A stretch of DNA of 64,000 nt, taken from Geobacter sp. DSM 9736 (GTDB lineage Bacteria; Desulfobacterota; Desulfuromonadia; Geobacterales; Geobacteraceae). Location of the stretch: contig NZ_LT896716.1 in assembly GCF_900187405.1 (NCBI RefSeq), positions 62,001-126,000 of the forward strand. Direction: 5' to 3'. Under the pieces are notes generated by a model that had not been told where the DNA came from, did not search any database, and was given only the letters and a program-made list of their open reading frames with translations. Positions within the stretch are counted from its first letter, which is position 1. Each line of letters opens with the position of its first letter. Shown in pieces: positions 1 through 64,000 of this stretch. The translations under genes and the position numbers were made by a program.

Positions 1-517
1 CCGGCCGACTGTCCTGGGGCTGGGGGAGATAGGACTGAACCGTAACGGCCGCAATGAGGTGAAGGTGCTCGAATGGCAGGTGGAATTGGCGGCGGAGCGG
101 CAGGAGCTGATCCTCGTCCACACACCCCACCTGGAGGACAAGCTGAAGGGGACAAGGCTCATCATCGACCTGATCAGGAACGAGCCGCGGTTGAGCCCCG
201 ACCGTGTGCTCATCGACCACGCCGAGGAGCATACGGTAAAACTCATACGTGATGCCGGGTTCTGGGCAGGAATCACCCTATACCCATTGTCCAAGTGCAC
301 TCCCGCCCGTGCCGTCGATATCCTGGAAACGATGGGGCTCGACAGGATATGGCTCAATTCTGCGGCGGACTGGGGGGTAAGCGATCCGCTGGCGGTGCTG
401 AAGGCAGGGGAAGAAATGAGGCGCCGCGGCTTCGGGAGCCACGAGATTTCGCAGGTCCTCCGCGACAATCCTGCCGCATTCCTGGGTCAGTCTCCACGAT
501 TCCGTCTCCCATGTTGA
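1..517 (+). CDS. eboB: EboB-like TatD-family metal-dependent hydrolase, 5' end missing
   Basis: The frame is open to the left edge of the window (codons begin at base 2), so the N terminus lies outside and only 171 residues are visible. The visible part reads like the C-terminal half of a TatD-type TIM-barrel hydrolase: GLGEIGLNRN near the edge, then HTPH and the IDHAEEHT segment, which supply the His and Glu residues expected to bind metal. EboB is the TatD-like member of the ebo cluster, which in cyanobacteria is needed to move scytonemin precursors to the periplasm. Its stop overlaps the eboE start by 7 bp. The Ebo assignment rests mainly on the three genes that follow; alone it could be any TatD-family hydrolase. 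Confidence 0.75.
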   Translation, partial: RPTVLGLGEIGLNRNGRNEVKVLEWQVELAAERQELILVHTPHLEDKLKGTRLIIDLIRNEPRLSPDRVLIDHAEEHTVKLIRDAGFWAGITLYPLSKCTPARAVDILETMGLDRIWLNSAADWGVSDPLAVLKAGEEMRRRGFGSHEISQVLRDNPAAFLGQSPRFRLPC

Positions 518-1581
518 CCTACTGCACCAACATCCATCCGGGGGAAACGTGGGAGGAGGTTTCCACCTCCGTCTGGCAAAATGTACTCAAGGTGAAGGAG
601 CGGGTATCTCCGGATGCTCCTTTCCCGGTAGGGCTCCGGGTTTCGGCGCGTGCTGCCCGCGAAGCGACAACGGAATCGGCTGTGGAGTTTCTGGAGGAAT
701 TGGGGCAAAGCGGATGCTTCATTCCCACCATCAACGGCTTTCCTTTCGGTTCGTTTCACGGCGATCGGGTTAAGGAACAGGCATATCTCCCGGACTGGCG
801 CAGCCGGGAGAGGGTCCAGTACACCCTCGACCTCGTGCGGCTCCTCAATGTCTGGCTTCCCAACGGAATTACAGGTTCCATTTCCACGGTGCCCGTCGGA
901 TACAGGGCACATCTCAACCGGCAGGACTTTCCCCTGATACGGGAAAACCTCCTGAGCGTTTTGAAGGAGCTGGAAGGGGCGGCAGAGGGGGGAAAGCGGA
1001 TAATCCTCGCGTTGGAGCCGGAGCCGGGATGCCTCCTCGAAACCGCCGAGGACGCCATTCGCTTCTTCGAGACAATGGACTTTCCTCAGGACTTCAGACC
1101 CTTTATCGGCCTCTGCTACGATTGCTGTCACGGTGCCGTCATGTTCGAGGAGCCCCGGCAGGCTCTCTTTGCTCTGGAGCAGGCGGGTATTACCGTACCG
1201 AAGATTCAGGTCTCCTCGGCGGTCCGCCTTCTCCGGGATCATGCTGCCGCAGCGGAACTGTTCCGGGAACCCCGTTACCTGCATCAGACGAATGTCAGAA
1301 GAGGAGCTGACATACTGCCATTCGGGGATCTTCCCGATGCGCTTCTGGAAGGGGCACGCATGGATGAGGAGTGGCGGATACATTTCCATCTTCCTCTGTA
1401 CGATGACGGAAGAGGGCGGTACGGGACCACCAACGGCTTCATCCCCCATGTTCTCGCATGCCGCCCAGCCGGTGCGCTCCTGGAGATAGAGACATATACC
1501 TACGATGTTCTTCCAGATAAACCCGCCTCGATAACCGATTCCATCTGCCGGGAGTTTGAGTGGTTGAGGTCGCGCCTGTGA
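511..1581 (+). CDS. eboE: EboE-like TIM-barrel protein (metabolite traffic)
   Basis: The protein has 356 residues from the ATG at 511 (MLTYCTNIHPGETW), which overlaps the eboB stop. Longer in-frame starts exist but would read through eboB. The segments LTYCTNIHPGE, LALEPEPGCLLE and GLCYDCCHGAVMFEEP fit a xylose-isomerase/AP-endonuclease-like TIM barrel with Glu, Asp and His metal ligands. EboE is the TIM-barrel member of the ebo cluster; its substrate is unknown to me. The gene overlaps eboF by 4 bp (GTGA), so translation is probably coupled. No signal peptide is visible, so it is likely cytoplasmic. The family call is good and the biochemical role is inferred only from the cluster. Confidence 0.8.
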   Translation: MLTYCTNIHPGETWEEVSTSVWQNVLKVKERVSPDAPFPVGLRVSARAAREATTESAVEFLEELGQSGCFIPTINGFPFGSFHGDRVKEQAYLPDWRSRERVQYTLDLVRLLNVWLPNGITGSISTVPVGYRAHLNRQDFPLIRENLLSVLKELEGAAEGGKRIILALEPEPGCLLETAEDAIRFFETMDFPQDFRPFIGLCYDCCHGAVMFEEPRQALFALEQAGITVPKIQVSSAVRLLRDHAAAAELFREPRYLHQTNVRRGADILPFGDLPDALLEGARMDEEWRIHFHLPLYDDGRGRYGTTNGFIPHVLACRPAGALLEIETYTYDVLPDKPASITDSICREFEWLRSRL

Positions 1582-2948
1582 ACCGCACCGTCGTCATAAA
1601 CATGGTGGGGCTGTCTTCATCGCTTCTCGGCCCGGACACCCCGCGCATAAACCAGCTTGCCTCCTCTCGTGCGCGTGTGAGGCCGCTCTGTCCCGCGGTA
1701 ACCTGCTCCATGCAAGCCACCTACCTCACCGGGAAGCTTCCCGGTGAGCACGGGATCGTCGGGAACGGCTGGTACTTCCGGGACCTCTCGGAGGTATTTT
1801 TCTGGCGCCAGTCGAATCGTCTCGTCCAGGGGGAGAAGGTATGGCATGCCGGGAGGAAGCGTGACCGGTCCTTCACCTGCGCCAACAGCTTCTGGTGGTA
1901 CAACATGGCGACGGACGCCGACTGGAGCGTCACACCCCGGCCGATCTACTGTGCCGACGGGCGCAAGATCCCCGACTGCTACACCGCTCCCGGCCATCTC
2001 AGGGAGGATTTCACGAGGCGCTTCGGCCGCTTCCCCCTTTTCCGCTTCTGGGGCCCCGCCACATCCATCGAATCGAGCCGGTGGATCGCCGACGCAGCCA
2101 TGGCATTGGAAGAGCAGTTCCGGCCGATTCTCCACCTTATATATCTCCCCCACCTGGACTACTGCCTCCAGAAGGTAGGATCGCGCGCAGAGGCAGTCTC
2201 GAAGGATCTGCGGGAGATCGATACCCTCTTCGGCACCCTGGCAGACTTCTTCCTCGGCCGCGGCTGCCGACTGATCCTGCTTTCCGAATATGGGATCTCG
2301 CAGGTGGATAACCCCGTCCACCCGAACCGGATTCTCCGGGAGGCTGGGCTGCTCGGCGTGAAGACCGACCTGGGGCGGGAGTATCTCGATCCGGGCGCCG
2401 GCAGGGCGTTCGCGGTTGCCGATCACCAGATCGCCCATGTCTACGTGCGGGGCAAACGGGACGTGGAGGCGATAAAGTCACTCTTTCTGGCTGTCCCTGG
2501 TATCGAGCATGTGCTCGATGTGGATGGGAAGAGGGGGTGGGGGCTTGACCACGAGCGTTCCGGAGAGCTGATTCTCGTGGCGTGCGAGGGGAGCTGGTTC
2601 ACCTACTACTTCTGGGAGGAAGATGCCAGGGCGCCCGACTATGCTCGGACGGTGAACATCCACGCGAAGCCGGGGTATGATCCCTGCGAGCTTTTCCTCG
2701 ATCCGCGGATCCGGTTCCCCGCCCTGAAGGTCGGGACATTTCTTATGAAGCAGCGGCTCGGCTTCCGTGGACTCATGGAGGTGATACCTTTAGACGCACG
2801 TGTCGTACGGGGCTCCCATGGCAGAGTCCCGGAGGATCGGGGGGAATGGCCTCTCCTCGTCTCATCGGAGAACCGTCTCGTGCAGGACCACCTGCTTCAG
2901 GCCACAGACGTCTGCAAGACCATACTCGACCATGTCTTCATCGACTAG
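1578..2948 (+). CDS. eboF: EboF-like alkaline phosphatase/nucleotide pyrophosphatase superfamily protein
   Basis: The protein has 456 residues from the GTG at 1578, which overlaps the eboE stop by 4 bp; a GTG 18 bases earlier is possible but less neat. It resembles type I phosphodiesterase/nucleotide pyrophosphatases: an N-terminal strand followed by a nucleophile region PAVTCSMQATYLTG with a candidate Thr, GEHGIVGNGW, then LPHLDYCLQ, ILLSEYGIS and VADHQIAHVYV, which provide the Asp and His metal ligands. This matches EboF of the ebo cluster. No signal peptide is seen. The substrate is unknown. The first metal ligand after the N-terminal strand appears to be Asn (VVINMVG) where an Asp is more usual. 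Confidence 0.78.
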   Translation: MNRTVVINMVGLSSSLLGPDTPRINQLASSRARVRPLCPAVTCSMQATYLTGKLPGEHGIVGNGWYFRDLSEVFFWRQSNRLVQGEKVWHAGRKRDRSFTCANSFWWYNMATDADWSVTPRPIYCADGRKIPDCYTAPGHLREDFTRRFGRFPLFRFWGPATSIESSRWIADAAMALEEQFRPILHLIYLPHLDYCLQKVGSRAEAVSKDLREIDTLFGTLADFFLGRGCRLILLSEYGISQVDNPVHPNRILREAGLLGVKTDLGREYLDPGAGRAFAVADHQIAHVYVRGKRDVEAIKSLFLAVPGIEHVLDVDGKRGWGLDHERSGELILVACEGSWFTYYFWEEDARAPDYARTVNIHAKPGYDPCELFLDPRIRFPALKVGTFLMKQRLGFRGLMEVIPLDARVVRGSHGRVPEDRGEWPLLVSSENRLVQDHLLQATDVCKTILDHVFID

Positions 2949-3666
2949 AGTGCTCCCAGCCGGAATGTACGGCTACCTGCAGTTGTGCCGGGTGAGCAAC
3001 CTGCCCACGGTCTGGGTCAATGTGCTTGCAGCCTGCCTTCTGTCCGGGGGGGATTTGTCGTGGCTGAAAGTGTCACTGCTCCTGACGGGAATATCAATGG
3101 CCTACTGCGGCGGAATGGCCATGAACGATTGCGTTGACTCTGCTGCCGATACGCTTCACCGGCCCGAACGGCCTATCCCGTCAGGGAGGATCACCGTCAC
3201 TCAGGGGACGGTGCTGTATGTAATCCTCTTCTTTTTTGCCGTGGTGACTTTTGCAGCGGCCGGCGGTATCCCTGCTTTTGCCGCTGGTATTTTCCTTCTG
3301 ATCCTTATTGTCCTGTACAACCTTGTCCACAATCTCTCACCCCTCTCCGTTATTCCCATGGCCGGATGCCGCTTCATGATATACGTCGTCTCCGGCCTCG
3401 CATGCTCGGGGACGCTTAGCTTTCCCCTTCTTGCGCTGGCAACGGTGCAGTTCGGTTATATCCTGCTCCTGTCGCTGGCCGCGCGGCTAGAAAAGGGGGG
3501 AAAGGTGAAACGAAGGGGAATGCCGCTAGTGCCGGTTATGCTGGCAGGCATTCCTGTAGTCGACGGTATAGCGTTGGCGTTCGTGGTGGGACCGGGCTGG
3601 TTTACAGCCGGTATCGCGGGTGGAGCGGCGACCCTGGCGTTTCAGAGGAAGGTGAGGGGGGATTGA
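2932..3666 (+). CDS. eboC: EboC-like UbiA-family prenyltransferase, integral membrane
   Basis: The gene encodes 244 residues from the ATG at 2932, overlapping the eboF stop by 17 bp; a GTG at 2950 and an ATG at 2965 are alternatives. The protein is strongly hydrophobic with several predicted membrane helices. It carries the UbiA signature NDxxDxxxD as NDCVDSAAD, followed by RPERPIPSG, which binds the prenyl diphosphate through magnesium. I do not see a clear second Asp-rich motif. EboC is the UbiA-like member of the ebo cluster and is thought to build or modify a prenylated carrier. It is the last gene of the run here; no eboA or eboD is visible, and they may lie upstream of the window. Confidence 0.78.
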   Translation: MSSSTRVLPAGMYGYLQLCRVSNLPTVWVNVLAACLLSGGDLSWLKVSLLLTGISMAYCGGMAMNDCVDSAADTLHRPERPIPSGRITVTQGTVLYVILFFFAVVTFAAAGGIPAFAAGIFLLILIVLYNLVHNLSPLSVIPMAGCRFMIYVVSGLACSGTLSFPLLALATVQFGYILLLSLAARLEKGGKVKRRGMPLVPVMLAGIPVVDGIALAFVVGPGWFTAGIAGGAATLAFQRKVRGD

Positions 3667-3758
3667 CAGATACAGGAGTTGCAGCAACTGACACTGCTGC
3701 ATTCGGTCGTCGGCTCAGAGTCCCGCAATTTCAGATGGCTGCCGAGGCGCACTCCAGA

Positions 3759-4061
3759 TCACGCCGCATCCTTTAACGGCTTGACCTCCCGCTCGATCCG
3801 CTCGGCCATGGTGATTTCAGCAACTTCAAGATCATATTCAGCCTGAAGGTTCATCCAGCTCTGGGCGTCGGTGCCGAAGAACCTCGCCAGGCGCAGGGCG
3901 GTATCCGCAGTGATGGACCGCTTCCCTGCGCAGATTTCATCAATACGACGCTGTGGTACGGCGATGGACTTGGACAGGCGATAGCGGGTTATGCCCATTG
4001 GCTTGAGGAAGTCTTCCAGAAGAATTTCACCGGGGTGAACAGGAGGCAGGTCGCGTTTCAT
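3759..4061 (-). CDS. higA: HigA-type antitoxin, XRE/VapI family
   Basis: This 100-residue protein contains the HigA/VapI signature PPVHPGEILLEDFLKPMGIT followed by a helix-turn-helix (YRLSKSIAVPQRRIDEICAGKRSI). The ATG at 4061 is chosen because the sequence GAGGAG lies just before it; a TTG five codons earlier would overlap the toxin stop. It neutralises the HigB toxin and normally represses the pair from an upstream operator. The gene follows the toxin gene by 11 bp, the toxin-first order typical of higBA. It stands alone between the ebo operon and a radical SAM gene, which fits a small acquired module. Confidence 0.9.
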   Translation of the reverse strand: MKRDLPPVHPGEILLEDFLKPMGITRYRLSKSIAVPQRRIDEICAGKRSITADTALRLARFFGTDAQSWMNLQAEYDLEVAEITMAERIEREVKPLKDAA

Positions 4062-4072
4062 GTCGTTTCTCC

Positions 4073-4354
4073 TCAATGGTAATCTACCAGCTCCACGTCA
4101 AGTGCATTGCCGTCGGCCCATTGAAAGCAGATTCTCCACTGGTCGTTAATTCTGATACTCCATTGACCGCTGCGGTTTCCGGAAAGCTGCTCCAGCCGGT
4201 TTCCCGGAGGGACCCGAAGAAAATCGAGAGCCGCCGCGGCATGTATCTGTTTCAGCTTGCGTTGTGCTACACGCTGCACGTCCTGCGGCAATTTCGCCGA
4301 GAACCGACCATGAAACAGTTTTTCCGTTTCCTTGCAAGCAAATGATTTGATCAC
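4073..4354 (-). CDS. higB: HigB-type toxin, RelE/ParE superfamily mRNA interferase
   Basis: The 93-residue product starts at a GTG (MIKSFACKETEKLFHG) and has the RelE/ParE fold signature of HigB toxins: LPQDVQRVAQRKLKQI, then RLEQLSGNRSGQWSIRINDQWRICF, and a C-terminal strand ending in VELVDYH. HigB cleaves mRNA in a ribosome-dependent manner in characterised members. It is first in the pair and shares a transcript with higA downstream. The Arg, Trp and His residues expected in the active face are present, so I see no sign that it is broken. The usual length is 90 to 110 residues. Confidence 0.88.
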   Translation of the reverse strand: MIKSFACKETEKLFHGRFSAKLPQDVQRVAQRKLKQIHAAAALDFLRVPPGNRLEQLSGNRSGQWSIRINDQWRICFQWADGNALDVELVDYH

Positions 4355-4479
4355 AGTTAAAGATGGTAACGGACTGCGTTAGTATTGTCAAGCGATACTA
4401 TGTGGGCTGAAAAAAGTCTTGGTGTCTGCAGGTTTTTTCCTTCCGCAATTGAAGGGCCTTTTATGTCTCTTTCCGTCTT

Positions 4480-5943
4480 TTAAATCCGTGCACCAATCTC
4501 CGACGGCTGCCGAGCCACAGCCGTTGCCCTTTGCGGGTGATGCCGGGTTGCGAGGTGCTCCTTCATGTACGCCTCCGGCTTCATCATCCGCTGGGTCTGC
4601 CATAGTACCTTGGCGATGTAGGGGATCTGGGAGGGCTTTACCTGGCGGAACCAGTCGATGAGGCGTTTTTCTCCTGAGGTGTTGAGGATGGAGCGCTTCC
4701 AGGTCTCCGCGTATAGATCGAAGAACCGCTGTGCACCGAGGCGCGGCTCCCAGAGTAGGTGGTGCATGTCGTAGTTCCCCCATGGCTGGTCGGGAATCTG
4801 TGCTGCCATCTCCTGGTAATACTCGGTACCGGGGAGCGGGGTGAGGATCGTGAAACCCGCCCGCTGCAGCCCGTGCTTTTCCACGAAGCTCCACAGCTCC
4901 CGGAATTCTTCTTCCCCCCAGTCGTGGCTCACAAGAAAGTTGCCGTTGATGCCGTAATGCAAGTCCCGCGCGATCCGCACAGCTTCGATGCTGTCGCCTA
5001 CTCCGGCGTCCTTTGTGATCCCTTCCAGCCCATTGTCGCTGGCCGCCTCCAGCCCAAGAAAGATGTCGAAGTCCTTTGCCAGTGGGCGCCATGCGGCCAT
5101 AATCTCAGCGCTTCGCCGGATCAGGTCGGTGCGGGTCTGGACGAGAATCCACCGTTTGTACACTCCCCGCTTCTTTAGTGCAGCGGCAAGCTCCAGGCTT
5201 CTCTCGGGATTGTGCCAGAAAAGGTCGTCGGCGACGAAGACGGAATCTCCTGCAGTTGCGAAGTCTTCCACGACAGCGGCCAGTTTCCGCTCCCGGCAGG
5301 TTCGGCCATAGAATTGCCACACGGAGCAGAAGGTGCAGCGGTGGGGGCAGCCCCGGGCGGTCTCCACAAGCCACACAGGTTTGAAGAGGAGGCAGTGGTA
5401 GCCGCTGCGGTGACGCTCGACCAGATCCCGGGCGGGGAGCTGGATCAGGTCGAGGCTCGTCCGTTCGGCGAGAGGGCTGGTGGTTGTCCAGCCATCGCCT
5501 GTCTTGAGCCGGAGAGCCGGCACCTCCGTGAGGGGCGCTCCCCGGTCAAGCGCGGCGGCAAGGGCGGGCATCACCTCTTCCCCGTCATCGAGGCAGATGG
5601 CGTCGATCAGCTCATGCTCCAGGGGGGCAGAGTAGGCAGCTGCAGCATGCCCGCCGACGATGATGAACGCATCGGGAGCGGCGTGGCGGATTTCCTGGGC
5701 GGTGGCGATGATGCGGTCGTATTCGAGGGCGTGGAGGCAGGAGATGCCGACGACGCGGGGACGGGCGCGGCGGACCCAGGTGGAGGCGGAAGGGCGGAAA
5801 CGGAGGTCGGCGATGGTGACGTCATGCCCGGCCTGGCGAAGGGCCGATCCGATGTATTCGAGGCCCAAGGGTTCCACTCTAAAGAAGGGTCCCAGACCGA
5901 ACTTTTCGTTTCCCGGGTGGGGGCGAAGGAGGAGGATGTTCAT
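4480..5943 (-). CDS. B12-binding domain radical SAM protein, HpnR (hopanoid C-3 methylase)-like
   Basis: The protein has 487 residues. The N-terminal 150 form a cobalamin-binding Rossmann domain (MNILLLRPHP, RVEPLGLEYIGSALRQAGHD, IIVGGHAAAAY). The radical SAM domain has the 4Fe-4S motif CPHRCTFC near residue 197, followed by SVWQFYGR, FVADDLFWHNP, a GLEAASD strand and FTILTPLPGTEYY. The end, DMHHLLWEPRLGAQRFF, is a feature I associate with HpnR-type methylases that add a methyl at C-3 of hopanoids, but this is recalled similarity, not a search. No other hopanoid gene is in the window. It is a single-gene unit facing away from the ebo operon. A cobalamin-dependent methylase of unknown substrate is the safer general call. 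Confidence 0.6.
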   Translation of the reverse strand: MNILLLRPHPGNEKFGLGPFFRVEPLGLEYIGSALRQAGHDVTIADLRFRPSASTWVRRARPRVVGISCLHALEYDRIIATAQEIRHAAPDAFIIVGGHAAAAYSAPLEHELIDAICLDDGEEVMPALAAALDRGAPLTEVPALRLKTGDGWTTTSPLAERTSLDLIQLPARDLVERHRSGYHCLLFKPVWLVETARGCPHRCTFCSVWQFYGRTCRERKLAAVVEDFATAGDSVFVADDLFWHNPERSLELAAALKKRGVYKRWILVQTRTDLIRRSAEIMAAWRPLAKDFDIFLGLEAASDNGLEGITKDAGVGDSIEAVRIARDLHYGINGNFLVSHDWGEEEFRELWSFVEKHGLQRAGFTILTPLPGTEYYQEMAAQIPDQPWGNYDMHHLLWEPRLGAQRFFDLYAETWKRSILNTSGEKRLIDWFRQVKPSQIPYIAKVLWQTQRMMKPEAYMKEHLATRHHPQRATAVARQPSEIGARI

Positions 5944-6092
5944 CTATACTGTTCCTCTGGCAATGCGAGAGCAGGGGGGGCTACAGCTGCTGTACGAATA
6001 TTGCTGGTGGTTATTCCTATTCGGCATATCGAACAGAAGAAATCAAATAGGCGCAATGCCATACGCTCCGCTCTGTCAAGTACTGATTCATT

Positions 6093-6546
6093 CGGGGCTT
6101 TGCCCCGTACCCCACGTACTTTCTTTGGCTTGGCTCCAAAGAAAGTACGCAAAGAAAGATCCGCCCCGGAACATTCCGTCCCTTCGGGATTCCCTCCTTC
6201 GTCAGCCGGGCGGGGGATTCTGCAAAGTCGCTCCGCTCCTGGGCAGCCTCCCCCTTCCCGCCCGGCTTCTTCACTCGGCGGAATGTAATGGGGAGGCCGC
6301 GGAACGCGGCCTAAAGGCTTAAAGCTTAGTTTTTAAAGCAGTTCCCCCTTCGGCATGGCCGAGTGAGAACACCGGCGGCGGGTTTTCGACGATCTCCTGA
6401 GCGAAGCGAATCTGATCGTCGCGCCGCCGGTGCTCGCAGCGAGGGAACCGCGTGAGCGGCCATGGTGTTGGGGTGCCATTTTCTTTGCTTCGTTTCTTTT
6501 GGGCAAACAAAAGAAATGAAGTGGGGGTGAGGGGGCAACGCCCCCT
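6093..6546. repeat. 454-bp non-coding element bounded by inverted hairpin arms
   Basis: The 713 bases between the radical SAM gene and purC hold no credible gene. Most are taken up by this element. Its left arm (6093-6157) is a GC-rich GGGGCTTTGCCCC palindrome followed by a hairpin with a perfect 14-bp stem (6115-6128 with 6136-6149). Its right arm (6478-6546) has the same parts in reverse: a hairpin (6488-6501 with 6508-6521, one mismatch) then GGGGGCAACGCCCCC. The reverse complement of one arm lines up with the other. A long internal hairpin lies at 6370-6432. This looks like a degenerate or non-autonomous mobile element, or a structured RNA; no transposase is present. Confidence 0.6.
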
Positions 6547-6610
6547 TAGGCTGCTGAGAAAACGCAGCCAAAAGGATGCTGTAAAACGGGTGGCTCATCC
6601 AAAAAGCAAA

Positions 6611-6636
6611 AGCCCCGGCCGGGGCCGGGGCTAAAA
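6611..6636 (-). terminator. rho-independent terminator of purC
   Basis: Read on the minus strand, an AGCCCCGG/CCGGGGCT hairpin follows the purC stop by about 20 bases and leads into a T-rich tract. It separates purC from the inverted-repeat element. Confidence 0.7.
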
Positions 6637-6656
6637 AGCACGTACGCAGTATCCTG

Positions 6657-7547
6657 TTACTTCCCTTTGCCAGTCAGCTTCACGAGTGCTTCCATGTACT
6701 TCTCGGCGGTCTTCCGCACGATCTCCTCGGGAAGGGGCGGCGCCGGAGCCGTCTTGTTCCAGTCGAGGGTCTCCAGGTAGTCGCGCAGGAACTGCTTGTC
6801 GAAGGATGGCTGGGGGCCCCCCGGACGGTACTGGTCTTTCGGCCAGAAGCGGCTCGAATCGGGCGTCATGCACTCGTCGATTATTATGAGTTCGCCGTTG
6901 TAGATGCCGTACTCGAACTTGGTGTCGGCGATGATGATTCCTTTTGTGTCGGCGATGTCCCGGGCTTTGGAATAGATCTTGAGCGTCACATCACGCACTT
7001 TTTCGGCGACATCCCGGCCGCAAAGCTCCGCCATTGTCTCGAAGGAGATGTTCTCGTCATGGGTCCCCAGTTCCGCCTTGGTGGAGGGGGTGAAGATCGG
7101 CTGCTCCAGCTTGTCCGATTCGACGAGCCCTGCCGGAAGTTTGATCCCGCAGATAGCGCCCGTCTGCTTGTAATCTTTCCAGCCGGACCCGGAGATGTAA
7201 CCGCGGACGATGCACTCGGCAGGAAGGGGCTTCGCCTTCTTGACCAGCATCGAGCGGCCTTCGAGGATGTCGGCGTACTTCCGGCACTGCTCCGGAAACT
7301 CCGAGACTTCCGTTGAAATGATATGGTTCGGGATGATGTCCTCCATCTGGCGGAACCAGAAGGCGGAGATCTGGGTGAGGACGTACCCTTTGTCGGGAAT
7401 CGCCTCGTTCATTATTACGTCGAATGCCGAGATCCGGTCGGTGGTGACGATGAGCAGCGCGTCGCCCAGGTCGTAGATATCACGCACCTTACCCCGTGCA
7501 GCCAGCTTCAGATCGGAAAAATCGGTATTGAGAACGAGTTGTGACAT
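6657..7547 (-). CDS. purC: phosphoribosylaminoimidazole-succinocarboxamide synthase (SAICAR synthetase)
   Basis: The enzyme (296 residues) joins CAIR and aspartate with ATP in de novo purine synthesis, in the cytoplasm. Family features are [20 protein letters not shown], the conserved [33 protein letters not shown] and the late [12 protein letters not shown]. The start is the ATG at 7547 ([10 protein letters not shown]), preceded by an AAGGAG ribosome-binding site. A longer open frame to 7694 exists only because it reads through the hairpin repeat at 7604-7738. It follows ppiD on the same strand, 193 bp downstream. Its length is typical of the roughly 300-residue bacterial form. Confidence 0.95.
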
Positions 7548-7603
7548 AGTATGCTCCTTGAAAACGTTTTGATAGGAAGGTGAAATGTTGTGGAAAAAAT
7601 CTG

Positions 7604-7738
7604 GTTGTTCAAAAATAGCCAGATCGTTGCACCCGCAGAACGCCCCGCGGAGGCGTAGTACCCTCTGGGGCATAAACAGCGCTACGCCGCACAAGGTGGC
7701 TTTCGAGGACGGCGGCGAGATGGGTGTTTTTCAACAAC
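7604..7738 (-). repeat. family A stop-codon-linked hairpin element, copy A1
   Basis: Read on the minus strand it begins one base after the ppiD stop (7740-7742) with GTTGTTGAAAAACA and ends with TTTTTGAACAAC, the complementary arm. The core GGCGTAGCGCTG is extended by about 23 bases (GTTTATGCCCCAGAGGGTAC) compared with most copies. It lies between ppiD and purC and could shape the 3' end of the ppiD message or the purC leader. Confidence 0.85.
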
Positions 7739-7739
7739 C

Positions 7740-9320
7740 TCAGTCGGCCAGAAGCGCCTGGTTGATCTCTATCTTCGCCTTCGCCTTCAGATCCTTGAGC
7801 CACTTGTCCATCGCCTCCTGCTGTTTCTTCGGCAGAAGCGATCGGGTTAACTGATCCTTCTGCTTCTGGAAATCCGCAGTACTGGCTGCTACGCGGTTCT
7901 TGAGCCTGACTGCATACCAGCGGTCGGCGACCTTGAAAGTTGTCTTTGCAACGGGTGCCGCACTGGTGAGATCGAACGCGGCTTCCATCAGGTCTGGGGA
8001 GGGGCCGATCTTGGGTACCACCGGATTTTTGTCGGAGTAGGAGAAAAGTCCGGTCTCCTGAACGGGAGCTCCTCCCTTGGCGAGCAGAGCCAGAGCATCT
8101 TCAGCTTTCTTCTTCGCAAGATCCCGTGCCTTTTCCTCGCGAGCGAGTTTCTCGACCTGTGTCCTTATCTGCGCAAGGGGCGGGACTGCAGCAGGCTTTC
8201 TCTCCTTTACCTTCACTATGTAGATGCCTTTAGGAGTCTCGATGGGCCCTCCCAGTTCACCCTGCTTGAACGTGAAGGCCCGCTTGAGAAGCTCGGTCTC
8301 GCCGGCGAGTTGCGCGGGAGGGGTCGAGGCTGAGAAGAGCGGCGTCTCGGAGACGGCTATGCCTAGAGATTTCGCGGCGGCGGCAATGTCTCCGGATTTC
8401 AGGTTCTTGTTTGTGGCGTCGGCAGCCAGCTCGTAAGCCTTTGTGGCGCCCTTGGCGCGCTGGGCGTCTGCCCGTGCACGGTCTTTTACTTCGGCAAAAG
8501 GCAGTATCCCGCCCTTTCCCTGGTATCGGTCGATGTTCTTCTGGTAGTAGGCCTGCGCTTCCTCATCGGTTACCGTGACCCCAGCAGCCACCTTGCCCGG
8601 ATCCACCAGAGCATACTGAAGGCTCACCTGCTCCGGAGTCTTGAACTGCTCCGGGTGCGCCTGGATATACGCATTGAGATCCTGATCGGTGAGTTTTACC
8701 TCCCCGGCCACGTCGGCGGGTGCGAAGGAAATGAACTGGAGTTCCACCGTGTCATTCTGTTTCTTGAAGGCCTGCAGTGCCTCTTCATCCGTCACCTTGA
8801 CCTGGTTCTTTACCTGCTCCCTGGCTTTCTTGACGAGCAGTTCCTCCTTCTGCGCATCCTCGAATTGGGTCGGGGTCATGCGGCTGGACCTGAGGATCTG
8901 CTGGTAGAGCTGGAAGTCGAAGGCGCCGTTCTTCTGAAAGGAGGGAACGGCGGCAACTGCGGCGGCGATCTCGTCCTTGCTCACCTTGATTCCCATCCGC
9001 TTCGCTTCCTTTCGGACGAGAGCCGTCTCGATCAGGTTGTCGAGGGCCGTTTTCTTGATCCCCAGCTGCTTCTCCATTTCGGGGGTCAGGGATCGCCCGT
9101 AGATCTGATCATAAATGTTGCGCAGTCGGTAGTAGCTGTTCTGGAAAGCCTCCAGCGAGATCTTTTCTCCGTTCACTTTGGCTGCGTAGGAGGCTCCCCC
9201 CACCGACGTTCCTCCTTCTCCCCAGACGAGGAAGATGGTGCCGATAAAGGAAAGGACGATTATGCCGAAGACTACCTTGATGATGACTGACTGCTTGTAC
9301 TTTCTCATTATGCCGAGCAT
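7740..9320 (-). CDS. ppiD: PpiD/SurA-type membrane-anchored periplasmic peptidyl-prolyl isomerase
   Basis: This is a 526-residue protein with a short cytoplasmic N terminus (MLGIMRKYKQS), one membrane anchor at about residues 13-35 (VVFGIIVLSFIGTIFLVWG), and a large periplasmic part. The segment at about 45-200 is a SurA_N-type chaperone domain (KVNGEKISLEAFQNSYY, VSKDEIAAAVAAVPSF). A parvulin-like rotamase region lies around 230-370 (TPEQVSLQYALVDP through PIETPKGIYIVKVKERKP), followed by a Lys/Ala-rich C-terminal chaperone part. PpiD helps proteins leaving the Sec translocon to fold. It is divergent from mreB and upstream of purC. The exact cis-trans isomerase activity of such forms is often weak or absent. 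Confidence 0.85.
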   Translation of the reverse strand: MLGIMRKYKQSVIIKVVFGIIVLSFIGTIFLVWGEGGTSVGGASYAAKVNGEKISLEAFQNSYYRLRNIYDQIYGRSLTPEMEKQLGIKKTALDNLIETALVRKEAKRMGIKVSKDEIAAAVAAVPSFQKNGAFDFQLYQQILRSSRMTPTQFEDAQKEELLVKKAREQVKNQVKVTDEEALQAFKKQNDTVELQFISFAPADVAGEVKLTDQDLNAYIQAHPEQFKTPEQVSLQYALVDPGKVAAGVTVTDEEAQAYYQKNIDRYQGKGGILPFAEVKDRARADAQRAKGATKAYELAADATNKNLKSGDIAAAAKSLGIAVSETPLFSASTPPAQLAGETELLKRAFTFKQGELGGPIETPKGIYIVKVKERKPAAVPPLAQIRTQVEKLAREEKARDLAKKKAEDALALLAKGGAPVQETGLFSYSDKNPVVPKIGPSPDLMEAAFDLTSAAPVAKTTFKVADRWYAVRLKNRVAASTADFQKQKDQLTRSLLPKKQQEAMDKWLKDLKAKAKIEINQALLAD

Positions 9321-9567
9321 ATGGAGAAGCTCCTTCGGAGAGATTGAGAGGCGGCAACGAGCCCGGTGAGCGGTGCGGTCGGAGTGGTGGTCATCCGGGA
9401 CAACGAGTTGGACATACTATTCTATTTCCCCCTCAAAAGCAACAATAACGTCGGTCGGGGAGGGTGGGGAAATGGGCCGGGGTGACCTGTCATGCGACGG
9501 GGGAGCAGTGCGGTGAGAGGGCAGATGTAGGTGCTGAAAAAGACGAGTGTAGCGCCTATTTATAGCT

Positions 9568-10669
<1,102 letters not shown>

Positions 10670-10675
10670 GAGGCT

Positions 10676-10807
10676 GTTGAAAAACAGCCATCGGCCGTCT
10701 GTGTAGCATCCCGCCTTCGCAGCAAAAGCGGCAGCTTCGGCGGAGCAGGCTGCTATGCCTCCTCGGGGCTTTCTGCGGGTGCGACGATCTGATTATTTTT
10801 TAACAAC
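10676..10807 (+). repeat. family A stop-codon-linked hairpin element, copy A2
   Basis: It starts 6 bases after the mreB stop with GTTGAAAAACAGCCATC and ends GATTATTTTTTAACAAC. The right half is close to the other copies (GGGGCTTTCTGCGGGTGCGA). The core is expanded by a secondary GC-rich hairpin between TGTAGCA and TGCTATGCC, so the structure is kept while the core sequence differs. The next 150 bases before the glycosyltransferase show no clear feature. Confidence 0.8.
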
Positions 10808-10958
10808 TTTGGGTTGCTTCAGAGTTTTCTCCCCCTTCGCCGCAGCCTAGTGAGCAAGGCGACTCGCGGAGAAGGCCTGTCCACGCGAAACCAGCTTTAG
10901 CGGAGACCTTGCGTCATCGCCTCTTTTAAAGCTCATCCCCATACCTTCGGACTTCCTA

Positions 10959-12053
10959 ATGGAGATAGACATCGTCGTTCCGGTCTGGAACCGGCCGGTT
11001 GAAACGCGATCCTGCCTCGTGAGCCTCGTCGAACATTCTCCCGGCGCCCGCTTCATTTTCATCGATAATGCCTGTGACCGTGAAACCGAGCGCCTTCTCC
11101 ACGAGGTAGCGGATGCCCTCGATCACCGCGCGCTCCTCGTTCGCACCAACTCCAATATAGGGCTCGTGCCTGCAATAAACCTCGGGCTGTCACGCGCGGA
11201 AGCCCCTTTCCTCGGGCTGGTGCGCAACATCTGCCGGGTCGGCAAGGGGTGGCTTCCTCCTATCCTCGAATTCGCCCGCTCCCATCCGGATGCCGGCGTT
11301 CTCATGCCCCTTCTGCTTCCGGAGGGAGCATCGGAAAAGAGGATGCCTGCGAATTGCTCCCCCGCAATGGAGGCCTCAGAGGCTTCCATCGATGCCATGG
11401 TTCTCAGGAGAGAGCTGTACGAGCGGGCTGGTGGGCTCGACGAGGGGCTGGATGCAGCCGTGTGGTGTGCCCGTGACTATGCCCGCCGAGCTCACCGCGA
11501 AGGTTTTCTTGCCTTCACGATAGGGACGAGCGTTGTATTTCGCAGCCCGGAGGCGACGCTCGGCTCCCCCTCGAAACGGGAGGAGGTCGTCCGGCGCAGT
11601 GCCATGCTATACCGGGAGAGATGGGAAGATGATTCCTCGTTCTGTATTCACTTTCCTGGCGAGGTAACCCAGGAAAGCATTCAGCAGAGGCTCGACCTGT
11701 TTCTGGCAGCCGCGCGGCAGGGGCATCGCGTGACGCTCCTCGTATCGGCGAAGCTCTCCCGGCGGCTCTCCGAGATGGGGATGAGTCGGGTTCACGAAAA
11801 CATCCGTATGGAACAGTTGCCTCGCCTCTTCACCGCAGGGGGGGCCCAGAAGCTTCTGGCAGCTGTTCGCCAAGCCTACTCCCGCACTACGGCGGTGACC
11901 GGGGTGGACGGTATACCCTTTCCGGGGGAACCGGAGGCGATACCTTTTTCCCGTTTCGAGGAGCTTGTTCGTGCTGCCGAGGCTGAACGGTTCCGGCCGC
12001 TGACCGCTCGGGACGATGTGCAGCAGGTTACTGAAACCGGAGGATTTGCATGA
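10959..12053 (+). CDS. GT2-family glycosyltransferase-like protein with altered catalytic motifs
   Basis: The 364-residue protein begins with the GT-A Rossmann start MEIDIVVPVWNRPVETRSCL and the FIDNACD strand typical of family 2 glycosyltransferases. Where active members have a metal-binding N-D-x (as in LLNNDxEV) this protein reads LVRNICRVGKGWL, and where an acidic pair is expected before the C-terminal helix it reads LDAAVWCARDYARRA. It also has about 140 extra residues with no domain I recognise. The gene overlaps gmhA by 4 bp and so belongs to the heptose operon. It may be a non-catalytic or rewired transferase acting in LPS core assembly. The family call is firm, the activity is uncertain. 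Confidence 0.7.
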   Translation: MEIDIVVPVWNRPVETRSCLVSLVEHSPGARFIFIDNACDRETERLLHEVADALDHRALLVRTNSNIGLVPAINLGLSRAEAPFLGLVRNICRVGKGWLPPILEFARSHPDAGVLMPLLLPEGASEKRMPANCSPAMEASEASIDAMVLRRELYERAGGLDEGLDAAVWCARDYARRAHREGFLAFTIGTSVVFRSPEATLGSPSKREEVVRRSAMLYRERWEDDSSFCIHFPGEVTQESIQQRLDLFLAAARQGHRVTLLVSAKLSRRLSEMGMSRVHENIRMEQLPRLFTAGGAQKLLAAVRQAYSRTTAVTGVDGIPFPGEPEAIPFSRFEELVRAAEAERFRPLTARDDVQQVTETGGFA

Positions 12054-12619
12054 CGTCAGAGATACTGTCGCAGCTCCGCGCCCATCAGGCGGTGATGAGC
12101 TTGATCGAAAAGGAACTCGTGGAGAAGGTCGCCGCATTGGTGGATATGATGGCGGATGCTCTTGGAAGTGGGAAAAAGGTGCTTGTGATGGGGAACGGCG
12201 GATCGGCGGCCGACGCCCAGCACCTGGCGGCGGAGATCGTAGGGCGGTTCAAGATGGAGCGGCGCGCGCTGCCGGCCGTGGCCCTTACGACGGACTCCTC
12301 GATCCTGACGGCCCTTGGAAACGATTACGGGTTCGAGTCCATTTTTCGGCGGCAGGTGGAAGCACTGGCTTCCCCCGGGGATGTGGTGATCGGCATCTCC
12401 ACAAGCGGCACGTCGGGAAACGTCCATTCCGCCCTTACCCTCGCTGCCGGAATGGGGTGCCGCACCGCAGGCCTCCTCGGCAGAGACGGGGGTACCATCC
12501 GGGACATCGTTGACATCGACCTCACCATACCCAGCGACGACACGCCGCGGATACAGGAGGGGCACATCACCCTGATCCATATCGTCTGCGACCTTGTGGA
12601 ACGTCGGCTTTTCAGCTGA
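12050..12619 (+). CDS. gmhA: D-sedoheptulose-7-phosphate isomerase
   Basis: GmhA (189 residues) converts sedoheptulose 7-phosphate to D-glycero-D-manno-heptose 7-phosphate, the first step to the LPS inner-core heptose. The SIS-domain signature is clear: VLVMGNGGSAADAQHLAAEIVGRF near residue 45, then ALTTDSSILTALGNDYGFE, the phosphosugar-binding GISTSGTSGNV near 117, and IQEGHITLIHIVCDLVE. It overlaps the upstream glycosyltransferase by ATGA and is followed by gmhB after 31 bp. Its length matches the family. Confidence 0.96.
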   Translation: MTSEILSQLRAHQAVMSLIEKELVEKVAALVDMMADALGSGKKVLVMGNGGSAADAQHLAAEIVGRFKMERRALPAVALTTDSSILTALGNDYGFESIFRRQVEALASPGDVVIGISTSGTSGNVHSALTLAAGMGCRTAGLLGRDGGTIRDIVDIDLTIPSDDTPRIQEGHITLIHIVCDLVERRLFS

Positions 12620-12650
12620 GGGAGCCCACTTCAGCGGCACGGGAATCACG

Positions 12651-13232
12651 ATGAAAGAGATGCGAACGAAACGCGCAGTTTTCCTTGACCGGGACGGCAC
12701 CATAAATGTCGATACCGATTACGTGCACCGCGCCGAAGACTTCGAGTTCATCCCCGGGGCGCCCGAGGCGATACGGCTTCTCAAGGAGGCCGGGCTGGTG
12801 GTGGTGGTGGTGACCAATCAGTCGGGTATCGGCCGGGGATACTACGACGAGGAGGCGCTGGCCGATCTGCACCGCTATCTCGACACGGAGCTCGCTCCTG
12901 TCGGAGCCTCCATAGACGCCTATTACTTCTGTCCCCATCATCCCGAGCACGCCGTCGGCGACTACAGGGTTGACTGCTCGTGCCGCAAGCCGTTGCCGGG
13001 CATGCTGGAGCAGGCTGCGTGCGATCTCGACCTCGATCTGCGGCGCTCTTTCATGGTGGGTGACAAGCTTTCCGACGTGGAGGCGGGACTCCAGGCCGGT
13101 TGCCGTACGCTGCTGGTCAGGACCGGGTACGGCGACAAGGCGGCCCCCAGTGTGCCGGAGGGGGTGACGGTGTGTGACGACCTGATGTCGGCGGCGCGCT
13201 CGATACTCGCCGAGCTTTCCCTGGAATCGTAG
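12651..13232 (+). CDS. gmhB: D-glycero-beta-D-manno-heptose 1,7-bisphosphate 7-phosphatase
   Basis: The protein has 193 residues from the ATG at 12651 ([16 protein letters not shown]). A longer frame from 12594 would overlap gmhA. It is a HAD phosphatase with motif [10 protein letters not shown], motif [15 protein letters not shown], the zinc-binding insert CPHHPE followed by the CSCRKP segment, and motif [18 protein letters not shown]. It removes the 7-phosphate from heptose bisphosphate. With gmhA it gives two of the heptose steps; the bifunctional kinase/adenylyltransferase hldE is not in the window. Confidence 0.94.
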
Positions 13233-13302
13233 CTTACGGTTTGACGCGGTTCGTTCCGATGTGATAAGAGCATCTCATTTATCTGTGAGAGGAAACGAGG
13301 AC

Positions 13303-14196
13303 ATGGGTATTACCAAAGGTATCATACTCGCCGGCGGCGCCGGCAGCAGGCTCTACCCGCTGACCCTTGTCGCCAGCAAGCAGCTTCAGCCGGTATACGA
13401 CAAGCCGATGATTTATTACCCCCTGGCAACCCTCATGATGGCGGGGATCAACGACATCCTCATCATTTCCACTCCGCAGGATACTCCTCGGTTTCAGTCC
13501 CTTCTCGGCGATGGTTCCCGTTGGGGCGTCCGCCTGACGTACCGCGTCCAGGCCGAGCCCAAGGGAATAGCACAGGCTTTCCTTGTGGGAGAGGATTTCA
13601 TAGACGGCGACCCGGTTTGTCTTATCCTGGGAGACAACATCTTCTACGGGAAGATGGAGCTCGACCGCGCTGCTGCCGGGTTCGGCTCCGGCGCGACGAT
13701 CTTCGGTTATTATGTCCAGGACCCGGAGCGGTACGGAGTGGTCGAATTCGATGCCGAGGGTAAGGCTGTGGGCATCGAGGAAAAGCCGGCCAGGCCTAAG
13801 ACGCATTATGCGGTTCCCGGCCTCTACCTCTATGACAGCAAGGTGGTGGATATCGCCCGCAACCTCAAGCCCTCCCCCCGGGGTGAACTGGAAATCACCG
13901 ATGTCAACCTGGAGTATCTGCGCCGCGGGGAACTCAGCGTGGTGAAACTCGGCCGGGGCATAGCGTGGCTCGATACGGGCACGCACCAGAGCCTGCTGGA
14001 GGCGAGCCATTTCATCGGCACGCTGGAGGCACGGCAGGGGCTCAAGATCGCCTGTCTCGAAGAGGTGGCCCTGCGTATGGGGTTCATCGATTGCGAGAAG
14101 ATGGCCGCCGTTATCGCCGATACTCCCAACTCGGCATACAGGGAGTATCTGCAGCGCGTGTACAATGAAATGGAGTTGTGCGGAGGGAAAATTTGA
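13303..14196 (+). CDS. rfbA: glucose-1-phosphate thymidylyltransferase
   Basis: The enzyme has 297 residues from the ATG at 13303, preceded by AGGAAACGAGG. It makes dTDP-glucose, the entry to dTDP-rhamnose and related sugars. The nucleotidyltransferase signature is at the N terminus ([16 protein letters not shown]), followed by [35 protein letters not shown], the metal-binding [30 protein letters not shown] and [14 protein letters not shown]. It is followed by an epimerase-like gene with overlapping stop and start. The rfbB and rfbD partners are not seen here, so the final sugar cannot be named. Confidence 0.95.
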
Positions 14197-14681
14197 GTGT
14201 ACTTTGCGAATTCAAAAAGGGTAAAATCCACGATGTCGTCATCAAGCCGCTGACCAAGTTCATTGACGAGCGGGGGTGGCTGGCGGAGCTTTTCAGGACG
14301 GATGAGGTTGCCCAGGACATCGTTCCGGTCATGGCATACGTTTCGATGACCCAGCCCGGAGTGGCGCGCGGGCCCCACGAGCATGCGGAGCAAACCGACT
14401 ACTTCTGCTTCATAGGCCCTTCGAACTTCAAGGTCTACCTCTGGGACTCCCGGGCCGACTCACCCTCCTGCGGAATACGACAGACCATCTATGGCGGCGC
14501 CGACAGCCCGCTCATGCTGATCGTCCCTCCCGGTGTGGTTCACGCATACAAGAACGTCGGCATCGATAACGGCATAGTCTTCAACGCCCCGAACCGTCTG
14601 TACGCGGGGGAGGGGAAGAGATCGCCCGTCGACGAGATCCGCCATGAGGAGTCGGCGGGGTCGGTGTTCCTCCTTGATTGA
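14193..14681 (+). CDS. RfbC-like cupin, dTDP-4-dehydrorhamnose 3,5-epimerase family
   Basis: The product has 162 residues from a TTG at 14193 overlapping the rfbA stop; a GTG at 14178 is possible, but the GGAGGG sequence sits between the two and favours the later start. It is a small cupin: [17 protein letters not shown] is close to the RmlC N-terminal signature, and [20 protein letters not shown] corresponds to the RG-x-H strand. The late [15 protein letters not shown] differs from classic RmlC. It probably epimerises or isomerises a dTDP-4-keto sugar. Because the usual RmlC active-site stretch is modified, I give no gene symbol. Confidence 0.75.
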
Positions 14682-14777
14682 CCCCTTGACTTGCCATGGC
14701 CATAGGGATGCGAAGGTGGTGTCGGCCAAGGTCGATACCTGTTTTCATAATGGTGTACATTGTCAATGATGTGATCG

Positions 14778-14800
14778 GGGAGGCTTTATTGCCTCCCTTT
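14778..14800 (+). terminator. hairpin with short T-tract before mreC
   Basis: GGGAGGC and GCCTCCC form a 7-bp stem around a TTTATT loop, followed by TTT only. It lies about 20 bases before the mreC start, so it may end the sugar operon transcript or act as a leader structure for mreC. Confidence 0.4.
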
Positions 14801-14819
14801 ACCGTTTCCGGGTGCGTTA

Positions 14820-15644
14820 ATGTGGGCGATTCTTAAAAAATACCGTGTTCATCTGGGGGTGGGAGCGCTATGTATGGCTGTCCTCATCTTTTACTCCCTG
14901 AACCTTCGCGCAAAATCACACGCGACCCCCTTCGAGCGGACCATGCTGAGCCTCGTTTCCCCCTTCGCGGAGACGGTGAGCAGTGTCAGCGACGCAGTAA
15001 CCGGCGTATGGAGCAACTACATCGATCTGGTAAACGTAAGGCAGGAAAACAAGCAGCTACGGGATAGCGTGAAGCTCCTAAATTCCCGGATGATTGCCGC
15101 TCAGGAAGCCCTCAATGCAAACACAAGGCTGCAAAGGCTTCTCGATCTGAGGGGTTCGCTGGATGCTCCTTCGATAGCTGCCTCGGTGATCGGGGATGAC
15201 GGTTCGGCATGGTACAAGACGCTGCTTATCAACCGTGGGGAGAAGGACGGAATCCGCGAGGGGATGCCGGTGGTGGCTGCTGAAGGAGTCGTCGGACAGG
15301 TTGCCAAAGTCGGGGCGGGAAGTTCACGGGTACTCCTCATGACTGATTATGCGAGTGGCGTTGCTGCCGTCGTTCAGCGATCCCGGGCCCGCGGAGTCGT
15401 GAAGGGGGCCGGTGGAGGCCGCTGCACGCTGGCGTTCACCGTCCGCGATGATGACGTCAAGGTGGGAGATATGGTGGTTACCTCCGGTATAGGGGGAGTG
15501 TTCCCCAAGGGATTGGCGGTAGGTGAAGTGACGATGGTAAAAAAAGGTGATTACGGGATTTTTCAAACGATCGACATCCGTCCCGCCGTGAACCTGATCA
15601 GACTTGAGGAGGTGCTCGTGCTCCTCCATACCGGCAATGATTAA
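14820..15644 (+). CDS. mreC: rod shape-determining protein MreC
   Basis: This 274-residue protein spans the inner membrane once (about residues 10-28, VGALCMAVLIFYSLNL), has a periplasmic coiled coil around 65-110 (VRQENKQLRDSVKLLNSRM), and a C-terminal double beta-barrel (ASVIGDDGSAWYKTLLINRG, GMPVVAAEGVVGQV, VTSGIGGVFPKGLAVGEV). It links MreB filaments to the peptidoglycan synthases outside. The stop overlaps the mreD start, and mreC-mreD-mrdA-rodA form one tightly packed operon. The gene is complete. Confidence 0.96.
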   Translation: MWAILKKYRVHLGVGALCMAVLIFYSLNLRAKSHATPFERTMLSLVSPFAETVSSVSDAVTGVWSNYIDLVNVRQENKQLRDSVKLLNSRMIAAQEALNANTRLQRLLDLRGSLDAPSIAASVIGDDGSAWYKTLLINRGEKDGIREGMPVVAAEGVVGQVAKVGAGSSRVLLMTDYASGVAAVVQRSRARGVVKGAGGGRCTLAFTVRDDDVKVGDMVVTSGIGGVFPKGLAVGEVTMVKKGDYGIFQTIDIRPAVNLIRLEEVLVLLHTGND

Positions 15645-16125
15645 AGCACTGAAGCTAGTTGTTATTCTTACGGCAGCACTCCTTTTGCAGGTTACGCTGC
15701 TTCCTCGTTGGGTCGCGGACCCGTTTCAGCCGAACCTGCTGATCGTTTTCGTCGTCTACCTCGGGCTGCGTGGGGGGGGGCGCGCAGACTGGACGCTCGT
15801 TCTCCTCCTCGGACTCATTCAGGACTCCTTCAGCGGGATCTACCTGGGCCTGCACGGCTTCTGCTACCTGCTTGTCTATCTCTTTCTCAAAAGCGTTGCC
15901 GACCGTGTCTACGCGGACAGCTCCCGGCTCGTCATTCTGATGGTGTTCATAGCCACGGTCGTCACAGGGCTGTTGCAGATTCTACTTCTTTCGATGTTTT
16001 CGGCTGCACCGGGCATATATGCCTCCATCTTCTACGCGCTGGTCCCTCAGGGACTCGTCAGCGCCCTGGCTGCCTCCGTCATGGTCTCTTTCCCCCTCTT
16101 TCCCTTTCTGGAGAAACACCGGTGA
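15637..16125 (+). CDS. mreD: rod shape-determining protein MreD
   Basis: The protein has 162 residues from the ATG at 15637 (MIKALKLVVILTAALLLQV), which overlaps the mreC stop by 8 bp. It is almost entirely hydrophobic with four to five predicted membrane helices, and includes QPNLLIVFVVYLGLRGG and the LIQDSFSGIYLGLHGF loop typical of MreD. It works with MreC and RodA/PBP2 in cell elongation. The end overlaps mrdA by 4 bp. MreD sequences are poorly conserved, so position in the operon is a large part of the evidence. Confidence 0.93.
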   Translation: MIKALKLVVILTAALLLQVTLLPRWVADPFQPNLLIVFVVYLGLRGGGRADWTLVLLLGLIQDSFSGIYLGLHGFCYLLVYLFLKSVADRVYADSSRLVILMVFIATVVTGLLQILLLSMFSAAPGIYASIFYALVPQGLVSALAASVMVSFPLFPFLEKHR

Positions 16126-18008
16126 GCGAGCAACGCTTTCTGAATAACGGCGAACCAAGAAATCGCGTCATGGGTCTGTCGCTGGCAGTGGCAACTGCAC
16201 TTTTCCTCCTGCTCACCCGACTCTGGTTCCTGCAGGTGATCGAGGTGGACAAGATGCAGGAGCTGTCGGAGACGAACAGGCTCAGGCTCGTCCCGGTTGC
16301 TGCGTCCCGCGGAGCCATCCTGGATCGCAACGGCAAGGTGCTCGTCAACAATTCCCCATCTTTCAGCGTCGGGGTGGTGCCTCAGGACGTCAAGGACAGG
16401 GAGGGATTGGTCGACAGCATCTCCGGCGTGCTCGACATCGCCAGGGAAGAGATCCTCGCCAAGTGGGAAAAGGGGAAAGGGCGCGCCAAGTACTTCCCCA
16501 TCATCATCGCGTCGAACATTTCACGGGACCAGCTGGAATACCTGGAGGAGAACCGGCTCAGGCTGCCGGGCATAGAAATCGCCATGAAGCCTGTCCGGGA
16601 GTACCCCAATGGGCAGCTTGCCGCGCATCTTCTCGGATACCTGGGGGAGATATCGGAGCGGGAGATGGAGAAGGAGGAATTTTCTGACTACAAACCGGGA
16701 GATTACATCGGCAAGAGCGGCATTGAGCGGAGCCTCGAACAGGAACTGCATGGAGAGGATGGCGGGCGGCAGATCGAGGTAGATGCGCGTGGGCGTTACC
16801 TGCGTACGCTCAACGAACGCCCCCCGACCATCGGCAACAGCGTCATGCTCACCATCGATCAGGAGCTGCAAAAAGCCATAGAGAACGCCTTCGGGGAGAA
16901 GGCCGGGGCTGCCGTCATGCTCGATGTCAACACGGGCGAGGTCCTTGCCTTCGCAAGCGCTCCTACCTTCGATCCGGCAGTCTTCACCGGCAAGATCTCG
17001 CCGGAGCAGTGGAAGGAGTACCTGGACGACAAGCGACGCCCACTGGAAAACAAGGCCCTGCGTGGGCAATACCCTCCAGGCTCGACATATAAGATAGTGA
17101 CCGCTCTCGCCGGCCTCGAAGAAGGGCTGATCGACCAGCACACCTCTGTATATTGCAACGGCTCCTACCAGTTCGGCAACCGGAAGTTCAGATGCTGGGA
17201 GCGGAAAGGGCACGGCACCGTCAACCTGAAAAAGGCGCTCCAGATGTCGTGCGATGTCTACTTCTACCAGCTTGGGGAGAGGCTCGGCGTCGACCGGATC
17301 GCCGCCTATGCCCGAAAGTTCAATCTTGGAAAGCCGCTCAACATAGGGCTGGAGCATGAAAAAGGGGGGCTGATTCCGGATGCGGCCTGGAAAGAGAAGC
17401 GGTTCAAGGAGAAGTGGTATCGGGGCGAGACGCTGCCTGTGGCCATCGGTCAGGGATACACGCTCACGACCCCTCTGCAGCTGGCTTCGATGATTTCGAC
17501 AGTTGCCAACGGCGGAACGATCTACAAGCCATTTCTCGTGAAAAAGGTTCTTGACCGGGACGGTAAGGTGCTGAAGGAATTCAAGCCGGAGGTAGCCGGA
17601 CGGGCGCCTATGAATCCGCGGAATGTGGAACTCGTCAAGGAAGGTCTTCTGGCGGTGGTGAACGAGCCCCGCGGCACCGGCGGCGCAGCCAGGCTTTACG
17701 AAGTGAAGGTGGCGGGGAAAACGGGGACGTCACAGGTCGTCAAGCTGCGGGACAGCAAGGGGGGGATCCCGTACCAGTTCCGTGACCATGCTCTCTTTGT
17801 CGCCTTCGCTCCGTACGATAAACCCGAGGTGGCGGTGGCGGTCGTGGTCGAGCATGGCGAGCACGGGGGCTCAGCAGCGGCTCCCATTGCCGGAGCTGCT
17901 CTTCGTGCCTATTTCCAGGAGAAAGGTATCATAAAAAAGCCGCAGAAGCCGGCTGAGGAAGCTGAAGCCGATGCTGAGGATGATGCTGCCCCCACCGAGG
18001 AAGAATGA
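16122..18008 (+). CDS. mrdA: penicillin-binding protein 2, elongasome transpeptidase
   Basis: PBP2 (628 residues) starts at the GTG at 16122, overlapping the mreD stop by 4 bp; the open frame extends much further upstream but reads through mreD. A membrane anchor lies near residues 15-35, followed by the dimerisation domain (NRLRLVPVAASRGAILDRNG, NNSPSFSVG). The transpeptidase domain has the SxxK serine in PGSTYKIV near residue 317, SCDVYFYQLG as the SxN region, and KTGTSQV near 531. It cross-links peptidoglycan during rod growth together with RodA, encoded next. The C terminus is a Glu/Ala-rich tail. Confidence 0.96.
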   Translation: MSEQRFLNNGEPRNRVMGLSLAVATALFLLLTRLWFLQVIEVDKMQELSETNRLRLVPVAASRGAILDRNGKVLVNNSPSFSVGVVPQDVKDREGLVDSISGVLDIAREEILAKWEKGKGRAKYFPIIIASNISRDQLEYLEENRLRLPGIEIAMKPVREYPNGQLAAHLLGYLGEISEREMEKEEFSDYKPGDYIGKSGIERSLEQELHGEDGGRQIEVDARGRYLRTLNERPPTIGNSVMLTIDQELQKAIENAFGEKAGAAVMLDVNTGEVLAFASAPTFDPAVFTGKISPEQWKEYLDDKRRPLENKALRGQYPPGSTYKIVTALAGLEEGLIDQHTSVYCNGSYQFGNRKFRCWERKGHGTVNLKKALQMSCDVYFYQLGERLGVDRIAAYARKFNLGKPLNIGLEHEKGGLIPDAAWKEKRFKEKWYRGETLPVAIGQGYTLTTPLQLASMISTVANGGTIYKPFLVKKVLDRDGKVLKEFKPEVAGRAPMNPRNVELVKEGLLAVVNEPRGTGGAARLYEVKVAGKTGTSQVVKLRDSKGGIPYQFRDHALFVAFAPYDKPEVAVAVVVEHGEHGGSAAAPIAGAALRAYFQEKGIIKKPQKPAEEAEADAEDDAAPTEEE

Positions 18009-19111
18009 CGATGATCGATAGACGACTTTTCACAAATTTCGACTGGACCCTCTTCGGCCTCGTGCTCACCATCGTGACCATCGGGGTCATAAACATAGCC
18101 AGCGCCTCCGCCTCATACAAGATGGTCGGGACTCCCTATGCCTTGAAGCAGATCTATTGGATACTCGCCGGGCTTACGCTTGTGACGGCGGTGTGCAGCA
18201 TCGACTATCACCTCTTCGAGGATGTGGCCTACTGGTTTTACGGCCTGCTCGTTCTGCTCCTGGTGGGAGTCCTTGTAATAGGGAAGACCTCCATGGGGGC
18301 TACGCGGTGGCTGGATCTCGGGTTTGTCACCATCCAGCCGTCGGAGCCGATGAAGATCGTCATCATCATAACCTTCGCTCGTTTCTTTACTTACAACCCT
18401 GTTTTCCAGGGCCTCACCCTCAGAGGCCTGATGCAGCCGCTCATGCTCCTTGGGGCTCCGGCCCTGCTGATCATGAAGCAGCCTGACCTCGGAACAGCGA
18501 TTCTCGTAATTCTTGTGGCCTGTTCCATGCTTCTGTACGTGGGGTTGCGGTGGAAGACGGTGCTGGCTGTCTTTATGGCAATCCTGCCCGTGCTCTACGT
18601 CGGATGGCACCATCTGCTGAGGGAGTACCAGAAGAAGCGGATACTGAACTTCATCGATCCGGAGCACGATCCCCTCGGCAGCGGCTACCACATCATTCAG
18701 AGCAAGATCGCGGTGGGCTCCGGAGGGCTGCTGGGGAAGGGGTACATGCAGGGGACACAGTCACAGCTCCGCTTTCTTCCGGAGCAGCATACCGACTTCG
18801 CATTCTCGGTTTTTGCGGAGGAATGGGGGTTCGCCGGCTGCCTCGTGCTTCTGGTTCTCTACATGCTCCTCATTCTCTGGGGGCTGCAGATCGCCGACCG
18901 CTGCAACGACCGCTTCGGAAGTCTCGTGGCCGTGGGCGTTACCGCGATGCTCTTCTGGCACACCGTCATCAATATCGGGATGGTCATCGGACTCTTCCCC
19001 GTGGTGGGGGTGCCGCTCCCATTCTTCTCCTACGGGGGGACATCCATGGTGACTTCGATGGTGGGGGTGGGAATGTTGCTGAATATACGGATGAGAAGGT
19101 TCATGTTTTAA
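18005..19111 (+). CDS. rodA: RodA peptidoglycan glycosyltransferase (SEDS family)
   Basis: The 368-residue polytopic membrane protein belongs to the SEDS family. Recognisable stretches are DWTLFGLVLTIVTIGVINI, TSMGATRWLDLGFVTIQPSE, the catalytic-loop region KQPDLGTAILV with the conserved Asp, GSGGLLGKGYMQGTQSQLRF, LPEQHTDFAFSVFAEEWG and PFFSYGGTSMV. It polymerises glycan strands from lipid II with PBP2. It overlaps mrdA by 4 bp and closes the operon, with a strong terminator 30 bases downstream. Confidence 0.97.
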   Translation: MTMIDRRLFTNFDWTLFGLVLTIVTIGVINIASASASYKMVGTPYALKQIYWILAGLTLVTAVCSIDYHLFEDVAYWFYGLLVLLLVGVLVIGKTSMGATRWLDLGFVTIQPSEPMKIVIIITFARFFTYNPVFQGLTLRGLMQPLMLLGAPALLIMKQPDLGTAILVILVACSMLLYVGLRWKTVLAVFMAILPVLYVGWHHLLREYQKKRILNFIDPEHDPLGSGYHIIQSKIAVGSGGLLGKGYMQGTQSQLRFLPEQHTDFAFSVFAEEWGFAGCLVLLVLYMLLILWGLQIADRCNDRFGSLVAVGVTAMLFWHTVINIGMVIGLFPVVGVPLPFFSYGGTSMVTSMVGVGMLLNIRMRRFMF

Positions 19112-19140
19112 CTGCTCCCCATGACGGGTGATACAAAAGA

Positions 19141-19168
19141 AAAGCCGGGCTGCCCCGGCTTTTTCTTT
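19141..19168 (+). terminator. rho-independent terminator of the mre/rodA operon
   Basis: A perfect 9-bp stem (AAAGCCGGG with CCCGGCTTT, loop CTGC) is followed by a T-rich tract. It lies 30 bases after the rodA stop. Confidence 0.9.
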
Positions 19169-19199
19169 CGGCTTTTTTCCCCGAACGGAGTCAGGTTGC

Positions 19200-19355
19200 T
19201 CAGGCGACCTTTTTGTCCAGCAGAAGGATTCCATCCTCTGCGGTCACGAGCCATACCGCTTCACAGTCGCTGCATTCCAGCAGATTATCAGCATATCCGT
19301 CGGAATGCATGTCTATGCCGATGCCTGTGGTGCTGCAGCATACGGGACATTTCAT
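19200..19355 (-). CDS. small zinc-ribbon protein
   Basis: This 51-residue product (MKCPVCCSTTGIGIDMHSDG) begins at an ATG preceded by AGGAGG; a longer frame to 19388 lacks such a site. Two Cys pairs, CPVC and CSDC, are spaced as in a zinc ribbon. I do not recognise a named family. It lies alone between converging rodA and the divergent AmmeMemoRadiSam gene. The ribosome-binding site and the paired Cys motifs support a real gene. Confidence 0.7.
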   Translation of the reverse strand: MKCPVCCSTTGIGIDMHSDGYADNLLECSDCEAVWLVTAEDGILLLDKKVA

Positions 19356-19580
19356 AACGTCCTCCTTTCCTGTTCTCTTCACCTTCACTATAGTTGATGT
19401 GTCTTGATGTCCGCAAGGGGTAAATGGTTAAAATATATTGCTAAAACAACAGTTTACGTTACGGTTTACACCCCGGCGTCCGCCACGGCGGCTCTTCTCC
19501 GATTCTTGCCCCGTTTCTCCCGTCTGCTATAATGCCGGTACATTCAGGTGCCCTGTGGATGCGACGATTCGGAGGCGGCC

Positions 19581-20594
19581 ATGAAGGAAGCGAGCTTTTA
19601 CGAGAAGGTCGGGGAAGGGAAGGTCCGTTGCGGGCTCTGCCGGTTCCGTTGCCTCATTGCCGACGGTCACCGGGGGATTTGTGCTGTTCGGGAGAACAGA
19701 AAAGGGACCCTTTTCTCGCTCGTGTACGGCAAAGCGGTGGCGGAGCATGTCGACCCGGTGGAAAAGAAGCCGCTTTACCATTTCCAGCCGGGAAGCCTCA
19801 CCTATTCGATTGCCACCGTCGGATGCAATTTCCGCTGCCTCCACTGCCAGAACTACTCCATCTCCCAGCCCGAGGGGGAACGGCTGCGGATCGCAGGAAA
19901 CGATCTCACCCCAGAGGAGGCGGTGCGCCGTGCGGTAGCTGCCGGCTGCCGTTCAATCTCCTATACCTATACCGAGCCCACCATCTTCTTCGAGTATGCG
20001 TACGACATCGCCATCCTTGCCCGGCGGGCCGGACTGCGAAACATCTTTGTCACCAACGGCTACATCACTCCCGAGGCCCTTTCCGCCATAGCTCCCTATC
20101 TCGATGCAGCCAATATCGATCTTAAAGGGTTTTCGGAGCGGTTTTACCGGGAGGTCGTCCATGCGATGCTCGACCAAGTCCTGGAATCAATCCTCGAATA
20201 CAAGCGGCTGGGGATATGGATCGAGCTCACCACTCTCATAATTCCGAACTGGAACGACTCCGACGAGGATCTTGCGGGCATTGCCAGGTTCATCGCCCAG
20301 CGGGTCGGGCCGGATACTCCCTGGCACGTGTCCCAGTTCTACCCCACCTTCAAGTTGACCGATCAACCTCGAACCCCTATCGAGACGCTGCGACGCGCCA
20401 GGCAGATAGGGCTCGACTCAGGGCTCCGGTTCGTCTATGAGGGTAACGTGCCGGGAGCTGGAGGGGAAAACACCTGGTGTCCTTCCTGCTCCCGGCTCCT
20501 TATAAGGCGTTACGGCTACACCATCCGGGAAAACCTGCTCGATGCAGGAAGATGCCCCCAGTGTGGAACCCTTCTGCCGGGGGTGGAGCAGTGA
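19581..20594 (+). CDS. amrS: AmmeMemoRadiSam system radical SAM enzyme
   Basis: The product has 337 residues from the ATG at 19581, after GGAGG. An N-terminal Cys-rich knuckle (CGLCRFRCLIADGHRGIC) precedes the radical SAM motif CNFRCLHC near residue 84. The YTYTEPTIFFEYAYD stretch, LDAANIDLKGF and WHVSQFYPTFKL are typical of the group often annotated as pyruvate-formate-lyase-activating-like, AmmeMemoRadiSam type. The C terminus is a rubredoxin-like zinc ribbon with CPSC and CPQC pairs. Its usual partners, an AMMECR1 and a MEMO1 protein, are not adjacent. The reaction is not established to my knowledge. Confidence 0.88.
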   Translation: MKEASFYEKVGEGKVRCGLCRFRCLIADGHRGICAVRENRKGTLFSLVYGKAVAEHVDPVEKKPLYHFQPGSLTYSIATVGCNFRCLHCQNYSISQPEGERLRIAGNDLTPEEAVRRAVAAGCRSISYTYTEPTIFFEYAYDIAILARRAGLRNIFVTNGYITPEALSAIAPYLDAANIDLKGFSERFYREVVHAMLDQVLESILEYKRLGIWIELTTLIIPNWNDSDEDLAGIARFIAQRVGPDTPWHVSQFYPTFKLTDQPRTPIETLRRARQIGLDSGLRFVYEGNVPGAGGENTWCPSCSRLLIRRYGYTIRENLLDAGRCPQCGTLLPGVEQ

Positions 20595-20740
20595 TCTCTT
20601 CTCTTTAGAAAAAAACCCTATATCCCGAAATGTATATCCGGTATGGTGGATGTCGTGCTGCGCGATGCGGCTTGGCTGCTGCCTAAGATTATTTCGTACG
20701 GACCCTCGTGGTAGCGGTGCGAGGAGGGGACAGCCTGTCT

Positions 20741-22108
20741 ATGAGCGGACAGATTGAAGAGCAGGCAAAAAAAGGAGAATTTCTTCTCCCTGCAGCCCTT
20801 ATGGTGGTGACGCTTTCCCTGCTGGCAGTCGAGGTGGCGGGAATGCTCTCGCATCAGCCCAACGCCTTCCCTTTGGCGAGAGGGAGTAGTTTTCGGACAC
20901 TGATGCTCCTTGTGCAGGGTGGTTTGGTCGCGGTTGCATGGCGGCTGGCCGTCAGGACCCGGAGGTGCCGGAGGGAGCTTGAAGAGGCGAGGCTCAGGTC
21001 GGAAGAGGAGCAGGGGAAGGTCACCGCGATTCTCGATGCCATGGTAGATCCGGTAAGCGTCCAGGATACCGACTTTCGGATAATCTACCAGAATGCGGCA
21101 CACCGCAATTTGATGGGAGACCATCGGGGGGAGCATTGTTACCGTGCCTACCGCGGGAACGCGGAGATCTGCCCCGAGTGCCACCTGGAGCAGACCTTCC
21201 GGGACGGAAAGCCGCACTTCCATGAAGCATCGCTGGAGAAGGGTGAGGCGACCATCTTCCTGGAAATACTCTCTTCCCCCCTGCGCGATCGAACCGGGAA
21301 AATAGTAGCGGGAATAGAGGCAATTCGCGATATCACCCCCCGGAAGCAGGCAGAGGATGAGATACGCAAGCTCAACCGTGACCTGGAACGCCAGGCCCTC
21401 AATCTGGCCGCCACCAATCGTGAGCTCGAAGCCTTCAGCTACTCCGCATCACATGACCTGCGCACCCCACTTACCCGAATCTATACCGCAGGGCAGGCGC
21501 TGGAAGAGGCGTACCTAGGGGTGCTGGACGATAACGGCAGGTTTTTCGTCCGTACCATCTGCGATGCTGCGGAGCATATGGAGGAGCTCATAGAGGCCCT
21601 TCTTTCCCTGTCCCAGGTGGCCAGCAGCGAAATGACCGTCGAGCAGGTCGATCTGGTGCCCATTGCACTGGAAATTGCGGCTGATCTGCAGGCGGGCGGC
21701 GATCGCTCTGTGGAATTCGTACTTCCGGAGGGCCTTCAGGCAATGGGAGACCGGCAGCTGCTTACCGTGCTCCTGGAGAACCTGCTGGGGAATGCGTGGA
21801 AGTATACGAGCCACGCCATCGCCCCCCGCGTTGAACTGGGCGCCGGAATGCGTGACGGCGTCCCCTGCTATTTCGTCCGGGACAACGGTGCCGGCTTCGA
21901 CATGAAGGACGCCGACCAGCTCTTCAAACCCTTCAAGCGATTGCACTCTTCGGCAGATTTTCCGGGTACTGGTGTAGGTCTGGCCACGGTGCAGCGAATC
22001 GTGCAGCGCCATGGGGGGGAAGTGTGGGCGGAAGGGGAGCCGGGTAAAGGCGCTACGTTCTGCTTCACCCTTCGTTCCTTCGCATTGCCGGTTGCGGCTA
22101 ACGGCTGA
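20741..22108 (+). CDS. PAS-domain sensor histidine kinase
   Basis: A membrane kinase of 455 residues from the ATG at 20741 (MSGQIEEQAKK), downstream of GGAGGGG. Two hydrophobic segments lie at about 14-35 and 52-68, then a short coiled coil. The PAS domain (about 90-205) contains HCYRAYRGNAEICPECHLEQT, a Cys-rich loop in which three Cys could bind a metal or sense redox. HisKA follows with FSYSASHDLRTPLTR near 232, and the HATPase has NLLGNAWKY, DNGAGFDM and GTGVGLATVQRI. No response regulator is adjacent, so its partner is unknown. Confidence 0.9.
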   Translation: MSGQIEEQAKKGEFLLPAALMVVTLSLLAVEVAGMLSHQPNAFPLARGSSFRTLMLLVQGGLVAVAWRLAVRTRRCRRELEEARLRSEEEQGKVTAILDAMVDPVSVQDTDFRIIYQNAAHRNLMGDHRGEHCYRAYRGNAEICPECHLEQTFRDGKPHFHEASLEKGEATIFLEILSSPLRDRTGKIVAGIEAIRDITPRKQAEDEIRKLNRDLERQALNLAATNRELEAFSYSASHDLRTPLTRIYTAGQALEEAYLGVLDDNGRFFVRTICDAAEHMEELIEALLSLSQVASSEMTVEQVDLVPIALEIAADLQAGGDRSVEFVLPEGLQAMGDRQLLTVLLENLLGNAWKYTSHAIAPRVELGAGMRDGVPCYFVRDNGAGFDMKDADQLFKPFKRLHSSADFPGTGVGLATVQRIVQRHGGEVWAEGEPGKGATFCFTLRSFALPVAANG

Positions 22109-22161
22109 AAAATGCTATAACAGCCCGGCTTCTATCCAACCCCCTCCCGAGGTACCACGAT

Positions 22162-22815
22162 TTGAACGTCTCGCTGTTTCGCCGCTGCTGGGTCACCTTC
22201 TCCGCCTGGGTGATCGGCTGCTACGCATCGCTGCTCAACGATTTCCGTGTGAAAGGAGTAGAGAACATCCCGCCCGCCGGGGGAGTTCTCCTCGCCTCCA
22301 ACCATATCTCCGCATTCGAAACCATCTTCCTTCCCTGGGCAGTCATAAGGAAACATCCGCTCCAGATGCTCTGGGCTCCGGCCAAGGAGGAGCTCTTCCG
22401 CAAGCCGGTCCAGCGGCTTCTATACTCCTCATGGGGGGCGTTTCCGGTGAAGCGCGGCAGGGACGTGCGTGCCGGAAAGGCCATCAACGAGCTTCTGCGC
22501 GATCAGAAGGTGATGCTCTTTCCGGAAGGGACACGTCATTCCGATGGCGTCCTCGGGAAGGGAAACCGCGGCGTCGGCAAGATCATATACGACACTCACC
22601 CCGTGGTGATCCCAACGGCGCTGGTGGGGCTAAACCGCTGGAAGTTTCCGCGCCTCGGGCAGAAGGGTCTTGTGATCTTCGGCAGGCCTCTGGATTTCTC
22701 GGACCTCTTGGGGCTGGAAGACTGCAAGGAGACCCACCAGCTGATCGTGGATCGCGTAATGGAGGCCATCGCCCGGCTGCTTGAGGCGGAAGGAGCGTAT
22801 CGCGGTGAAGGTTGA
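22162..22815 (+). CDS. lysophospholipid/1-acylglycerol-3-phosphate acyltransferase family (PlsC-like)
   Basis: The 217-residue protein begins at a TTG ([19 protein letters not shown]) with one N-terminal hydrophobic segment. It has the acyltransferase blocks [39 protein letters not shown] and [13 protein letters not shown]. The catalytic H(X4)D motif reads H-I-S-A-F-E, so the Asp is replaced by Glu. It probably acylates a lysophospholipid at the inner membrane; the substitution may alter activity. Its stop overlaps the rnhA start by 11 bp, so the two are co-transcribed. Confidence 0.85.
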
Positions 22816-23248
22816 GATATTCTGTGACGGCGCTTGCAGCGGAAATCCCGGTGTCGGCGGGTATGGGGCGATTCTGCGGAGCGGTACCGCCGAAAAGGAG
22901 ATTTCCGGTGCCGAAGAGCTTACCACCAACAACAGGATGGAACTGATGGGGGCCATCAGCGCACTGGAGTCGCTCAAACGCCCATGCGATGTCACCATAG
23001 TCACCGATTCGCAGTATCTGGTGAAGGGTATGACCGAATGGATCGCCGGATGGCAGCGCAGGGGATGGACGAGCAGCAAGAAGGAGCCTGTACTCAACCG
23101 CGACCTGTGGGAACGCTTGCTGCAGCTGGCGGCGGTGCACCGGATCACCTGGTCCTGGATCAGGGGGCACAACGGCCATGCCGAAAACGAGCGGTGCGAT
23201 GAGCTGGCTCGGGGAGCGATAGCCGCTTTCAGGGAGGGAAACCGGTAG
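22805..23248 (+). CDS. rnhA: ribonuclease HI
   Basis: RNase HI (147 residues) starts at the GTG at 22805, giving [16 protein letters not shown], the normal length; longer starts add plsC sequence. The catalytic residues are visible: Asp in the first strand ([10 protein letters not shown]), Glu in [10 protein letters not shown], Asp in [10 protein letters not shown], and the late [18 protein letters not shown] with its His and Asp. It removes the RNA of RNA-DNA hybrids in the cytoplasm. Confidence 0.96.
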
Positions 23249-23279
23249 CCCGGCTCTGCGCGAGGCTGCCGGGGATATC

Positions 23280-23579
23280 ATGAGTGGTTTCATTGTAGAA
23301 GTGAGCGAACAGGATGTTCGCCGGGAGAAGGATAAGGCTCGGGAACTCCGCAAGAGCCGCTGGTGGCAGAACCGTGTCGCTCAGGGCATCTGCCATTACT
23401 GCGGCAGGAAATTTCCGCAGGCCGAGCTCTCAATGGACCACATCGTTCCTATCATTCGCGGAGGCAAGAGCACTAAGGGTAATGTGGTGCCTGCGTGCAA
23501 GGAGTGCAACAGCAGGAAGAAGTACCTCCTCCCCATCGAGTGGGAAGAGTACCTGGAGTCGGCGAAGAAGCAGGATTGA
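23280..23579 (+). CDS. HNH endonuclease family protein
   Basis: This 99-residue protein carries a compact HNH domain: a CHYCGRKF zinc knuckle, SMDHIVPIIRGGKST with the DH and second metal residues, then NVVPACKECNSRKKYLLP with the Asn and the second Cys pair. The N-terminal third is charged and helical. Stand-alone HNH proteins of this size are widespread and mostly uncharacterised. It lies 31 bp after rnhA. No mobile element features surround it, so a housekeeping or repair role is as likely as a selfish one. Confidence 0.85.
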   Translation: MSGFIVEVSEQDVRREKDKARELRKSRWWQNRVAQGICHYCGRKFPQAELSMDHIVPIIRGGKSTKGNVVPACKECNSRKKYLLPIEWEEYLESAKKQD

Positions 23580-23590
23580 TGGGTGGGTGG

Positions 23591-23665
23591 GAGTCGGAGT
23601 GGCGAGCGTCCGCTGCCGCGTGGTACTTCCCTTAACTTCAGGAATCCCGCCGGCTCCCGACGTTT
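23591..23665. repeat. possible copy of family C dispersed sequence
   Basis: Between the HNH and HAD genes, GCGTCCGCTGCCGC followed by ACTTCCCTTAACTTCAGGAA and a GC-rich end lines up with bases 48300-48355 (GCGTCCGCTGCCGCTAGTC, then ACTTCCCTCCACTCCAGGAA). I do not see the inverted partner arm here that the other copy has. Two partial matches only, so this is tentative. Confidence 0.4.
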
Positions 23666-23691
23666 GGAAGAATCAAAGTACTGGAGCACCT

Positions 23692-24315
23692 ATGTCTGAA
23701 GTCTGCAAACTCATCATCTACGATTGCGATGGGGTCATGTTCGACTCCTTTGAGGCGAACCTCTCCTTTTACCAGCGGGTCATGGAGATGATGGGAAAGC
23801 CTTACCTGGACCGGGAGAATGCGGAACACATGCGCATCCTCCATACCTACTCACACCGGGAGGTTCTCGCTCACTTCTTCGTAGACCCGGCGGAGTGGCA
23901 GGAGGCGATACGCCATGCCGGCCTCATCGACTATCGTGATCTGGTGCCGCTCATGCAGATGGAGGAGGGGTTCAGGGAAACACTCGACGCGCTCCGCTCC
24001 AGGGTCGAGCTTGCCGTTTGCACCAACAGGTCTACCTCGATGGACATGGTCCTCGATTCCTTCGGCCTGACCCGCTATTTCGGCTGCGTCATGACCGCCG
24101 CCAAGGTGGAGAACCCGAAGCCCCACCCCGAGCCGCTTCTGAAAGTTCTTGATCACTACGGTTACGAAGCCCGCCAGGCCCTCTTCGTTGGTGATTCCGA
24201 CGTAGATCGTCAGGCCGCCGCCGCTGCCGGTGTTCCCTTCGTCGCATACAAGGCCGATTTGCCGGCCGTGGCGCGTATCGATCGGCATGCGGATCTGATA
24301 CGAATTCTCGGTTAA
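23692..24315 (+). CDS. HAD-family hydrolase, phosphoglycolate phosphatase-like
   Basis: The 207-residue HAD protein begins at the ATG at 23692 after CTGGAG (MSEVCKLIIYDCDGVMFDS). Motif I is YDCDGVMFDS with the nucleophile Asp, motif II AVCTNRS, motif III lysine in KVENPKPHPEPLL, and motif IV FVGDSDVDRQAA. A helical cap sits between motifs I and II. These features suit phosphoglycolate phosphatase-like enzymes of subfamily I, but the substrate cannot be read from sequence. The gene appears to be a single transcription unit. Confidence 0.9.
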   Translation: MSEVCKLIIYDCDGVMFDSFEANLSFYQRVMEMMGKPYLDRENAEHMRILHTYSHREVLAHFFVDPAEWQEAIRHAGLIDYRDLVPLMQMEEGFRETLDALRSRVELAVCTNRSTSMDMVLDSFGLTRYFGCVMTAAKVENPKPHPEPLLKVLDHYGYEARQALFVGDSDVDRQAAAAAGVPFVAYKADLPAVARIDRHADLIRILG

Positions 24316-24460
24316 TACTCCTCCGTTTCCCTTTCTCTGCAGCCGTTTCACCTTTCTGAGCATTAAAAGCATTTGAACATTAAAGCCAACGGTGCTATCT
24401 ATTTCGCCTGCCGCACGTCGGCAGTGTTCTACTCGTTTATGTGTTCAGAAGGAGAACCGA

Positions 24461-25207
24461 ATGAGCTTCACGAAGTATAGTATCGTAGTGATTGCTGCTT
24501 CTTTATGCCTTACTCTGATATTTGCCGGTGGGTGTGGAGTGGAGTGGTTTCCTGATACTCGCGACCCTAATGCTTTCACTTTGGGCAGCAAAAACACGAA
24601 GACAAATACAGTAACCGAATCTGATGGTGTCCAGATGTCCCACAACACCACCGGATCCGACGTCAGTATCCTTAACGGCGAATGGGCTACCTCAAATGAC
24701 AATGTGACTTATTCCGCATGGACAAAGGAGCCGGGTAGGATTTCAGCTGGCCAGTGGCTAAAGGTCCGGCACACCTCGGCTGCCTCTATCGGGGTGGCAA
24801 CCGTTACCACAATTCGTGTCGAGGACTTCACAGCTACCTTTACCAGCTTTACGACGGAAGCCGGAGTTTTCGGTAACAGCACAACAAACAAACCCCCGGC
24901 AGATGGGACGGTTCACGATGCGAGCGGTAGTATTGCTGCCTCTGTGACATCCACTAAAAAATCAAGTGATGCAACGAACACAACAGTAACATTAACGGTT
25001 AACGTTTCGAATACAGACTTGAATCAGGCATCTGTAACTGTGGTGGTTAACGGTGAGAATAGCTCCAGCGGGACATTGATTATCAAAAATTTGTCAGGAA
25101 CAGTTTCAGGAAAGGGAAATGAAACCTTCTCGATAGATGTGATACTTACAACGAGTGACTATAATAAGATAACTAAATGGGTAATAGCTGAGGTCACAAA
25201 AAAATAG
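24461..25207 (+). CDS. secreted lipoprotein of unknown function
   Basis: The product has 248 residues from the ATG at 24461, just after a GGAG site. The N terminus is a lipoprotein signal (MSFTKYSIVVIAASLCLTLI, then AGGC as lipobox), so the mature protein is anchored by its Cys. The rest is rich in Thr, Ser, Asn and Val with repeated beta-strand-like stretches (VTLTVNVSNTDLNQASVTVV, GTLIIKNLSG). I recognise no domain. The DNA is visibly richer in A and T than its neighbours and codon use differs, which suggests recent acquisition. A surface or outer-membrane role is a guess. Confidence 0.75.
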   Translation: MSFTKYSIVVIAASLCLTLIFAGGCGVEWFPDTRDPNAFTLGSKNTKTNTVTESDGVQMSHNTTGSDVSILNGEWATSNDNVTYSAWTKEPGRISAGQWLKVRHTSAASIGVATVTTIRVEDFTATFTSFTTEAGVFGNSTTNKPPADGTVHDASGSIAASVTSTKKSSDATNTTVTLTVNVSNTDLNQASVTVVVNGENSSSGTLIIKNLSGTVSGKGNETFSIDVILTTSDYNKITKWVIAEVTKK

Positions 25208-25292
25208 GCTGATTAAAGGGAGGAGCAGTCCCCATTGCAATAGTCTGAAATCTTGCTGCATATCAAACCAGCTTCAACGAATTAGTCGAGCC

Positions 25293-25529
25293 TTAGCAGC
25301 TCCCGGCGGTTACATCCATCAAAGTCACTTCCCACTGGTCCGTTTCCAGGTCGTGCCTGAGGATGTATATAATCCCATCTTCCGCCAGGACCTTGAAGTA
25401 GGAGTCGTCTTTTCCGTCCCACCGGTCGAGGATTTCCTGCACCTTGAATTTTCGGTCGCCTATGGTAAAGCCGGTGGGCCTGTCTTCAATCTTCCGGCCC
25501 TGTCCGGTCTGCACGTGCACGTTGGTCAC
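25293..25529 (-). CDS. small conserved-type cytoplasmic protein of unknown function
   Basis: This 78-residue protein (MTNVHVQTGQGRKIEDRPTG) has no signal peptide or membrane segment. The middle (FKVQEILDRWDGKDDSYFKV) and the end (IYILRHDLETDQWEVTLMDV) look like a small beta barrel. I do not recognise a characterised family. It lies 28 bp upstream of the chemoreceptor stop region on the same strand, that is, downstream of the receptor gene, and may be co-transcribed with it. Confidence 0.65.
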   Translation of the reverse strand: MTNVHVQTGQGRKIEDRPTGFTIGDRKFKVQEILDRWDGKDDSYFKVLAEDGIIYILRHDLETDQWEVTLMDVTAGSC

Positions 25530-25557
25530 CCGGCACCTCCTCGAACGGGATAAAGCG

Positions 25558-27246
25558 CTACGTTAAATAATAGCTCTCCTCCGGCTCGACGCAAGGTGTT
25601 TCCTCTTCTTTGCACCGGGGAGCTTCTTTCCGCTCCATGGCGCTGATGGCTGATTCGAGGTCGTCGCAGAGGGCGAGCGTCGTTCCAGCCTCCTCCTCCA
25701 CCGATGCGAGGGCTGCCAGCATCGACTGCGCCACTTGTGACTGCTCATTGTTTCCATGGGCGATGACCTGTGAGCGCTGAAAGACTTCGTTCACCACCTC
25801 GGCGATGCTTTCACTCGTTATAGCCTGCTCCGAAATGGTCTGCTTCACGAAGGCGGTCCCGCTTCGCAGCTCCTTCACCCCCCGCACGATGGCGTCTGCC
25901 GACTGACTCTGTTTCGTTACGGCTTTCTTTATATCCCCCGACATCCGGTCGAAATTTCGGATGGCGCTCGCATTGAGCTCGACGTTCTTGCTCTGGGTGG
26001 CGATGCTTGCCTCCACCTCCAGCGCCATCTCCAGTGATGTCTCGGCTTTGGTCACTATCTCGGTGAGTGCGTTCGCTGCGGAGGTCGAGAGGGTAACGCC
26101 GTTGTCCACCTCCACGATGCTTCGTTTAACTGATTTTCCTGCACGCTGGATGTCCCGTTGCACCTGCCGTATTATCTCTCCGATGGCTTTGGTCGAGTCT
26201 GCGGAGCGCCTGGCCAGCGCGCGGATCTTGTCCGCGATGACGGCGAAGGCCTTTCCGTGTTCTCCCGACTGAGCTGCAAGAATGGTGGCATTCAATGCGA
26301 GAAGGTTAGTTTCGTCAGCAACGTCCCTGATAACTGCAACGATCTCCCCTATCTGCTCGGAGCGGGATGAAAGGCTTTCTATGGAGGCGTTGGTGGTAAA
26401 GACTTCCTCCCTGATCCGTTCCATCCCCTGTTTGGTGCTTTCTACCGCATCAAGACCGGAGGTGGCGGCGGTATCCTTCACATCCCTCGCGATGTCGGCC
26501 TGGTCCCGTGCATGATCGCTGATGTCCTTTATGGCATTGTCTATCCTGGCTGCCGATGAGCCGGCGCTACCCGTCAGTTCCGCAAGTAATACGAGATTTG
26601 CGGTTACCTGCTTCAGGGACGATGCAATCTGGTTTACCGCCGACTGAATGGTGTCGGCGGCGGTGTCGAGGGATTCGGTCGTGGTCGCGACTTCCTTGAT
26701 GGTCGCCGAGATCTGCTGTGTAGCCGAGGAAGCCGTTTCAGCCGAGGAGAGAAGTTGATCCGCATCTTCCGCTATGGATCCGATGGAGCGGCTGATCTCC
26801 ATGACTGAGGCTGATACCTCGTCAACCAGCACTGATTGGGCGCCGGCGGTACGTCGTATCGTGGAAGCGATACTGCGAACCGAGGCGGCAATCTCTTCCG
26901 TCTCTTCCGCTGAAAGAGGCGGTTGCGTAAGCTCCGCAGGTTCGGGGGGGAGAAGGGGTCCCCTTGCTTCCTCCTCTGGCGGGTTTAGGCCGAGCAGAGG
27001 GGAATTCAGCCATCTCTTCCCGATGCTGAGGCCGAACAGCGCCAGGTTCGCAGCCGTGATGGCTGCCGATGCAGCAATGAGCTTCACGGTTGAAAACGCG
27101 TTTCCCGAAGTTTCGACAAGAAGAATGCCGCCGGCCGTGAAAAGGAAAGAACCTGCACCGATAGTGATCAGACGCAGCATCTTCCGATCCGGGCACGCTG
27201 GCGCTTCCTGCAGAAGGTTCATGAGGGAGGCTTGTTCTTTCCGCAT
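25558..27246 (-). CDS. methyl-accepting chemotaxis protein without periplasmic sensor domain
   Basis: The protein has 562 residues. Two membrane helices at about 25-45 and 55-77 (ITIGAGSFLFTAGGILLVE, LIAASAAITAANLALFGLS) lie almost back to back, so there is hardly any periplasmic domain and no evident HAMP. The cytoplasmic part is long coiled coil. The signalling tip reads DETNLLALNATILAAQSGEH then GKAFAVIADKIRALA, a variant of the common AAIEAARAGE hairpin. No C-terminal CheR-binding pentapeptide is seen. It may sense an internal or membrane-linked cue such as redox state. No che genes are near. Confidence 0.88.
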   Translation of the reverse strand: MRKEQASLMNLLQEAPACPDRKMLRLITIGAGSFLFTAGGILLVETSGNAFSTVKLIAASAAITAANLALFGLSIGKRWLNSPLLGLNPPEEEARGPLLPPEPAELTQPPLSAEETEEIAASVRSIASTIRRTAGAQSVLVDEVSASVMEISRSIGSIAEDADQLLSSAETASSATQQISATIKEVATTTESLDTAADTIQSAVNQIASSLKQVTANLVLLAELTGSAGSSAARIDNAIKDISDHARDQADIARDVKDTAATSGLDAVESTKQGMERIREEVFTTNASIESLSSRSEQIGEIVAVIRDVADETNLLALNATILAAQSGEHGKAFAVIADKIRALARRSADSTKAIGEIIRQVQRDIQRAGKSVKRSIVEVDNGVTLSTSAANALTEIVTKAETSLEMALEVEASIATQSKNVELNASAIRNFDRMSGDIKKAVTKQSQSADAIVRGVKELRSGTAFVKQTISEQAITSESIAEVVNEVFQRSQVIAHGNNEQSQVAQSMLAALASVEEEAGTTLALCDDLESAISAMERKEAPRCKEEETPCVEPEESYYLT

Positions 27247-27386
27247 ACTTCATGTCTTTTCGGTTGTTGTCCGCTCTAGTTGAGAGTTTAAATCCTGAGA
27301 TATTTCCAATGGCCGCTGTCTGTGATACATAGGTAATCAGCGGATCTAGCGGATGAGATTACGCCCGGCAAGAGAAAGGAAAAAGC

Positions 27387-28007
27387 TTGGAACTAACGAC
27401 AATTATCTACTTCCTCGGGGCCTCCATCGCCCTCACCCTGGCGCCGGGGCCCGACAACATCTTCGTGATGACGCTGGGGATCACCCGCGGGAGAAAATCG
27501 GCCATCGTGACGGCGCTGGGGATGTGCAGCGGCGTCAGCATCCATACCGCTGCCGCGGCATTCGGGATCTCGGCCATCCTCTACTCGTCCCTCCTTGCCT
27601 TCAACATCGTCAAGTATGCCGGCGCTGCCTATCTCCTTTATCTCGCATTCAGGACGCTGAAAGAGGGCTCCTCCATCGGGCTCGGCAAGAGCGATTCACG
27701 ACCCGTGGGGGAGCTCTTCAAGCGCGGCTTCGTGATGAACGTCCTCAACCCTAAGGTCGGCATGTTCTTCCTGGCCTTCCTCCCCCAGTTCATCTCCCCC
27801 AGCGGGAGCAACGTCCCGCTCCAGATGATGTTTCTCGGTGCAATCTTCATGGTGCAGGCGATAGTAATCTTCTCCCTCATCGGGTACTTCTCGGGGAGCC
27901 TAGGAAGGGCAGTCCTTGCCAAGCCCCGGATCGCCCGCTACTTCGACTGGCTCACGGCGGGGGTCTTCGCCTCCCTCGGGGTCCGGCTCGCCTTGGCGCA
28001 GCGGTGA
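27387..28007 (+). CDS. LysE-family translocator (amino-acid exporter)
   Basis: A 206-residue membrane protein starting at a TTG (MELTTIIYFLGASIALTLAP) with AAAGGA upstream. The LysE/RhtB signature is the N-terminal APGPDNIFVMTLGITRGRKS, and NVLNPKVGMFFLAFLPQF is the second family block. Six helices are predicted. Members export amino acids such as lysine, threonine or homoserine lactone; the substrate is not predictable here. It is followed closely by an ABC exporter whose GTG start is 6 bases downstream, so the three genes may form one operon. Confidence 0.92.
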   Translation: MELTTIIYFLGASIALTLAPGPDNIFVMTLGITRGRKSAIVTALGMCSGVSIHTAAAAFGISAILYSSLLAFNIVKYAGAAYLLYLAFRTLKEGSSIGLGKSDSRPVGELFKRGFVMNVLNPKVGMFFLAFLPQFISPSGSNVPLQMMFLGAIFMVQAIVIFSLIGYFSGSLGRAVLAKPRIARYFDWLTAGVFASLGVRLALAQR

Positions 28008-28013
28008 GGCCCC

Positions 28014-28754
28014 GTGCTCTCCGTCCTCGATCTCCATAAGCGCTACCGCGACACCCCTGCTGTTGACGGCATCTCGTTCAAGGTGGAACGGGGGGAGATC
28101 GTGGGGCTGCTCGGCCCCAACGGTGCGGGGAAGACGACCACCATCAATATGATCCTGGGTGTCCTGGAGCCAACCATGGGGAGCATCCGTATCGGGGGGC
28201 TCGACATCTCGTCGAACCGCTGCAGAGCGCTCCAGCGGACCAATTTCGCTGCGGTCTATGCGCCCCTTCCCGGGAACCTCACCGTCTACCAGAACCTGCG
28301 GGTCTTCGGGATGATCTACCAGGTTAAGGAGCTCTCCCGGCGGATCGACCTCCTCCTGGACCAGTTCGACCTGAGGCCCTTCAGGAACACGAAGTGCGGC
28401 CTCCTCTCCTCGGGGGAGCAGACCCGGGTCTCACTCGCAAAAGCAATGCTGAACCGCCCGCAGCTCCTCCTTCTCGACGAGCCGACGGCCTCCCTCGATC
28501 CGGCCACCGCCCGCGAGATAAGAACCAAGATTCGCGAATTCTCGTCACGGGAAGACGCGGCGGTGCTCTGGACCTCCCACAACATGTATGAGGTGGAGGC
28601 GGTATGCGACAGGGTTCTCTTCCTCTCCCGTGGGAAGATCCTACTGCAGGGTAACCCGAAGACGCTCCCGGCGGAGCACGGTGAGGAGACGCTGGAAGAC
28701 CTTTTCGTGTCGGTGGCGCGGGAGCCGCTGGCGTTCGGGGAGGGGCAACAATGA
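28014..28754 (+). CDS. ABC transporter ATP-binding protein (ABC-2 type exporter)
   Basis: This 246-residue ATPase has Walker A GPNGAGKTT near residue 38, a Q-loop region, the signature LSSGEQTRVSLAKA near 130, Walker B LLLLDEPTASLDP and a late H-loop (WTSHNMYEVEAV). The order and length fit exporters of the drug, polysaccharide or NodI type. The signature reads LSSGEQ rather than LSGGQ. It begins at a GTG and overlaps the permease gene by 4 bp (ATGA). The substrate is unknown. Confidence 0.93.
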   Translation: MLSVLDLHKRYRDTPAVDGISFKVERGEIVGLLGPNGAGKTTTINMILGVLEPTMGSIRIGGLDISSNRCRALQRTNFAAVYAPLPGNLTVYQNLRVFGMIYQVKELSRRIDLLLDQFDLRPFRNTKCGLLSSGEQTRVSLAKAMLNRPQLLLLDEPTASLDPATAREIRTKIREFSSREDAAVLWTSHNMYEVEAVCDRVLFLSRGKILLQGNPKTLPAEHGEETLEDLFVSVAREPLAFGEGQQ

Positions 28755-29554
28755 GCCTCGTCCGCATCGCAGCCGTTGTGTTGCGCCAGTTCTACCTGAT
28801 GCGGGGAAGCATGTCGCGGATTGTCCCGCTCTTCGCGTGGGTGGCCATCGATATGGTGCTCTGGGGATTTATTACCAGATATCTCAACACTGTCAGTGCG
28901 TCGGGGCTCAATTTCGTCCCGGTTTTTCTCGGGGCGGTGCTCCTGTGGGATTTCTTCACGCGGGTGATGCAGGGGGTGACCATCGCCTTTTTTGAAGATG
29001 TCTGGTCGCGGAACTTCCTCAACATATTCTCTTCTCCGCTCTCCCTGGGGGAGTACCTCACGGGGCTCGTCGCCACCAGCATCGCCACGAGCTCGCTGGG
29101 GCTTGCGGTGATGCTGCTTCTTGCCACGACCGTCTTCGGGCTCTCCTTCTTCGTCTACGGAATGATGATTGTCCCTTTTCTCCTCGTGCTTTTCCTGTTC
29201 GGCATCGCTCTGGGCATCTTCAGCAGCGCGGTGGTGCTTAGGCTGGGGCCTGCTTCGGAGTGGTTCGTCTGGCCGATCCCCGCGCTCATCACGCCCTTCG
29301 TTGGAGTTTTCTACCCCCTCGCAACGCTGCCTCATCCGATGCGCGTGATTGCCTGGTTCCTGCCGCCGTCCTATGTCTTCGAGGGTATGAGGTCCATCAT
29401 CTCCGGCACGCCGTACCCCGTTGGCAACCTTATCCTGGGGGGAGGGCTCTCCCTCCTCTACATCCTGCTCGCCTGCATCGCCTTCAGGGGAGTCTACCGC
29501 TATGCCGTGCGCACCGGACTGATCGCACGCTACAGCGCCGAAAGCGTCTCGTAG
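28751..29554 (+). CDS. ABC-2 type transporter permease
   Basis: The 267-residue permease has six predicted membrane helices and the ABC-2 end signature around PLATLPHPMRVIAWFLPPSY and VFEGMRSIISG. It pairs with the preceding ATPase to form a homodimeric or heterodimeric exporter, similar in layout to NodJ. The stop codon is immediately followed by a family A hairpin element, with no base between them. Confidence 0.92.
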   Translation: MSLVRIAAVVLRQFYLMRGSMSRIVPLFAWVAIDMVLWGFITRYLNTVSASGLNFVPVFLGAVLLWDFFTRVMQGVTIAFFEDVWSRNFLNIFSSPLSLGEYLTGLVATSIATSSLGLAVMLLLATTVFGLSFFVYGMMIVPFLLVLFLFGIALGIFSSAVVLRLGPASEWFVWPIPALITPFVGVFYPLATLPHPMRVIAWFLPPSYVFEGMRSIISGTPYPVGNLILGGGLSLLYILLACIAFRGVYRYAVRTGLIARYSAESVS

Positions 29555-29671
29555 GTTGTTGAAAAACAGCCATCTCGCCGCCATCCTCGAAAGCCGCCGT
29601 GTGCGGCGTAGCGCTGCTACGCCTCCGTGGGACTTTCTGCGGGTGCGACGACCTGGCTATTTTTGAACAAC
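29555..29671 (+). repeat. family A stop-codon-linked hairpin element, copy A3
   Basis: It abuts the stop codon of the ABC permease directly. The left arm is GTTGTTGAAAAACAGCC, the core is GGCGTAGCGCTGCTACGCC (a perfect 8-bp palindromic stem with loop GCT), and the right arm is GGCTATTTTTGAACAAC. This is the cleanest copy and serves as the reference for the family. Confidence 0.88.
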
Positions 29672-29707
29672 CTCGTATGGAGGCTCCTTCTCAGACTCCT
29701 CTTCGCA

Positions 29708-29849
29708 GGCGACGTCATATTCGCGCCCTTCCGCCGCCGGCTCCTCCTCAGGCTCCTCGACGTAGCGCTGTTTATGCCCAAGATGGTACTAGGCCTGCGG
29801 GCCATCTGTCGTCGCCGACGACGGAATCATCGCGAATCTTGCGCCGCTG
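29708..29849 (-). repeat. family B hairpin element, copy B1 (inverted)
   Basis: Read on the minus strand it matches copies B2 and B3: arms ATTCGCG and CGCGAAT (ATTTGCG and CGCAAAT in the others, a compensated change), a GGCCCGCAGGC block, CAGCGCTACGTCGAGGAGCC and GAGGAGGAGCCGGCGGCGG. Its core carries the same 23-base insertion found in A1 and A8. It lies between copy A3 and the next gene. Confidence 0.75.
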
Positions 29850-29943
29850 ATCGTCACTCATTCTTCGTTCTTCCTACCCTCGCCACTTCGTTTGCGTTGC
29901 CACCTCTGTCCGATACAATTCAAGAGGAGAAGGAGGCGCATGC

Positions 29944-30675
29944 ATGGAAACCAAAATCGACGAAATCGCCGCGGGTGTATTCCGATTCTCCACCTACATC
30001 GCCAAGATCGATCTTCAGTTCAACCAGTTCCTCGTGGTTGATGACGAGCCGCTCCTCTACCATACGGGGCTGCGGGGGATGTTTCCGGAGGTCAGCCGGG
30101 CGGTGGCGCGCGTCCTTGATCCGGGAACGATCCGCTGGATAAGCTTCAGCCACTTCGAGTCGGACGAATGCGGTGCCCTAAACGAGTGGCGCGGAATCGC
30201 CCCCTATGCCGAACCGGTTTGCGGAGCAATCGGCGCGCTGGTAAACATCAATGATTTTATCGGGGGGCGGGCGCGTGTGCTTGCCGACGGCGAGACCTTC
30301 TCCACCGGGCAGAGGCAGTACCGCTTTTTAGAGACGCCCCATGTCCCCCACGGCTGGGATGCGAGCCTTCTTTTCGAGGATACGCATCGGGTCCTCTTCT
30401 GTTCGGATCTCTTCCTGCACAAGGGGGATTGCAGGGCGCTGACCGAGGACGATGTGGTGGGGCCTGCGAGGCGGGCCCTGGCTGATTTCGAGGCGGGGCC
30501 GCTCCATGATTCCCTTCTCTACTCGCCGTCTATGGAAAAGACGCTCTTCATTCTTGCCGAGCTGAAGCCGGAATTTCTAGCCCTCATGCATGGAGCTTCT
30601 TTCAGCGGTGACGGCGCGAGCGCGCTGAGGCGACTCTCCGGGATGTACCGGGAGATGCTGATTCAGCGGAGCTGA
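29944..30675 (+). CDS. stand-alone flavodiiron-type metallo-beta-lactamase (ODP domain) protein
   Basis: The 243-residue protein has the oxygen-diiron protein (ODP) variant of the metallo-beta-lactamase fold. The metal ligands are visible: H-F-E-S-D-E (HxExD) in SHFESDECG near residue 66, His in PHVPHGWD near 136, Asp in LFCSDLFLHKG, and His in ALMHGASF. Flavodiiron proteins reduce oxygen or nitric oxide using a fused flavodoxin domain, absent here, so this form would need a separate flavin partner or act as a sensor. It is followed 17 bp later by a DUF2721 gene, probably in the same operon. Confidence 0.85.
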   Translation: METKIDEIAAGVFRFSTYIAKIDLQFNQFLVVDDEPLLYHTGLRGMFPEVSRAVARVLDPGTIRWISFSHFESDECGALNEWRGIAPYAEPVCGAIGALVNINDFIGGRARVLADGETFSTGQRQYRFLETPHVPHGWDASLLFEDTHRVLFCSDLFLHKGDCRALTEDDVVGPARRALADFEAGPLHDSLLYSPSMEKTLFILAELKPEFLALMHGASFSGDGASALRRLSGMYREMLIQRS

Positions 30676-30692
30676 GCCCTTCGGAGCGAACC

Positions 30693-31109
30693 ATGGACCT
30701 GAGCACACCGGCGCTCCTCTTTCCGACGATATCGCTCCTCTTTCTCGCCTTCACCAACCGGTTCCTCGCCATCGCCGCGCTCATCAGAAGCCTTCACGAC
30801 CGTTACCAGGCAAACCCTGACGAGATTATCGTCGCCCAGATCGGAAACCTCCGCTACCGGATGATGCTCATCCGCCACATGCAGACCTTCGGAGTCCTGA
30901 GCCTGCTGCTGTGCGTGATCTGCATGTTCGTCCTCTTCGCTGGATACGTTCTGGTCGGGCAGATTACCTTCGGGCTGAGCCTCGTGCTGATGATGGTCTC
31001 CCTCGCCCTCTCGGCCCGGGAGATCCAGGTGTCTGTCGATGCACTCAACCTGCAGCTGCGGGACATGGAACTGCACAAGGCGGGACGCCGGCAGGCAAGG
31101 GGTTCTTGA
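30693..31109 (+). CDS. DUF2721-family membrane protein
   Basis: The protein has 138 residues. Helices at about 5-25 (LLFPTISLLFLAFTNRFLA), 65-90 and 95-112 are hydrophobic; between them IGNLRYRMMLIRHMQTFGVL is the conserved block I associate with DUF2721. The C terminus is a charged helix. The function is not known. It lies between the ODP-domain gene and the PLP-binding protein gene on the same strand. Confidence 0.82.
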   Translation: MDLSTPALLFPTISLLFLAFTNRFLAIAALIRSLHDRYQANPDEIIVAQIGNLRYRMMLIRHMQTFGVLSLLLCVICMFVLFAGYVLVGQITFGLSLVLMMVSLALSAREIQVSVDALNLQLRDMELHKAGRRQARGS

Positions 31110-31182
31110 CGGCCGGGGACGTGGCTGATATTCTCCTCACCGGTCGATGAGGGGGCTTAAATGTTTCACCAAGGGGGCAGTA

Positions 31183-31875
31183 ATGTCGATAGGCGAAAAT
31201 CTCGCTGCAATCAGGAGTCGTATAGAGGCCGCGGCTGAAAGGGGAGGACGGAATCCGGAAGCGGTTCGACTGGTGGCTGTTTCCAAGACCAAGCCTGCAG
31301 CGGCGGTCATCGAAGCGGCGAGGGCAGGGCAGTCAGTTTTCGGGGAGAATTACGTTCAGGAGCTTGTCGCCAAGTCGGCGGAGGTGAAGGAGGCGGTAGA
31401 GTGGCACTTCATCGGGTCGCTCCAGTCGAACAAGGTCCGGCAGATCGCCGGTCTCGTGCACCTTATCCATTCGGTGGACCGCCTCTCCCTCGCCCAGGAG
31501 ATCGACCGGCAGTGGGGGAAGCTCGGCAGCCGGGCCGACATCCTTATCCAGGTGAACATATCCCGGGAGTCGACCAAGAGCGGCACTTCGACGAGAGAGC
31601 TGCTCGACCTGGTCCGGGCGGTGGCGCAGTTGCCCAACGTGCGGATCAGGGGGCTCATGACGATGCCCCCTTTTTTCGATGATCCGGAGGGGGCACGTCC
31701 CTATTTCCGGGAGCTGCGGCTTCTATCGGAGGAGGTTGCCGCCGCGGAGATTCCCGGTGTGGAGATGAAGGAGCTTTCCATGGGGATGTCCGGAGATTTC
31801 GAGGCGGCGGTGGAAGAGGGGGCCACGCTTGTCCGGGTGGGATCGGCGATTTTCGGGGAGCGGCACTACGGCTGA
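31183..31875 (+). CDS. PLP homeostasis protein, YggS family
   Basis: The gene encodes 230 residues from the ATG at 31183 (MSIGENLAAIRSRIEAAAER), with AAGGGGG upstream; an in-frame ATG at 31147 is less likely. It is a single-domain alanine-racemase-like TIM barrel: LVAVSKTKPAA carries the PLP-binding Lys, FGENYVQEL and WHFIGSLQSNK are family landmarks, and ELSMGMSGDFEAAVEEGATL with RVGSAIFG binds the phosphate. It has no known catalytic activity and buffers pyridoxal phosphate. In many genomes it is next to proC; here proC lies about 1.3 kb downstream on the other strand. Confidence 0.95.
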   Translation: MSIGENLAAIRSRIEAAAERGGRNPEAVRLVAVSKTKPAAAVIEAARAGQSVFGENYVQELVAKSAEVKEAVEWHFIGSLQSNKVRQIAGLVHLIHSVDRLSLAQEIDRQWGKLGSRADILIQVNISRESTKSGTSTRELLDLVRAVAQLPNVRIRGLMTMPPFFDDPEGARPYFRELRLLSEEVAAAEIPGVEMKELSMGMSGDFEAAVEEGATLVRVGSAIFGERHYG

Positions 31876-31884
31876 AGGTGTTTT

Positions 31885-31970
31885 CACCGCAGAGGACACA
31901 GAGGGTGGTGGAGCGGAAAATTCCGCCACTCGCCGAAAACATTAGGGACTGCGCCCTCTGTGCCTAGCTT
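31885..31970. repeat. CAGAGG-type intergenic inverted repeat
   Basis: In the 215-bp gap before the deacetylase gene, CACCGCAGAGGACACAGAGG faces CCCTCTGTGCC, with ACAGAGGG (31898-31905) pairing with CCCTCTGT (31954-31961). A small GCGGAA/TTCCGC hairpin lies inside. A related string in the other orientation occurs at 36455-36480 (CTCTGTGTCTCTGTGCCTC). Such strings are common between genes in environmental bacteria; no function is known to me. Confidence 0.5.
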
Positions 31971-32090
31971 CCGTTCACATGGGCACAAAATAATTTCCTC
32001 GCCGCGCGGTGACGGAATCAATGGCTTCCCCTGCCGGGATACGTTCTGTTATACTGGCGCCTCAATACCATTCACGGAGGTCCTCTCACC

Positions 32091-32930
32091 TTGAAGAAGC
32101 TGCACCTGCTGGTTCTCGCCCTTGTTGTTTCCGTTGTCGCAGTTTCCCTTTCCGTCGCATCGGTTCCGAAAAAAGCAGCTCCCGCTCCGCCCCCTGCACC
32201 CTCCGTGCGGCAGGAAGTAGGCGTGCCGATCCTGCTCTACCATCGTTTCGGCCAGACCGTCGCCGACGGCATGACCATGAAGACCAGCGTCTTCGAGAGC
32301 CATCTGAAGTATCTGAAGGAGAACGGCTACAAGGTGATCCCGCTGCGCCAGCTTATCGATTGGTACCAGAAGAGGGGGCCCGCGCCTGCGCCGAAGTCGG
32401 TGGTGATCGTTGAGGATGATGCCCACAAGTCGGTCTACACGGACATGCTGCCGCTTGTTAAGAAGTACAACGTCCCCGTAACGATCTTCACGTATCCCTC
32501 GGCTATCTCCAATGCCAAATATGCAATGACCTGGGAACAGCTGCGTGAACTGAAGAAGACCGGTCTTTTCGATATCCAGTCCCATACCTTCTGGCACCCG
32601 AACTTCAGGAAGGACCGGAAGAAGATGACGCCCGCGGAGTTCGAGAAATCCGTGAACACTCAGCTCAAGAAGTCGAAGGAGCGGCTGGAGCAGCAACTTG
32701 GAGGAAAGGTGGATCTTCTCGCCTGGCCTTTCGGAATTCATGACGACTACCTGCTGCAGAAGGCCGCCGCAGCCGGCTATGTGGCCACCTTCACTATCCA
32801 GGCCCACCATGCAGGTCCTGCCGACAACATCATGAAACTTCCGCGCTACCTTCTAATCAACAGCGACCAGGGGAAGGCTTTTGCGCAGATCGTAAGCGGC
32901 GCCGCCCTGAAACGGGACGTGGTATTCTGA
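32091..32930 (+). CDS. secreted polysaccharide deacetylase (NodB family)
   Basis: The 279-residue protein starts at a TTG after GGAGG and has a signal peptide (about residues 1-22, LLVLALVVSVVAVSLS) and a Pro/Ala-rich linker. The NodB domain has PILLYHRFG, motif 1 VIVEDDAHKS with the paired Asp, motif 2 SHTFWHPNF (HxxxH), and WPFGIHDDYL. This is a carbohydrate esterase family 4 enzyme acting outside the cytoplasm, removing acetyl groups from peptidoglycan, chitin-like or exopolysaccharide chains. No polysaccharide operon surrounds it. Confidence 0.9.
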   Translation: MKKLHLLVLALVVSVVAVSLSVASVPKKAAPAPPPAPSVRQEVGVPILLYHRFGQTVADGMTMKTSVFESHLKYLKENGYKVIPLRQLIDWYQKRGPAPAPKSVVIVEDDAHKSVYTDMLPLVKKYNVPVTIFTYPSAISNAKYAMTWEQLRELKKTGLFDIQSHTFWHPNFRKDRKKMTPAEFEKSVNTQLKKSKERLEQQLGGKVDLLAWPFGIHDDYLLQKAAAAGYVATFTIQAHHAGPADNIMKLPRYLLINSDQGKAFAQIVSGAALKRDVVF

Positions 32931-32944
32931 TCGGGGAAGAGACG

Positions 32945-33118
32945 TTGACCGGTGAAGCGGAAGGGGAGGGGAAGAAGCATCCCTGCCCCGACTGCACATT
33001 CTGCCAGTGGTGCGGCGACGACCGGTGCCGTCTTTGCCGTGCCCCCTGCGCGAAGCGGAAGCTTTCCCTCGCTGAACAGGTCGAGCTTTATGAAAAGCTG
33101 AACAGGACGCAGAAGTAG
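32945..33118 (+). CDS. 57-residue Cys-rich mini-protein
   Basis: A short frame starting at a TTG, 14 bases after the deacetylase stop and preceded by GGGGAAGAG. It contains seven Cys within about 25 residues in the pattern C-x2-C-x2-C-x2-C-x4-C-x2-C-x3-C (CPDCTFCQWC then DDRCRLCRAPC), followed by a basic and then helical tail. A metal-binding role, zinc or an iron-sulfur cluster, is plausible. I recognise no family. It ends 1 base before a strong terminator, which supports it being the last gene of the deacetylase transcript. Confidence 0.55.
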   Translation: MTGEAEGEGKKHPCPDCTFCQWCGDDRCRLCRAPCAKRKLSLAEQVELYEKLNRTQK

Positions 33119-33159
33119 AAAGAGGCGCAGAAGGTAACCCTTCTGAGCCTCTTTTTTTG
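33119..33159 (+). terminator. rho-independent terminator between converging genes
   Basis: AAAGAGGC, a one-base mismatch, then CAGAAGG pairs with CCTTCTG, A, GCCTCTTT, followed by a run of seven T on the plus strand. It lies between the Cys-rich mini-gene and proC and could also serve proC from the other side. Confidence 0.88.
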
Positions 33160-33176
33160 TCCTGTCAGGATGGACG

Positions 33177-33986
33177 TCAGCTTTTGCCGAGTTCCTTCGA
33201 GCGGGCGGTCGCAGCTTCAACCGCGTTCATCACGGTGCCGCGGAACGCGTCTCGTTCCAGCGAATGGAGCCCGGCTATGGTGGTGCCGCCGGGAGAGGTC
33301 ACCTTTTCCCTGAGGCTGGCCGGATGCTCCCGGGTCTCGATCAGGAGTTTCGCCGCTCCGAAAACAGTTTGCACAGCCAGTCCTGCCGCCACCTCCCGTG
33401 GAAGCCCCTGCTTCACTCCCGCATCCGAAAGCGCCTCGATGAAAGCCATGACATAGGCGGGGCCGCTGCCGGAGAGACCCGTGACGGCATCCAGCAGTTT
33501 TTCTTCCACTACCCACGTTTTCCCCACAAGATCGAAAATAGCCCGCGTCAGATGGATATCTTCCGGGGCAGCGTGCCGTCCCGCGGCGATGGCCGATGCT
33601 CCTTCCAGCACGAGCGCGGGGGTGTTGGGCATTATCCTTACGACGCGTGCGCCCGGAAGGGCTGCTTCCATCGTCGCTGCCGTAACTCCGGCCATCACTG
33701 AGATGAGGAGGGTTTCCCTTCTTATGGGGCCAGATATCTCCTTTAGGACCGATGCAGCCGTCTGAGGCTTGACCGCGAGGACAAGTACGTCGCAGCTTCT
33801 CGCCGCTGCGCCATTTTCCGCGGTGGTGCGGACGCCGTACCGGTCGCCCAGCAGCGTGCGGCGTTCTTCGGCCGGCTCCGAAACCAGTATCTGCTCTGCC
33901 GGCACCCCTCCTGCCAGAAGCCCCTTTATGAGCGCCTCGGCCATGTTGCCGCCGCCGATGAACCCCACCTTCGTTCCTTTCAGCAT
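33177..33986 (-). CDS. proC: pyrroline-5-carboxylate reductase
   Basis: The enzyme (269 residues) makes proline from pyrroline-5-carboxylate with NAD(P)H. The start at 33986 (MLKGTKVGFIGGGNM) is preferred because GGAGGGG precedes it; an ATG four codons earlier is possible. The Rossmann motif GFIGGGNMAEALIKGL is N-terminal, followed by VLAVKPQ, RIMPNTPALV, the conserved GLSGSGPAYVM, and the C-terminal signature VTSPGGTTIAGLHSLE. It is divergent from the XRE-cupin regulator. Confidence 0.97.
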   Translation of the reverse strand: MLKGTKVGFIGGGNMAEALIKGLLAGGVPAEQILVSEPAEERRTLLGDRYGVRTTAENGAAARSCDVLVLAVKPQTAASVLKEISGPIRRETLLISVMAGVTAATMEAALPGARVVRIMPNTPALVLEGASAIAAGRHAAPEDIHLTRAIFDLVGKTWVVEEKLLDAVTGLSGSGPAYVMAFIEALSDAGVKQGLPREVAAGLAVQTVFGAAKLLIETREHPASLREKVTSPGGTTIAGLHSLERDAFRGTVMNAVEAATARSKELGKS

Positions 33987-34093
33987 CTGCCCCTCCATTA
34001 CAGTCTTCCTGCGTTTTCCGATAGGTAATAAATCCGGACTTCATTGTCAACAATTTACTCGCTGACGCGGCTTATGCTCCTGCAGGAAAAGGT

Positions 34094-34122
34094 TTGACAC
34101 CCAATCCTTTTTATATTATAAA
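34094..34122 (+). promoter_or_regulatory. sigma-70 promoter of the XRE-cupin regulator
   Basis: TTGACA (34094-34099), a 17-base spacer and TATAAA (34117-34122) form a near-consensus promoter. The expected start of transcription is near 34129, so both operator-like palindromes lie in the transcribed leader. Confidence 0.75.
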
Positions 34123-34155
34123 GCACCCCCTGCGGCGCCACCATTTAAACATAAA

Positions 34156-34206
34156 GTTTACAATTGCTAAACAAGGTGTTGTACAAAAAGTTTAGAGTTG
34201 CTAAAC
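34156..34206 (+). promoter_or_regulatory. tandem operator-like palindromes upstream of the XRE-cupin gene
   Basis: Two copies of GTTTA-N7-TAAAC lie at 34156-34172 and 34190-34206, 34 bp apart (GTTTACAATTGCTAAAC and GTTTAGAGTTGCTAAAC). They sit between the promoter and the start codon. This fits a roadblock-type autoregulatory site for the HTH protein encoded next. Confidence 0.65.
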
Positions 34207-34240
34207 TTGCTTTGAGTTTTGTGAGCCAATGGAGGATTGC

Positions 34241-34786
34241 TTGAAAATCGGGGAGCGGCTGAAGCGGTTCAGGATGATCAATTCCCTCACCCAGGAGGAG
34301 CTGGCGAGCCGCGCAGACCTGACCAAAGGATACATCTCGCAGCTGGAGAACGACACCACGTCCCCATCCATCGCGACACTGAAGGACATTCTCGACGTCT
34401 TCGGGGTGTCGATGCAGGAATTCTTCAGCGAAGTCCGTGACGAAGAGATCGTCTTCGGTGCCGATTCCCGCGTGCAGTCTTCCGACGACGACGATGGGGT
34501 GAGGGTGGAGCTCCTCGTTCCCGGGGCGCAGAACCGGGAGATGGACCCGGCACTCGTCACCATAGCGCCGGGGGAGGAGATGGAGGAGCAGCCGTTTCAC
34601 GAGGGTGAGGAGTTCGGCTATGTTCTACTCGGGAAGATCCAGCTGAAGCTCGACGACAAGGTGTACACGGTGAAGAAGGACGAGTGTTTCTACTTCACTT
34701 CGGACAAGCGGCATACGATTAAGAACATTGGCAAGGGGATGGCGAAGATATTGTGGGTAGTGACGCCGCCCACCTTCGATTACTAG
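34241..34786 (+). CDS. XRE-family regulator with C-terminal cupin domain, PuuR-like
   Basis: The regulator has 181 residues from the TTG at 34241, which has GGAGG five bases upstream; an ATG four codons earlier has no such site. An HTH_3 domain (KIGERLKRFRMINSLTQEEL, GYISQLENDTTSPSIATLKD) occupies about residues 1-60. The C-terminal cupin (about 110-180: GEEMEEQPFHEGEEFGYVLL, DECFYFTSDKRHTIKN) would bind a small ligand. This domain pair is that of PuuR, the putrescine repressor, and the genes downstream make polyamines, so it probably controls them in response to polyamine level. The target sites are likely the palindromes in its own leader. Confidence 0.88.
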   Translation: MKIGERLKRFRMINSLTQEELASRADLTKGYISQLENDTTSPSIATLKDILDVFGVSMQEFFSEVRDEEIVFGADSRVQSSDDDDGVRVELLVPGAQNREMDPALVTIAPGEEMEEQPFHEGEEFGYVLLGKIQLKLDDKVYTVKKDECFYFTSDKRHTIKNIGKGMAKILWVVTPPTFDY

Positions 34787-34788
34787 TC

Positions 34789-34910
34789 GGGACGCGAGCT
34801 TCACGCCATCTCGCCGCCGTCCTCGGTCGGGGCGTTGTGCGGCGTAGCGCTGCTACGCCTCCGCTGCCCCTCCCTGCGGGTGCGACGATCTGACGTAAAT
34901 CTCGCGTCCC
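34789..34910 (+). repeat. family A stop-codon-linked hairpin element, copy A4
   Basis: It starts 2 bases after the regulator stop codon. The outer arms are GGGACGCGAG (34789-34798) and CTCGCGTCCC (34901-34910), a perfect 10-bp pair, unlike the GTTGTTGAAAAA arms of other copies. The core GGCGTAGCGCTGCTACGCC is unchanged. The middle stem reads GGGGC with GCCCC where others have GAAAGCC with GGCTTTC. Confidence 0.85.
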
Positions 34911-34953
34911 TGGACGCTTGCTTTTGCATTAGGGAATAAAATTCTAAAACTTC

Positions 34954-35076
34954 CAGCGGCGACAGATTTGCGATGAATCCGTCGACGGCGACGACGAGGG
35001 CCCGCAGGCGTAGCAGCGCTACGTCGAGGAGCCCGAGGAGGAGCCGGCGGCGGAGGCGCGCAAATATGGCGTCGCC
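34954..35076 (+). repeat. family B hairpin element, copy B2
   Basis: Arms GGCGAC and ATTTGCG pair with CGCAAAT and GTCGCC across about 120 bases. The core is GGCGTAGCAGCGCTACGTCG. It ends 18 bases before the ATG of the next gene, just ahead of the ribosome-binding sequence GAGGAGGAG. With A4 it fills most of the 308-bp gap. Confidence 0.78.
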
Positions 35077-35094
35077 CCCCGAGGAGGAGAGATA

Positions 35095-36291
35095 ATGAGC
35101 AAAGTCCTTATTATAGGCGCCGGCGGAGTCAGCCGTGTCGTCGTCCACAAATGTGCCCAGCGCAAGGAGATCTTCAGCGAGATCACCCTCGCTTCGCGGA
35201 CGAAGTCGAAGTGCGATTCCATCGCCGCCGAGATCAAGTCGATGACTGTCAATACCGCCCAGGTGGATGCCGACAACGTCCCCGAGCTCGTGGCCCTCAT
35301 CCGCGCGGAGAAGCCCTCCCTCGTCATCAATGTCGCGCTTCCGTACCAGGACCTCACCATCATGGATGCGTGCCTGGAGACCGGTGTGGACTACCTCGAC
35401 ACCGCTAATTACGAGCCGAAGGAGACGGCGAAGTTCGAGTACTCCTGGCAGTGGGCTTACCACGACCGTTTCAGGGAGAAGAAGCTGATGGCGCTTCTCG
35501 GCTCCGGTTTCGATCCCGGCGTCACCAACGTCTATACGGCGCTTGCCGCCAAGAAGTACCTGGACGTGGTGGAGGAGATCGACATCATCGACGCCAACGC
35601 CGGCTCCCACGGCCAGCCCTTCGCCACCAACTTCAACCCGGAGATAAACATCCGCGAGGTGACCGCACCGTGCCGTCACTGGGAGAACGGGAAGTGGGTC
35701 GAGACCGGTGCCCTCCAGACGAAGCGCTCCTTCGACTTCCCCGAGGGGATTGGTCCGATGAACATCTACCGGATGTACCACGAGGAGATGGAGTCCATCG
35801 TCAAGCACATTCCGACGATCAAAAAGGCTCAATTCTGGATGACCTTCTCCGACAACTACCTGAAGCACCTGGAGGTGCTCCAGAACGTAGGCATGACCCG
35901 CATCGACGAGGTGGAGTACAACGGTCAGAAGATCGTCCCCCTCCAGTTCCTGAAGGCCGTCCTCCCCGATCCCGGGAGCCTCGGGCCGCTCACGAAAGGG
36001 AAGACCTGCATCGGCGTCGTCGCCCGGGGGATGAAGGACGGGAAGAGGAAGCAGGTGTACATCTACAACATCTGCGACCACGAGGAGGCCTTCAAGGAGA
36101 CCAACTCCCAGGCCATCAGCTACACCACCGGCGTTCCTGCCGTGGTGGGTGCCATGATGATGCTGACGGGCAAGTGGAGGGGGGAGGGGGTCTTCAACAT
36201 GGAGCAGTTCGATCCGGAGGTGTTTCTCGCAGAACTGGGACCGATGGGGCTGCCGACCGTCGTAGTCGAAGGGGAATGGCCGGAGCTGTAG
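35095..36291 (+). CDS. carboxynorspermidine dehydrogenase (saccharopine dehydrogenase family)
   Basis: The 398-residue enzyme opens with a Rossmann nucleotide-binding site (MSKVLIIGAGGVSRVVVHKC) and continues with VINVALPYQDLTIMDACLET, YLDTANYEPK, LLGSGFDPGVTNVY and IDIIDANAGSHGQPFATNFN. This is the saccharopine dehydrogenase-like form that joins aspartate semialdehyde to a diamine by reductive amination, giving carboxynorspermidine or carboxyspermidine. The partner decarboxylase nspC is two genes downstream and arginine decarboxylase follows, which supports this role over lysine metabolism. It has a strong GAGGAGGAG site and is followed at once by element A5. Confidence 0.88.
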   Translation: MSKVLIIGAGGVSRVVVHKCAQRKEIFSEITLASRTKSKCDSIAAEIKSMTVNTAQVDADNVPELVALIRAEKPSLVINVALPYQDLTIMDACLETGVDYLDTANYEPKETAKFEYSWQWAYHDRFREKKLMALLGSGFDPGVTNVYTALAAKKYLDVVEEIDIIDANAGSHGQPFATNFNPEINIREVTAPCRHWENGKWVETGALQTKRSFDFPEGIGPMNIYRMYHEEMESIVKHIPTIKKAQFWMTFSDNYLKHLEVLQNVGMTRIDEVEYNGQKIVPLQFLKAVLPDPGSLGPLTKGKTCIGVVARGMKDGKRKQVYIYNICDHEEAFKETNSQAISYTTGVPAVVGAMMMLTGKWRGEGVFNMEQFDPEVFLAELGPMGLPTVVVEGEWPEL

Positions 36292-36292
36292 G

Positions 36293-36413
36293 GGAGCGCG
36301 ATCTTCCGACCATCTCCAAGCCGTCCTCGGGACGCTCGTTGTGCGGCGTAGCGCTGCTACGCCTCCGCCGGCGTCCCTGCGGGTGTGAGGATCTGGCCGA
36401 AATCTCGCGCTCC
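36293..36413 (+). repeat. family A stop-codon-linked hairpin element, copy A5
   Basis: It starts 1 base after the dehydrogenase stop. The outer arms are GGAGCGCGA and TCGCGCTCC (perfect). The middle stem is GGGACGC with GCGTCCC, replacing GAAAGCC with GGCTTTC of the reference copy, again fully paired. The core palindrome GGCGTAGCGCTGCTACGCC is intact. Confidence 0.87.
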
Positions 36414-36491
36414 TTATGTGAGCAAACCTGACTATTTTGTGATCCAGATGTTCTCTGTGTCTCTGTGCCTCTGTGGCAAGAGGGCTTATAA

Positions 36492-37445
36492 ATGCTGATC
36501 TGCAACTCGCGACATAACGGTGCCATCACCCGGGCACCGATCGAGATGGAGGCGCTCCCGCTGCTGGACCGCTCGTCGGTGGTGTGGCTCGACCTCGTTG
36601 CCCCAACCTCCGCCGAGATCGCCCTCGTGGAGGAATCCTTCGGTGTGGAACTCCCCAACAAGCAGGAGTCGGAGGAGATCGAGTTCAGTTCCCGGTATTG
36701 GGAGGAGGAGGAGGGCATCACCATCAACACCAGCTTCCTCTCCAAGGTCGGTGACAAGATGGTGAGCGAGACAGTTTCGTTTGTCCTCAAGGGGCAGCTC
36801 ATCGTGACGGTCCGGTTTGCGGAGCTGCGGCTCTTCGAGGACTTCGCACGGAGCATGCGCCAGAACCCGAGCCTCTACTCCAATGGATTCCAGGTGCTGA
36901 GCGGGATCCTCTCCCTCAGGATCGACATGGATGCGGACATCCTGGAGGCCCTGGCAAAGGAGATAGTCGGCACCGGCAGGTTCCGCCTCCAGAACAGCTC
37001 CGAATCGGGTAAGCTGCTTGAATTCGTCTCATTGTACGAGGAGAGCAACATCACCATCCGGGAGCATCTGACCGAGAAGCAACGGGTTCTCTCGTCGCTG
37101 CTGCGAAGCACGAAGCTCCCCTCCGTGACGAGGCAGGAGTTCTCCATGATGATCAAGGACGTCAACTCCCTGATCACCACCGCGAACTTCAACTTCGAAC
37201 GGCTCGACTACCTCCAGGACCTGATCCTGAACTACCTGAGCGTCGAGCAGAACAAGGTCATCAAGATCTTCACAGTGATGTCGGTGATATTCCTGCCGCC
37301 GACCCTCATCGCCAGCATCTACGGGATGAACTTCAGGCATTTGCCGGAACTGGAGCTCAGCTACGGCTACCCGCTGGCGCTCCTGATGATCGTGCTCTCC
37401 GCGGTCCTTCCGCTCTACATTTTCCGCCGTAAGGGTTGGCTGTAG
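36492..37445 (+). CDS. CorA-family divalent metal ion transporter
   Basis: The 317-residue protein has a large N-terminal cytoplasmic alpha/beta domain, a long stalk helix, and two C-terminal membrane helices with the family signature YGMNF near residue 276 (SIYGMNFRHLPEL), ending in a basic tail. CorA proteins form pentamers that let magnesium, cobalt or nickel in. Lying inside a polyamine cluster, it may balance cation charge, since magnesium and polyamines share cellular roles; this is inference. CAGAGG-type repeat sequence precedes it, and it is followed 68 bp later by nspC. Confidence 0.93.
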   Translation: MLICNSRHNGAITRAPIEMEALPLLDRSSVVWLDLVAPTSAEIALVEESFGVELPNKQESEEIEFSSRYWEEEEGITINTSFLSKVGDKMVSETVSFVLKGQLIVTVRFAELRLFEDFARSMRQNPSLYSNGFQVLSGILSLRIDMDADILEALAKEIVGTGRFRLQNSSESGKLLEFVSLYEESNITIREHLTEKQRVLSSLLRSTKLPSVTRQEFSMMIKDVNSLITTANFNFERLDYLQDLILNYLSVEQNKVIKIFTVMSVIFLPPTLIASIYGMNFRHLPELELSYGYPLALLMIVLSAVLPLYIFRRKGWL

Positions 37446-37513
37446 AAAATTCTTCCTCACCGCGGAGGATGCCTCTCCTCACTCCCTTCGCGGTAAAAAT
37501 CGGATTTCGAGTC

Positions 37514-38668
37514 ATGAACGGTATCGACGTCGACAAGATCATAAAAGTTTCCCCCTCTCCCGCCTACGTGGTGGACATGGGAAGGCTGCGTCACAACCTG
37601 GAGATCCTGGACGCGGTACAGAAGCGCTCCGGGGCCAAGATCCTCATGGCGCTAAAGGCCTTTGCGATGTGGAGCGTCTTCCCGGTGATTCGCCAATATC
37701 TCCAGGGCGTATGCGCGTCTTCTCCCTGGGAAGCGCGGCTCGGGCGGGAGGAATTCGGCGGAGAGGTGCATTCATTTGCTGCTGCCTTCAAGGAAAAAGA
37801 CGTTTCGGAGCTCCTCTCCCTCTCAAACCACCTTGTCTTCAACTCCTTCAACCAGCTGGAGCGCTTCAGGCCGCTCTGGGAGAAGGAGAGGGGGCGGGTC
37901 TCCATCGGCCTGCGGGTGAACCCGGAGCACTCGGAAGGGCACACCGCAATCTACGACCCCGCCGCGCCGAAATCGAGGCTGGGGATTCCCCGAAGGGAGT
38001 TCGAGGGGAAGTCGCTTGAAGGTGTTGAGGGGCTTCACTTCCACACCCTTTGCGAGCAGCTCTTCGAGCCGCTGGAGCGCACGGCTCGGGTATTCGAGGA
38101 AAAGTTTGGAGAGTTTCTGCCGAAGATGAAGTGGCTCAACCTCGGCGGCGGCCACCATATCAGCCGCCAGGGGTATGACATAGACGGCCTTGTGGAGCTG
38201 ATCAGGCACTTCAAGGGGAAGTACGGCGTGGAGGTCTACCTGGAGCCGGGGGAAGCGGTGGTTATCGGCACGGGACTCCTGGTCGGCGAAGTGCTCGACG
38301 TGGTGCACAACGAGGTGGATATCGCCATCCTCGATGTTTCCGCCACCTGTCACATGCCCGACATCCTCGAGATGCCGTACCGGCCGGAGATCACCGGCGG
38401 CTTCGATCCCGGCGTGAAGCCTTACACCTACAGACTGGGTGGGCCGTCGTGCCTTGCCGGCGACATCATCGGCGACTGGTCGTTAGAGAAGCCGCTCAAG
38501 CCGGGAGACCGGCTCGTCTTCGAGGACATGAGCCATTACACGATGGTGAAGACCACCACCTTCAACGGGATCCAGCATCCGGCGATTTGTACGTGGGAGC
38601 CGGAGACCGAAGAGCTGAAGGTCGTAAAAGAATTTAGCTACGAGGATTTTAAGGGGCGCCTGTCGTAG
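37514..38668 (+). CDS. nspC: carboxynorspermidine/carboxyspermidine decarboxylase
   Basis: The enzyme has 384 residues from the ATG at 37514 (MNGIDVDKIIKVSPSPAYVV); a longer frame to 37436 begins within non-coding DNA. It is a PLP enzyme of the alanine-racemase/ornithine decarboxylase fold. The PLP Lys is in ILMALKAFAMW near residue 48, HFHTLCEQ and LNLGGGHHISRQGYD are cofactor-contact blocks, LEPGEAVVIGTG is the late Gly-rich region, and DVSATCHMPDILEMPYRP supplies the second-subunit catalytic Cys. It removes CO2 to give norspermidine or spermidine. Confidence 0.94.
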   Translation: MNGIDVDKIIKVSPSPAYVVDMGRLRHNLEILDAVQKRSGAKILMALKAFAMWSVFPVIRQYLQGVCASSPWEARLGREEFGGEVHSFAAAFKEKDVSELLSLSNHLVFNSFNQLERFRPLWEKERGRVSIGLRVNPEHSEGHTAIYDPAAPKSRLGIPRREFEGKSLEGVEGLHFHTLCEQLFEPLERTARVFEEKFGEFLPKMKWLNLGGGHHISRQGYDIDGLVELIRHFKGKYGVEVYLEPGEAVVIGTGLLVGEVLDVVHNEVDIAILDVSATCHMPDILEMPYRPEITGGFDPGVKPYTYRLGGPSCLAGDIIGDWSLEKPLKPGDRLVFEDMSHYTMVKTTTFNGIQHPAICTWEPETEELKVVKEFSYEDFKGRLS

Positions 38669-38670
38669 GG

Positions 38671-38791
38671 TGGGCGATAGCTTCCGACCATCTCGCCGCC
38701 GTCCTCGAAAGCCTCCTTGTGCGACGTGGCGCAGCCACGCCTCCGCGGGGCTTTCTGCGGGTGCGACGATCTGGCCGAAATCTCTCGCCCA
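38671..38791 (+). repeat. family A stop-codon-linked hairpin element, copy A6
   Basis: It starts 2 bases after the nspC stop. The outer arms are TGGGCGA and TCGCCCA. The core differs from the reference (CGTGGC and GCCACG instead of CGTAGC and GCTACG) but still pairs, a second compensated change. The middle stem GAAAGCC with GGCTTTC is retained. Confidence 0.85.
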
Positions 38792-38853
38792 TTGATGTAA
38801 ATCTTTAACCTGACGAGCCGTTGGCCGTCAGGGGTACCACAACCACTGCCAAC

Positions 38854-38975
38854 CAGCGGTGACAGATTTGCGATGATGACGGCGACGGTGAGGAGGGAGG
38901 CCCGCAGGCGTAGCAGCGCTACGTCGAGGAGCTGACCGACGATCCGGCGGCGTCAGGGCGCAAATATGGCACCGC
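38854..38975 (+). repeat. family B hairpin element, copy B3
   Basis: Arms GCGGTG and ATTTGCG pair with CGCAAAT and CACCGC. The core is GGCGTAGCAGCGCTACGTCG as in B2. It ends 13 bases before the speA ATG, adjoining the GGAGG site. With A6 it occupies most of the 320-bp gap between nspC and speA. Confidence 0.78.
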
Positions 38976-38988
38976 TTTCGGAGGATAC

Positions 38989-40899
38989 ATGTCGGAGCGC
39001 TGGTCGATTGCCAATTCCACCAAAATATACAACATGGACAACTGGGGGGCCGACCTCTTCTCCATCAACAAGAAGGGGAACGTCTGCGTCCATCCGTCGT
39101 CCAACTCGAAGAATTCCATCGACCTTCGCGTCCTGGTGGATGACCTCATAAAGCGCAAGATCAAGCCGCCGATCCTCCTCCGCTTCATGGATGTCCTCCA
39201 GGGGCGGATAGCGAGCATCAACCGGGTTTTCAAGAATGCTATCGCCGACAACGATTACCCTGCCAAGTACCAGACATTCTACCCGATCAAGGTAAACCAG
39301 CAGCGCCAGGTGGTGGAGGCTATCGCAAGCTACGGCAAGCGCTACAACATCGGTCTGGAAGTGGGTTCGAAACCGGAGCTGGTTGCCGGCATCGCCATCT
39401 CCAGCGGCAACGGCCTTCCGATTATCTGCAACGGCTACAAGGACACCGAGTATATCGAGACCGTCCTCTACGCTACAAAGATAGGCTACGACATCACCCT
39501 CGTCATCGAAAAGCTTTTCGAATTGGAGAAGGTGATCGAACTCGTGAAGAAGACGGGCATCCAGCCCAAGCTCGGAATCCGGGTGAAGCTTTCCTCCAAG
39601 GGGACCGGCAAGTGGGCCACAAGCGGGGGCGAGGACGCCAAGTTCGGCCTGCGGATGTCGGAGATCATCGCCGCCATTGACCTCCTCGAAGAGAACGAGC
39701 TTCTCCAGCAGGTGAAGCTCATCCATTTCCACATAGGCTCCCAGATCACCAAGATCGACAAGATCAAGACCGCCCTCATCGAAGGAGCGCGGATCTACGC
39801 GGAGCTGCGCAAGATGGGGCTCGGCATCGAATTCGTCGACATTGGGGGAGGGCTTGGGGTGGACTACGACGGCTCCAAGTCGAGCTACTTCTCCAGCGTC
39901 AACTACTCCATCGAGGAGTACGCCAACGACGTCATCTATCAGATCAAGAACATCTGCGACGATGCCGGAGTGGATTGCCCCAACATCATCTCCGAGTCGG
40001 GGCGCGCCACCGTCGCCCACTACTCGGTGCTCGTCACCAACGTGCTGAACACCAACACGCAAAGGCTCACGCCCGACTTCGAGGAGGAGATCGCCTCCGC
40101 GGAGAAGCTGGCGCCCACCGTTCGCAAGCTCGTCGATATTCACAAGAGCATTGACCGTTACTCGCTCCGGGAGGATTACCACGACACCCAGCAGCTTATC
40201 CAGGAGGCGGTCTCTCTCTTCAACCTCGGTTACCTGACGCTTCAGGAACGGGCCATGGCGGAGTGGCTCTACGGGAAGATCATCCGCAAGATCAACAGCA
40301 TCGTCGAGAAGATCAAGCCGATCCCCGAGGAGCTGCAGAACTTTCAGCTGAGCCTTCGGCAGACCTACTTCGCCAACTTCTCGCTGTTTCAGTCGGTGCC
40401 CGACTCCTGGGCCATCGACCAGCTCTTCCCCATCGTGCCGCTCCAGCGGCTCAACCAGAAGCCCGACGTCATCGCCTCCATCGCGGACATCACCTGCGAC
40501 TCCGACGGGGAGATCACGAGCTTCGTGGGGGAGAACGGCCGCACCAAGTTCCTGCCGCTCCACAAGATCCGCAAGGAGGAGGACTACTACATCGGCTTCT
40601 TCCTCATCGGGGCGTACCAGGAGATACTCGGCGACATGCACAACCTCTTCGGGGACACCAATGCCGTGCACATCACCTTCAACAAGAAGACCGGCTACAT
40701 GATCGACACGGTGATAAACGGGGACGCCTGCTGGGAGAGCCTGAAGTACGTCCAGTACAAAGGGCCGGAGATCCTGAAACGGGTGCGGGAGCACCTGGAG
40801 AAGGGGGTGGCCCAGCGGAAGGTTTCCATCGAGGAGAGCAGCCACTTCATCGAGCTTCTGGACCGGACCCTGCTCGGTTATACATACCTGGGAGAGTAG
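38989..40899 (+). CDS. speA: biosynthetic arginine decarboxylase
   Basis: The 636-residue PLP enzyme makes agmatine from arginine, the first step of this polyamine route. Features include the PLP Lys in FYPIKVNQQRQVV near residue 104, GLEVGSKPELVAGIA, LIHFHIGSQI near 244, FVDIGGGLGVDYDG near 285, SESGRATVAHYSVLV near 338, and a C-terminal domain with the second-subunit Cys in INGDACWESL. The length is that of the SpeA type, not the shorter ornithine decarboxylases. The start follows TTCGGAGGATAC. Agmatine deiminase or agmatinase genes are not in the window. Confidence 0.97.
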   Translation: MSERWSIANSTKIYNMDNWGADLFSINKKGNVCVHPSSNSKNSIDLRVLVDDLIKRKIKPPILLRFMDVLQGRIASINRVFKNAIADNDYPAKYQTFYPIKVNQQRQVVEAIASYGKRYNIGLEVGSKPELVAGIAISSGNGLPIICNGYKDTEYIETVLYATKIGYDITLVIEKLFELEKVIELVKKTGIQPKLGIRVKLSSKGTGKWATSGGEDAKFGLRMSEIIAAIDLLEENELLQQVKLIHFHIGSQITKIDKIKTALIEGARIYAELRKMGLGIEFVDIGGGLGVDYDGSKSSYFSSVNYSIEEYANDVIYQIKNICDDAGVDCPNIISESGRATVAHYSVLVTNVLNTNTQRLTPDFEEEIASAEKLAPTVRKLVDIHKSIDRYSLREDYHDTQQLIQEAVSLFNLGYLTLQERAMAEWLYGKIIRKINSIVEKIKPIPEELQNFQLSLRQTYFANFSLFQSVPDSWAIDQLFPIVPLQRLNQKPDVIASIADITCDSDGEITSFVGENGRTKFLPLHKIRKEEDYYIGFFLIGAYQEILGDMHNLFGDTNAVHITFNKKTGYMIDTVINGDACWESLKYVQYKGPEILKRVREHLEKGVAQRKVSIEESSHFIELLDRTLLGYTYLGE

Positions 40900-40936
40900 C
40901 AGGCGGTTGCGTGGTGTTCGCGCCGTCGTGAAAAAC

Positions 40937-41059
40937 GAGGTTGCTCAAAAACAGCCAGATCGTCGCACCCGCAGAAAGCCCCACGGAGGCGTAGCAGCGC
41001 TACGCCGCACAAGGTGGCTTTCGAGGACGGCGGCGAGATGGCTGTTTTTCAGCGACCTC
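40937..41059 (-). repeat. family A stop-codon-linked hairpin element, copy A7
   Basis: Read on the minus strand it begins directly after the stop of the histidine kinase (41060-41062). The outer arms are GAGGTCGCTGAAAAACAGCC and GGCTGTTTTTGAGCAACCTC, in which the GTT/AAC pairs of the reference copy are replaced by GCT/AGC. The core and middle stems are as in the reference. It lies between two converging genes and belongs to the minus-strand one. Confidence 0.87.
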
Positions 41060-42886
41060 CTAAAGCGTAAAGTAAAATGTCGCTCCTTTCCCCTCCTCTC
41101 CCTCCGCCCAGATACGTCCTCCGTGGCGCTGGATGATGCGGTGCACTGTGGCCAGACCGATGCCGGTCCCGGTGAATTCCTCGGGCGATACCCGCTGGAA
41201 TGGGATGAAGACCCGTTCATTCTCCTTCGGCGCAAAGCCTATGCCGTTGTCCTCGACATAATAGGCAGGCCTCCCCCGGTATTCCGTCAGGCCGAACCTG
41301 ATTATGGCGGTTTCCCTTTTCGCCGTGTACTTCCATGCGTTTCCGAGAAGATTTTCAAGAGCCACCCTGAGCAGTTTCGGATCGGCGCTCACGGTGAGCC
41401 CCTCCGCCACCTCGTACACTACCTTGCGGTCAGGCTCCCTCTGTCTCAGCCCCAGTAGAATCGTCTCCGCCATGATGCTGATGTCGACGGTTTCCCGGTG
41501 TACCTCGCTGCGGGTGATGCGGGCAAAATCGAGCAGGGTCCCTATGAGCTGGTCCATCCGGCCGACCTCTTCCTCTATGATCCCGGTTAGCTCCCTGCAT
41601 TGCTCGTTGAGCCTTTGGCCGCACATCTCGACGACCATCTGGCTGGAGGCGCTGATGGTGGTGAGCGGTGCCCGAAGGTCGTGGGACACCGTATAGCTGA
41701 ATGCCTCAAGTTCCTGATTGGCGATCTCCAGATCATGGGCACGGGCCGCCAGGTCCGTATGGAGAATTTCGATCTCCTCTGCGGCCTGCTTGTAGGGCGT
41801 AATGTCCCGCCCCTCAGGGACGAGAAAAACCACGTCCCCCTTGGCGTCCTTCACCGGTTTCAGGGAAAAATCGACCCATACCAGTTCCCCTTCCGGCGTG
41901 CGGTGCGTCGCCTCGAAACGGACGAATTCCCCCCTTGCAGCCGCTTCCACCGCGCCGTGAACCCTGTCCTGCATATCTTTCGAGTGAGTCCACCAGGGCG
42001 TTTCCCAGAACGGCCTGCCGAGCACCTCGTCGGCTCTCCCCTGGATGAATTCAAAGGCGGTCCGGTTGATCTTGATGAGTGTCCCGTCAGGCTTCATCAG
42101 CCCCATCAGCTGGGAAGCTTCATCAAAAATCACGTTAAGAAGCGCCTCGCTTTCCCGCAATTCCCGTTCGATCCGCTTCTGTTCGGTAACATCCTCCTTT
42201 ACCGCTACAAAGTGCGTGATGACTCCATCCAGCTCCTTTACAGGGGAAATAGATGCCCGTTCGAGATAGATCTCGCCATTTTTTTTCCTGTTGATGAACT
42301 CCCCGTGCCATTCGTCACCACTGCTGATGGTCTCCCACATCCGTCGGAGCTCATCCGGGTTCATTTCCCCCGACTTCAGCAGCGCCGGGTTCTTTCCTGC
42401 CACCTCCGTGAGCGTGTATCCCGTTATTTCCGTAAACTTCGGGTTGACGTACTCGATGTTTCCCCTGTTGTCGGTAATCATGACGATGGAGGGACTGTCG
42501 GTAATGGCGCGGTACAGCTTTCGCAGTTCCTGCTCGCTACAGCGCCGGCCCGTTATGTCGTGAAGAGACACGAAAAGCGCCGCATGCTCTTCCCATTCCG
42601 TTTCGACCACCCAGACCTCGGCTGCCACCTCTTTTCCATCCCGTGATTTCAGAGTGATTTCCGCCTTCTCCTCCGTGGAGAGCGGGAACTGAAACGGCAT
42701 CCCCACAAGCTCCTCCGGCAAGCATCCGAGCATCCTTCCGGCGGCACTATTGGCAAATCTGATACTTCCCCCCTTGTCTACAATCAGAATGCCGTGGGGC
42801 GTCTTGAGCAGGATGGCCCGGCAGTTTTGCAACTCCCGTGTCTTCCGCGCCAGGAGTTCCTTAATTTCGCCGGTCTTCTGGAACAT
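41060..42886 (-). CDS. multi-PAS soluble sensor histidine kinase
   Basis: This 608-residue kinase has no membrane segment. Three PAS domains are visible: about 22-120 (TPHGILIVDKGGSIRFANSA), 130-250 (SPSIVMITDNRGNIEYVNPK) and 255-375 (DEASQLMGLMKPDGTLIKIN). HisKA has FSYTVSHDLRAPLTT near 404, and the HATPase shows NLLGNAWKYT, DNGIGFAP and GTGIGLATVHRI. It probably senses a cytoplasmic small molecule or redox cue. No response regulator is adjacent. Its stop codon is followed at once by element A7. Confidence 0.92.
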   Translation of the reverse strand: MFQKTGEIKELLARKTRELQNCRAILLKTPHGILIVDKGGSIRFANSAAGRMLGCLPEELVGMPFQFPLSTEEKAEITLKSRDGKEVAAEVWVVETEWEEHAALFVSLHDITGRRCSEQELRKLYRAITDSPSIVMITDNRGNIEYVNPKFTEITGYTLTEVAGKNPALLKSGEMNPDELRRMWETISSGDEWHGEFINRKKNGEIYLERASISPVKELDGVITHFVAVKEDVTEQKRIERELRESEALLNVIFDEASQLMGLMKPDGTLIKINRTAFEFIQGRADEVLGRPFWETPWWTHSKDMQDRVHGAVEAAARGEFVRFEATHRTPEGELVWVDFSLKPVKDAKGDVVFLVPEGRDITPYKQAAEEIEILHTDLAARAHDLEIANQELEAFSYTVSHDLRAPLTTISASSQMVVEMCGQRLNEQCRELTGIIEEEVGRMDQLIGTLLDFARITRSEVHRETVDISIMAETILLGLRQREPDRKVVYEVAEGLTVSADPKLLRVALENLLGNAWKYTAKRETAIIRFGLTEYRGRPAYYVEDNGIGFAPKENERVFIPFQRVSPEEFTGTGIGLATVHRIIQRHGGRIWAEGEEGKGATFYFTL

Positions 42887-42918
42887 CTTTTTCCTCCCTG
42901 AGGCAACCGTCTTCGGAT

Positions 42919-45399
42919 TTATTGAAGTTCCCGCACCGCGAGCCGAGCCTTTTCGACGATTTCAGCAGCAGACTCCGTGCTGAACCTGATCGGAGGGCCG
43001 AACCGCACATGCACGTTTCCGCTCCTAGGCCGGGACGCTCCTCTGGGCAGCACCTTTTCGAGCCCCGATATGCTTACCGGAACCACCGGGACCTCCATCT
43101 CACGGACGATCACCCCCAGCCCCTGCTGAAACTCCAGCAACGTGCCGTCCGGAGATCGTGTCCCCTCAGGAAAGATCAGGACGTTCATCCCCTTGTCGAT
43201 GAGCTTTCCCATATGGCGGAGCGAGCCGCGGAACCCCCGAGACTGGGGGAGGGGGAAGATGGTGAAGGCAAGGGTGGCGTACTCGAAGGCGAGACGCTTC
43301 CAGAGCTTCTGTGAAAAATTTCTGAAGTTCCGGAAGAAGAATTCTTCCCAGGCGGCGGTGGAGGTGTTGTAACGCCATTTGGGAGGAAGAGCGAACATTA
43401 TCGTCGGGTGGTCGAGGTAGCTCAGGTGATTGGAGATGAAAATGACCGGCATCTCCTCTTCCCGCAGGTGTTCGGTCCCGGAAGCTTCGAGCCGCACCAC
43501 GGTGCGGAACAGGGGGTAGTGGAGTACGCGGTCCAGGAACCGCCGTATGAGGAGGGCGCTCCGTCCGGCCCCCCACCGTCTGAAGTGCTCCTCGGTGCCG
43601 GTTTTCTCGCGCTTCCGTATCTTTTCCCGCAGGTCCGTGACTCGTGTCTGCGGATCGATAGCAGCGTCTTCGAGATCGAGCCGGAATTCCTGCTCGATGG
43701 CGTTAACCAGCTCCAGCCGTCCTATGGAGGTGAGTCCAAGTTCGGTGACAAGAACCGACTCCTCCTTCACCTTGTCCACCGGAGTATCGGTAATCCGGGC
43801 GATCAGGGCAATGAGCCGATCCGTTGTCCGAAGCGCTCCTTCCCCCGCTGCGGCATGCTCCTCCAGTTGCTTTTTCACCACGAATTTCCTGATCTTCATG
43901 GTGGTGGTCTTGGGGAATTCCGCTTCGGGCCAAACGGTGAAGCCGGTGATGCGGTGAAGGTCGTCCAGCCGGGCGTTCACTTCGGCTACGATCTCTTCCG
44001 GACCGGCTCGCTCTCCGTCGAGAATAAGAACCGCATGGACCTCCTCTCCGCCTCCCCGGTCGAGTCCCACTACGCAGGACTCCTTCACCCCCGGGAGTGC
44101 GTTCAGAAGGGCTTCGATCTCGTCCGGATATACGTTCACGCCAGCTCCGGTGACGATGAGCTCCTTGCTTCGCCCCTTGATCCTGAGCCTGCCGTCGGAA
44201 TCGAACTCTCCCAGGTCCCCGGTCCTGAACCAGCCGTCGCTGAAGGTTGCCCGCGTCGCTTCCTCGTTCCGGTAGTACCCGGAGAAAACATTCTCTCCCC
44301 GCGCAAGGATCTCTCCGCCCTCGATACGCAGCTCCACTCCCGGCAACGGCCTGCCGACCGACCCGGGAGCCTGTTGACCCATGTCATTGGCGGCAAGAAC
44401 GGGCGAGCACTCCGTAAGGCCGTATCCTTCAAGGACGGTGAATCCCATTCCGTCCCAGAATCGGAACACCTGCGGGTCCAGGGGTGCTCCTCCCGACACG
44501 AAGAGCGTGAAATTGGCGCCGAACTTCTTGTGGATCGGATGGAAAAGAAGCTTCCGGGCCTTTCTGGGAATCTTCTCTCCCACTTTCAGGAGGCGCTCGA
44601 AAATGGAACGGAGCCCCTTATGTTCCAGTTCCTGTTCGATGGAGCCCTTCAGAAGCTGAAGCAGGCGCGGCACCGCTATCATTGCGTAGATATCTTCCTC
44701 TTCCAGCGCTTCCAGGATTGCGGAGGGTTTGAGAGTGCGGATATAGGCTATGGTTGCCCCACGGTAGAGTGGGGTGAAGAAGCCTCCCATCTGCTCGAAC
44801 ATGTGGGAGAGGGGTAGGAGCGAGAGAAAGGTGAATTCCTCGGAGACGACCGTTATGTGTCGGTTGACCTGGAGAAGGTTGGCGATCAGGTTGCGGTGGG
44901 TGAGGATCACACCCTTGGGAGCGCCGGTGGTGCCGGAGGTGTAGAGGAGTTCCGCGATATCGTCGGGGCCGGCTGAGTGAACGGCTGTAAGGGGCTCTGT
45001 CTGGGCCAGCAGGTGGCGGAGCTCTTCCAGGAGAACCGTCGGCCGTCCCGCCAGCCGTTCCGGCTTCTCCCGGCTCTGGATCACCAGCCGCGCATCGGTA
45101 AGGGATGCTATCGTTTCCGCCCGGTCTCCCCCCGACATGAAATCGACAGGCACCGCCACCGCTCCCCTGGCCACAATACCCCAGAAGGCGACTCCCCACC
45201 AGGGGGAGTTGGGGCACCAGAGCAGGACCCTGTCTCCCTCTCCAATCCCCTGCGCGGCCAGCCAGCCGTTCATCCGGAGTGCAAGGGTGTGTATGTCCGA
45301 ATATGTCAGGACAAAACGCCTTACCCCCGTCCTGAAGACCATGGCTGGGTCATCCCCATGTAGCGGGAAAGTGGCGAACAGGTCGGTGAGGGTGTTCAT
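42919..45399 (-). CDS. fusion of AMP-dependent acyl ligase, acyl carrier domain and acyltransferase
   Basis: The 826-residue protein has three parts. Residues about 1-510 are an AMP-binding ligase (YTSGTTGAPKG at 153-163, GYGLTECSPV, GWFRTGDLGE, KELIVTGAGVNVYPDEIE). Around 530-600 is a carrier-like domain with LGLTSIGRLELV, whose Ser would hold phosphopantetheine. The last part (about 640-826) is a PlsC acyltransferase with NHLSYLDH (H-x4-D) and FPEGTRS. Together they could activate a fatty acid, load it on the internal carrier and transfer it to a lysophospholipid, like Aas with an added carrier. It lies 32 bp upstream of the kinase gene on the same strand. Confidence 0.88.
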   Translation of the reverse strand: MNTLTDLFATFPLHGDDPAMVFRTGVRRFVLTYSDIHTLALRMNGWLAAQGIGEGDRVLLWCPNSPWWGVAFWGIVARGAVAVPVDFMSGGDRAETIASLTDARLVIQSREKPERLAGRPTVLLEELRHLLAQTEPLTAVHSAGPDDIAELLYTSGTTGAPKGVILTHRNLIANLLQVNRHITVVSEEFTFLSLLPLSHMFEQMGGFFTPLYRGATIAYIRTLKPSAILEALEEEDIYAMIAVPRLLQLLKGSIEQELEHKGLRSIFERLLKVGEKIPRKARKLLFHPIHKKFGANFTLFVSGGAPLDPQVFRFWDGMGFTVLEGYGLTECSPVLAANDMGQQAPGSVGRPLPGVELRIEGGEILARGENVFSGYYRNEEATRATFSDGWFRTGDLGEFDSDGRLRIKGRSKELIVTGAGVNVYPDEIEALLNALPGVKESCVVGLDRGGGEEVHAVLILDGERAGPEEIVAEVNARLDDLHRITGFTVWPEAEFPKTTTMKIRKFVVKKQLEEHAAAGEGALRTTDRLIALIARITDTPVDKVKEESVLVTELGLTSIGRLELVNAIEQEFRLDLEDAAIDPQTRVTDLREKIRKREKTGTEEHFRRWGAGRSALLIRRFLDRVLHYPLFRTVVRLEASGTEHLREEEMPVIFISNHLSYLDHPTIMFALPPKWRYNTSTAAWEEFFFRNFRNFSQKLWKRLAFEYATLAFTIFPLPQSRGFRGSLRHMGKLIDKGMNVLIFPEGTRSPDGTLLEFQQGLGVIVREMEVPVVPVSISGLEKVLPRGASRPRSGNVHVRFGPPIRFSTESAAEIVEKARLAVRELQ

Positions 45400-45451
45400 G
45401 ACGATCTAAAACTCCTATCGGCCGCAAGACTCCTTCAAATGGATCCGAAGG

Positions 45452-46486
45452 TCAGGGCTCAGCAGCAGCCGCGCGTTTCGTGCGGAAATATCCCGCCACG
45501 GCAGCCTTCACTCTTTCCACATCCTCACGTGTTACATCCAGGTGTGTGACAAGCCGGACCCGCTCCCCTTCACGTATCAGAATCCCCGCTTTCCGCAGGT
45601 GGTGGTGCAGGGCTTCAGCATCGTACGGTTTCATCGACAGGAACGCCATGTTCGTGCGTGCGGGTGAAACATCCAGCCCCTCGATCCCCTGGAGCTCCTC
45701 GGAAAGAAGACGCGCATTTTCATGGTCCTCCGCGAGCCTTCCGATGTTCCGCTCCAGCGCGTATATGCCAGCCGCCGCCAATATCCCGGCCTGACGCATT
45801 CCCCCACCCGCGACCTTGCGCCATCGCCGTGCCCGCGCTACTATTTCCTGCTTTCCGCAGAGGAGTGAGCCTACAGGCGCTCCGAGGCCTTTGGAGAGGC
45901 AGAAGCTGACGGTGTCGAAATGACGTGCAATTTCCGCTGCAGGCACTTCCAGGGCGACCGCAGCGTTGAATATGCGGGCTCCATCCAGATGAATGCCGAG
46001 CGAACGCCGCCGGGCAAGCTCCGAAGCCTGCTCCAGGTAGGAGAGGGGGAGCGGTTTCCCCTCCTGGGTGTTTTCCAGGCAGAGGAGCCGTGTGCGCGCG
46101 TAGTGGCTGTCGTCTGGCTTGATGGAGTTTTCGACCTCCTTGAGATCAAGGGTGCCGTCGGGCTGAAAGGGGAGAGGCTGCGGCTGGATGCCGCCGAAGA
46201 CCGCGGCGCCTCCTCCCTCCCAGCGATAGACGTGAGCTGTCTGGCCGGCTATATATTCGTCTCCCCTCTCGCAATGGGCCAGGAGGGCAAGTAGATTCCC
46301 CAGGGTTCCGCTGCCGACGAAAAGGGCGGCCTCCATTCCTAGAAGCTCCGCAGCGATGGATTCCAGGCGGTTCACTGTGGGATCTTCGCCGTAGACATCG
46401 TCGCCGACTTCGGCGTCGGCCATGATGCTGCGCATTTCGCGGGTCGGCCGGGTGACTGTGTCGCTTCGCAGGTCGATGATCTTCAT
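45452..46486 (-). CDS. low-specificity L-threonine aldolase
   Basis: The enzyme has 344 residues from the ATG at 46486 (MKIIDLRSDTVTRPTREM); a longer frame overlaps pgi. This is the fold-type I PLP enzyme that cleaves threonine to glycine and acetaldehyde. DLRSDTVTRPT and VGDDVYGEDPTVNRLE are N-terminal signatures, LFVGSGTLGNLLAL and LCLENTQ follow, GIHLDGARIFNAAVAL carries the cofactor Asp, and FCLSKGLGAPVGSLLCG the PLP Lys. It lies 5 bp downstream of pgi in the same direction, so the two are co-transcribed. Beta-elimination side activities cannot be ruled out. Confidence 0.93.
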   Translation of the reverse strand: MKIIDLRSDTVTRPTREMRSIMADAEVGDDVYGEDPTVNRLESIAAELLGMEAALFVGSGTLGNLLALLAHCERGDEYIAGQTAHVYRWEGGGAAVFGGIQPQPLPFQPDGTLDLKEVENSIKPDDSHYARTRLLCLENTQEGKPLPLSYLEQASELARRRSLGIHLDGARIFNAAVALEVPAAEIARHFDTVSFCLSKGLGAPVGSLLCGKQEIVARARRWRKVAGGGMRQAGILAAAGIYALERNIGRLAEDHENARLLSEELQGIEGLDVSPARTNMAFLSMKPYDAEALHHHLRKAGILIREGERVRLVTHLDVTREDVERVKAAVAGYFRTKRAAAAEP

Positions 46487-46491
46487 CGGGA

Positions 46492-48078
46492 TCAGGTGCT
46501 CCTGAAACGTGTTTCCCACGGCTTTTCCGCCGGGTCCGCCCCGATTCCGTGGTCGCCGTTGCCGGCGGCGTGGGTGAGGATCCTGAATATTGTTTCTGCC
46601 TCTTCGGCAGCGCCTATGGCGGCGGCGATCTCTTCCGCTGCTTCTGCACGACCGGAAGAACGGAGGTGAGAGAAAGCCTTCAGTTGCAGTTCGAGCACGG
46701 TGCCTGCAGCCTTCTTTCCCGCCTCTACCCCAGGCTGGTGATAGGCGTTGATGTTGACGAGAGATGCGTAGAGGCCGACGGCCCTCTCGTAGAGCGCGAT
46801 AAGAACCCCCACTGCCTGCGGATCGAGCTTGTCTATAGTGATGGTCACCGATTCGCGTCCCTTCTCGTAGAGCGCCCTGCGTGTTCCGAGAAAGAAGCCG
46901 AGGAGATAGTCGCCGCTCGTGGTATCGGGCTCCACAGCCATCGAGGACCTCTGACGGTCCTTCACCACTTCGATGAAGGTGACGAAGAAGTTGTGAACCC
47001 CTTCACGGAGCTGCTGGACATAGGCGTGCTGGTCGGTGGAGCCCTTGTTGCCGTAGACGGAAATACCCTGGTTGACTGTGGCGCCGCTCCGATCCTTTTC
47101 CTTGCCGAGGGATTCCATGATCAACTGCTGGAGGTAGCGGGAAAAGAGGAGCAGCCGGTCCTTGTACGGGAGAATGACCATGTCGCGCTTTCCGGTTCCG
47201 CCGGTGCCGTGGTACCACATGAGGGCCAGCAGTGCGGCCGGATTGGCTCGGGTCTCGGTGCGCCGGGTGATCTCGTCGCAAAGCTTCGCTCCCCGGAGCA
47301 GCGCCTCGACGTCAATCCCCTGGAGAGCCGCCGGCAGCAGTCCCACGGCAGAGGTCTCCGAGGTCCGTCCTCCGACCCAGTCCCACATGGGGAAGCGTGC
47401 AAGCCACCCCTCGCTGACTGCGGTCCGGTCGAGCTCACTCTCCTGCCCGGTCACTGCCACCGCATGTTTCGGAAATGGTATGCCTGCGGCTTCGAAGGCT
47501 AGTTTGACTTCGAGCATCCCGTTTCGCGTCTCCTTCGTCCCTCCGCTCTTGGAGATGACGATGACGAGCGTTTCCGCAAGGCTCTCTCCGAGCTCTCCCA
47601 GCACACGGTCCATGCCGTCGGGATCGGTGTTGTCTAAGAAATACGGTTTGAGCGGGTCTGCGGGTGTGCCGAGGGCATCGGCTACGAACTGCGGGCCCAG
47701 CGCGGAGCCGCCGATGCCGATTATGAGCATCCTGGTGAATTTCCGTCCGGCTGGTGTCCTGAAAGTGCCTGCGTGAATGCCTGCTGCGAAATCGCGAACC
47801 GCCCGGAGGGTGAAATCTATCTCGGCTGAAATACGCCCGTCGGGGGCGAGAGAGGGGTTCCGGAGCCAGTAGTGCCCGACCATTCGGCCTTCGTCAGGGT
47901 TTGCGATGGCGCCCTTTTCCAGTTCCTTCATCTCCCTGAAGGCCTGCTGCATCCGCGGCTCCATCTCCGCGAGAAAGGAATCGGAAAAGTTCATCCGGCT
48001 GATATCAAGGGAGAGGCCGACCTCCCGGTTTACGCACAGATATTTCTTGTAACGCTCCCACAGCTGCAGGCTGTCCAT
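46492..48078 (-). CDS. pgi: glucose-6-phosphate isomerase
   Basis: This 528-residue enzyme interconverts glucose 6-phosphate and fructose 6-phosphate. Key blocks are [17 protein letters not shown] near residue 120, [16 protein letters not shown] near 180, the catalytic-Glu region [19 protein letters not shown], and [19 protein letters not shown] near 345 with the conserved His. The length falls in the usual 450 to 550 range. It is the first gene of a pgi-threonine aldolase pair. Confidence 0.97.
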
Positions 48079-48177
48079 GGTTCCTCCCGTTCGGTGATTT
48101 CAGAAAGTGGTACCACGTAATTGTTCCTTAATCAAGTTTCATTGGCGTACGACTCCCTGTTGGGGTGCCGTCGTGAT

Positions 48178-48355
48178 GAGGGAGGCGGTGGAGTTCCTTC
48201 CGTTCCTGTCGTTCCTCGCTGCGGACCTGGATGGCTTTCCTTGTCCATCGAGGCACGCGCCTTCTGGTTGAGGGCTACAGTTATTGCCGGCGCCGGGCGC
48301 GCGTCCGCTGCCGCTAGTCACTTCCCTCCACTCCAGGAACTCCACCGCCTCCCTC
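48178..48355. repeat. 178-bp element with perfect 21-bp inverted ends (family C)
   Basis: Within the 579-bp gap upstream of pgi, GAGGGAGGCGGTGGAGTTCC (continuing to 48198) is exactly mirrored at 48335-48355. The interior has no credible gene. Its right part resembles bases 23591-23665. This is most likely a small non-autonomous repeat. The rest of the gap, apart from copy A8, shows nothing I can name. Confidence 0.65.
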
Positions 48356-48516
48356 TTTGTAATGGTTTAGGTGCTCGTCCGTCTAAGTCAACGGTCCAGA
48401 GGCTAATGTCGTGGCTTCGGGAGAGAACGGCGGAGCCGCAGCGGCAGATGTACGCGGACTATCCATTCACATGTGATGTCGGTGGTGAGCTTCTCTAGCA
48501 GGCAGGTGAAAAACTG

Positions 48517-48656
48517 AGGTTGTTCAAAAACAGATAGATGGTCGCACCCGCAGAAAGCCCCACGGAGGCGTAGTACCCTCTGGGGCATAAACAGCGCTAC
48601 GCCGCACACGGCGGCTTTCGAGGAACGGCGGCCAGATGACTGTTTTTCAACAACCT
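48517..48656 (-). repeat. family A stop-codon-linked hairpin element, copy A8
   Basis: Read on the minus strand it begins 1 base after the stop of the radical SAM gene (48658-48660) with AGGTTGTTGAAAAACAG and ends CTGTTTTTGAACAACCT. The core carries the same 23-base extension as A1 (GTTTATGCCCCAGAGGGTAC). It is the only feature of note in the right part of this gap. Confidence 0.86.
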
Positions 48657-48657
48657 G

Positions 48658-49617
48658 CTACGCAACGAGGGCACCCGTGCAGCTGGACCCTTCTCCGGCG
48701 GTGCAGCAGTAGCAGTGCTGGGCAAGGAAGAGCTCGGTGCCGCTGGTGGCGGCGGCTTGGAGATCGTCGATCTTCAGTATGGTGCCGTCCTTGCCGGTAA
48801 TCGGCAGCCCCACCGCAAGGTTGAAGTCGCAGTTGTAAAGGAACCCGTTCCAGTCCACGCTTACCAGGGAGCGGCACATTATGTTGCCGGCAGCTTCCCG
48901 GTTGAAGCTTCCTGCTAGAAGATTCAGATAGCGCTCGTAAGCTCCCCTTGCCTCCAGATACTCCCGGAACCGTCCGATGGGAGCATTGGTTATGGTATAA
49001 AGGTTGTTGAATCTGATGCCGTGCCGTTGGTACAGCTCCCGGCCGTATGCGGACGCCAGCTCCTTCTGTGAACCGGCGATGAAGGCTCCTCCGGGGTTGT
49101 AGACGAGGTTCAGCTCAAGGGTTTCACCGTATCCCACGGCATTCAACCGGTGTAGGGCCTCGATGCTCCGTTCGAAGACCCCGCTTCCCCGCTGACGGTC
49201 GACATTTTCCTTCTCGTAGCAGGGAAGAGAGGCAACTATAACGAGTTGGTGGTCCCGGTAGAAATCGGGTAGCCACTCCATCCCCGGCTCGCTGAGAATC
49301 GTCAGGTTGCTCCGGACCATCCGCCGCCGGGCCAGCCCCTCGGTCCGTTCCACAAGGTACCGGAAAAGGGGGTTAAGCTCCGGGCATCCGCCGGTCATGT
49401 CGAGCACGAGCCCAGGCTGCCGGGCGAGGAACCCTATCGCCCTGTCCATTACCCCCTGCTCCATGATGCCGGTTCCCTCAGGGGAACAGCTCAGATGGCA
49501 GTGGCTGCACCTCAGGTTGCAGACGTTGCCCAGGTTCAACTGCAGGGTCTGCAGCGTGTCGAATTTAATATAGATCGGATTGACAGACTTCAGTTTTTCC
49601 TTGAATGCTGCCACCAT
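48658..49617 (-). CDS. ArsS-like radical SAM protein (arsenosugar biosynthesis type)
   Basis: The 319-residue enzyme has the radical SAM motif in GNVCNLRCSHCHLSCSPEG near residue 34, followed by DMTGGCPELNPLFRYLVE, LELNLVYNPGGAF and CRSLVSVDWNGFLYNCDFN. The C-terminal Cys-rich tail HCYCCTAGEGSSCTGAL is typical of the ArsS group, some of whose members carry selenocysteine in this tail; here the tail has Cys and no in-frame TGA. ArsS is thought to add an adenosyl group to methylated arsenic. No arsM or other ars gene lies beside it, so the substrate is unproven. An AAGGAG site precedes the ATG. Confidence 0.82.
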   Translation of the reverse strand: MVAAFKEKLKSVNPIYIKFDTLQTLQLNLGNVCNLRCSHCHLSCSPEGTGIMEQGVMDRAIGFLARQPGLVLDMTGGCPELNPLFRYLVERTEGLARRRMVRSNLTILSEPGMEWLPDFYRDHQLVIVASLPCYEKENVDRQRGSGVFERSIEALHRLNAVGYGETLELNLVYNPGGAFIAGSQKELASAYGRELYQRHGIRFNNLYTITNAPIGRFREYLEARGAYERYLNLLAGSFNREAAGNIMCRSLVSVDWNGFLYNCDFNLAVGLPITGKDGTILKIDDLQAAATSGTELFLAQHCYCCTAGEGSSCTGALVA

Positions 49618-49665
49618 CGGTTCTCCTTTAGCGGTTCGGATACGGTCGATACAGGGGCAGAGGAG

Positions 49666-50343
49666 TCATGAGCGGCATTGCCGCCGATGCCTGCGGTAGA
49701 GTGCCGGTATCAGGGCGAATATACCGAGAAGGACAAAAGCCCCTATGACACGCGGCGAGGCGACATCGCCCAGGTGCTCCACCGTGGCCAGGCTGGCCCC
49801 TGCATTGGCGTAGACGAAGCCGCCGGGGATGATTCCCATGAAAGTGCCGAGACAGAACGTGCCGAGGGGAATCCTCGTGAGTGCAGCGGCTATGTTGATG
49901 AGGAAGAATGGGAAGAGCGGCACGAGGCGGAGAAAGAGGAGGTAGTTGAGTCCCGACCGGTCGAGCTCGCGGTTTACCTCCTCCAGGCGCCCGGAAAAAC
50001 GCTTCACCATCGCGCTGCGAAAGAGGTAGCGGGCGAAGAGAAAGGCGAGAGCCGCGCCCGTGGTCGCTCCGATAACGGCGTAGGCTGTACCCGTGACTGC
50101 GCCGAACAGAGCACCCGCAGCCAATGTCATCAGCGTAGCACCGGGAAGGGAGAGGGCTGTCTGTATGATGTAGCTGCCGACGAAAAGGAGCGGGAACCCC
50201 AGGGGGTGAGCTGCGTTAATCGCTTCAAGGGCTTCCCTGTTCGCCTTGAGGTATTCGATGGTTAGCAGCTTCGAAAACCCGGAGAGGATGAGGGTTGCGG
50301 CTATGGCGAGCAGGGTGCCGAGGAGCAGAAGTTTTTTCTTCAT
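49666..50343 (-). CDS. TVP38/TMEM64 (DedA-like SNARE-associated) membrane protein
   Basis: The protein has 225 residues from the ATG at 50343 (MKKKLLLLGTLLAIAATLIL); a longer frame to 50433 adds a non-hydrophobic leader without a binding site. Several membrane helices surround the family core: SLPGATLMTLAAGALFG, the reentrant loops, FLRLVPLFPFFLINIAAALT and GTFMGIIPGGFVYANAG. Related DedA-superfamily proteins move phospholipids or undecaprenyl phosphate across membranes. It lies 48 bp upstream of the radical SAM gene on the same strand and is probably co-transcribed. Confidence 0.88.
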   Translation of the reverse strand: MKKKLLLLGTLLAIAATLILSGFSKLLTIEYLKANREALEAINAAHPLGFPLLFVGSYIIQTALSLPGATLMTLAAGALFGAVTGTAYAVIGATTGAALAFLFARYLFRSAMVKRFSGRLEEVNRELDRSGLNYLLFLRLVPLFPFFLINIAAALTRIPLGTFCLGTFMGIIPGGFVYANAGASLATVEHLGDVASPRVIGAFVLLGIFALIPALYRRHRRQCRS

Positions 50344-50462
50344 TTTCGGGATTCTCTCCATTGCCGCGGTTTGGTCTCTAGCGGCCGCAGGCGGTTTTCG
50401 GTGCCATTGTACATAAAGGTGTTCATATTGCAATATGCACTGACTGCTTGTAATTCAGGGGA

Positions 50463-50474
50463 GGCTGGTATAAT
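50463..50474 (+). promoter_or_regulatory. extended -10 promoter upstream of fcl
   Basis: CTGGTATAAT contains a perfect TATAAT (50469-50474) preceded by TGG, an extended -10. A weak TTGTAA lies 15 bases upstream. An AT-rich tract follows. The fcl start is 100 bases downstream. Confidence 0.5.
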
Positions 50475-50573
50475 AAATTTTCGTTAATTTATATTTGCTT
50501 CCACCGGGAGGGTCGTATCTGGTAGGTTAGCCCTTCCCGACCCCTGTCCCCAGTTGATTCGAGAGAGGAGACC

Positions 50574-51551
50574 ATGATGGAGAAGAGTGCCAGAATATAT
50601 GTCGCAGGACACACCGGACTAGTCGGGTCCGCCATCACCCGGCGTCTGCGGAAGGAGGGTTACGACAACCTGATTTTGCGGGACGAGAAGGAACTCGACC
50701 TGCGGGACCAGGGCGCAGTAGCCGGTTTCTTCAGGGAGAACAGGCCGGAGTATGTCATGATCGCAGCCGCAAAGGTAGGCGGTATCGTAGCGAACAACAG
50801 TTACCCGGCGGATTTCATCTACACCAATCTGATGATACAGTCCAACGTGATTCATCACGCTTATGCAGCCGGAGTGAAGCGGCTGCTCTTCCTCGGCAGT
50901 TCCTGTATTTACCCGAAGATGGCGCCCCAGCCCATCAAGGAGGAGTACCTCCTCACTGGGCCGCTGGAGCCGACGAATGATGCGTACGCAATAGCCAAGA
51001 TTGCAGGGGTGAAGATGTGCCAGTCGTACAACCGGCAGTATGGCACCCAGTACGTCGCGGCGATGCCTACCAATCTCTACGGGCCCAACGACAACTTCAA
51101 CCTCGAAACCTCCCACGTACTCCCCGCGCTGCTCCGCAAGTTCCATGAGGCAAAACTGGCCGGTGAGCAGAAGGTGACCGTCTGGGGGACGGGCACTCCG
51201 TTCCGCGAGTTCATCTTCGTCGACGACGTCGCCGAAGCTTGCCTGTTCCTTATGAATCTGGAGGGGGCCGCGTTCGACGCACTTCTGGACGACCCGAAGG
51301 CTCCTGCTCTGGTCAATGTCGGTACCGGAGTGGAGCTGACGATCCGCGATCTGGCGCTGACCATCAAGGAGATAGTCGGTTTCACAGGTGATCTTGTATT
51401 TGATTCGACCAAGCCGGACGGTACACCGCGTAAGCTTACGGACGTGACGAAAATCCATTCACTCGGGTGGCGCCACCGGATGGATCTACGGGAAGGGGTG
51501 GCCGAGACCTACCGCTGGTACCTTGAGAACAGAAGCTCCGGGAGTCACTAG
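50574..51551 (+). CDS. fcl: GDP-L-fucose synthase
   Basis: This 325-residue short-chain dehydrogenase converts GDP-4-keto-6-deoxymannose to GDP-L-fucose by epimerisation and reduction. The NADP site is VAGHTGLVGSAITRRL, the catalytic residues are in GSSCIYPKMAPQPIKEEYLL and NDAYAIAKIAGVKMC (Tyr-x3-Lys), and NLYGPNDNFNLETSHVLPAL is a family block. Two ATG codons in a row open the gene. The preceding enzyme of the pathway, GDP-mannose 4,6-dehydratase, is not adjacent. The product would supply a surface polysaccharide. Confidence 0.95.
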   Translation: MMEKSARIYVAGHTGLVGSAITRRLRKEGYDNLILRDEKELDLRDQGAVAGFFRENRPEYVMIAAAKVGGIVANNSYPADFIYTNLMIQSNVIHHAYAAGVKRLLFLGSSCIYPKMAPQPIKEEYLLTGPLEPTNDAYAIAKIAGVKMCQSYNRQYGTQYVAAMPTNLYGPNDNFNLETSHVLPALLRKFHEAKLAGEQKVTVWGTGTPFREFIFVDDVAEACLFLMNLEGAAFDALLDDPKAPALVNVGTGVELTIRDLALTIKEIVGFTGDLVFDSTKPDGTPRKLTDVTKIHSLGWRHRMDLREGVAETYRWYLENRSSGSH

Positions 51552-51674
51552 AATGTCGCTTTCAGTGTAGTTGTCGTTCTTTAATTATTTTTCGTTATCC
51601 TTTTCCTTGACCCCTCCCGGCAAAAGGGCTACTCTTCCCGAAATTTCTCAGGTGAAGGAGCGGGGACGGACATC

Positions 51675-52121
51675 ATGCCGGTAACAACACGACGCTGGGC
51701 CTTTCTTTTCTATTATCTCGTGTGTGCGGCTGCAATCGTCATGATGTTCGGGGAGGGAGCCTGGATGACCAGCCTGCGGCTGGCGCGGCTGGGTGTGCCG
51801 GTTCAGGGCGCACTGACGGCGGCTGCTTGCGGCAGTGACACCCCCCTCGCCTACAGGTTCGACGCCAATGGAGTGAACTATCAGGGGAGGGGAAAGGACG
51901 GTTTCGGCAATCCGCCATGCGCGAAGCTCCACCTGGGTGACCCCATCCTCGTCTACCATCTTTCCGATGATCCTTCCATCAATCTACCGGGAAATCCCGG
52001 TGAACGTTTCGTCACGGAAGCCTCCGGAATTCTCATGGCAGCGCTCTTCGTCCCGCTGGTACTTCTCTTCCTCTTCTTCATCACCCTCCGCATTTTAGGT
52101 TCTTCCCCCCGAGGCCGGTAA
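51675..52121 (+). CDS. small two-helix membrane protein, DUF3592-like
   Basis: The protein has 148 residues with membrane helices at about 9-30 (FLFYYLVCAAAIVMMFG) and 113-137 (ASGILMAALFVPLVLLFLF). The external loop between them has two Cys, YRFDANGVNYQGRG and LGDPILVYHLSDDPSINLPG, which resemble the DUF3592 pattern of a small beta domain between two helices. No function is known. It stands between fcl and pcm on the same strand with its own upstream gap of 123 bp. Confidence 0.65.
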   Translation: MPVTTRRWAFLFYYLVCAAAIVMMFGEGAWMTSLRLARLGVPVQGALTAAACGSDTPLAYRFDANGVNYQGRGKDGFGNPPCAKLHLGDPILVYHLSDDPSINLPGNPGERFVTEASGILMAALFVPLVLLFLFFITLRILGSSPRGR

Positions 52122-52214
52122 GGCCGCCTGATGCCAGGCCGGCTTACGGTTTTGGACACACGCCCATTTCCGGATAAAATGTAACCAGTACCACTACTGC
52201 CGGCGGTGGAGCCA

Positions 52215-52871
52215 ATGGATCGTATTTCTTCGGCGCGGGAAACGATGATACGGGATCACCTGAAGGCGCGCGGCATTCGGGATCCTGCTGTATTGAGGGC
52301 CATGGAGGAGGTCCCCAGGGAAGAGTTCGTCCCGGAGGAACTGGTGGAGTTTGCGTATGGCGACTACCCTCTGGCGATAGGGGAGGGGCAGACGATCTCG
52401 CAGCCTTACATAGTTGCCCTCATGGCGGAGCTTCTTGAGCTGGGTCCTGAAGACAGGGTGCTGGAGATAGGTACCGGATCGGGATATTCAGCGGCGATTC
52501 TGGGGAGGATTGCACGGGAAGTCTTCACCGTGGAACACTACGCCACGCTTGCGCAGGGAGCGGCGAGTCGACTGCGCCGCCTCAACTGCGGGAATGTAAC
52601 GGTTCTGCTGGGGGACGGGACGCGCGGCTGGCAGGAGTTCGCCCCGTATCAGGCGATCCAGGTGACTGCCGGCGCGCCCCATGTTCCTAAAGCGCTGCGG
52701 GAACAGCTGGCAACAGGCGGTCGCCTCGTCATACCGGTGGGGCATCACCCCAGGATGCAGTCGCTCGAAAGGATACTGCGAATCGGCGAGAATGAATTCC
52801 GAAGGGAGGACATGTGTGCCGTTCAGTTCGTTCCTCTCATAGGTGAGGACGGCTGGGGCGACGACCTGTGA
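52215..52871 (+). CDS. pcm: protein-L-isoaspartate O-methyltransferase
   Basis: The enzyme has 218 residues from the ATG at 52215, with GGTGGAG just upstream; a GTG nine bases earlier is possible. PCMT repairs isoaspartyl residues in aged proteins with S-adenosylmethionine. Signatures are VPREEFVPEELVEFAYGDYP, the substrate loop GEGQTISQPYIVALM, the SAM motif VLEIGTGSGYSAAILG, and the late GGRLVIPVG. Where many members have a YD-xI-xVTAA segment this one reads YQAIQVTAGAPHVPKALREQL. The gene is followed by about 190 bases without any feature I can support. Confidence 0.94.
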   Translation: MDRISSARETMIRDHLKARGIRDPAVLRAMEEVPREEFVPEELVEFAYGDYPLAIGEGQTISQPYIVALMAELLELGPEDRVLEIGTGSGYSAAILGRIAREVFTVEHYATLAQGAASRLRRLNCGNVTVLLGDGTRGWQEFAPYQAIQVTAGAPHVPKALREQLATGGRLVIPVGHHPRMQSLERILRIGENEFRREDMCAVQFVPLIGEDGWGDDL

Positions 52872-53062
52872 AAGCGGGAATTCTGGTGCTGCCGAGGAAG
52901 TTCCCGTGGCGAAGCAGCAGCCGCAGCTGTACGATGGAGCTGCGGTCCCGCGGCCCTGGGCTGCATGGCTGCCGCAGTGCCTGCACCGATTTTCGGCGTC
53001 AAGAGTCGGATCGACAGGTGAACGTGGCATGAGTTCGCTCCGTGGAAGGTCACCTCTTTTTG

Positions 53063-53242
53063 CTACTTGCAGTCCTCCCGCCAGAGGCAGCCGTGCTCGC
53101 CGCAGTTCTCTCCCCTGCCCGGCTCGAAGCAGGCGGGGTTTCCTTCAGCCTGCTGGATGGCTCGGATAAGCTCCTCCTTCTTGAGCTTTCCCGGCTTGAC
53201 TCCACGTTCTGCGGCGACCTCCCTGATTTCCTTCATATTCAT
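53063..53242 (-). CDS. small SAP/Rho-N-like helix-extended-loop-helix protein
   Basis: This 59-residue product (MNMKEIREVAAERGVKPGKL) starts at an ATG seven bases after AGGAGG. The N-terminal 35 residues, including KKEELIRAIQQAEGN, match the SAP/Rho termination factor N-terminal helical motif, which binds nucleic acid. A short Cys-containing tail (ACFEPGRGENCGEHGCLWRE) with four Cys follows. It may be a tiny nucleic-acid-binding or metal-binding protein. It lies 30 bp downstream of the next small minus-strand gene. Confidence 0.75.
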   Translation of the reverse strand: MNMKEIREVAAERGVKPGKLKKEELIRAIQQAEGNPACFEPGRGENCGEHGCLWREDCK

Positions 53243-53272
53243 TTTCCATCCTCCTGGTTGTAATGACATGAG

Positions 53273-53500
53273 CTAGCCATGTGATTCGACAAGTCCGGAA
53301 GCTTTTGCTTTGGGGCCCGTTTTTCTCCGTTCCGCGCCATCGAATGTCTCTGTTGCTTTTCGCACCGGATCGCGTCCAACTGCGACCCAGCCGCTCGACC
53401 GGAAGAATGCGACAATTTTCCCCGAGTTGATGAGGTCGTCAAGGAGATAATCCTTGACCATCCCGCTGGTATTGTCCTTGTAGAGCACTCTTATCATCAT
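53273..53500 (-). CDS. small protein of unknown function
   Basis: The 75-residue product opens MMIRVLYKDNTSGMVKDYLL after a GGAGGG site (two ATG codons in a row). It has a basic C-terminal half (RRKTGPKAKASG) and no signal or membrane segment. The first 50 residues look like a small beta fold. I believe similar proteins are frequent in Geobacter genomes but cannot verify that here. It is upstream of the SAP-like gene and probably shares its transcript. Confidence 0.65.
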   Translation of the reverse strand: MMIRVLYKDNTSGMVKDYLLDDLINSGKIVAFFRSSGWVAVGRDPVRKATETFDGAERRKTGPKAKASGLVESHG

Positions 53501-53673
53501 GCTCTCCCTCCGTGGTCGTGACGGTGATTCGACTTAATTAGTATACCATATGTTTTTTCCTCTCCTTGTCGGCCTCCGTATTTTTTCCAAAATTATGGGC
53601 TAGCCGCTCCGCATATCCTGAAAGGACGCTAATTATATAGCTTCCCGCAAGCGGGCGTCAACGGAGAAATGCT

Positions 53674-53701
53674 TTGACAAAACCCGCGCCATTCCTATAG
53701 T
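53674..53701 (+). promoter_or_regulatory. sigma-70 promoter of the polyprenyl synthase gene
   Basis: TTGACA (53674-53679), a 16-base spacer and TATAGT (53696-53701) lie 33 bases before the start codon. This is a near-consensus promoter. Confidence 0.7.
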
Positions 53702-53733
53702 ATGGCGCAAATTTTAATGTAAAGGCGTCAAAG

Positions 53734-54702
53734 ATGGAAGCAGCTCTTGCCCTGATCGGGGAAGACCTCAGAAATGTGGAGCTTCAGTTCAAGAAGGACC
53801 TTCAGTCGGATGTCCCGCTGATCCGCAAAGTGGGTGAATACGTCCTCTCGAGTGGCGGCAAGCGTATCAGGCCTGCGCTTCTTCTGCTTGCAGCCCGCCT
53901 GTGCGGCTACCGCGGTGACCGTCACGTCCCCCTTGCCAGCGTTATTGAGTTCATCCACACCGCCACGCTGCTTCACGACGACGTGGTGGACAATGCCAAC
54001 CTCCGCCGCGGGATCGCGTCCGCCAACACCCTCTGGGGAAATGAGGCATCGGTCCTGGTCGGTGACTTTCTCTTTTCAAAATCCTTCTCCCTCATGGTTG
54101 CAGACGGGGATCTGAACATACTCCGCGTTCTCTCCAATGCCACTACGGTCATCGCCGAGGGGGAGGTGCTCCAGCTCATCTGCACGAGCGACCTGGACAT
54201 AACCGAGGAACGCTATATAGAAGTTGTAAAGTGCAAAACCGCCATACTTCTCTCCGCAGCTTGTCAGGCCGGGGCCATCCTCGGTGCCGCGACGGCTGAG
54301 CGGGAAGCTGCTCTGTCGGACTACGGAATGCGCCTCGGAATAGCGTTCCAGCTCATGGATGACACTCTGGATTACGTGGCAGACGAGGAGCAGTTCGGCA
54401 AAAGCATCGGTCATGACCTGGAGGAAGGGAAAATCACCCTGCCGCTCATCCATACGCTCAGACAATGTACTGCTGCCGAGCGGGACCGGATCGGAGACGT
54501 TGTTGCCAAGGACGTCCTGGAAGCGGAGGATTTCCAGGCGGTGTTCGATCTTGTCCACCGGTACGGCGGCATTGAGTACACCATTGCTGCAGCCCGCGAC
54601 TATATCCGCAGCGCAAAGCTTCCGCTCGAGAGTTTTCAGGATTCCCCCGAGAAAACCGCACTGATGGAACTGGCGGATTATGTGGTAACGCGCGAACGCT
54701 AA
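53734..54702 (+). CDS. ispB: polyprenyl (octaprenyl-type) diphosphate synthase
   Basis: The 322-residue enzyme extends isoprenoid chains with isopentenyl diphosphate. SGGKRIRPALLLL is the N-terminal signature, the first Asp-rich motif is LLHDDVVDNANLRRG near residue 84, and the second is FQLMDDTLDYVADEEQFGKS near 207; GHDLEEGKITLPLIH follows. The small residues upstream of the first motif fit a long-chain product such as the quinone side chain. It appears to be a single gene with its own promoter. The exact chain length cannot be read, so the ispB symbol is by family. Confidence 0.9.
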   Translation: MEAALALIGEDLRNVELQFKKDLQSDVPLIRKVGEYVLSSGGKRIRPALLLLAARLCGYRGDRHVPLASVIEFIHTATLLHDDVVDNANLRRGIASANTLWGNEASVLVGDFLFSKSFSLMVADGDLNILRVLSNATTVIAEGEVLQLICTSDLDITEERYIEVVKCKTAILLSAACQAGAILGAATAEREAALSDYGMRLGIAFQLMDDTLDYVADEEQFGKSIGHDLEEGKITLPLIHTLRQCTAAERDRIGDVVAKDVLEAEDFQAVFDLVHRYGGIEYTIAAARDYIRSAKLPLESFQDSPEKTALMELADYVVTRER

Positions 54703-54782
54703 ATCACGAGGCGCTTCTCCGCTAAAACACTAGTATCCACAGCAGGTTGCCTCCTATTGCCCCTGTTTTTCACCTGTTCTGC

Positions 54783-54799
54783 TTGGCTCCGATATTGCA
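54783..54799 (+). promoter_or_regulatory. candidate sigma-54 promoter (-24/-12)
   Basis: TTGGCTCCGATATTGCA matches the sigma-54 pattern with GG at 54785-54786, exactly ten bases, and GC at 54797-54798. Transcription would start near 54810, 32 bases ahead of the small gene at 54842. A sigma-54 activator is encoded 1.5 kb downstream. Confidence 0.5.
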
Positions 54800-54841
54800 G
54801 GTTAAGTTTTTGTCATAAACTTGCGCGGGCGGGGTCCGGTG

Positions 54842-55078
54842 ATGAACGAAGAAGTCCTTGTGCATGAGTCAGAGATAGAGATCCATGGCAGCCGCTACAC
54901 CATCAACGTGTTCTGTCGCATGGACGGCCGGCACGTTGCCCGGACCCGCTTCGGTGTTGACGACGTCATCATAAATGACGGGGGATCCCTTCAAGAGGTG
55001 CTGGAGAAGCACGAAAGGCTGCTGCCGCTGGCGATAACTTCACGGCAGATGTTTCATAAGCTCTCCGTTCGCAGATAG
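54842..55078 (+). CDS. small cytoplasmic protein of unknown function
   Basis: The product has 78 residues from the ATG at 54842 (MNEEVLVHESEIEIHGSRYT). It reads as alternating strands and one helix (GGSLQEVLEKHERLLPLAIT), with no signal or membrane segment and no family I recognise. It is framed by a sigma-54-type promoter upstream and a strong terminator 18 bases downstream, so it is a complete one-gene unit. It may belong to the sensor/regulator system encoded next. Confidence 0.68.
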   Translation: MNEEVLVHESEIEIHGSRYTINVFCRMDGRHVARTRFGVDDVIINDGGSLQEVLEKHERLLPLAITSRQMFHKLSVRR

Positions 55079-55096
55079 CATGGTTACTTCACTCCC

Positions 55097-55123
55097 GCCC
55101 GTCGTTTCACGACGGGCTTTTTT
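55097..55123 (+). terminator. rho-independent terminator
   Basis: GCCCGTCGT and ACGACGGGC form a perfect 9-bp stem with loop TTC, followed by six T. It ends the small upstream gene. Confidence 0.92.
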
Positions 55124-55191
55124 GTGCCCGCTCAGGAAGTCCGACTTAAAAATCTTGCAATAACCCCATCTATGATCTACAAGTTGAACCT

Positions 55192-56295
55192 ATGAAGAAG
55201 AGCCCGTATCCGCGCATCGCTCTCCTGTCCGGGTGCATCGTCGGAATCAGCCTGCTCCATTACCTGACGCCGCTGCATCTGCCGATGCTTCACGATATCT
55301 TCCAGCGCCTCTACTACATTCCCATCATCCTCGCGGCATTCTGGTTCGGTCTCCGCGGAGGGATCATTTCCGCCCTCGTCGTCAGTGTTTTCTATGTCCC
55401 GCACATCCTGTTCCAGTGGGGCCTCGTGCCCAGCATCGAGCTGGAGAAGTTTCTCGAAATCGTTCTTTATAATGTGGTTGGGGGAATAACCGGCTTTCTA
55501 TCCCAAAAGGAGGAATCGCGCCGGGAGGAACTGCAGCGTACGGCGGAAGGCCTTGAAGAATCATACCGAAAGCTCCAGGAGCAGACCGACATGATCCTGA
55601 AGATAGAGGATCAATTGAGGCGGGCGGAGCGCCTTTCGGCGCTGGGAGAGCTTTCAGCCGTGCTTGCGCACGAGATCCGCAATCCCCTCGGCTCCATCAG
55701 GGGGACGGCAGAGATCCTCAGGGACGACTTTCGGCCGGAAGACCGCAAATACGAGTTCCTTGAGATCCTCATCAAGGAAGCCGACCGCCTGAACAGGGTG
55801 GTGGAAGATTTCCTCGGTCTTGCGCGGCCTGTTCCGACGGAGCGGGAGACCTGCGACCTCTTGGCCGACGTGCAGGAGATAATGGATCTGGTCGCGCCGG
55901 AAGCGGCCGCACGGGGGGTGCGCCTTAACGTAGTGCCGCAGCAGCTTCCTTCCGTACACGGAAGCCGGGAGCGGTTGCGCCAGGTATTCCTCAACCTGGT
56001 GCTAAATGCCATCCAGGCTACCGGACCGGGAGGCAGCCTGACGGTTGCGGCCCGCCTTCTACCTGCAACGGGTGAAATGCCTCCCCGGGTTGAGGTTTCA
56101 TTCGCCGACACGGGAAAAGGAATCGAGCCCGAGCGACTGGAGCGGGTCTTCCAGCCGTTTTTCACAACTAAGCACGGGGGCACCGGCCTAGGGCTTCCCA
56201 TCGCCCAGCGCATCATAGAAAGCCACGGTGGGACCATCCATGTAGAAAGCGAACTGCACCGCGGGACTACCTTTATCGTGAGACTGCCGGTGTGA
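55192..56295 (+). CDS. membrane sensor histidine kinase, NtrB-type
   Basis: The 367-residue kinase has an N-terminal block of three or four membrane helices (about 8-100, including PIILAAFWFGLRGGIISALV) with no large external domain, a coiled coil (EESYRKLQEQTDMILKIEDQ), then HisKA with LSAVLAHEIRNPLGSIRGTA near 160 and a HATPase (NLVLNAIQAT, ADTGKGIEPERLERVFQPFF, GTGLGLPIAQ). The HEIRNPL form is that of kinases paired with sigma-54 activators. The next gene, 18 bp downstream, encodes such a regulator, so the two form a two-component system. Confidence 0.94.
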   Translation: MKKSPYPRIALLSGCIVGISLLHYLTPLHLPMLHDIFQRLYYIPIILAAFWFGLRGGIISALVVSVFYVPHILFQWGLVPSIELEKFLEIVLYNVVGGITGFLSQKEESRREELQRTAEGLEESYRKLQEQTDMILKIEDQLRRAERLSALGELSAVLAHEIRNPLGSIRGTAEILRDDFRPEDRKYEFLEILIKEADRLNRVVEDFLGLARPVPTERETCDLLADVQEIMDLVAPEAAARGVRLNVVPQQLPSVHGSRERLRQVFLNLVLNAIQATGPGGSLTVAARLLPATGEMPPRVEVSFADTGKGIEPERLERVFQPFFTTKHGGTGLGLPIAQRIIESHGGTIHVESELHRGTTFIVRLPV

Positions 56296-56313
56296 GAAAA
56301 AACAGAGGCCACC

Positions 56314-57678
56314 ATGCCACAGATACTGATAATTGACGATGATACATCGCTCCGCCGTGTCCTGGAGTACAACCTTCAGGAGGAGGGATACGAAGTCCTC
56401 ACAGCTGCAGATGGTGAGGCCGGTATGGCACTCTTCGACCTTCACCGCCCGCCACTAGTCATTACCGACCTGAAGATGCCGGGGATGAACGGCTTTCAGC
56501 TCCTTGCGGCCGTGAAGGAGCGGGCACCGGAAACACTGGTGATCGTGATAACCGCCTTCGGCGCCGTCGAGACGGCGGTCGAGGCAATGAAACTGGGCGC
56601 CTACGATTACATAACGAAGCCCTTCAATCGTGACGAGCTGAAACTGGTGGTCAGGAAAGCCCTTCAACTGAAGGGGCTCTCGGACGAAAACCAGCGCCTT
56701 CGGGAGGAGCTCACCGACCGGGCGGATTTTCGCAATATAGTCGGCATTTCCCGTCGGATGGAGCAGGTTTTCCAGGTAGTGCGGAAAGTCGCCGACAGTG
56801 AGGCAACCGTGCTCATCACCGGTGAATCCGGCACCGGTAAGGAACTCATAGCCCGGGCGGTCCACTCGCTCAGCTCCCGCCGCAAGGGCCCCTTCATCCC
56901 CATCAACTGTGCGGCCATTCCCCGCGACCTCCTTGAGAGCGAGCTGTTCGGGCACGTCAAAGGGGCTTTTACCGGTGCGATCAGGGACAAGACCGGGAAA
57001 TTTCAGATGGCTGACGGGGGAACGCTGTTTCTTGACGAGGTGGGAGAGCTGCCCCTCGAATTGCAGCCGAAGCTGCTGCGGGCGCTTCAGGAAAGATCCG
57101 TGGAACCGGTGGGGGGGCACGGCGAGCAGAAGCTGGATGTCCGTGTGGTGGCTGCAACAAACATGGACATGGAGAAGGCTATAGAGGAAGGTACCTTCCG
57201 TGAGGACCTCTATTACCGGCTCTCGGTCATTCCCCTTCACCTTCCGCCGTTGCGGGAGCGGCGTGACGACATCCCCGTACTGGTCAAGCATTTCGCCACC
57301 AAGCATGGCGCCCCTCAGGTCACCTTCTCCGCGGAAGCGATGAACGCGATGCAGAACTACCGGTGGCCGGGGAACGTGAGGGAGCTGGAGAATTCGGTGG
57401 AGCGCATACTCATCATGCGTAACGGCGATGTCATCAACATATCGGAGATTCCGGACAAGATCCGGGAAGGACGGGCCGAGCGGGGAGGGGCGAAAATAGT
57501 AAATCTCCCCGAAGAGGGGTACTCATTGGAGCAGTTGGAGCGGGAGATCGTGGTGGAGGCGCTGGAGCGAAACGGCTGGAACCAGACGCAGGCGGCGCGT
57601 TTTCTGCGAATCCCCCGACACACTCTCATCTACCGCATGGAGAAGTACAATATTCAGTCACAGGAGAGAACGCGATGA
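56314..57678 (+). CDS. sigma-54-dependent response regulator (NtrC family)
   Basis: This 454-residue regulator has a receiver domain with the phosphorylation site Asp52 (VITDLKMPG) and Lys102 (ITKPFNRDEL), a AAA+ sigma-54 activation domain with Walker A GESGTGKE at 170-177, the sigma-54 contact loop GAFTGA at 217-222, and a C-terminal Fis-type helix-turn-helix (NGWNQTQAARFLRIPRHTLI). It is partnered with the kinase upstream and overlaps tlpA by 4 bp. Its targets may include the nearby sigma-54-type promoter at 54783 and the thiol-redox genes that follow. Confidence 0.97.
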   Translation: MPQILIIDDDTSLRRVLEYNLQEEGYEVLTAADGEAGMALFDLHRPPLVITDLKMPGMNGFQLLAAVKERAPETLVIVITAFGAVETAVEAMKLGAYDYITKPFNRDELKLVVRKALQLKGLSDENQRLREELTDRADFRNIVGISRRMEQVFQVVRKVADSEATVLITGESGTGKELIARAVHSLSSRRKGPFIPINCAAIPRDLLESELFGHVKGAFTGAIRDKTGKFQMADGGTLFLDEVGELPLELQPKLLRALQERSVEPVGGHGEQKLDVRVVAATNMDMEKAIEEGTFREDLYYRLSVIPLHLPPLRERRDDIPVLVKHFATKHGAPQVTFSAEAMNAMQNYRWPGNVRELENSVERILIMRNGDVINISEIPDKIREGRAERGGAKIVNLPEEGYSLEQLEREIVVEALERNGWNQTQAARFLRIPRHTLIYRMEKYNIQSQERTR

Positions 57679-58181
57679 AAAAATGGACCTGCCTGCTCGT
57701 GGCGCTGACCTTGGCGGTGCTTGCAGCATGCTCGAAAAAGGAAGCGCCCCCCGCCGAAGGGAAGCCGGCTCCGGGATTTGCACTGAAGGACCTGGCCGGG
57801 GGGGAGACGAGCCTGGAAGGGCTCAGGGGGAAGGTGGTACTCCTGAATTTCTGGGCAACATGGTGTCCCCCCTGCCGGGAGGAGATCCCTTCCATGATGA
57901 AGCTGAACCAGGCCATGGCGGGAAAACCGTTCCAGATGGTGGCGGTCTCCATCGACGAAGGGGGGAAGGAGGCCGTTCAGCGATACTTCCAGAGCTCCGG
58001 CACAAGCCTCCCGACTCTTCTGGATACGGAGCAGAAGGTGGGGAGACGTTACGGGATCACCGGAGTTCCCGAGACCTTTGTCATCGACAGGAAGGGTGTT
58101 ATAATGAAAAAAGTGATAGGCCCCATGGACTGGAGCCAGCCGGAGGTCGTCAAGTATCTTGAGGAGTTGATGAAGCAATAA
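57675..58181 (+). CDS. TlpA/ResA-type thiol-disulfide oxidoreductase lipoprotein
   Basis: The 168-residue protein has a lipoprotein signal (MKKWTCLLVALTLAVLAAC, lipobox LAAC) and a thioredoxin fold with the active-site WCPPC in FWATWCPPCREEIPSM near residue 64. The cis-Pro block ITGVPETFVIDRKG is also present. Proteins of this type keep apocytochrome heme-binding Cys reduced in the periplasm. CcdA, encoded next, would feed it electrons. It overlaps the response regulator gene by ATGA, tying redox maturation to that two-component system. Confidence 0.93.
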   Translation: MKKWTCLLVALTLAVLAACSKKEAPPAEGKPAPGFALKDLAGGETSLEGLRGKVVLLNFWATWCPPCREEIPSMMKLNQAMAGKPFQMVAVSIDEGGKEAVQRYFQSSGTSLPTLLDTEQKVGRRYGITGVPETFVIDRKGVIMKKVIGPMDWSQPEVVKYLEELMKQ

Positions 58182-58198
58182 AAAGGCAGGTTAAGGTC

Positions 58199-58251
58199 GA
58201 GGTTAAGGTTGAGGGCAAACGAGCTTTTTCCTCAGCCTCAACCTTAACCTC
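58199..58251 (+). repeat. GGTTAAGG-type hairpin between tlpA-like gene and ccdA
   Basis: GAGGTTAAGGTTGAGG (58199-58214) pairs perfectly over 16 bp with CCTCAACCTTAACCTC (58236-58251) around a 21-base loop. The left side also has a tandem GGTTAAGG unit. No T-run follows. It lies 17 bases before the ccdA start and could act as a leader or stabilising structure. Confidence 0.65.
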
Positions 58252-58268
58252 AATCTGACGGAGTGCTC

Positions 58269-58994
58269 ATGGAATCACCGGACATAACCTACGTCAGTGC
58301 CTTCATCGCGGGTCTGCTCTCTTTTCTCTCCCCGTGCGTGCTGCCGCTCATTCCATCCTACATAACCTACATCACCGGTATCTCCTTCTCCGACCTTCAG
58401 GCGGAGCACCCGACCCACAAGGTCAGGCAGCAGACGGTGGCGCATTCCCTTCTATTCATCGGGGGATTCACGTTCGTCTTCGTCCTCATGGGTGCATCCG
58501 CCACCTTCATCGGGGGTTTCCTCCAAGAGCACATGACGCTCATCAGGAAGATAGGCGGAGTGCTCATCGTCATCTTCGGCATCCATGTCACCGGAATTCT
58601 GCCGATCGGGATGCTCCTGGGGGAGAAGCGGGTCAACATCCATCGAAAGCCGGCAGGGTACGTGGGCAGCTTTGTTGTCGGTGTCGCCTTTGCGGCCGGC
58701 TGGACTCCCTGCATCGGCCCCATACTCGCCTCGATCCTCATGGTTGCCGCCACAGAGGATACGGTCTACCACGGTGTCGCCCTCCTCTTCATCTATTCCA
58801 TGGGCCTTGCCATCCCCTTTTTCCTGTCGGCGCTGGCGCTCCACCAGTTCCTTGCGTTCTTCAACCGCTTCAAAAAGCACATACGCATCTTCGAGATCGT
58901 CACCGGCGTCTTCCTGATAATCGTCGGGATCATGATCTATTCCAACTACCTGACACGCCTGGGGAATCTGACCACGATCTTCTTCAGCCGGTAA
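58269..58994 (+). CDS. ccdA: cytochrome c biogenesis protein CcdA
   Basis: The protein has 241 residues from the ATG at 58269, just after ACGGAG. Six membrane helices are predicted. The two electron-carrying Cys are in FLSPCVLPLIPSYI near residue 22 and GWTPCIGPILAS near 142, the pair that passes reducing power from cytoplasmic thioredoxin to the periplasm. Its likely partner is the TlpA-like lipoprotein encoded just upstream. In an organism rich in c-type cytochromes this pair supports heme attachment. Confidence 0.95.
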   Translation: MESPDITYVSAFIAGLLSFLSPCVLPLIPSYITYITGISFSDLQAEHPTHKVRQQTVAHSLLFIGGFTFVFVLMGASATFIGGFLQEHMTLIRKIGGVLIVIFGIHVTGILPIGMLLGEKRVNIHRKPAGYVGSFVVGVAFAAGWTPCIGPILASILMVAATEDTVYHGVALLFIYSMGLAIPFFLSALALHQFLAFFNRFKKHIRIFEIVTGVFLIIVGIMIYSNYLTRLGNLTTIFFSR

Positions 58995-59015
58995 AACCCT
59001 ATCCAGGAGTACTTC

Positions 59016-59423
59016 TTGTCTCACACATCGATTTCTCTTCAACTGGCGGTTGCCGAACTGGGCACCACAGAGGCATTCTACCGCGGGCTCCTCGGTGTGC
59101 CCGTGCGTCGGGCTGTTACTGCCCGCGGCGGCCAGGAATACCTGGTAATGCGGCACGAAGGGTGGGAAGTGATTTTCGTGGACGAGCAGGCGGTCATGCG
59201 CACTCACCCGATGCTGAATGAGGCCATCAACACATTTCCGAAAGGGGTCGGCCTCACCATTCACCTGCGTGTCGAGGGGATCGAGGATATCTACGACTCC
59301 CTGATAGAAGAGGACATCCAGATTCTCTATCCGCTGGAAGAGAAGCCGTACGGCATGAAGGAGTTCTGGTGCCTCGATCCTGACGGTTATCTGGTGGTGC
59401 TGGAGGAGTCTACCCGATTGTGA
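59016..59423 (+). CDS. VOC-family (glyoxalase-like) protein
   Basis: The 135-residue product starts at a TTG with AGGAG upstream (MSHTSISLQLAVAELGTTEA). It is a single vicinal-oxygen-chelate unit: TTEAFYRGLLGVPVRR is the first beta-alpha-beta half, and VGLTIHLRVEGIEDIYDSLI with EFWCLDPDGYLVVLEE the second, providing His and Glu metal ligands. Such proteins act as glyoxalases, dioxygenases or antibiotic-binding proteins; the role here cannot be assigned. It lies 21 bp after ccdA and may be in the same transcript. Confidence 0.88.
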   Translation: MSHTSISLQLAVAELGTTEAFYRGLLGVPVRRAVTARGGQEYLVMRHEGWEVIFVDEQAVMRTHPMLNEAINTFPKGVGLTIHLRVEGIEDIYDSLIEEDIQILYPLEEKPYGMKEFWCLDPDGYLVVLEESTRL

Positions 59424-59479
59424 CATCACAATAATCTTCCGGATCTTCATGTTCATGTGTCCCCCTGAAAGGAGCTTCG

Positions 59480-60763
59480 ATGGCGACTAGCGATGAAAAG
59501 CTCGAAATGAACGTCCTTTGCGTCGACGACGACCCTGCAAGCATGAGGCTGATCAGCCTGCTGCTTGAGCCGAGGGTATCCCGGGTGCTTACCGCGCGGA
59601 ACGGCAGGGAAGGCTTCGAGCTCTACTTGCAGGAGAAGCCCGACCTGGTGATCACCGACATCATGATGCCGGTCATGACCGGCCTCTCCATGGTCAGGCA
59701 CATCCGCGAACTGGACAAGAACGTCGGGATCATAGTCACAACCGCGTTCGACTCTACCGATTTTCTCGTCGAGTCTATCGATCTCTCTGTGAATCAATTC
59801 GTCATTAAACCCATCAAGGGGGAGAGGCTGTTTGCCGCCGTCGATCGCTGTTATCGTACCGTTATGGCCGAGCGGGCGCTCAGGGGACAGATCGAGCGGG
59901 TATCGATGCTATCGCGTGCTTTGGAAGAGAGCCCGGCAGCTGTAGCCATCATCGGTACTCACGGAACCATCGAGTACGTCAATCAGAAATTGAGCAAGCT
60001 GACGGGGTGGAGCAGCGATGACCTGGTCGGGATGAACATTCGATCTGCCGCAGGCCTTAAAGAATGGCTCCGATTCTACGACGCCGCAATCGCCGGAGAC
60101 GGGTGGCAGGAGGAAATGAGGTTTCCGCGTAAATCGGGGGACACGTTCTGGGGCAAGGCGAAGCTTTCACCCTTCTCTGCAGGAAACGAAGGGTGCAAGT
60201 ACATTCTGATGATCGAGGACATAACCGATTACAAGCGTTACGAGCAGGAGTTGCAGTACCTCGCTACCCACGACACCCTTACCGGACTTTACAATCGGGG
60301 CTTTTTTGAAGAGGAGCTCAATAGGCTGGCGCAGGGGCGGCATTTCCCGGTGAGCATCATCGTTGCCGACATCGACGGGTTGAAAGAGATAAACGACAGG
60401 TGGGGGCATGCAGCGGGGGACGACCATATCAAGGCGGCTGCCCGTATACTCGCCGAATCATTCCGCGCCGGAGACGTCGTAGCTCGCACCGGGGGAGACG
60501 AATTCGCCGTGATAGTGCCGGGGGCTGATTCCGACACGATGATGGACGTCCTGAAACGAAACCTTCAGACCCAGGTGCCGGTAGATGATCCGGACCGTCG
60601 CCCCGTCCGTCTCTCCCTCGGCGCCGCTACCGCTACCAGCGGAGAGGAGATCGCCGATCTGCAGAAACGGGCGGATGCGCTGATGTATCGAGATAAGCTC
60701 CGTAAGAAAGGTTCCCGGAGCGCCGTGACTGCCGCGGATTCATCCTCGGTTCCCTGTTCCTGA
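59480..60763 (+). CDS. response regulator with PAS and GGDEF (diguanylate cyclase) domains
   Basis: The 427-residue protein has a receiver domain with Asp60 (VITDIMMPVMTG) and Lys110, a PAS domain at about 145-250 (SPAAVAIIGTHGTIEYVNQK), and a GGDEF domain with intact GGDEF at 338-342 (RTGGDEFAVIV). The inhibitory RxxD site lies five residues before it, at 329-332 (RAGD), so product inhibition by c-di-GMP is expected. It should make c-di-GMP in response to a kinase. No dedicated kinase is adjacent; the truncated kinase at the right edge is the nearest. A GAAAGGAG site precedes the ATG. Confidence 0.95.
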   Translation: MATSDEKLEMNVLCVDDDPASMRLISLLLEPRVSRVLTARNGREGFELYLQEKPDLVITDIMMPVMTGLSMVRHIRELDKNVGIIVTTAFDSTDFLVESIDLSVNQFVIKPIKGERLFAAVDRCYRTVMAERALRGQIERVSMLSRALEESPAAVAIIGTHGTIEYVNQKLSKLTGWSSDDLVGMNIRSAAGLKEWLRFYDAAIAGDGWQEEMRFPRKSGDTFWGKAKLSPFSAGNEGCKYILMIEDITDYKRYEQELQYLATHDTLTGLYNRGFFEEELNRLAQGRHFPVSIIVADIDGLKEINDRWGHAAGDDHIKAAARILAESFRAGDVVARTGGDEFAVIVPGADSDTMMDVLKRNLQTQVPVDDPDRRPVRLSLGAATATSGEEIADLQKRADALMYRDKLRKKGSRSAVTAADSSSVPCS

Positions 60764-60819
60764 CTCCTGCCGAAGCAGACCTTCTCTCTGCTCGGACCGT
60801 AATTCTTTCCCCGTAGCGG

Positions 60820-62313
60820 TTACGGTACAGCTCCCGTGTGGCATTCATGGCATGCCGTCTCTTCCCACGAAGTACCCACCTCCTGAGGATGCCGGAACGG
60901 AAGGCTTTCCCCTGTCCGAGCCGTTGCCATTTCCTTCCCGGCGATTCCCTGAACAGTAATGTCGTGGCACAACGTGCAGTCGCGGCTGATCTTCTCCCCC
61001 TCCGCAGTCTGATGGGTGCCGTTGTGGCAGCGGAAGCAGCCTGGGAAATAGAGATGCCCGATGTTGTCGGGATAGGCGCTCCAGCGGGCTTTCATGTAGG
61101 GGAAGATATTGCTCGAAAATTCCCTGGCTGCAGCCCGGGCAGCCTGTTCCACCTGTGCTCTCGCCGATGTCGCGATTTCAGGATACGAAGTGCCGTAGAA
61201 GGATGTAATGCTGCTGCGGACTTTATCCGCCGTGGCATCGTCGGCGCTGCATGCCTCCACCGCCACCCGCTTGATCTCCGGCAGGTCCGGGGAAATGACC
61301 CGAGCCGCCAGCGCGTGATTGACGAACTGCGCCGGCGCCCTGTACCTGTGGGAGGGGCGGTTGTGACAGTCGATGCAGTCCATGGTCCGCAGTGCTCCCT
61401 CCTTCGGCACCGCGTCGTCCGCCTTGTGCGCCGCATCCCTGAAAATCTTCACCTTTCCCGTCTCCAGGTTCGTCGACCTTACCCAGGGTATCTGCTGCCG
61501 ATCCTTGTCCGTTGCCACGTATTCGATCCTGACATGGGGGTTGATGTGCCAGTGTATTCCCTCGATGAGCCCAAGGGCTTCCTGGGCCGGACCGGTCTTC
61601 AGGCCCAGTCCGATGACCCAGGGGGTATTGTCGCGGTCGGGCAGGTAGTACGTCCGCTGCAGCTGCTTGTGCCCTGAGAAGCTCTCGGGCCAATGGCACT
61701 GCTCGCACACCGCACGAGCCGGGCGCAGATTGTGGATCGGCGTCGGGATCGGCCGCGGGTAGACCCCGGCCAGGACCGCATATACCTGATAGAGCCCCGA
61801 GAGCTTGGAACGGACGTACCAGTCGGCTCCTGGGCCGACATGGCAGGCAACGCATGAGACGCGTGCATGAGGGGACTTGGAATGGGCGACGTGTTCGGGC
61901 TCCATGACCGTGTGGCAGAGAGTGCCGCAGAAGGCTACCGACTCGGTATAGTGAAAAGCTTCGTAACTCCCCACGGCCGAGACCAGGAGAAAGAAGCCTG
62001 TGCCGATGATGAAGATGAATGCCGCATTGCGATGCCGGGGGTCCTCCAGATCGATCCTGGGCCAACCAGGAGCAACGTGTACCTTGTCCTGCCGCTCCTT
62101 GTGAACCGTTCTGACCATGCCTATGGGGATCAGGAGAAGCCCCGCCACCATTACTGACGGAAGAAGGATGTAGATGATGAGTCCCAGGTATGGAGCCTGT
62201 GCACGCATCACCACCGTCACGAGGAAGAGGAAGATGATCATGAAGAGGCTCGTGACGGCTATGATGGCGCCGCTGAGGGAGAGCCAGTTCTTTGCCGAGT
62301 GGGGAAGTTTCAT
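60820..62313 (-). CDS. seven-heme NapC/NirT-type inner-membrane cytochrome c, ImcH-like
   Basis: The protein has 497 residues with three membrane helices (about 12-36, 42-66 and 97-119) followed by a periplasmic multiheme part. Seven heme motifs are visible: an unusual CX3CH (CGTLCH) first, then six CX2CH (CVACH, CEQCH, CIDCH, CFRCH, CTLCH, CHECH). The layout of three helices plus seven hemes with a NapC/NirT-type start resembles ImcH, the Geobacter inner-membrane quinol oxidase used for high-potential electron acceptors; the ImcH call is from recalled features. It would pass electrons from menaquinol to periplasmic cytochromes. Confidence 0.85.
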   Translation of the reverse strand: MKLPHSAKNWLSLSGAIIAVTSLFMIIFLFLVTVVMRAQAPYLGLIIYILLPSVMVAGLLLIPIGMVRTVHKERQDKVHVAPGWPRIDLEDPRHRNAAFIFIIGTGFFLLVSAVGSYEAFHYTESVAFCGTLCHTVMEPEHVAHSKSPHARVSCVACHVGPGADWYVRSKLSGLYQVYAVLAGVYPRPIPTPIHNLRPARAVCEQCHWPESFSGHKQLQRTYYLPDRDNTPWVIGLGLKTGPAQEALGLIEGIHWHINPHVRIEYVATDKDRQQIPWVRSTNLETGKVKIFRDAAHKADDAVPKEGALRTMDCIDCHNRPSHRYRAPAQFVNHALAARVISPDLPEIKRVAVEACSADDATADKVRSSITSFYGTSYPEIATSARAQVEQAARAAAREFSSNIFPYMKARWSAYPDNIGHLYFPGCFRCHNGTHQTAEGEKISRDCTLCHDITVQGIAGKEMATARTGESLPFRHPQEVGTSWEETACHECHTGAVP

Positions 62314-62404
62314 CGCGGCTCCGTGGGCATTTTATTGAAAAGTTTAACTTCAGGGGAGGTTGAGTCAATACCCGGAAACCGGATGGTGGATGGACCGTCC
62401 TTCT

Positions 62405-64000
62405 TCATCCCTTCTCGATGGGAATGGTGAAGCTGAAGGTGGATCCCTTTCCGGGGGCAGATTCAACCCAGATTCGACCGTGGTGCTGTTCCACGATCTT
62501 CTTGCACGATGCCAGGCCGATCCCCGTGCCCGGATATTCCTCCCTTGTGTGGAGCCGCTGGAATATCTGAAATATCCGGTGAAAGTTCCGGGGCTCGATT
62601 CCGATGCCGTTGTCGCTGATGGAAAAGAACCAGTGCATTCCTTCCCGTCGCGCCGAGACATGTATCCTCGGCGTCACTCCCGGTTTCCGGTACTTCAGGG
62701 CGTTTGAGAGAAGATTCTGGAAGAGCTGGAGAAGCTGGGTTTCGGAGCCGCGGACACTGGGCAGTGCCTCCCGGGTAACGTCGGCTCCGCTCTCGGCGAT
62801 GGCGGCCCTCAGGTTCGCCACGGCGCCGGCGAAGACCGCCTCCGTGTCCACCGTCCGGAGTTCTTCCTTGCGGGTAGTGATGCGGGACCAGGTGAGAAGG
62901 CCTTCGATGAGCTTCTGCATCCGTGCTGCGCCGTCCACGGCGAATTCAATGTACTGCGTCGCCTTGTCGTCCAGCACTCCCTTGTACCTTCGCTCCAGGA
63001 GCTGAAGGTAACCAGTTATCATCCTGAGCGGCTCCTGCAGGTCGTGTGACGCCACGTATGCGAACTGCTCCAGTTCACGGTTCGAACGGGCCAGCTCCTC
63101 CATTGTCCGTTCAAGGGCTTCCTCTGCATCCTTGCGATCGGAGATGTCGAAAACGATCCCCGTCACCCGCCGCCTGTTCCCCTCCTGGTCGCAGTAGACC
63201 TTGCCTCGTCCCATGATCCAGTGGACGGAGCCGTCGGGCCACGTCACGCGGAATTCATCCTTGAAATGGCACGATGAACGGAGGGCATTCTCCATCGATT
63301 GCCGGATACGGTCCCGATCTTCCGGATGGAGAAGGGCCAGCAGGGATTCCGGCGAGTCGGGCTCCCCCGTGATGCCGAGAAGGCCGAGACACTGCTCCGA
63401 GAAGGCGGGCTTCCGGTTCTGCATGTCCCAGCTCCAGATGCCGATGCCTGCTCCCGCCTGGGCCATGGAGAGCCATTCCTCGTTCCTGCGCAGCGCCTCT
63501 TCAACCCGCTTCCGCTGGGTCACATCCTGGCCTATGCTGAGGATTCCGGCAAAGTCACCCTTTTCGTAAATTATCCTGTTGGTCCATGAAATCCAGACCC
63601 TTTCCCCGTTCCGCTTGACGTTCTCGTTTTCGTTCTGCTCATGCGCCGGTGGATTTCGCAGAATTGCCTCGGCCATTGCCGACATGTTCCTGCCGCGGCT
63701 GTCGGTTGTGGGCAGGATCGTATCGATGAGGGGTCTGCCTACCAGCTCCTCCTCCGCATAGCCGAAGAATTTCAATGCATACTGATTGGCGAAAGTGAGG
63801 ACTCCAGATCTGTCCATCCTGATGATGATGGAGTTCGCCCCCTGGACCAGTTCCCGGTACTTTTCCTCGCTTGCCTGCAGCCGGGTCTCGAAGTGTCTGC
63901 GTTCGGTATCATCCAGGGCGGACCCTATCATGCCGTTGATGCGCCCACGGTCCAGTAGCGGCACCACATTCAGAAGAAGCGTGCGCAGCGACCCGTCCTT
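62405..64000 (-). CDS. PAS-domain sensor histidine kinase, N terminus beyond the window
   Basis: The frame stays open to the right edge, so the true start is outside and 531 residues are visible. The first visible residues (TLLLNVVPLLDRGRINGMIG) look like the end of a PAS domain. Two further PAS domains follow (ANSIIIRMDRSGVLTFANQY; AGAGIGIWSWDMQNRKPAFS), then HisKA with FAYVASHDLQEPLRMITGYL and a HATPase (NLLSNALKYR, DNGIGIEP, GTGIGLASCKKI). The DLQEPLR H-box is that of phytochrome-like kinases. It lies 91 bp downstream of nothing else on its strand; the cytochrome gene follows it and may be co-transcribed. Confidence 0.9.
   Translation of the reverse strand, partial: KDGSLRTLLLNVVPLLDRGRINGMIGSALDDTERRHFETRLQASEEKYRELVQGANSIIIRMDRSGVLTFANQYALKFFGYAEEELVGRPLIDTILPTTDSRGRNMSAMAEAILRNPPAHEQNENENVKRNGERVWISWTNRIIYEKGDFAGILSIGQDVTQRKRVEEALRRNEEWLSMAQAGAGIGIWSWDMQNRKPAFSEQCLGLLGITGEPDSPESLLALLHPEDRDRIRQSMENALRSSCHFKDEFRVTWPDGSVHWIMGRGKVYCDQEGNRRRVTGIVFDISDRKDAEEALERTMEELARSNRELEQFAYVASHDLQEPLRMITGYLQLLERRYKGVLDDKATQYIEFAVDGAARMQKLIEGLLTWSRITTRKEELRTVDTEAVFAGAVANLRAAIAESGADVTREALPSVRGSETQLLQLFQNLLSNALKYRKPGVTPRIHVSARREGMHWFFSISDNGIGIEPRNFHRIFQIFQRLHTREEYPGTGIGLASCKKIVEQHHGRIWVESAPGKGSTFSFTIPIEKG

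Follow-up and report, generated by a model that had tools for sequence, protein, structure and literature searches.

An eboG-type ebo operon that begins with two exported redox genes in Geobacter sp. DSM 9736

Results

Organization of the locus

The stretch of DNA analysed here (the window, 64,000 nucleotides of the Geobacter sp. DSM 9736 genome) opens at positions 1-3666 with four overlapping same-strand genes: the 3' part of eboB, eboE, eboF, and eboC. Position 1 of the window falls within eboB, and the rest of the ebo set is located upstream, at G000:C1:58395-62517. In total, eight genes on the same strand encode a propeller protein, a cytochrome, and EboD-G-B-E-F-C, in this order, neighbouring genes either overlapping or lying 0-4 nt apart; the stop codon of the cytochrome gene adjoins the start of eboD. 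The features are as follows.

G000:C1:58349-58376: promoter-like site before the propeller gene
G000:C1:58395-59879, same strand as the ebo genes, upstream of the window: propeller lipoprotein gene
G000:C1:59869-60231, same strand as the ebo genes: gene for a monohaem cytochrome c lipoprotein
G000:C1:60232-61413, same strand: eboD (NF004852, 503 bits versus 333)
G000:C1:61418-61720, same strand: eboG, 100 codons (Deinococcus EboG profile match)
G000:C1:61699-62517: full eboB gene, 272 amino acids, TatD-like metallo-hydrolase (PF01026)
Window 1..517, + strand: 3' part of eboB (PF01026, 27.4 bits versus 27 for whole EboB)
Window 511..1581, + strand: eboE, 356 amino acids, ATG at 511, xylose-isomerase-like TIM barrel (NF035939)
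Window 1560..2948, + strand: eboF, GTG at 1560 or 1578, alkaline-phosphatase superfamily (PF01663)
Window 2932..3666, + strand: eboC, 244 amino acids, ATG at 2932, UbiA-like membrane prenyltransferase (PF01040)

The start codons chosen in the eboE, eboF, and eboC region are slightly off those of the mechanical open reading frames. The eight genes, including the two upstream lipoprotein genes, probably form a single transcript.

Identification as an ebo operon

The gene set is almost certainly a complete ebo operon. In a profile search, EboE scored 376.9 bits against the equivalog model NF035939 (cut-off of 250, E = 9e-113); chance cannot account for such a score in a gene that belongs to a series of overlapping genes. 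Homologues of eboB, eboC, eboD, eboE, and eboF all cluster on a single strand, where they overlap or almost touch. The EboE score and the conserved gene order thus support the initial annotation, which had placed an ebo operon here. Its assignment of the genes to Ebo families held for EboE; EboC reached only 79.9 bits with NF035940 (cut-off of 250) but passed the UbiA family model PF01040 (69.8 versus 34.2). This low score probably arises because the locus is an eboG variant: NF035940 seems to cover EboC of the eboA type, and Deinococcus EboC likewise carries a UbiA-family annotation only. The score weakens the claim for EboC alone, not that for the operon. Dedicated Ebo models gave no match to EboB or EboF in the profile search.

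The upstream flank, which the initial annotation had suggested examining for eboA, eboD, and biosynthetic genes, contains eboD, eboG, and the beginning of eboB together with the two exported redox genes. In place of eboA it has eboG: Deinococcus EboG matches the EboG profile at 2.4e-30, and three EboA sequences gave no match to it. As judged from its sequence, the small open reading frame is EboG, which makes the locus an eboG variant and not an eboA variant. That the genes are unrelated to ebo is next to inconceivable, given that the sub-threshold EboC and the unmatched EboB and EboF, which would fit such a view, are set against the EboE equivalog score, the recognition of EboG, an identical D-G-B-E order in Deinococcus records that name EboE, and an order conserved across phyla that already contradicts it.

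Ebo loci in other genomes

The ebo cluster had been ascribed to cyanobacteria, Bacteroidetes, and eustigmatophyte plastids, but it is not confined to these groups: EboB has at least 585 relatives, the best 80 of which are mostly from Verrucomicrobiota and Planctomycetota, and ebo gene order is kept across phyla. A literature search with partly noisy terms found no work joining Geobacter with ebo.

Most other Geobacterales ebo loci contain exported squalene-cyclase-like, YdjY, and PEP-CTERM/PKD genes without an adjoining propeller gene, and, among the complete ebo neighbourhoods that were examined within the order, most encode exported proteins, with the families differing. The squalene-cyclase-like toroid protein had no match in the DSM 9736 genome, in a search that lacked a positive control; in other searches the same protein matched relatives at 57-84% identity. 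Giant open reading frames neighbouring ebo in other Geobacterales were considered as NRPS/PKS genes, a candidacy rejected for the one examined, which encodes a PKD-repeat protein. At one locus (L045 of genome G049, 84% complete), nearly every ebo gene has frame breaks, which are likely draft-assembly errors rather than decay.

Proteins encoded by the ebo genes

EboB, EboD, and EboE belong to enzyme-like families with conserved catalytic residues. EboB is 61-79% identical to 13 Geobacterales copies, and its metal-site motifs are invariant. The cyclase-fold metal ligands are retained in EboD, and a distinct AroB-type gene elsewhere in the genome scored 168 bits with PF01761 versus 111 for EboD. 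With TIGR01357 (3-dehydroquinate synthase), EboD reached 203 bits, under the cut-off of 305; NF004852, which it passed, also bears the name 3-dehydroquinate synthase. Inositol-3-phosphate synthase is encoded within six actinobacterial ebo clusters and that of Gemmatirosa, and EboD was not found in the fetched stretch of any of these seven. Given the presence of this synthase and the lack of a local EboD, a cyclitol is likely the shared product of ebo systems.

The NDxxDxxxD motif is conserved in EboC, besides which the genome holds two further UbiA-family genes. The EboG fold yielded no PDB match at E ≤ 0.001 and hence no function.

EboF scored 186.7 bits with PF01663 (type I phosphodiesterase; gathering threshold of 23), and its AlphaFold2 model (pTM of 0.87) matched 1ei6 and 2gsn in Foldseek (phosphonoacetate hydrolase/NPP). 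EboF has the fold and the catalytic-Thr position in common with NPP enzymes (PF01663; Xac NPP 2gsn, autotaxin). Whereas NPP has six metal ligands in a two-zinc site, V/A, Q, E, and Y occupy four of the six corresponding positions in all 51 of the 51 EboF sequences examined. These positions correspond to the ligands D54, H214, D257, and H258 of XaNPP. Given this replacement, the published label of "phosphate hydrolase" for EboF appears doubtful.

The propeller and cytochrome pair

The propeller protein passed PF07995 (glucose/sorbosone dehydrogenase; 28.8 bits versus a gathering threshold of 25) and scored 54 bits with the ScyD/ScyE model NF033206 (ScyE_fam), below its cut-off of 80; we therefore refer to it as ScyE-like, not ScyE. 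It shares the propeller family with PF07995 quinoproteins, although the similarity is weak (22 bits to glucose dehydrogenase B chains), and its motifs RNP..GLAF and HH resemble, in sequence, the site of soluble glucose dehydrogenase. A search for the PQQ synthesis protein PqqC gave no match in the DSM 9736 genome, but none in any control genome either.

Both the propeller and the cytochrome have export signals and are lipoproteins. Their genes adjoin eboD in DSM 9736 and in three Geotalea genomes, where the operon starts with them, an arrangement kept across two genera with 72-73% identity of the propeller. Propeller orthologues of >70% identity occur in 5 of the 141 genomes of the order, all five of which carry EboE, a protein present in 20 of the 141. 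This co-occurrence has p of about 4e-5 by genome and is weaker by genus (3/3 genera among 9/29, p of about 0.02). Genes of the ScyD/ScyE family also lead two Streptomyces ebo clusters. The pair occurs apart from ebo in genome G055 and in Deinococcus aetherius (L150) and is thus an independent module. In two genomes (G031 and G039, g6), the search found just a propeller-gene remnant next to an intact cytochrome gene.

Discussion

From the observed gene content and order, conservation, export signals, and catalytic-residue patterns, we infer a scheme of reactions, a transport step, a cargo, and a path for electrons. Our main reading, with a probability of roughly 0.4, is that a prenyl-cyclitol lipid helps a small molecule to reach the periplasm, where the propeller and cytochrome oxidise it. 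EboD would convert a sugar phosphate to a cyclitol, EboB and EboE would modify it, and EboC, a membrane enzyme, would prenylate it. EboF might act on or bind a phosphate-containing intermediate through its altered phosphatase-like site, and EboG might aid assembly of the enzymes at the membrane. The resulting lipid would aid passage of a small redox-active molecule to the periplasm, where the lipid-anchored propeller would oxidise it and deliver electrons to the cytochrome.

The role envisaged for the propeller and cytochrome is drawn in parallel to the proposal for Nostoc, whose ebo genes are required for a pigment precursor to leave the cytoplasm and whose periplasmic ScyE is proposed to oxidise the monomer (PMC6282210). 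The "metabolite traffic" label goes back to this one mutant study (PMC6282210). The operon has no transporter gene, and no sequence feature within it demonstrates transport. The joining of ebo to two exported electron-transfer genes suggests how a cargo might be used. The initial annotation supposed a prenylated or cyclised cargo; such a product may instead serve as the carrier.

According to an idea proposed by Yurchenko et al. (PMC5133447), ebo is a biosynthetic pathway that ends with the prenylated cyclitol; here this product would be a protective or signalling lipid oxidised outside the membrane by the propeller and cytochrome, with nothing transported for its own sake. The enzyme-like nature of EboB, EboD, and EboE, the apparent exchange of EboD for another cyclitol synthase in Actinobacteria, and the exported toroid proteins that accompany most ebo operons of the Geobacterales and could bind a prenyl lipid are all consistent with such a product. 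In Nostoc, however, each of the five ebo single mutants builds up the same monomer in unmodified form in the cytoplasm, without mutant-specific intermediates (PMC6282210), and we consider the end-product idea somewhat unlikely.

It is less probable again that the propeller and cytochrome constitute a periplasmic dehydrogenase of an ordinary kind, acting on sugars or aldehydes and functionally unconnected to the ebo genes behind it. The generic GSDH family, the unlinked pairs in G055 and D. aetherius, and the weak association at the genus level would be expected of such an enzyme, but not the junction of the cytochrome stop with the eboD start, the arrangement conserved in two genera, or the presence of ebo in 5/5 propeller-bearing genomes of the order. 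Very improbable is a role of ebo in making a cofactor or lipid for exported surface proteins generally (propeller, toroid, YdjY, PEP-CTERM) rather than a cargo carrier: most of the order's complete ebo neighbourhoods that were examined do encode exported proteins, but these are of varied families with no common feature suggesting one cofactor, and the Nostoc localisation data favour translocation.

The main reading, that of a lipid-assisted passage followed by oxidation, could be extended, as a speculation that we hold to be improbable, to ebo as a general maker of a prenylated cyclitol carrier lipid that feeds exported redox propellers. In Geobacteraceae it would provide the membrane-anchored propeller-cytochrome pair with an electron carrier, either diffusible or lipid-borne, and EboF would work through chemistry different from two-zinc hydrolysis. 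If so, ebo would belong to extracytoplasmic electron transfer.

The ebo system itself is already known; what is new are its partners, the EboF site, and the EboD exchange. Ebo is widespread, and its functional role in the literature found derives mainly from a single study of cyanobacterial mutants. The DSM 9736 genome, complete on a single contig and with ebo joined to only two exported redox genes, offers a small, defined target, and the EboF site change and the exchange of EboD for inositol-3-phosphate synthase provide specific predictions on the chemistry that are testable in vitro.

The eboA variant is that of Nostoc, Bacteroidetes, and plastids, whereas the eboG variant is known from Deinococcales, Herpetosiphon, an Acidobacteriaceae strain, and Thermithiobacillus (Yurchenko et al. 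2016, PMC5133447). The eboG-type operon of Deinococcus has the same kinds of gene, with eboG replacing eboA, in the order D-G-B-E-C-F; in DSM 9736, F precedes C, and the propeller and cytochrome lipoprotein genes stand at the start. The flanks examined did not show any genes for scytonemin. Nostoc punctiforme (Klicki et al. 2018, PMC6282210) has eboA, not eboG, with eboD apart, whereas here eboG is present and eboD lies inside the operon. The propeller of DSM 9736 differs from Nostoc ScyE in falling below the ScyE_fam cut-off and in being paired with a cytochrome, yet both systems link ebo to an exported propeller-type protein.

Organization of the ebo operon

The initial annotation placed an ebo operon of four genes (eboB, eboE, eboF, and eboC) at window positions 1 to 3666. 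In this complete, single-contig genome of 3.96 Mb, the window covers G000:C1:62001-126000, and the cluster extends past window base 1 into the upstream flanking piece L003 (C1:50001-66500; subtraction of 12000 from an L003 position gives the window coordinate).

Genes of the ebo operon (L003 coordinates)
8395-9879, +, propeller protein, 494 aa
9869-10231, +, cytochrome c, 120 aa
10232-11413, +, eboD
11418-11720, +, small protein (eboG), 100 aa
11699-12517, +, eboB
12511-13581, +, eboE
13560 or 13578 to 14948, +, eboF
14932-15666, +, eboC

Adjacent genes overlap or are separated by no more than 4 nt, and the sole intergenic gap (~118 nt) lies ahead of the operon and contains a promoter-like TTGACA-16-TAGTAT sequence, such sites being overall no more numerous in our scan than in shuffled DNA. 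Given this arrangement, all eight genes are likely carried on one transcript.

Two genes diverge from the operon: one for a MauG/CCP-like dihaem cytochrome that scored under family cut-offs (L003:6152-7555, -), and one for a 133-aa protein of membrane-embedded appearance (L003:7876-8277, -). Neither was recovered next to the Geotalea operons. Farther upstream (L003:2405-5485, +) are an aldehyde ferredoxin oxidoreductase gene and then a gene for a 387-aa protein in which an unassigned NH2-terminal part precedes a COOH-terminal class II aldolase domain. Downstream of eboC (window 3759-4354, -), two small overlapping genes resembled, by eye from their translations, a HigB-HigA-type toxin-antitoxin pair.

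Identity of the Ebo proteins

The assignment to ebo was borne out by the upstream genes that complete the cluster and by EboE, which scored 377 bits against a cut-off of 250 for its dedicated model. EboC fell short of its own model (80 versus 250 bits) and was recognized as a UbiA family member. EboB narrowly exceeded the TatD cut-off (27.4 versus 27 bits), consistent with published work in which EboB proteins generally match TatD weakly (PMC5133447), and EboF belongs to family PF01663. EboD scored 503 bits with NF004852 (cut-off of 333), but was below the cut-off of the AroB model TIGR01357 (203 versus 305 bits). Given that the genome contains elsewhere a better-scoring AroB-type gene and two further UbiA-family genes, eboD and eboC are probably not housekeeping copies.

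Of the two genes sought upstream, eboD was thus present, whereas the place of eboA is taken by eboG. A variant with this replacement, found in Deinococcales among others, was described by Yurchenko et al. (PMC5133447). A profile built from the small operon protein and its relatives recovered the Deinococcus counterparts (2e-30 and 1e-26) but not one of three EboA proteins, which identifies the gene as eboG. Among the best 80 of at least 585 EboB loci in a scan of GTDB genomes, mainly from Verrucomicrobiota and Planctomycetota, 67 had eboG in the same locus. The predicted structure of Geotalea EboG was helical (mean pLDDT of 86) and had no significant match in the PDB.

Sequence and fold comparison placed EboF within the NPP/phosphonoacetate hydrolase group. 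Compared with Xac NPP, EboF retains the Thr nucleophile as well as one Asp and one His. Positions D54, H214, D257, and H258, which we take to be metal-site positions of Xac NPP, are V/A, Q, E, and Y in all 51 EboF proteins compared, a set that covers several phyla and both the eboG and the eboA type of cluster. A standard two-zinc site is absent, and the substitutions are so strictly conserved that they suggest a change of function and not decay. EboF may yet be a phosphate-ester hydrolase, as a published prediction has it, but would then use a different mechanism.

An inositol-3-phosphate synthase gene lies inside the ebo cluster in six actinobacterial loci (L142-L146, L148) and in Gemmatirosa (L147). 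A search of the stretches retrieved for these seven clusters turned up no EboD, which could be encoded elsewhere in their genomes.

Neighbors of ebo in Geobacterales

EboE showed a patchy distribution (20 of 141 genomes of the order). In most of the other ebo operons, a gene for an exported squalene-cyclase-like toroid protein adjoins eboD upstream of the operon (L027, L028, L030, L032, L034, L035, L037-L039, L041, and L153-L155), often alongside genes for an exported YdjY-domain protein, a PEP-CTERM protein, and giant PKD-repeat proteins. A toroid protein gene beside eboD was also seen in Nitrospirae and other MAGs (L058, L062, L117, L068). In G030 and G031 of genus group g6 and in Geobacter sp. 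OR-1 (G008), a giant-ORF stretch splits eboD-G-B from eboE-F-C. Ferritin-like protein genes upstream of ebo, on Aureibacter and Mycetohabitans plasmids (L137:5651-6919, L138:5063-6121), possibly represent a further partner class.

In the present genome and three Geotalea genomes, the propeller and cytochrome genes occupy the place of the toroid gene. The window and Geotalea sequences formed one clade (support of 1.0) outside the toroid-linked group in an EboB+EboF+EboD tree, which is unrooted and so gives no direction of change. The propeller and the cytochrome both carry lipoprotein-type signals, as judged by eye. The propeller scored above the GSDH family cut-off (28.8 versus 25 bits), resembled ScyD/ScyE below cut-off (54 versus 80 bits), and also resembled PVC-type propellers; a ScyD/ScyE-family gene heads two Streptomyces ebo clusters. 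Propeller orthologs with >70% identity occurred in 5 of the 141 genomes, all five with EboE. By our own arithmetic, the chance of this co-occurrence is ~4e-5 by genome but ~0.02 by genus, and the association is therefore suggestive but unproven. G055 has both genes of the pair intact, at a large distance from ebo, and Deinococcus aetherius has the pair without local ebo; in two g6 genomes, G031 and G039, an intact cytochrome gene accompanies a propeller-gene fragment (L134:6289-6899, L135:8627-9207).

Comparison with the Nostoc system

From the observed genes, their order, export signals, and residue patterns, we infer a pathway that would comprise cyclitol formation, prenylation, translocation, oxidation, and electron transfer. 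In Nostoc, scytonemin monomer builds up in the cytoplasm of each of five ebo single-gene mutants, while in a scyE mutant the periplasm contains it as well; the carrier was proposed to be a prenylated sugar (PMC6282210). For the present operon, a rival reading nearly as likely as such carrier-based export is that ebo has the prenyl cyclitol as its end product, as proposed earlier (PMC5133447).

The operon is a genuine ebo operon that is complete and belongs to a known variant, not a new kind of system. What is new is its gene context, together with the EboF site and the EboD exchange, both absent from the ebo literature examined. Compared with the export model for Nostoc ebo, the gene anatomy here fits, whereas the cargo would be another one and the periplasmic end would be formed by the propeller-cytochrome pair.
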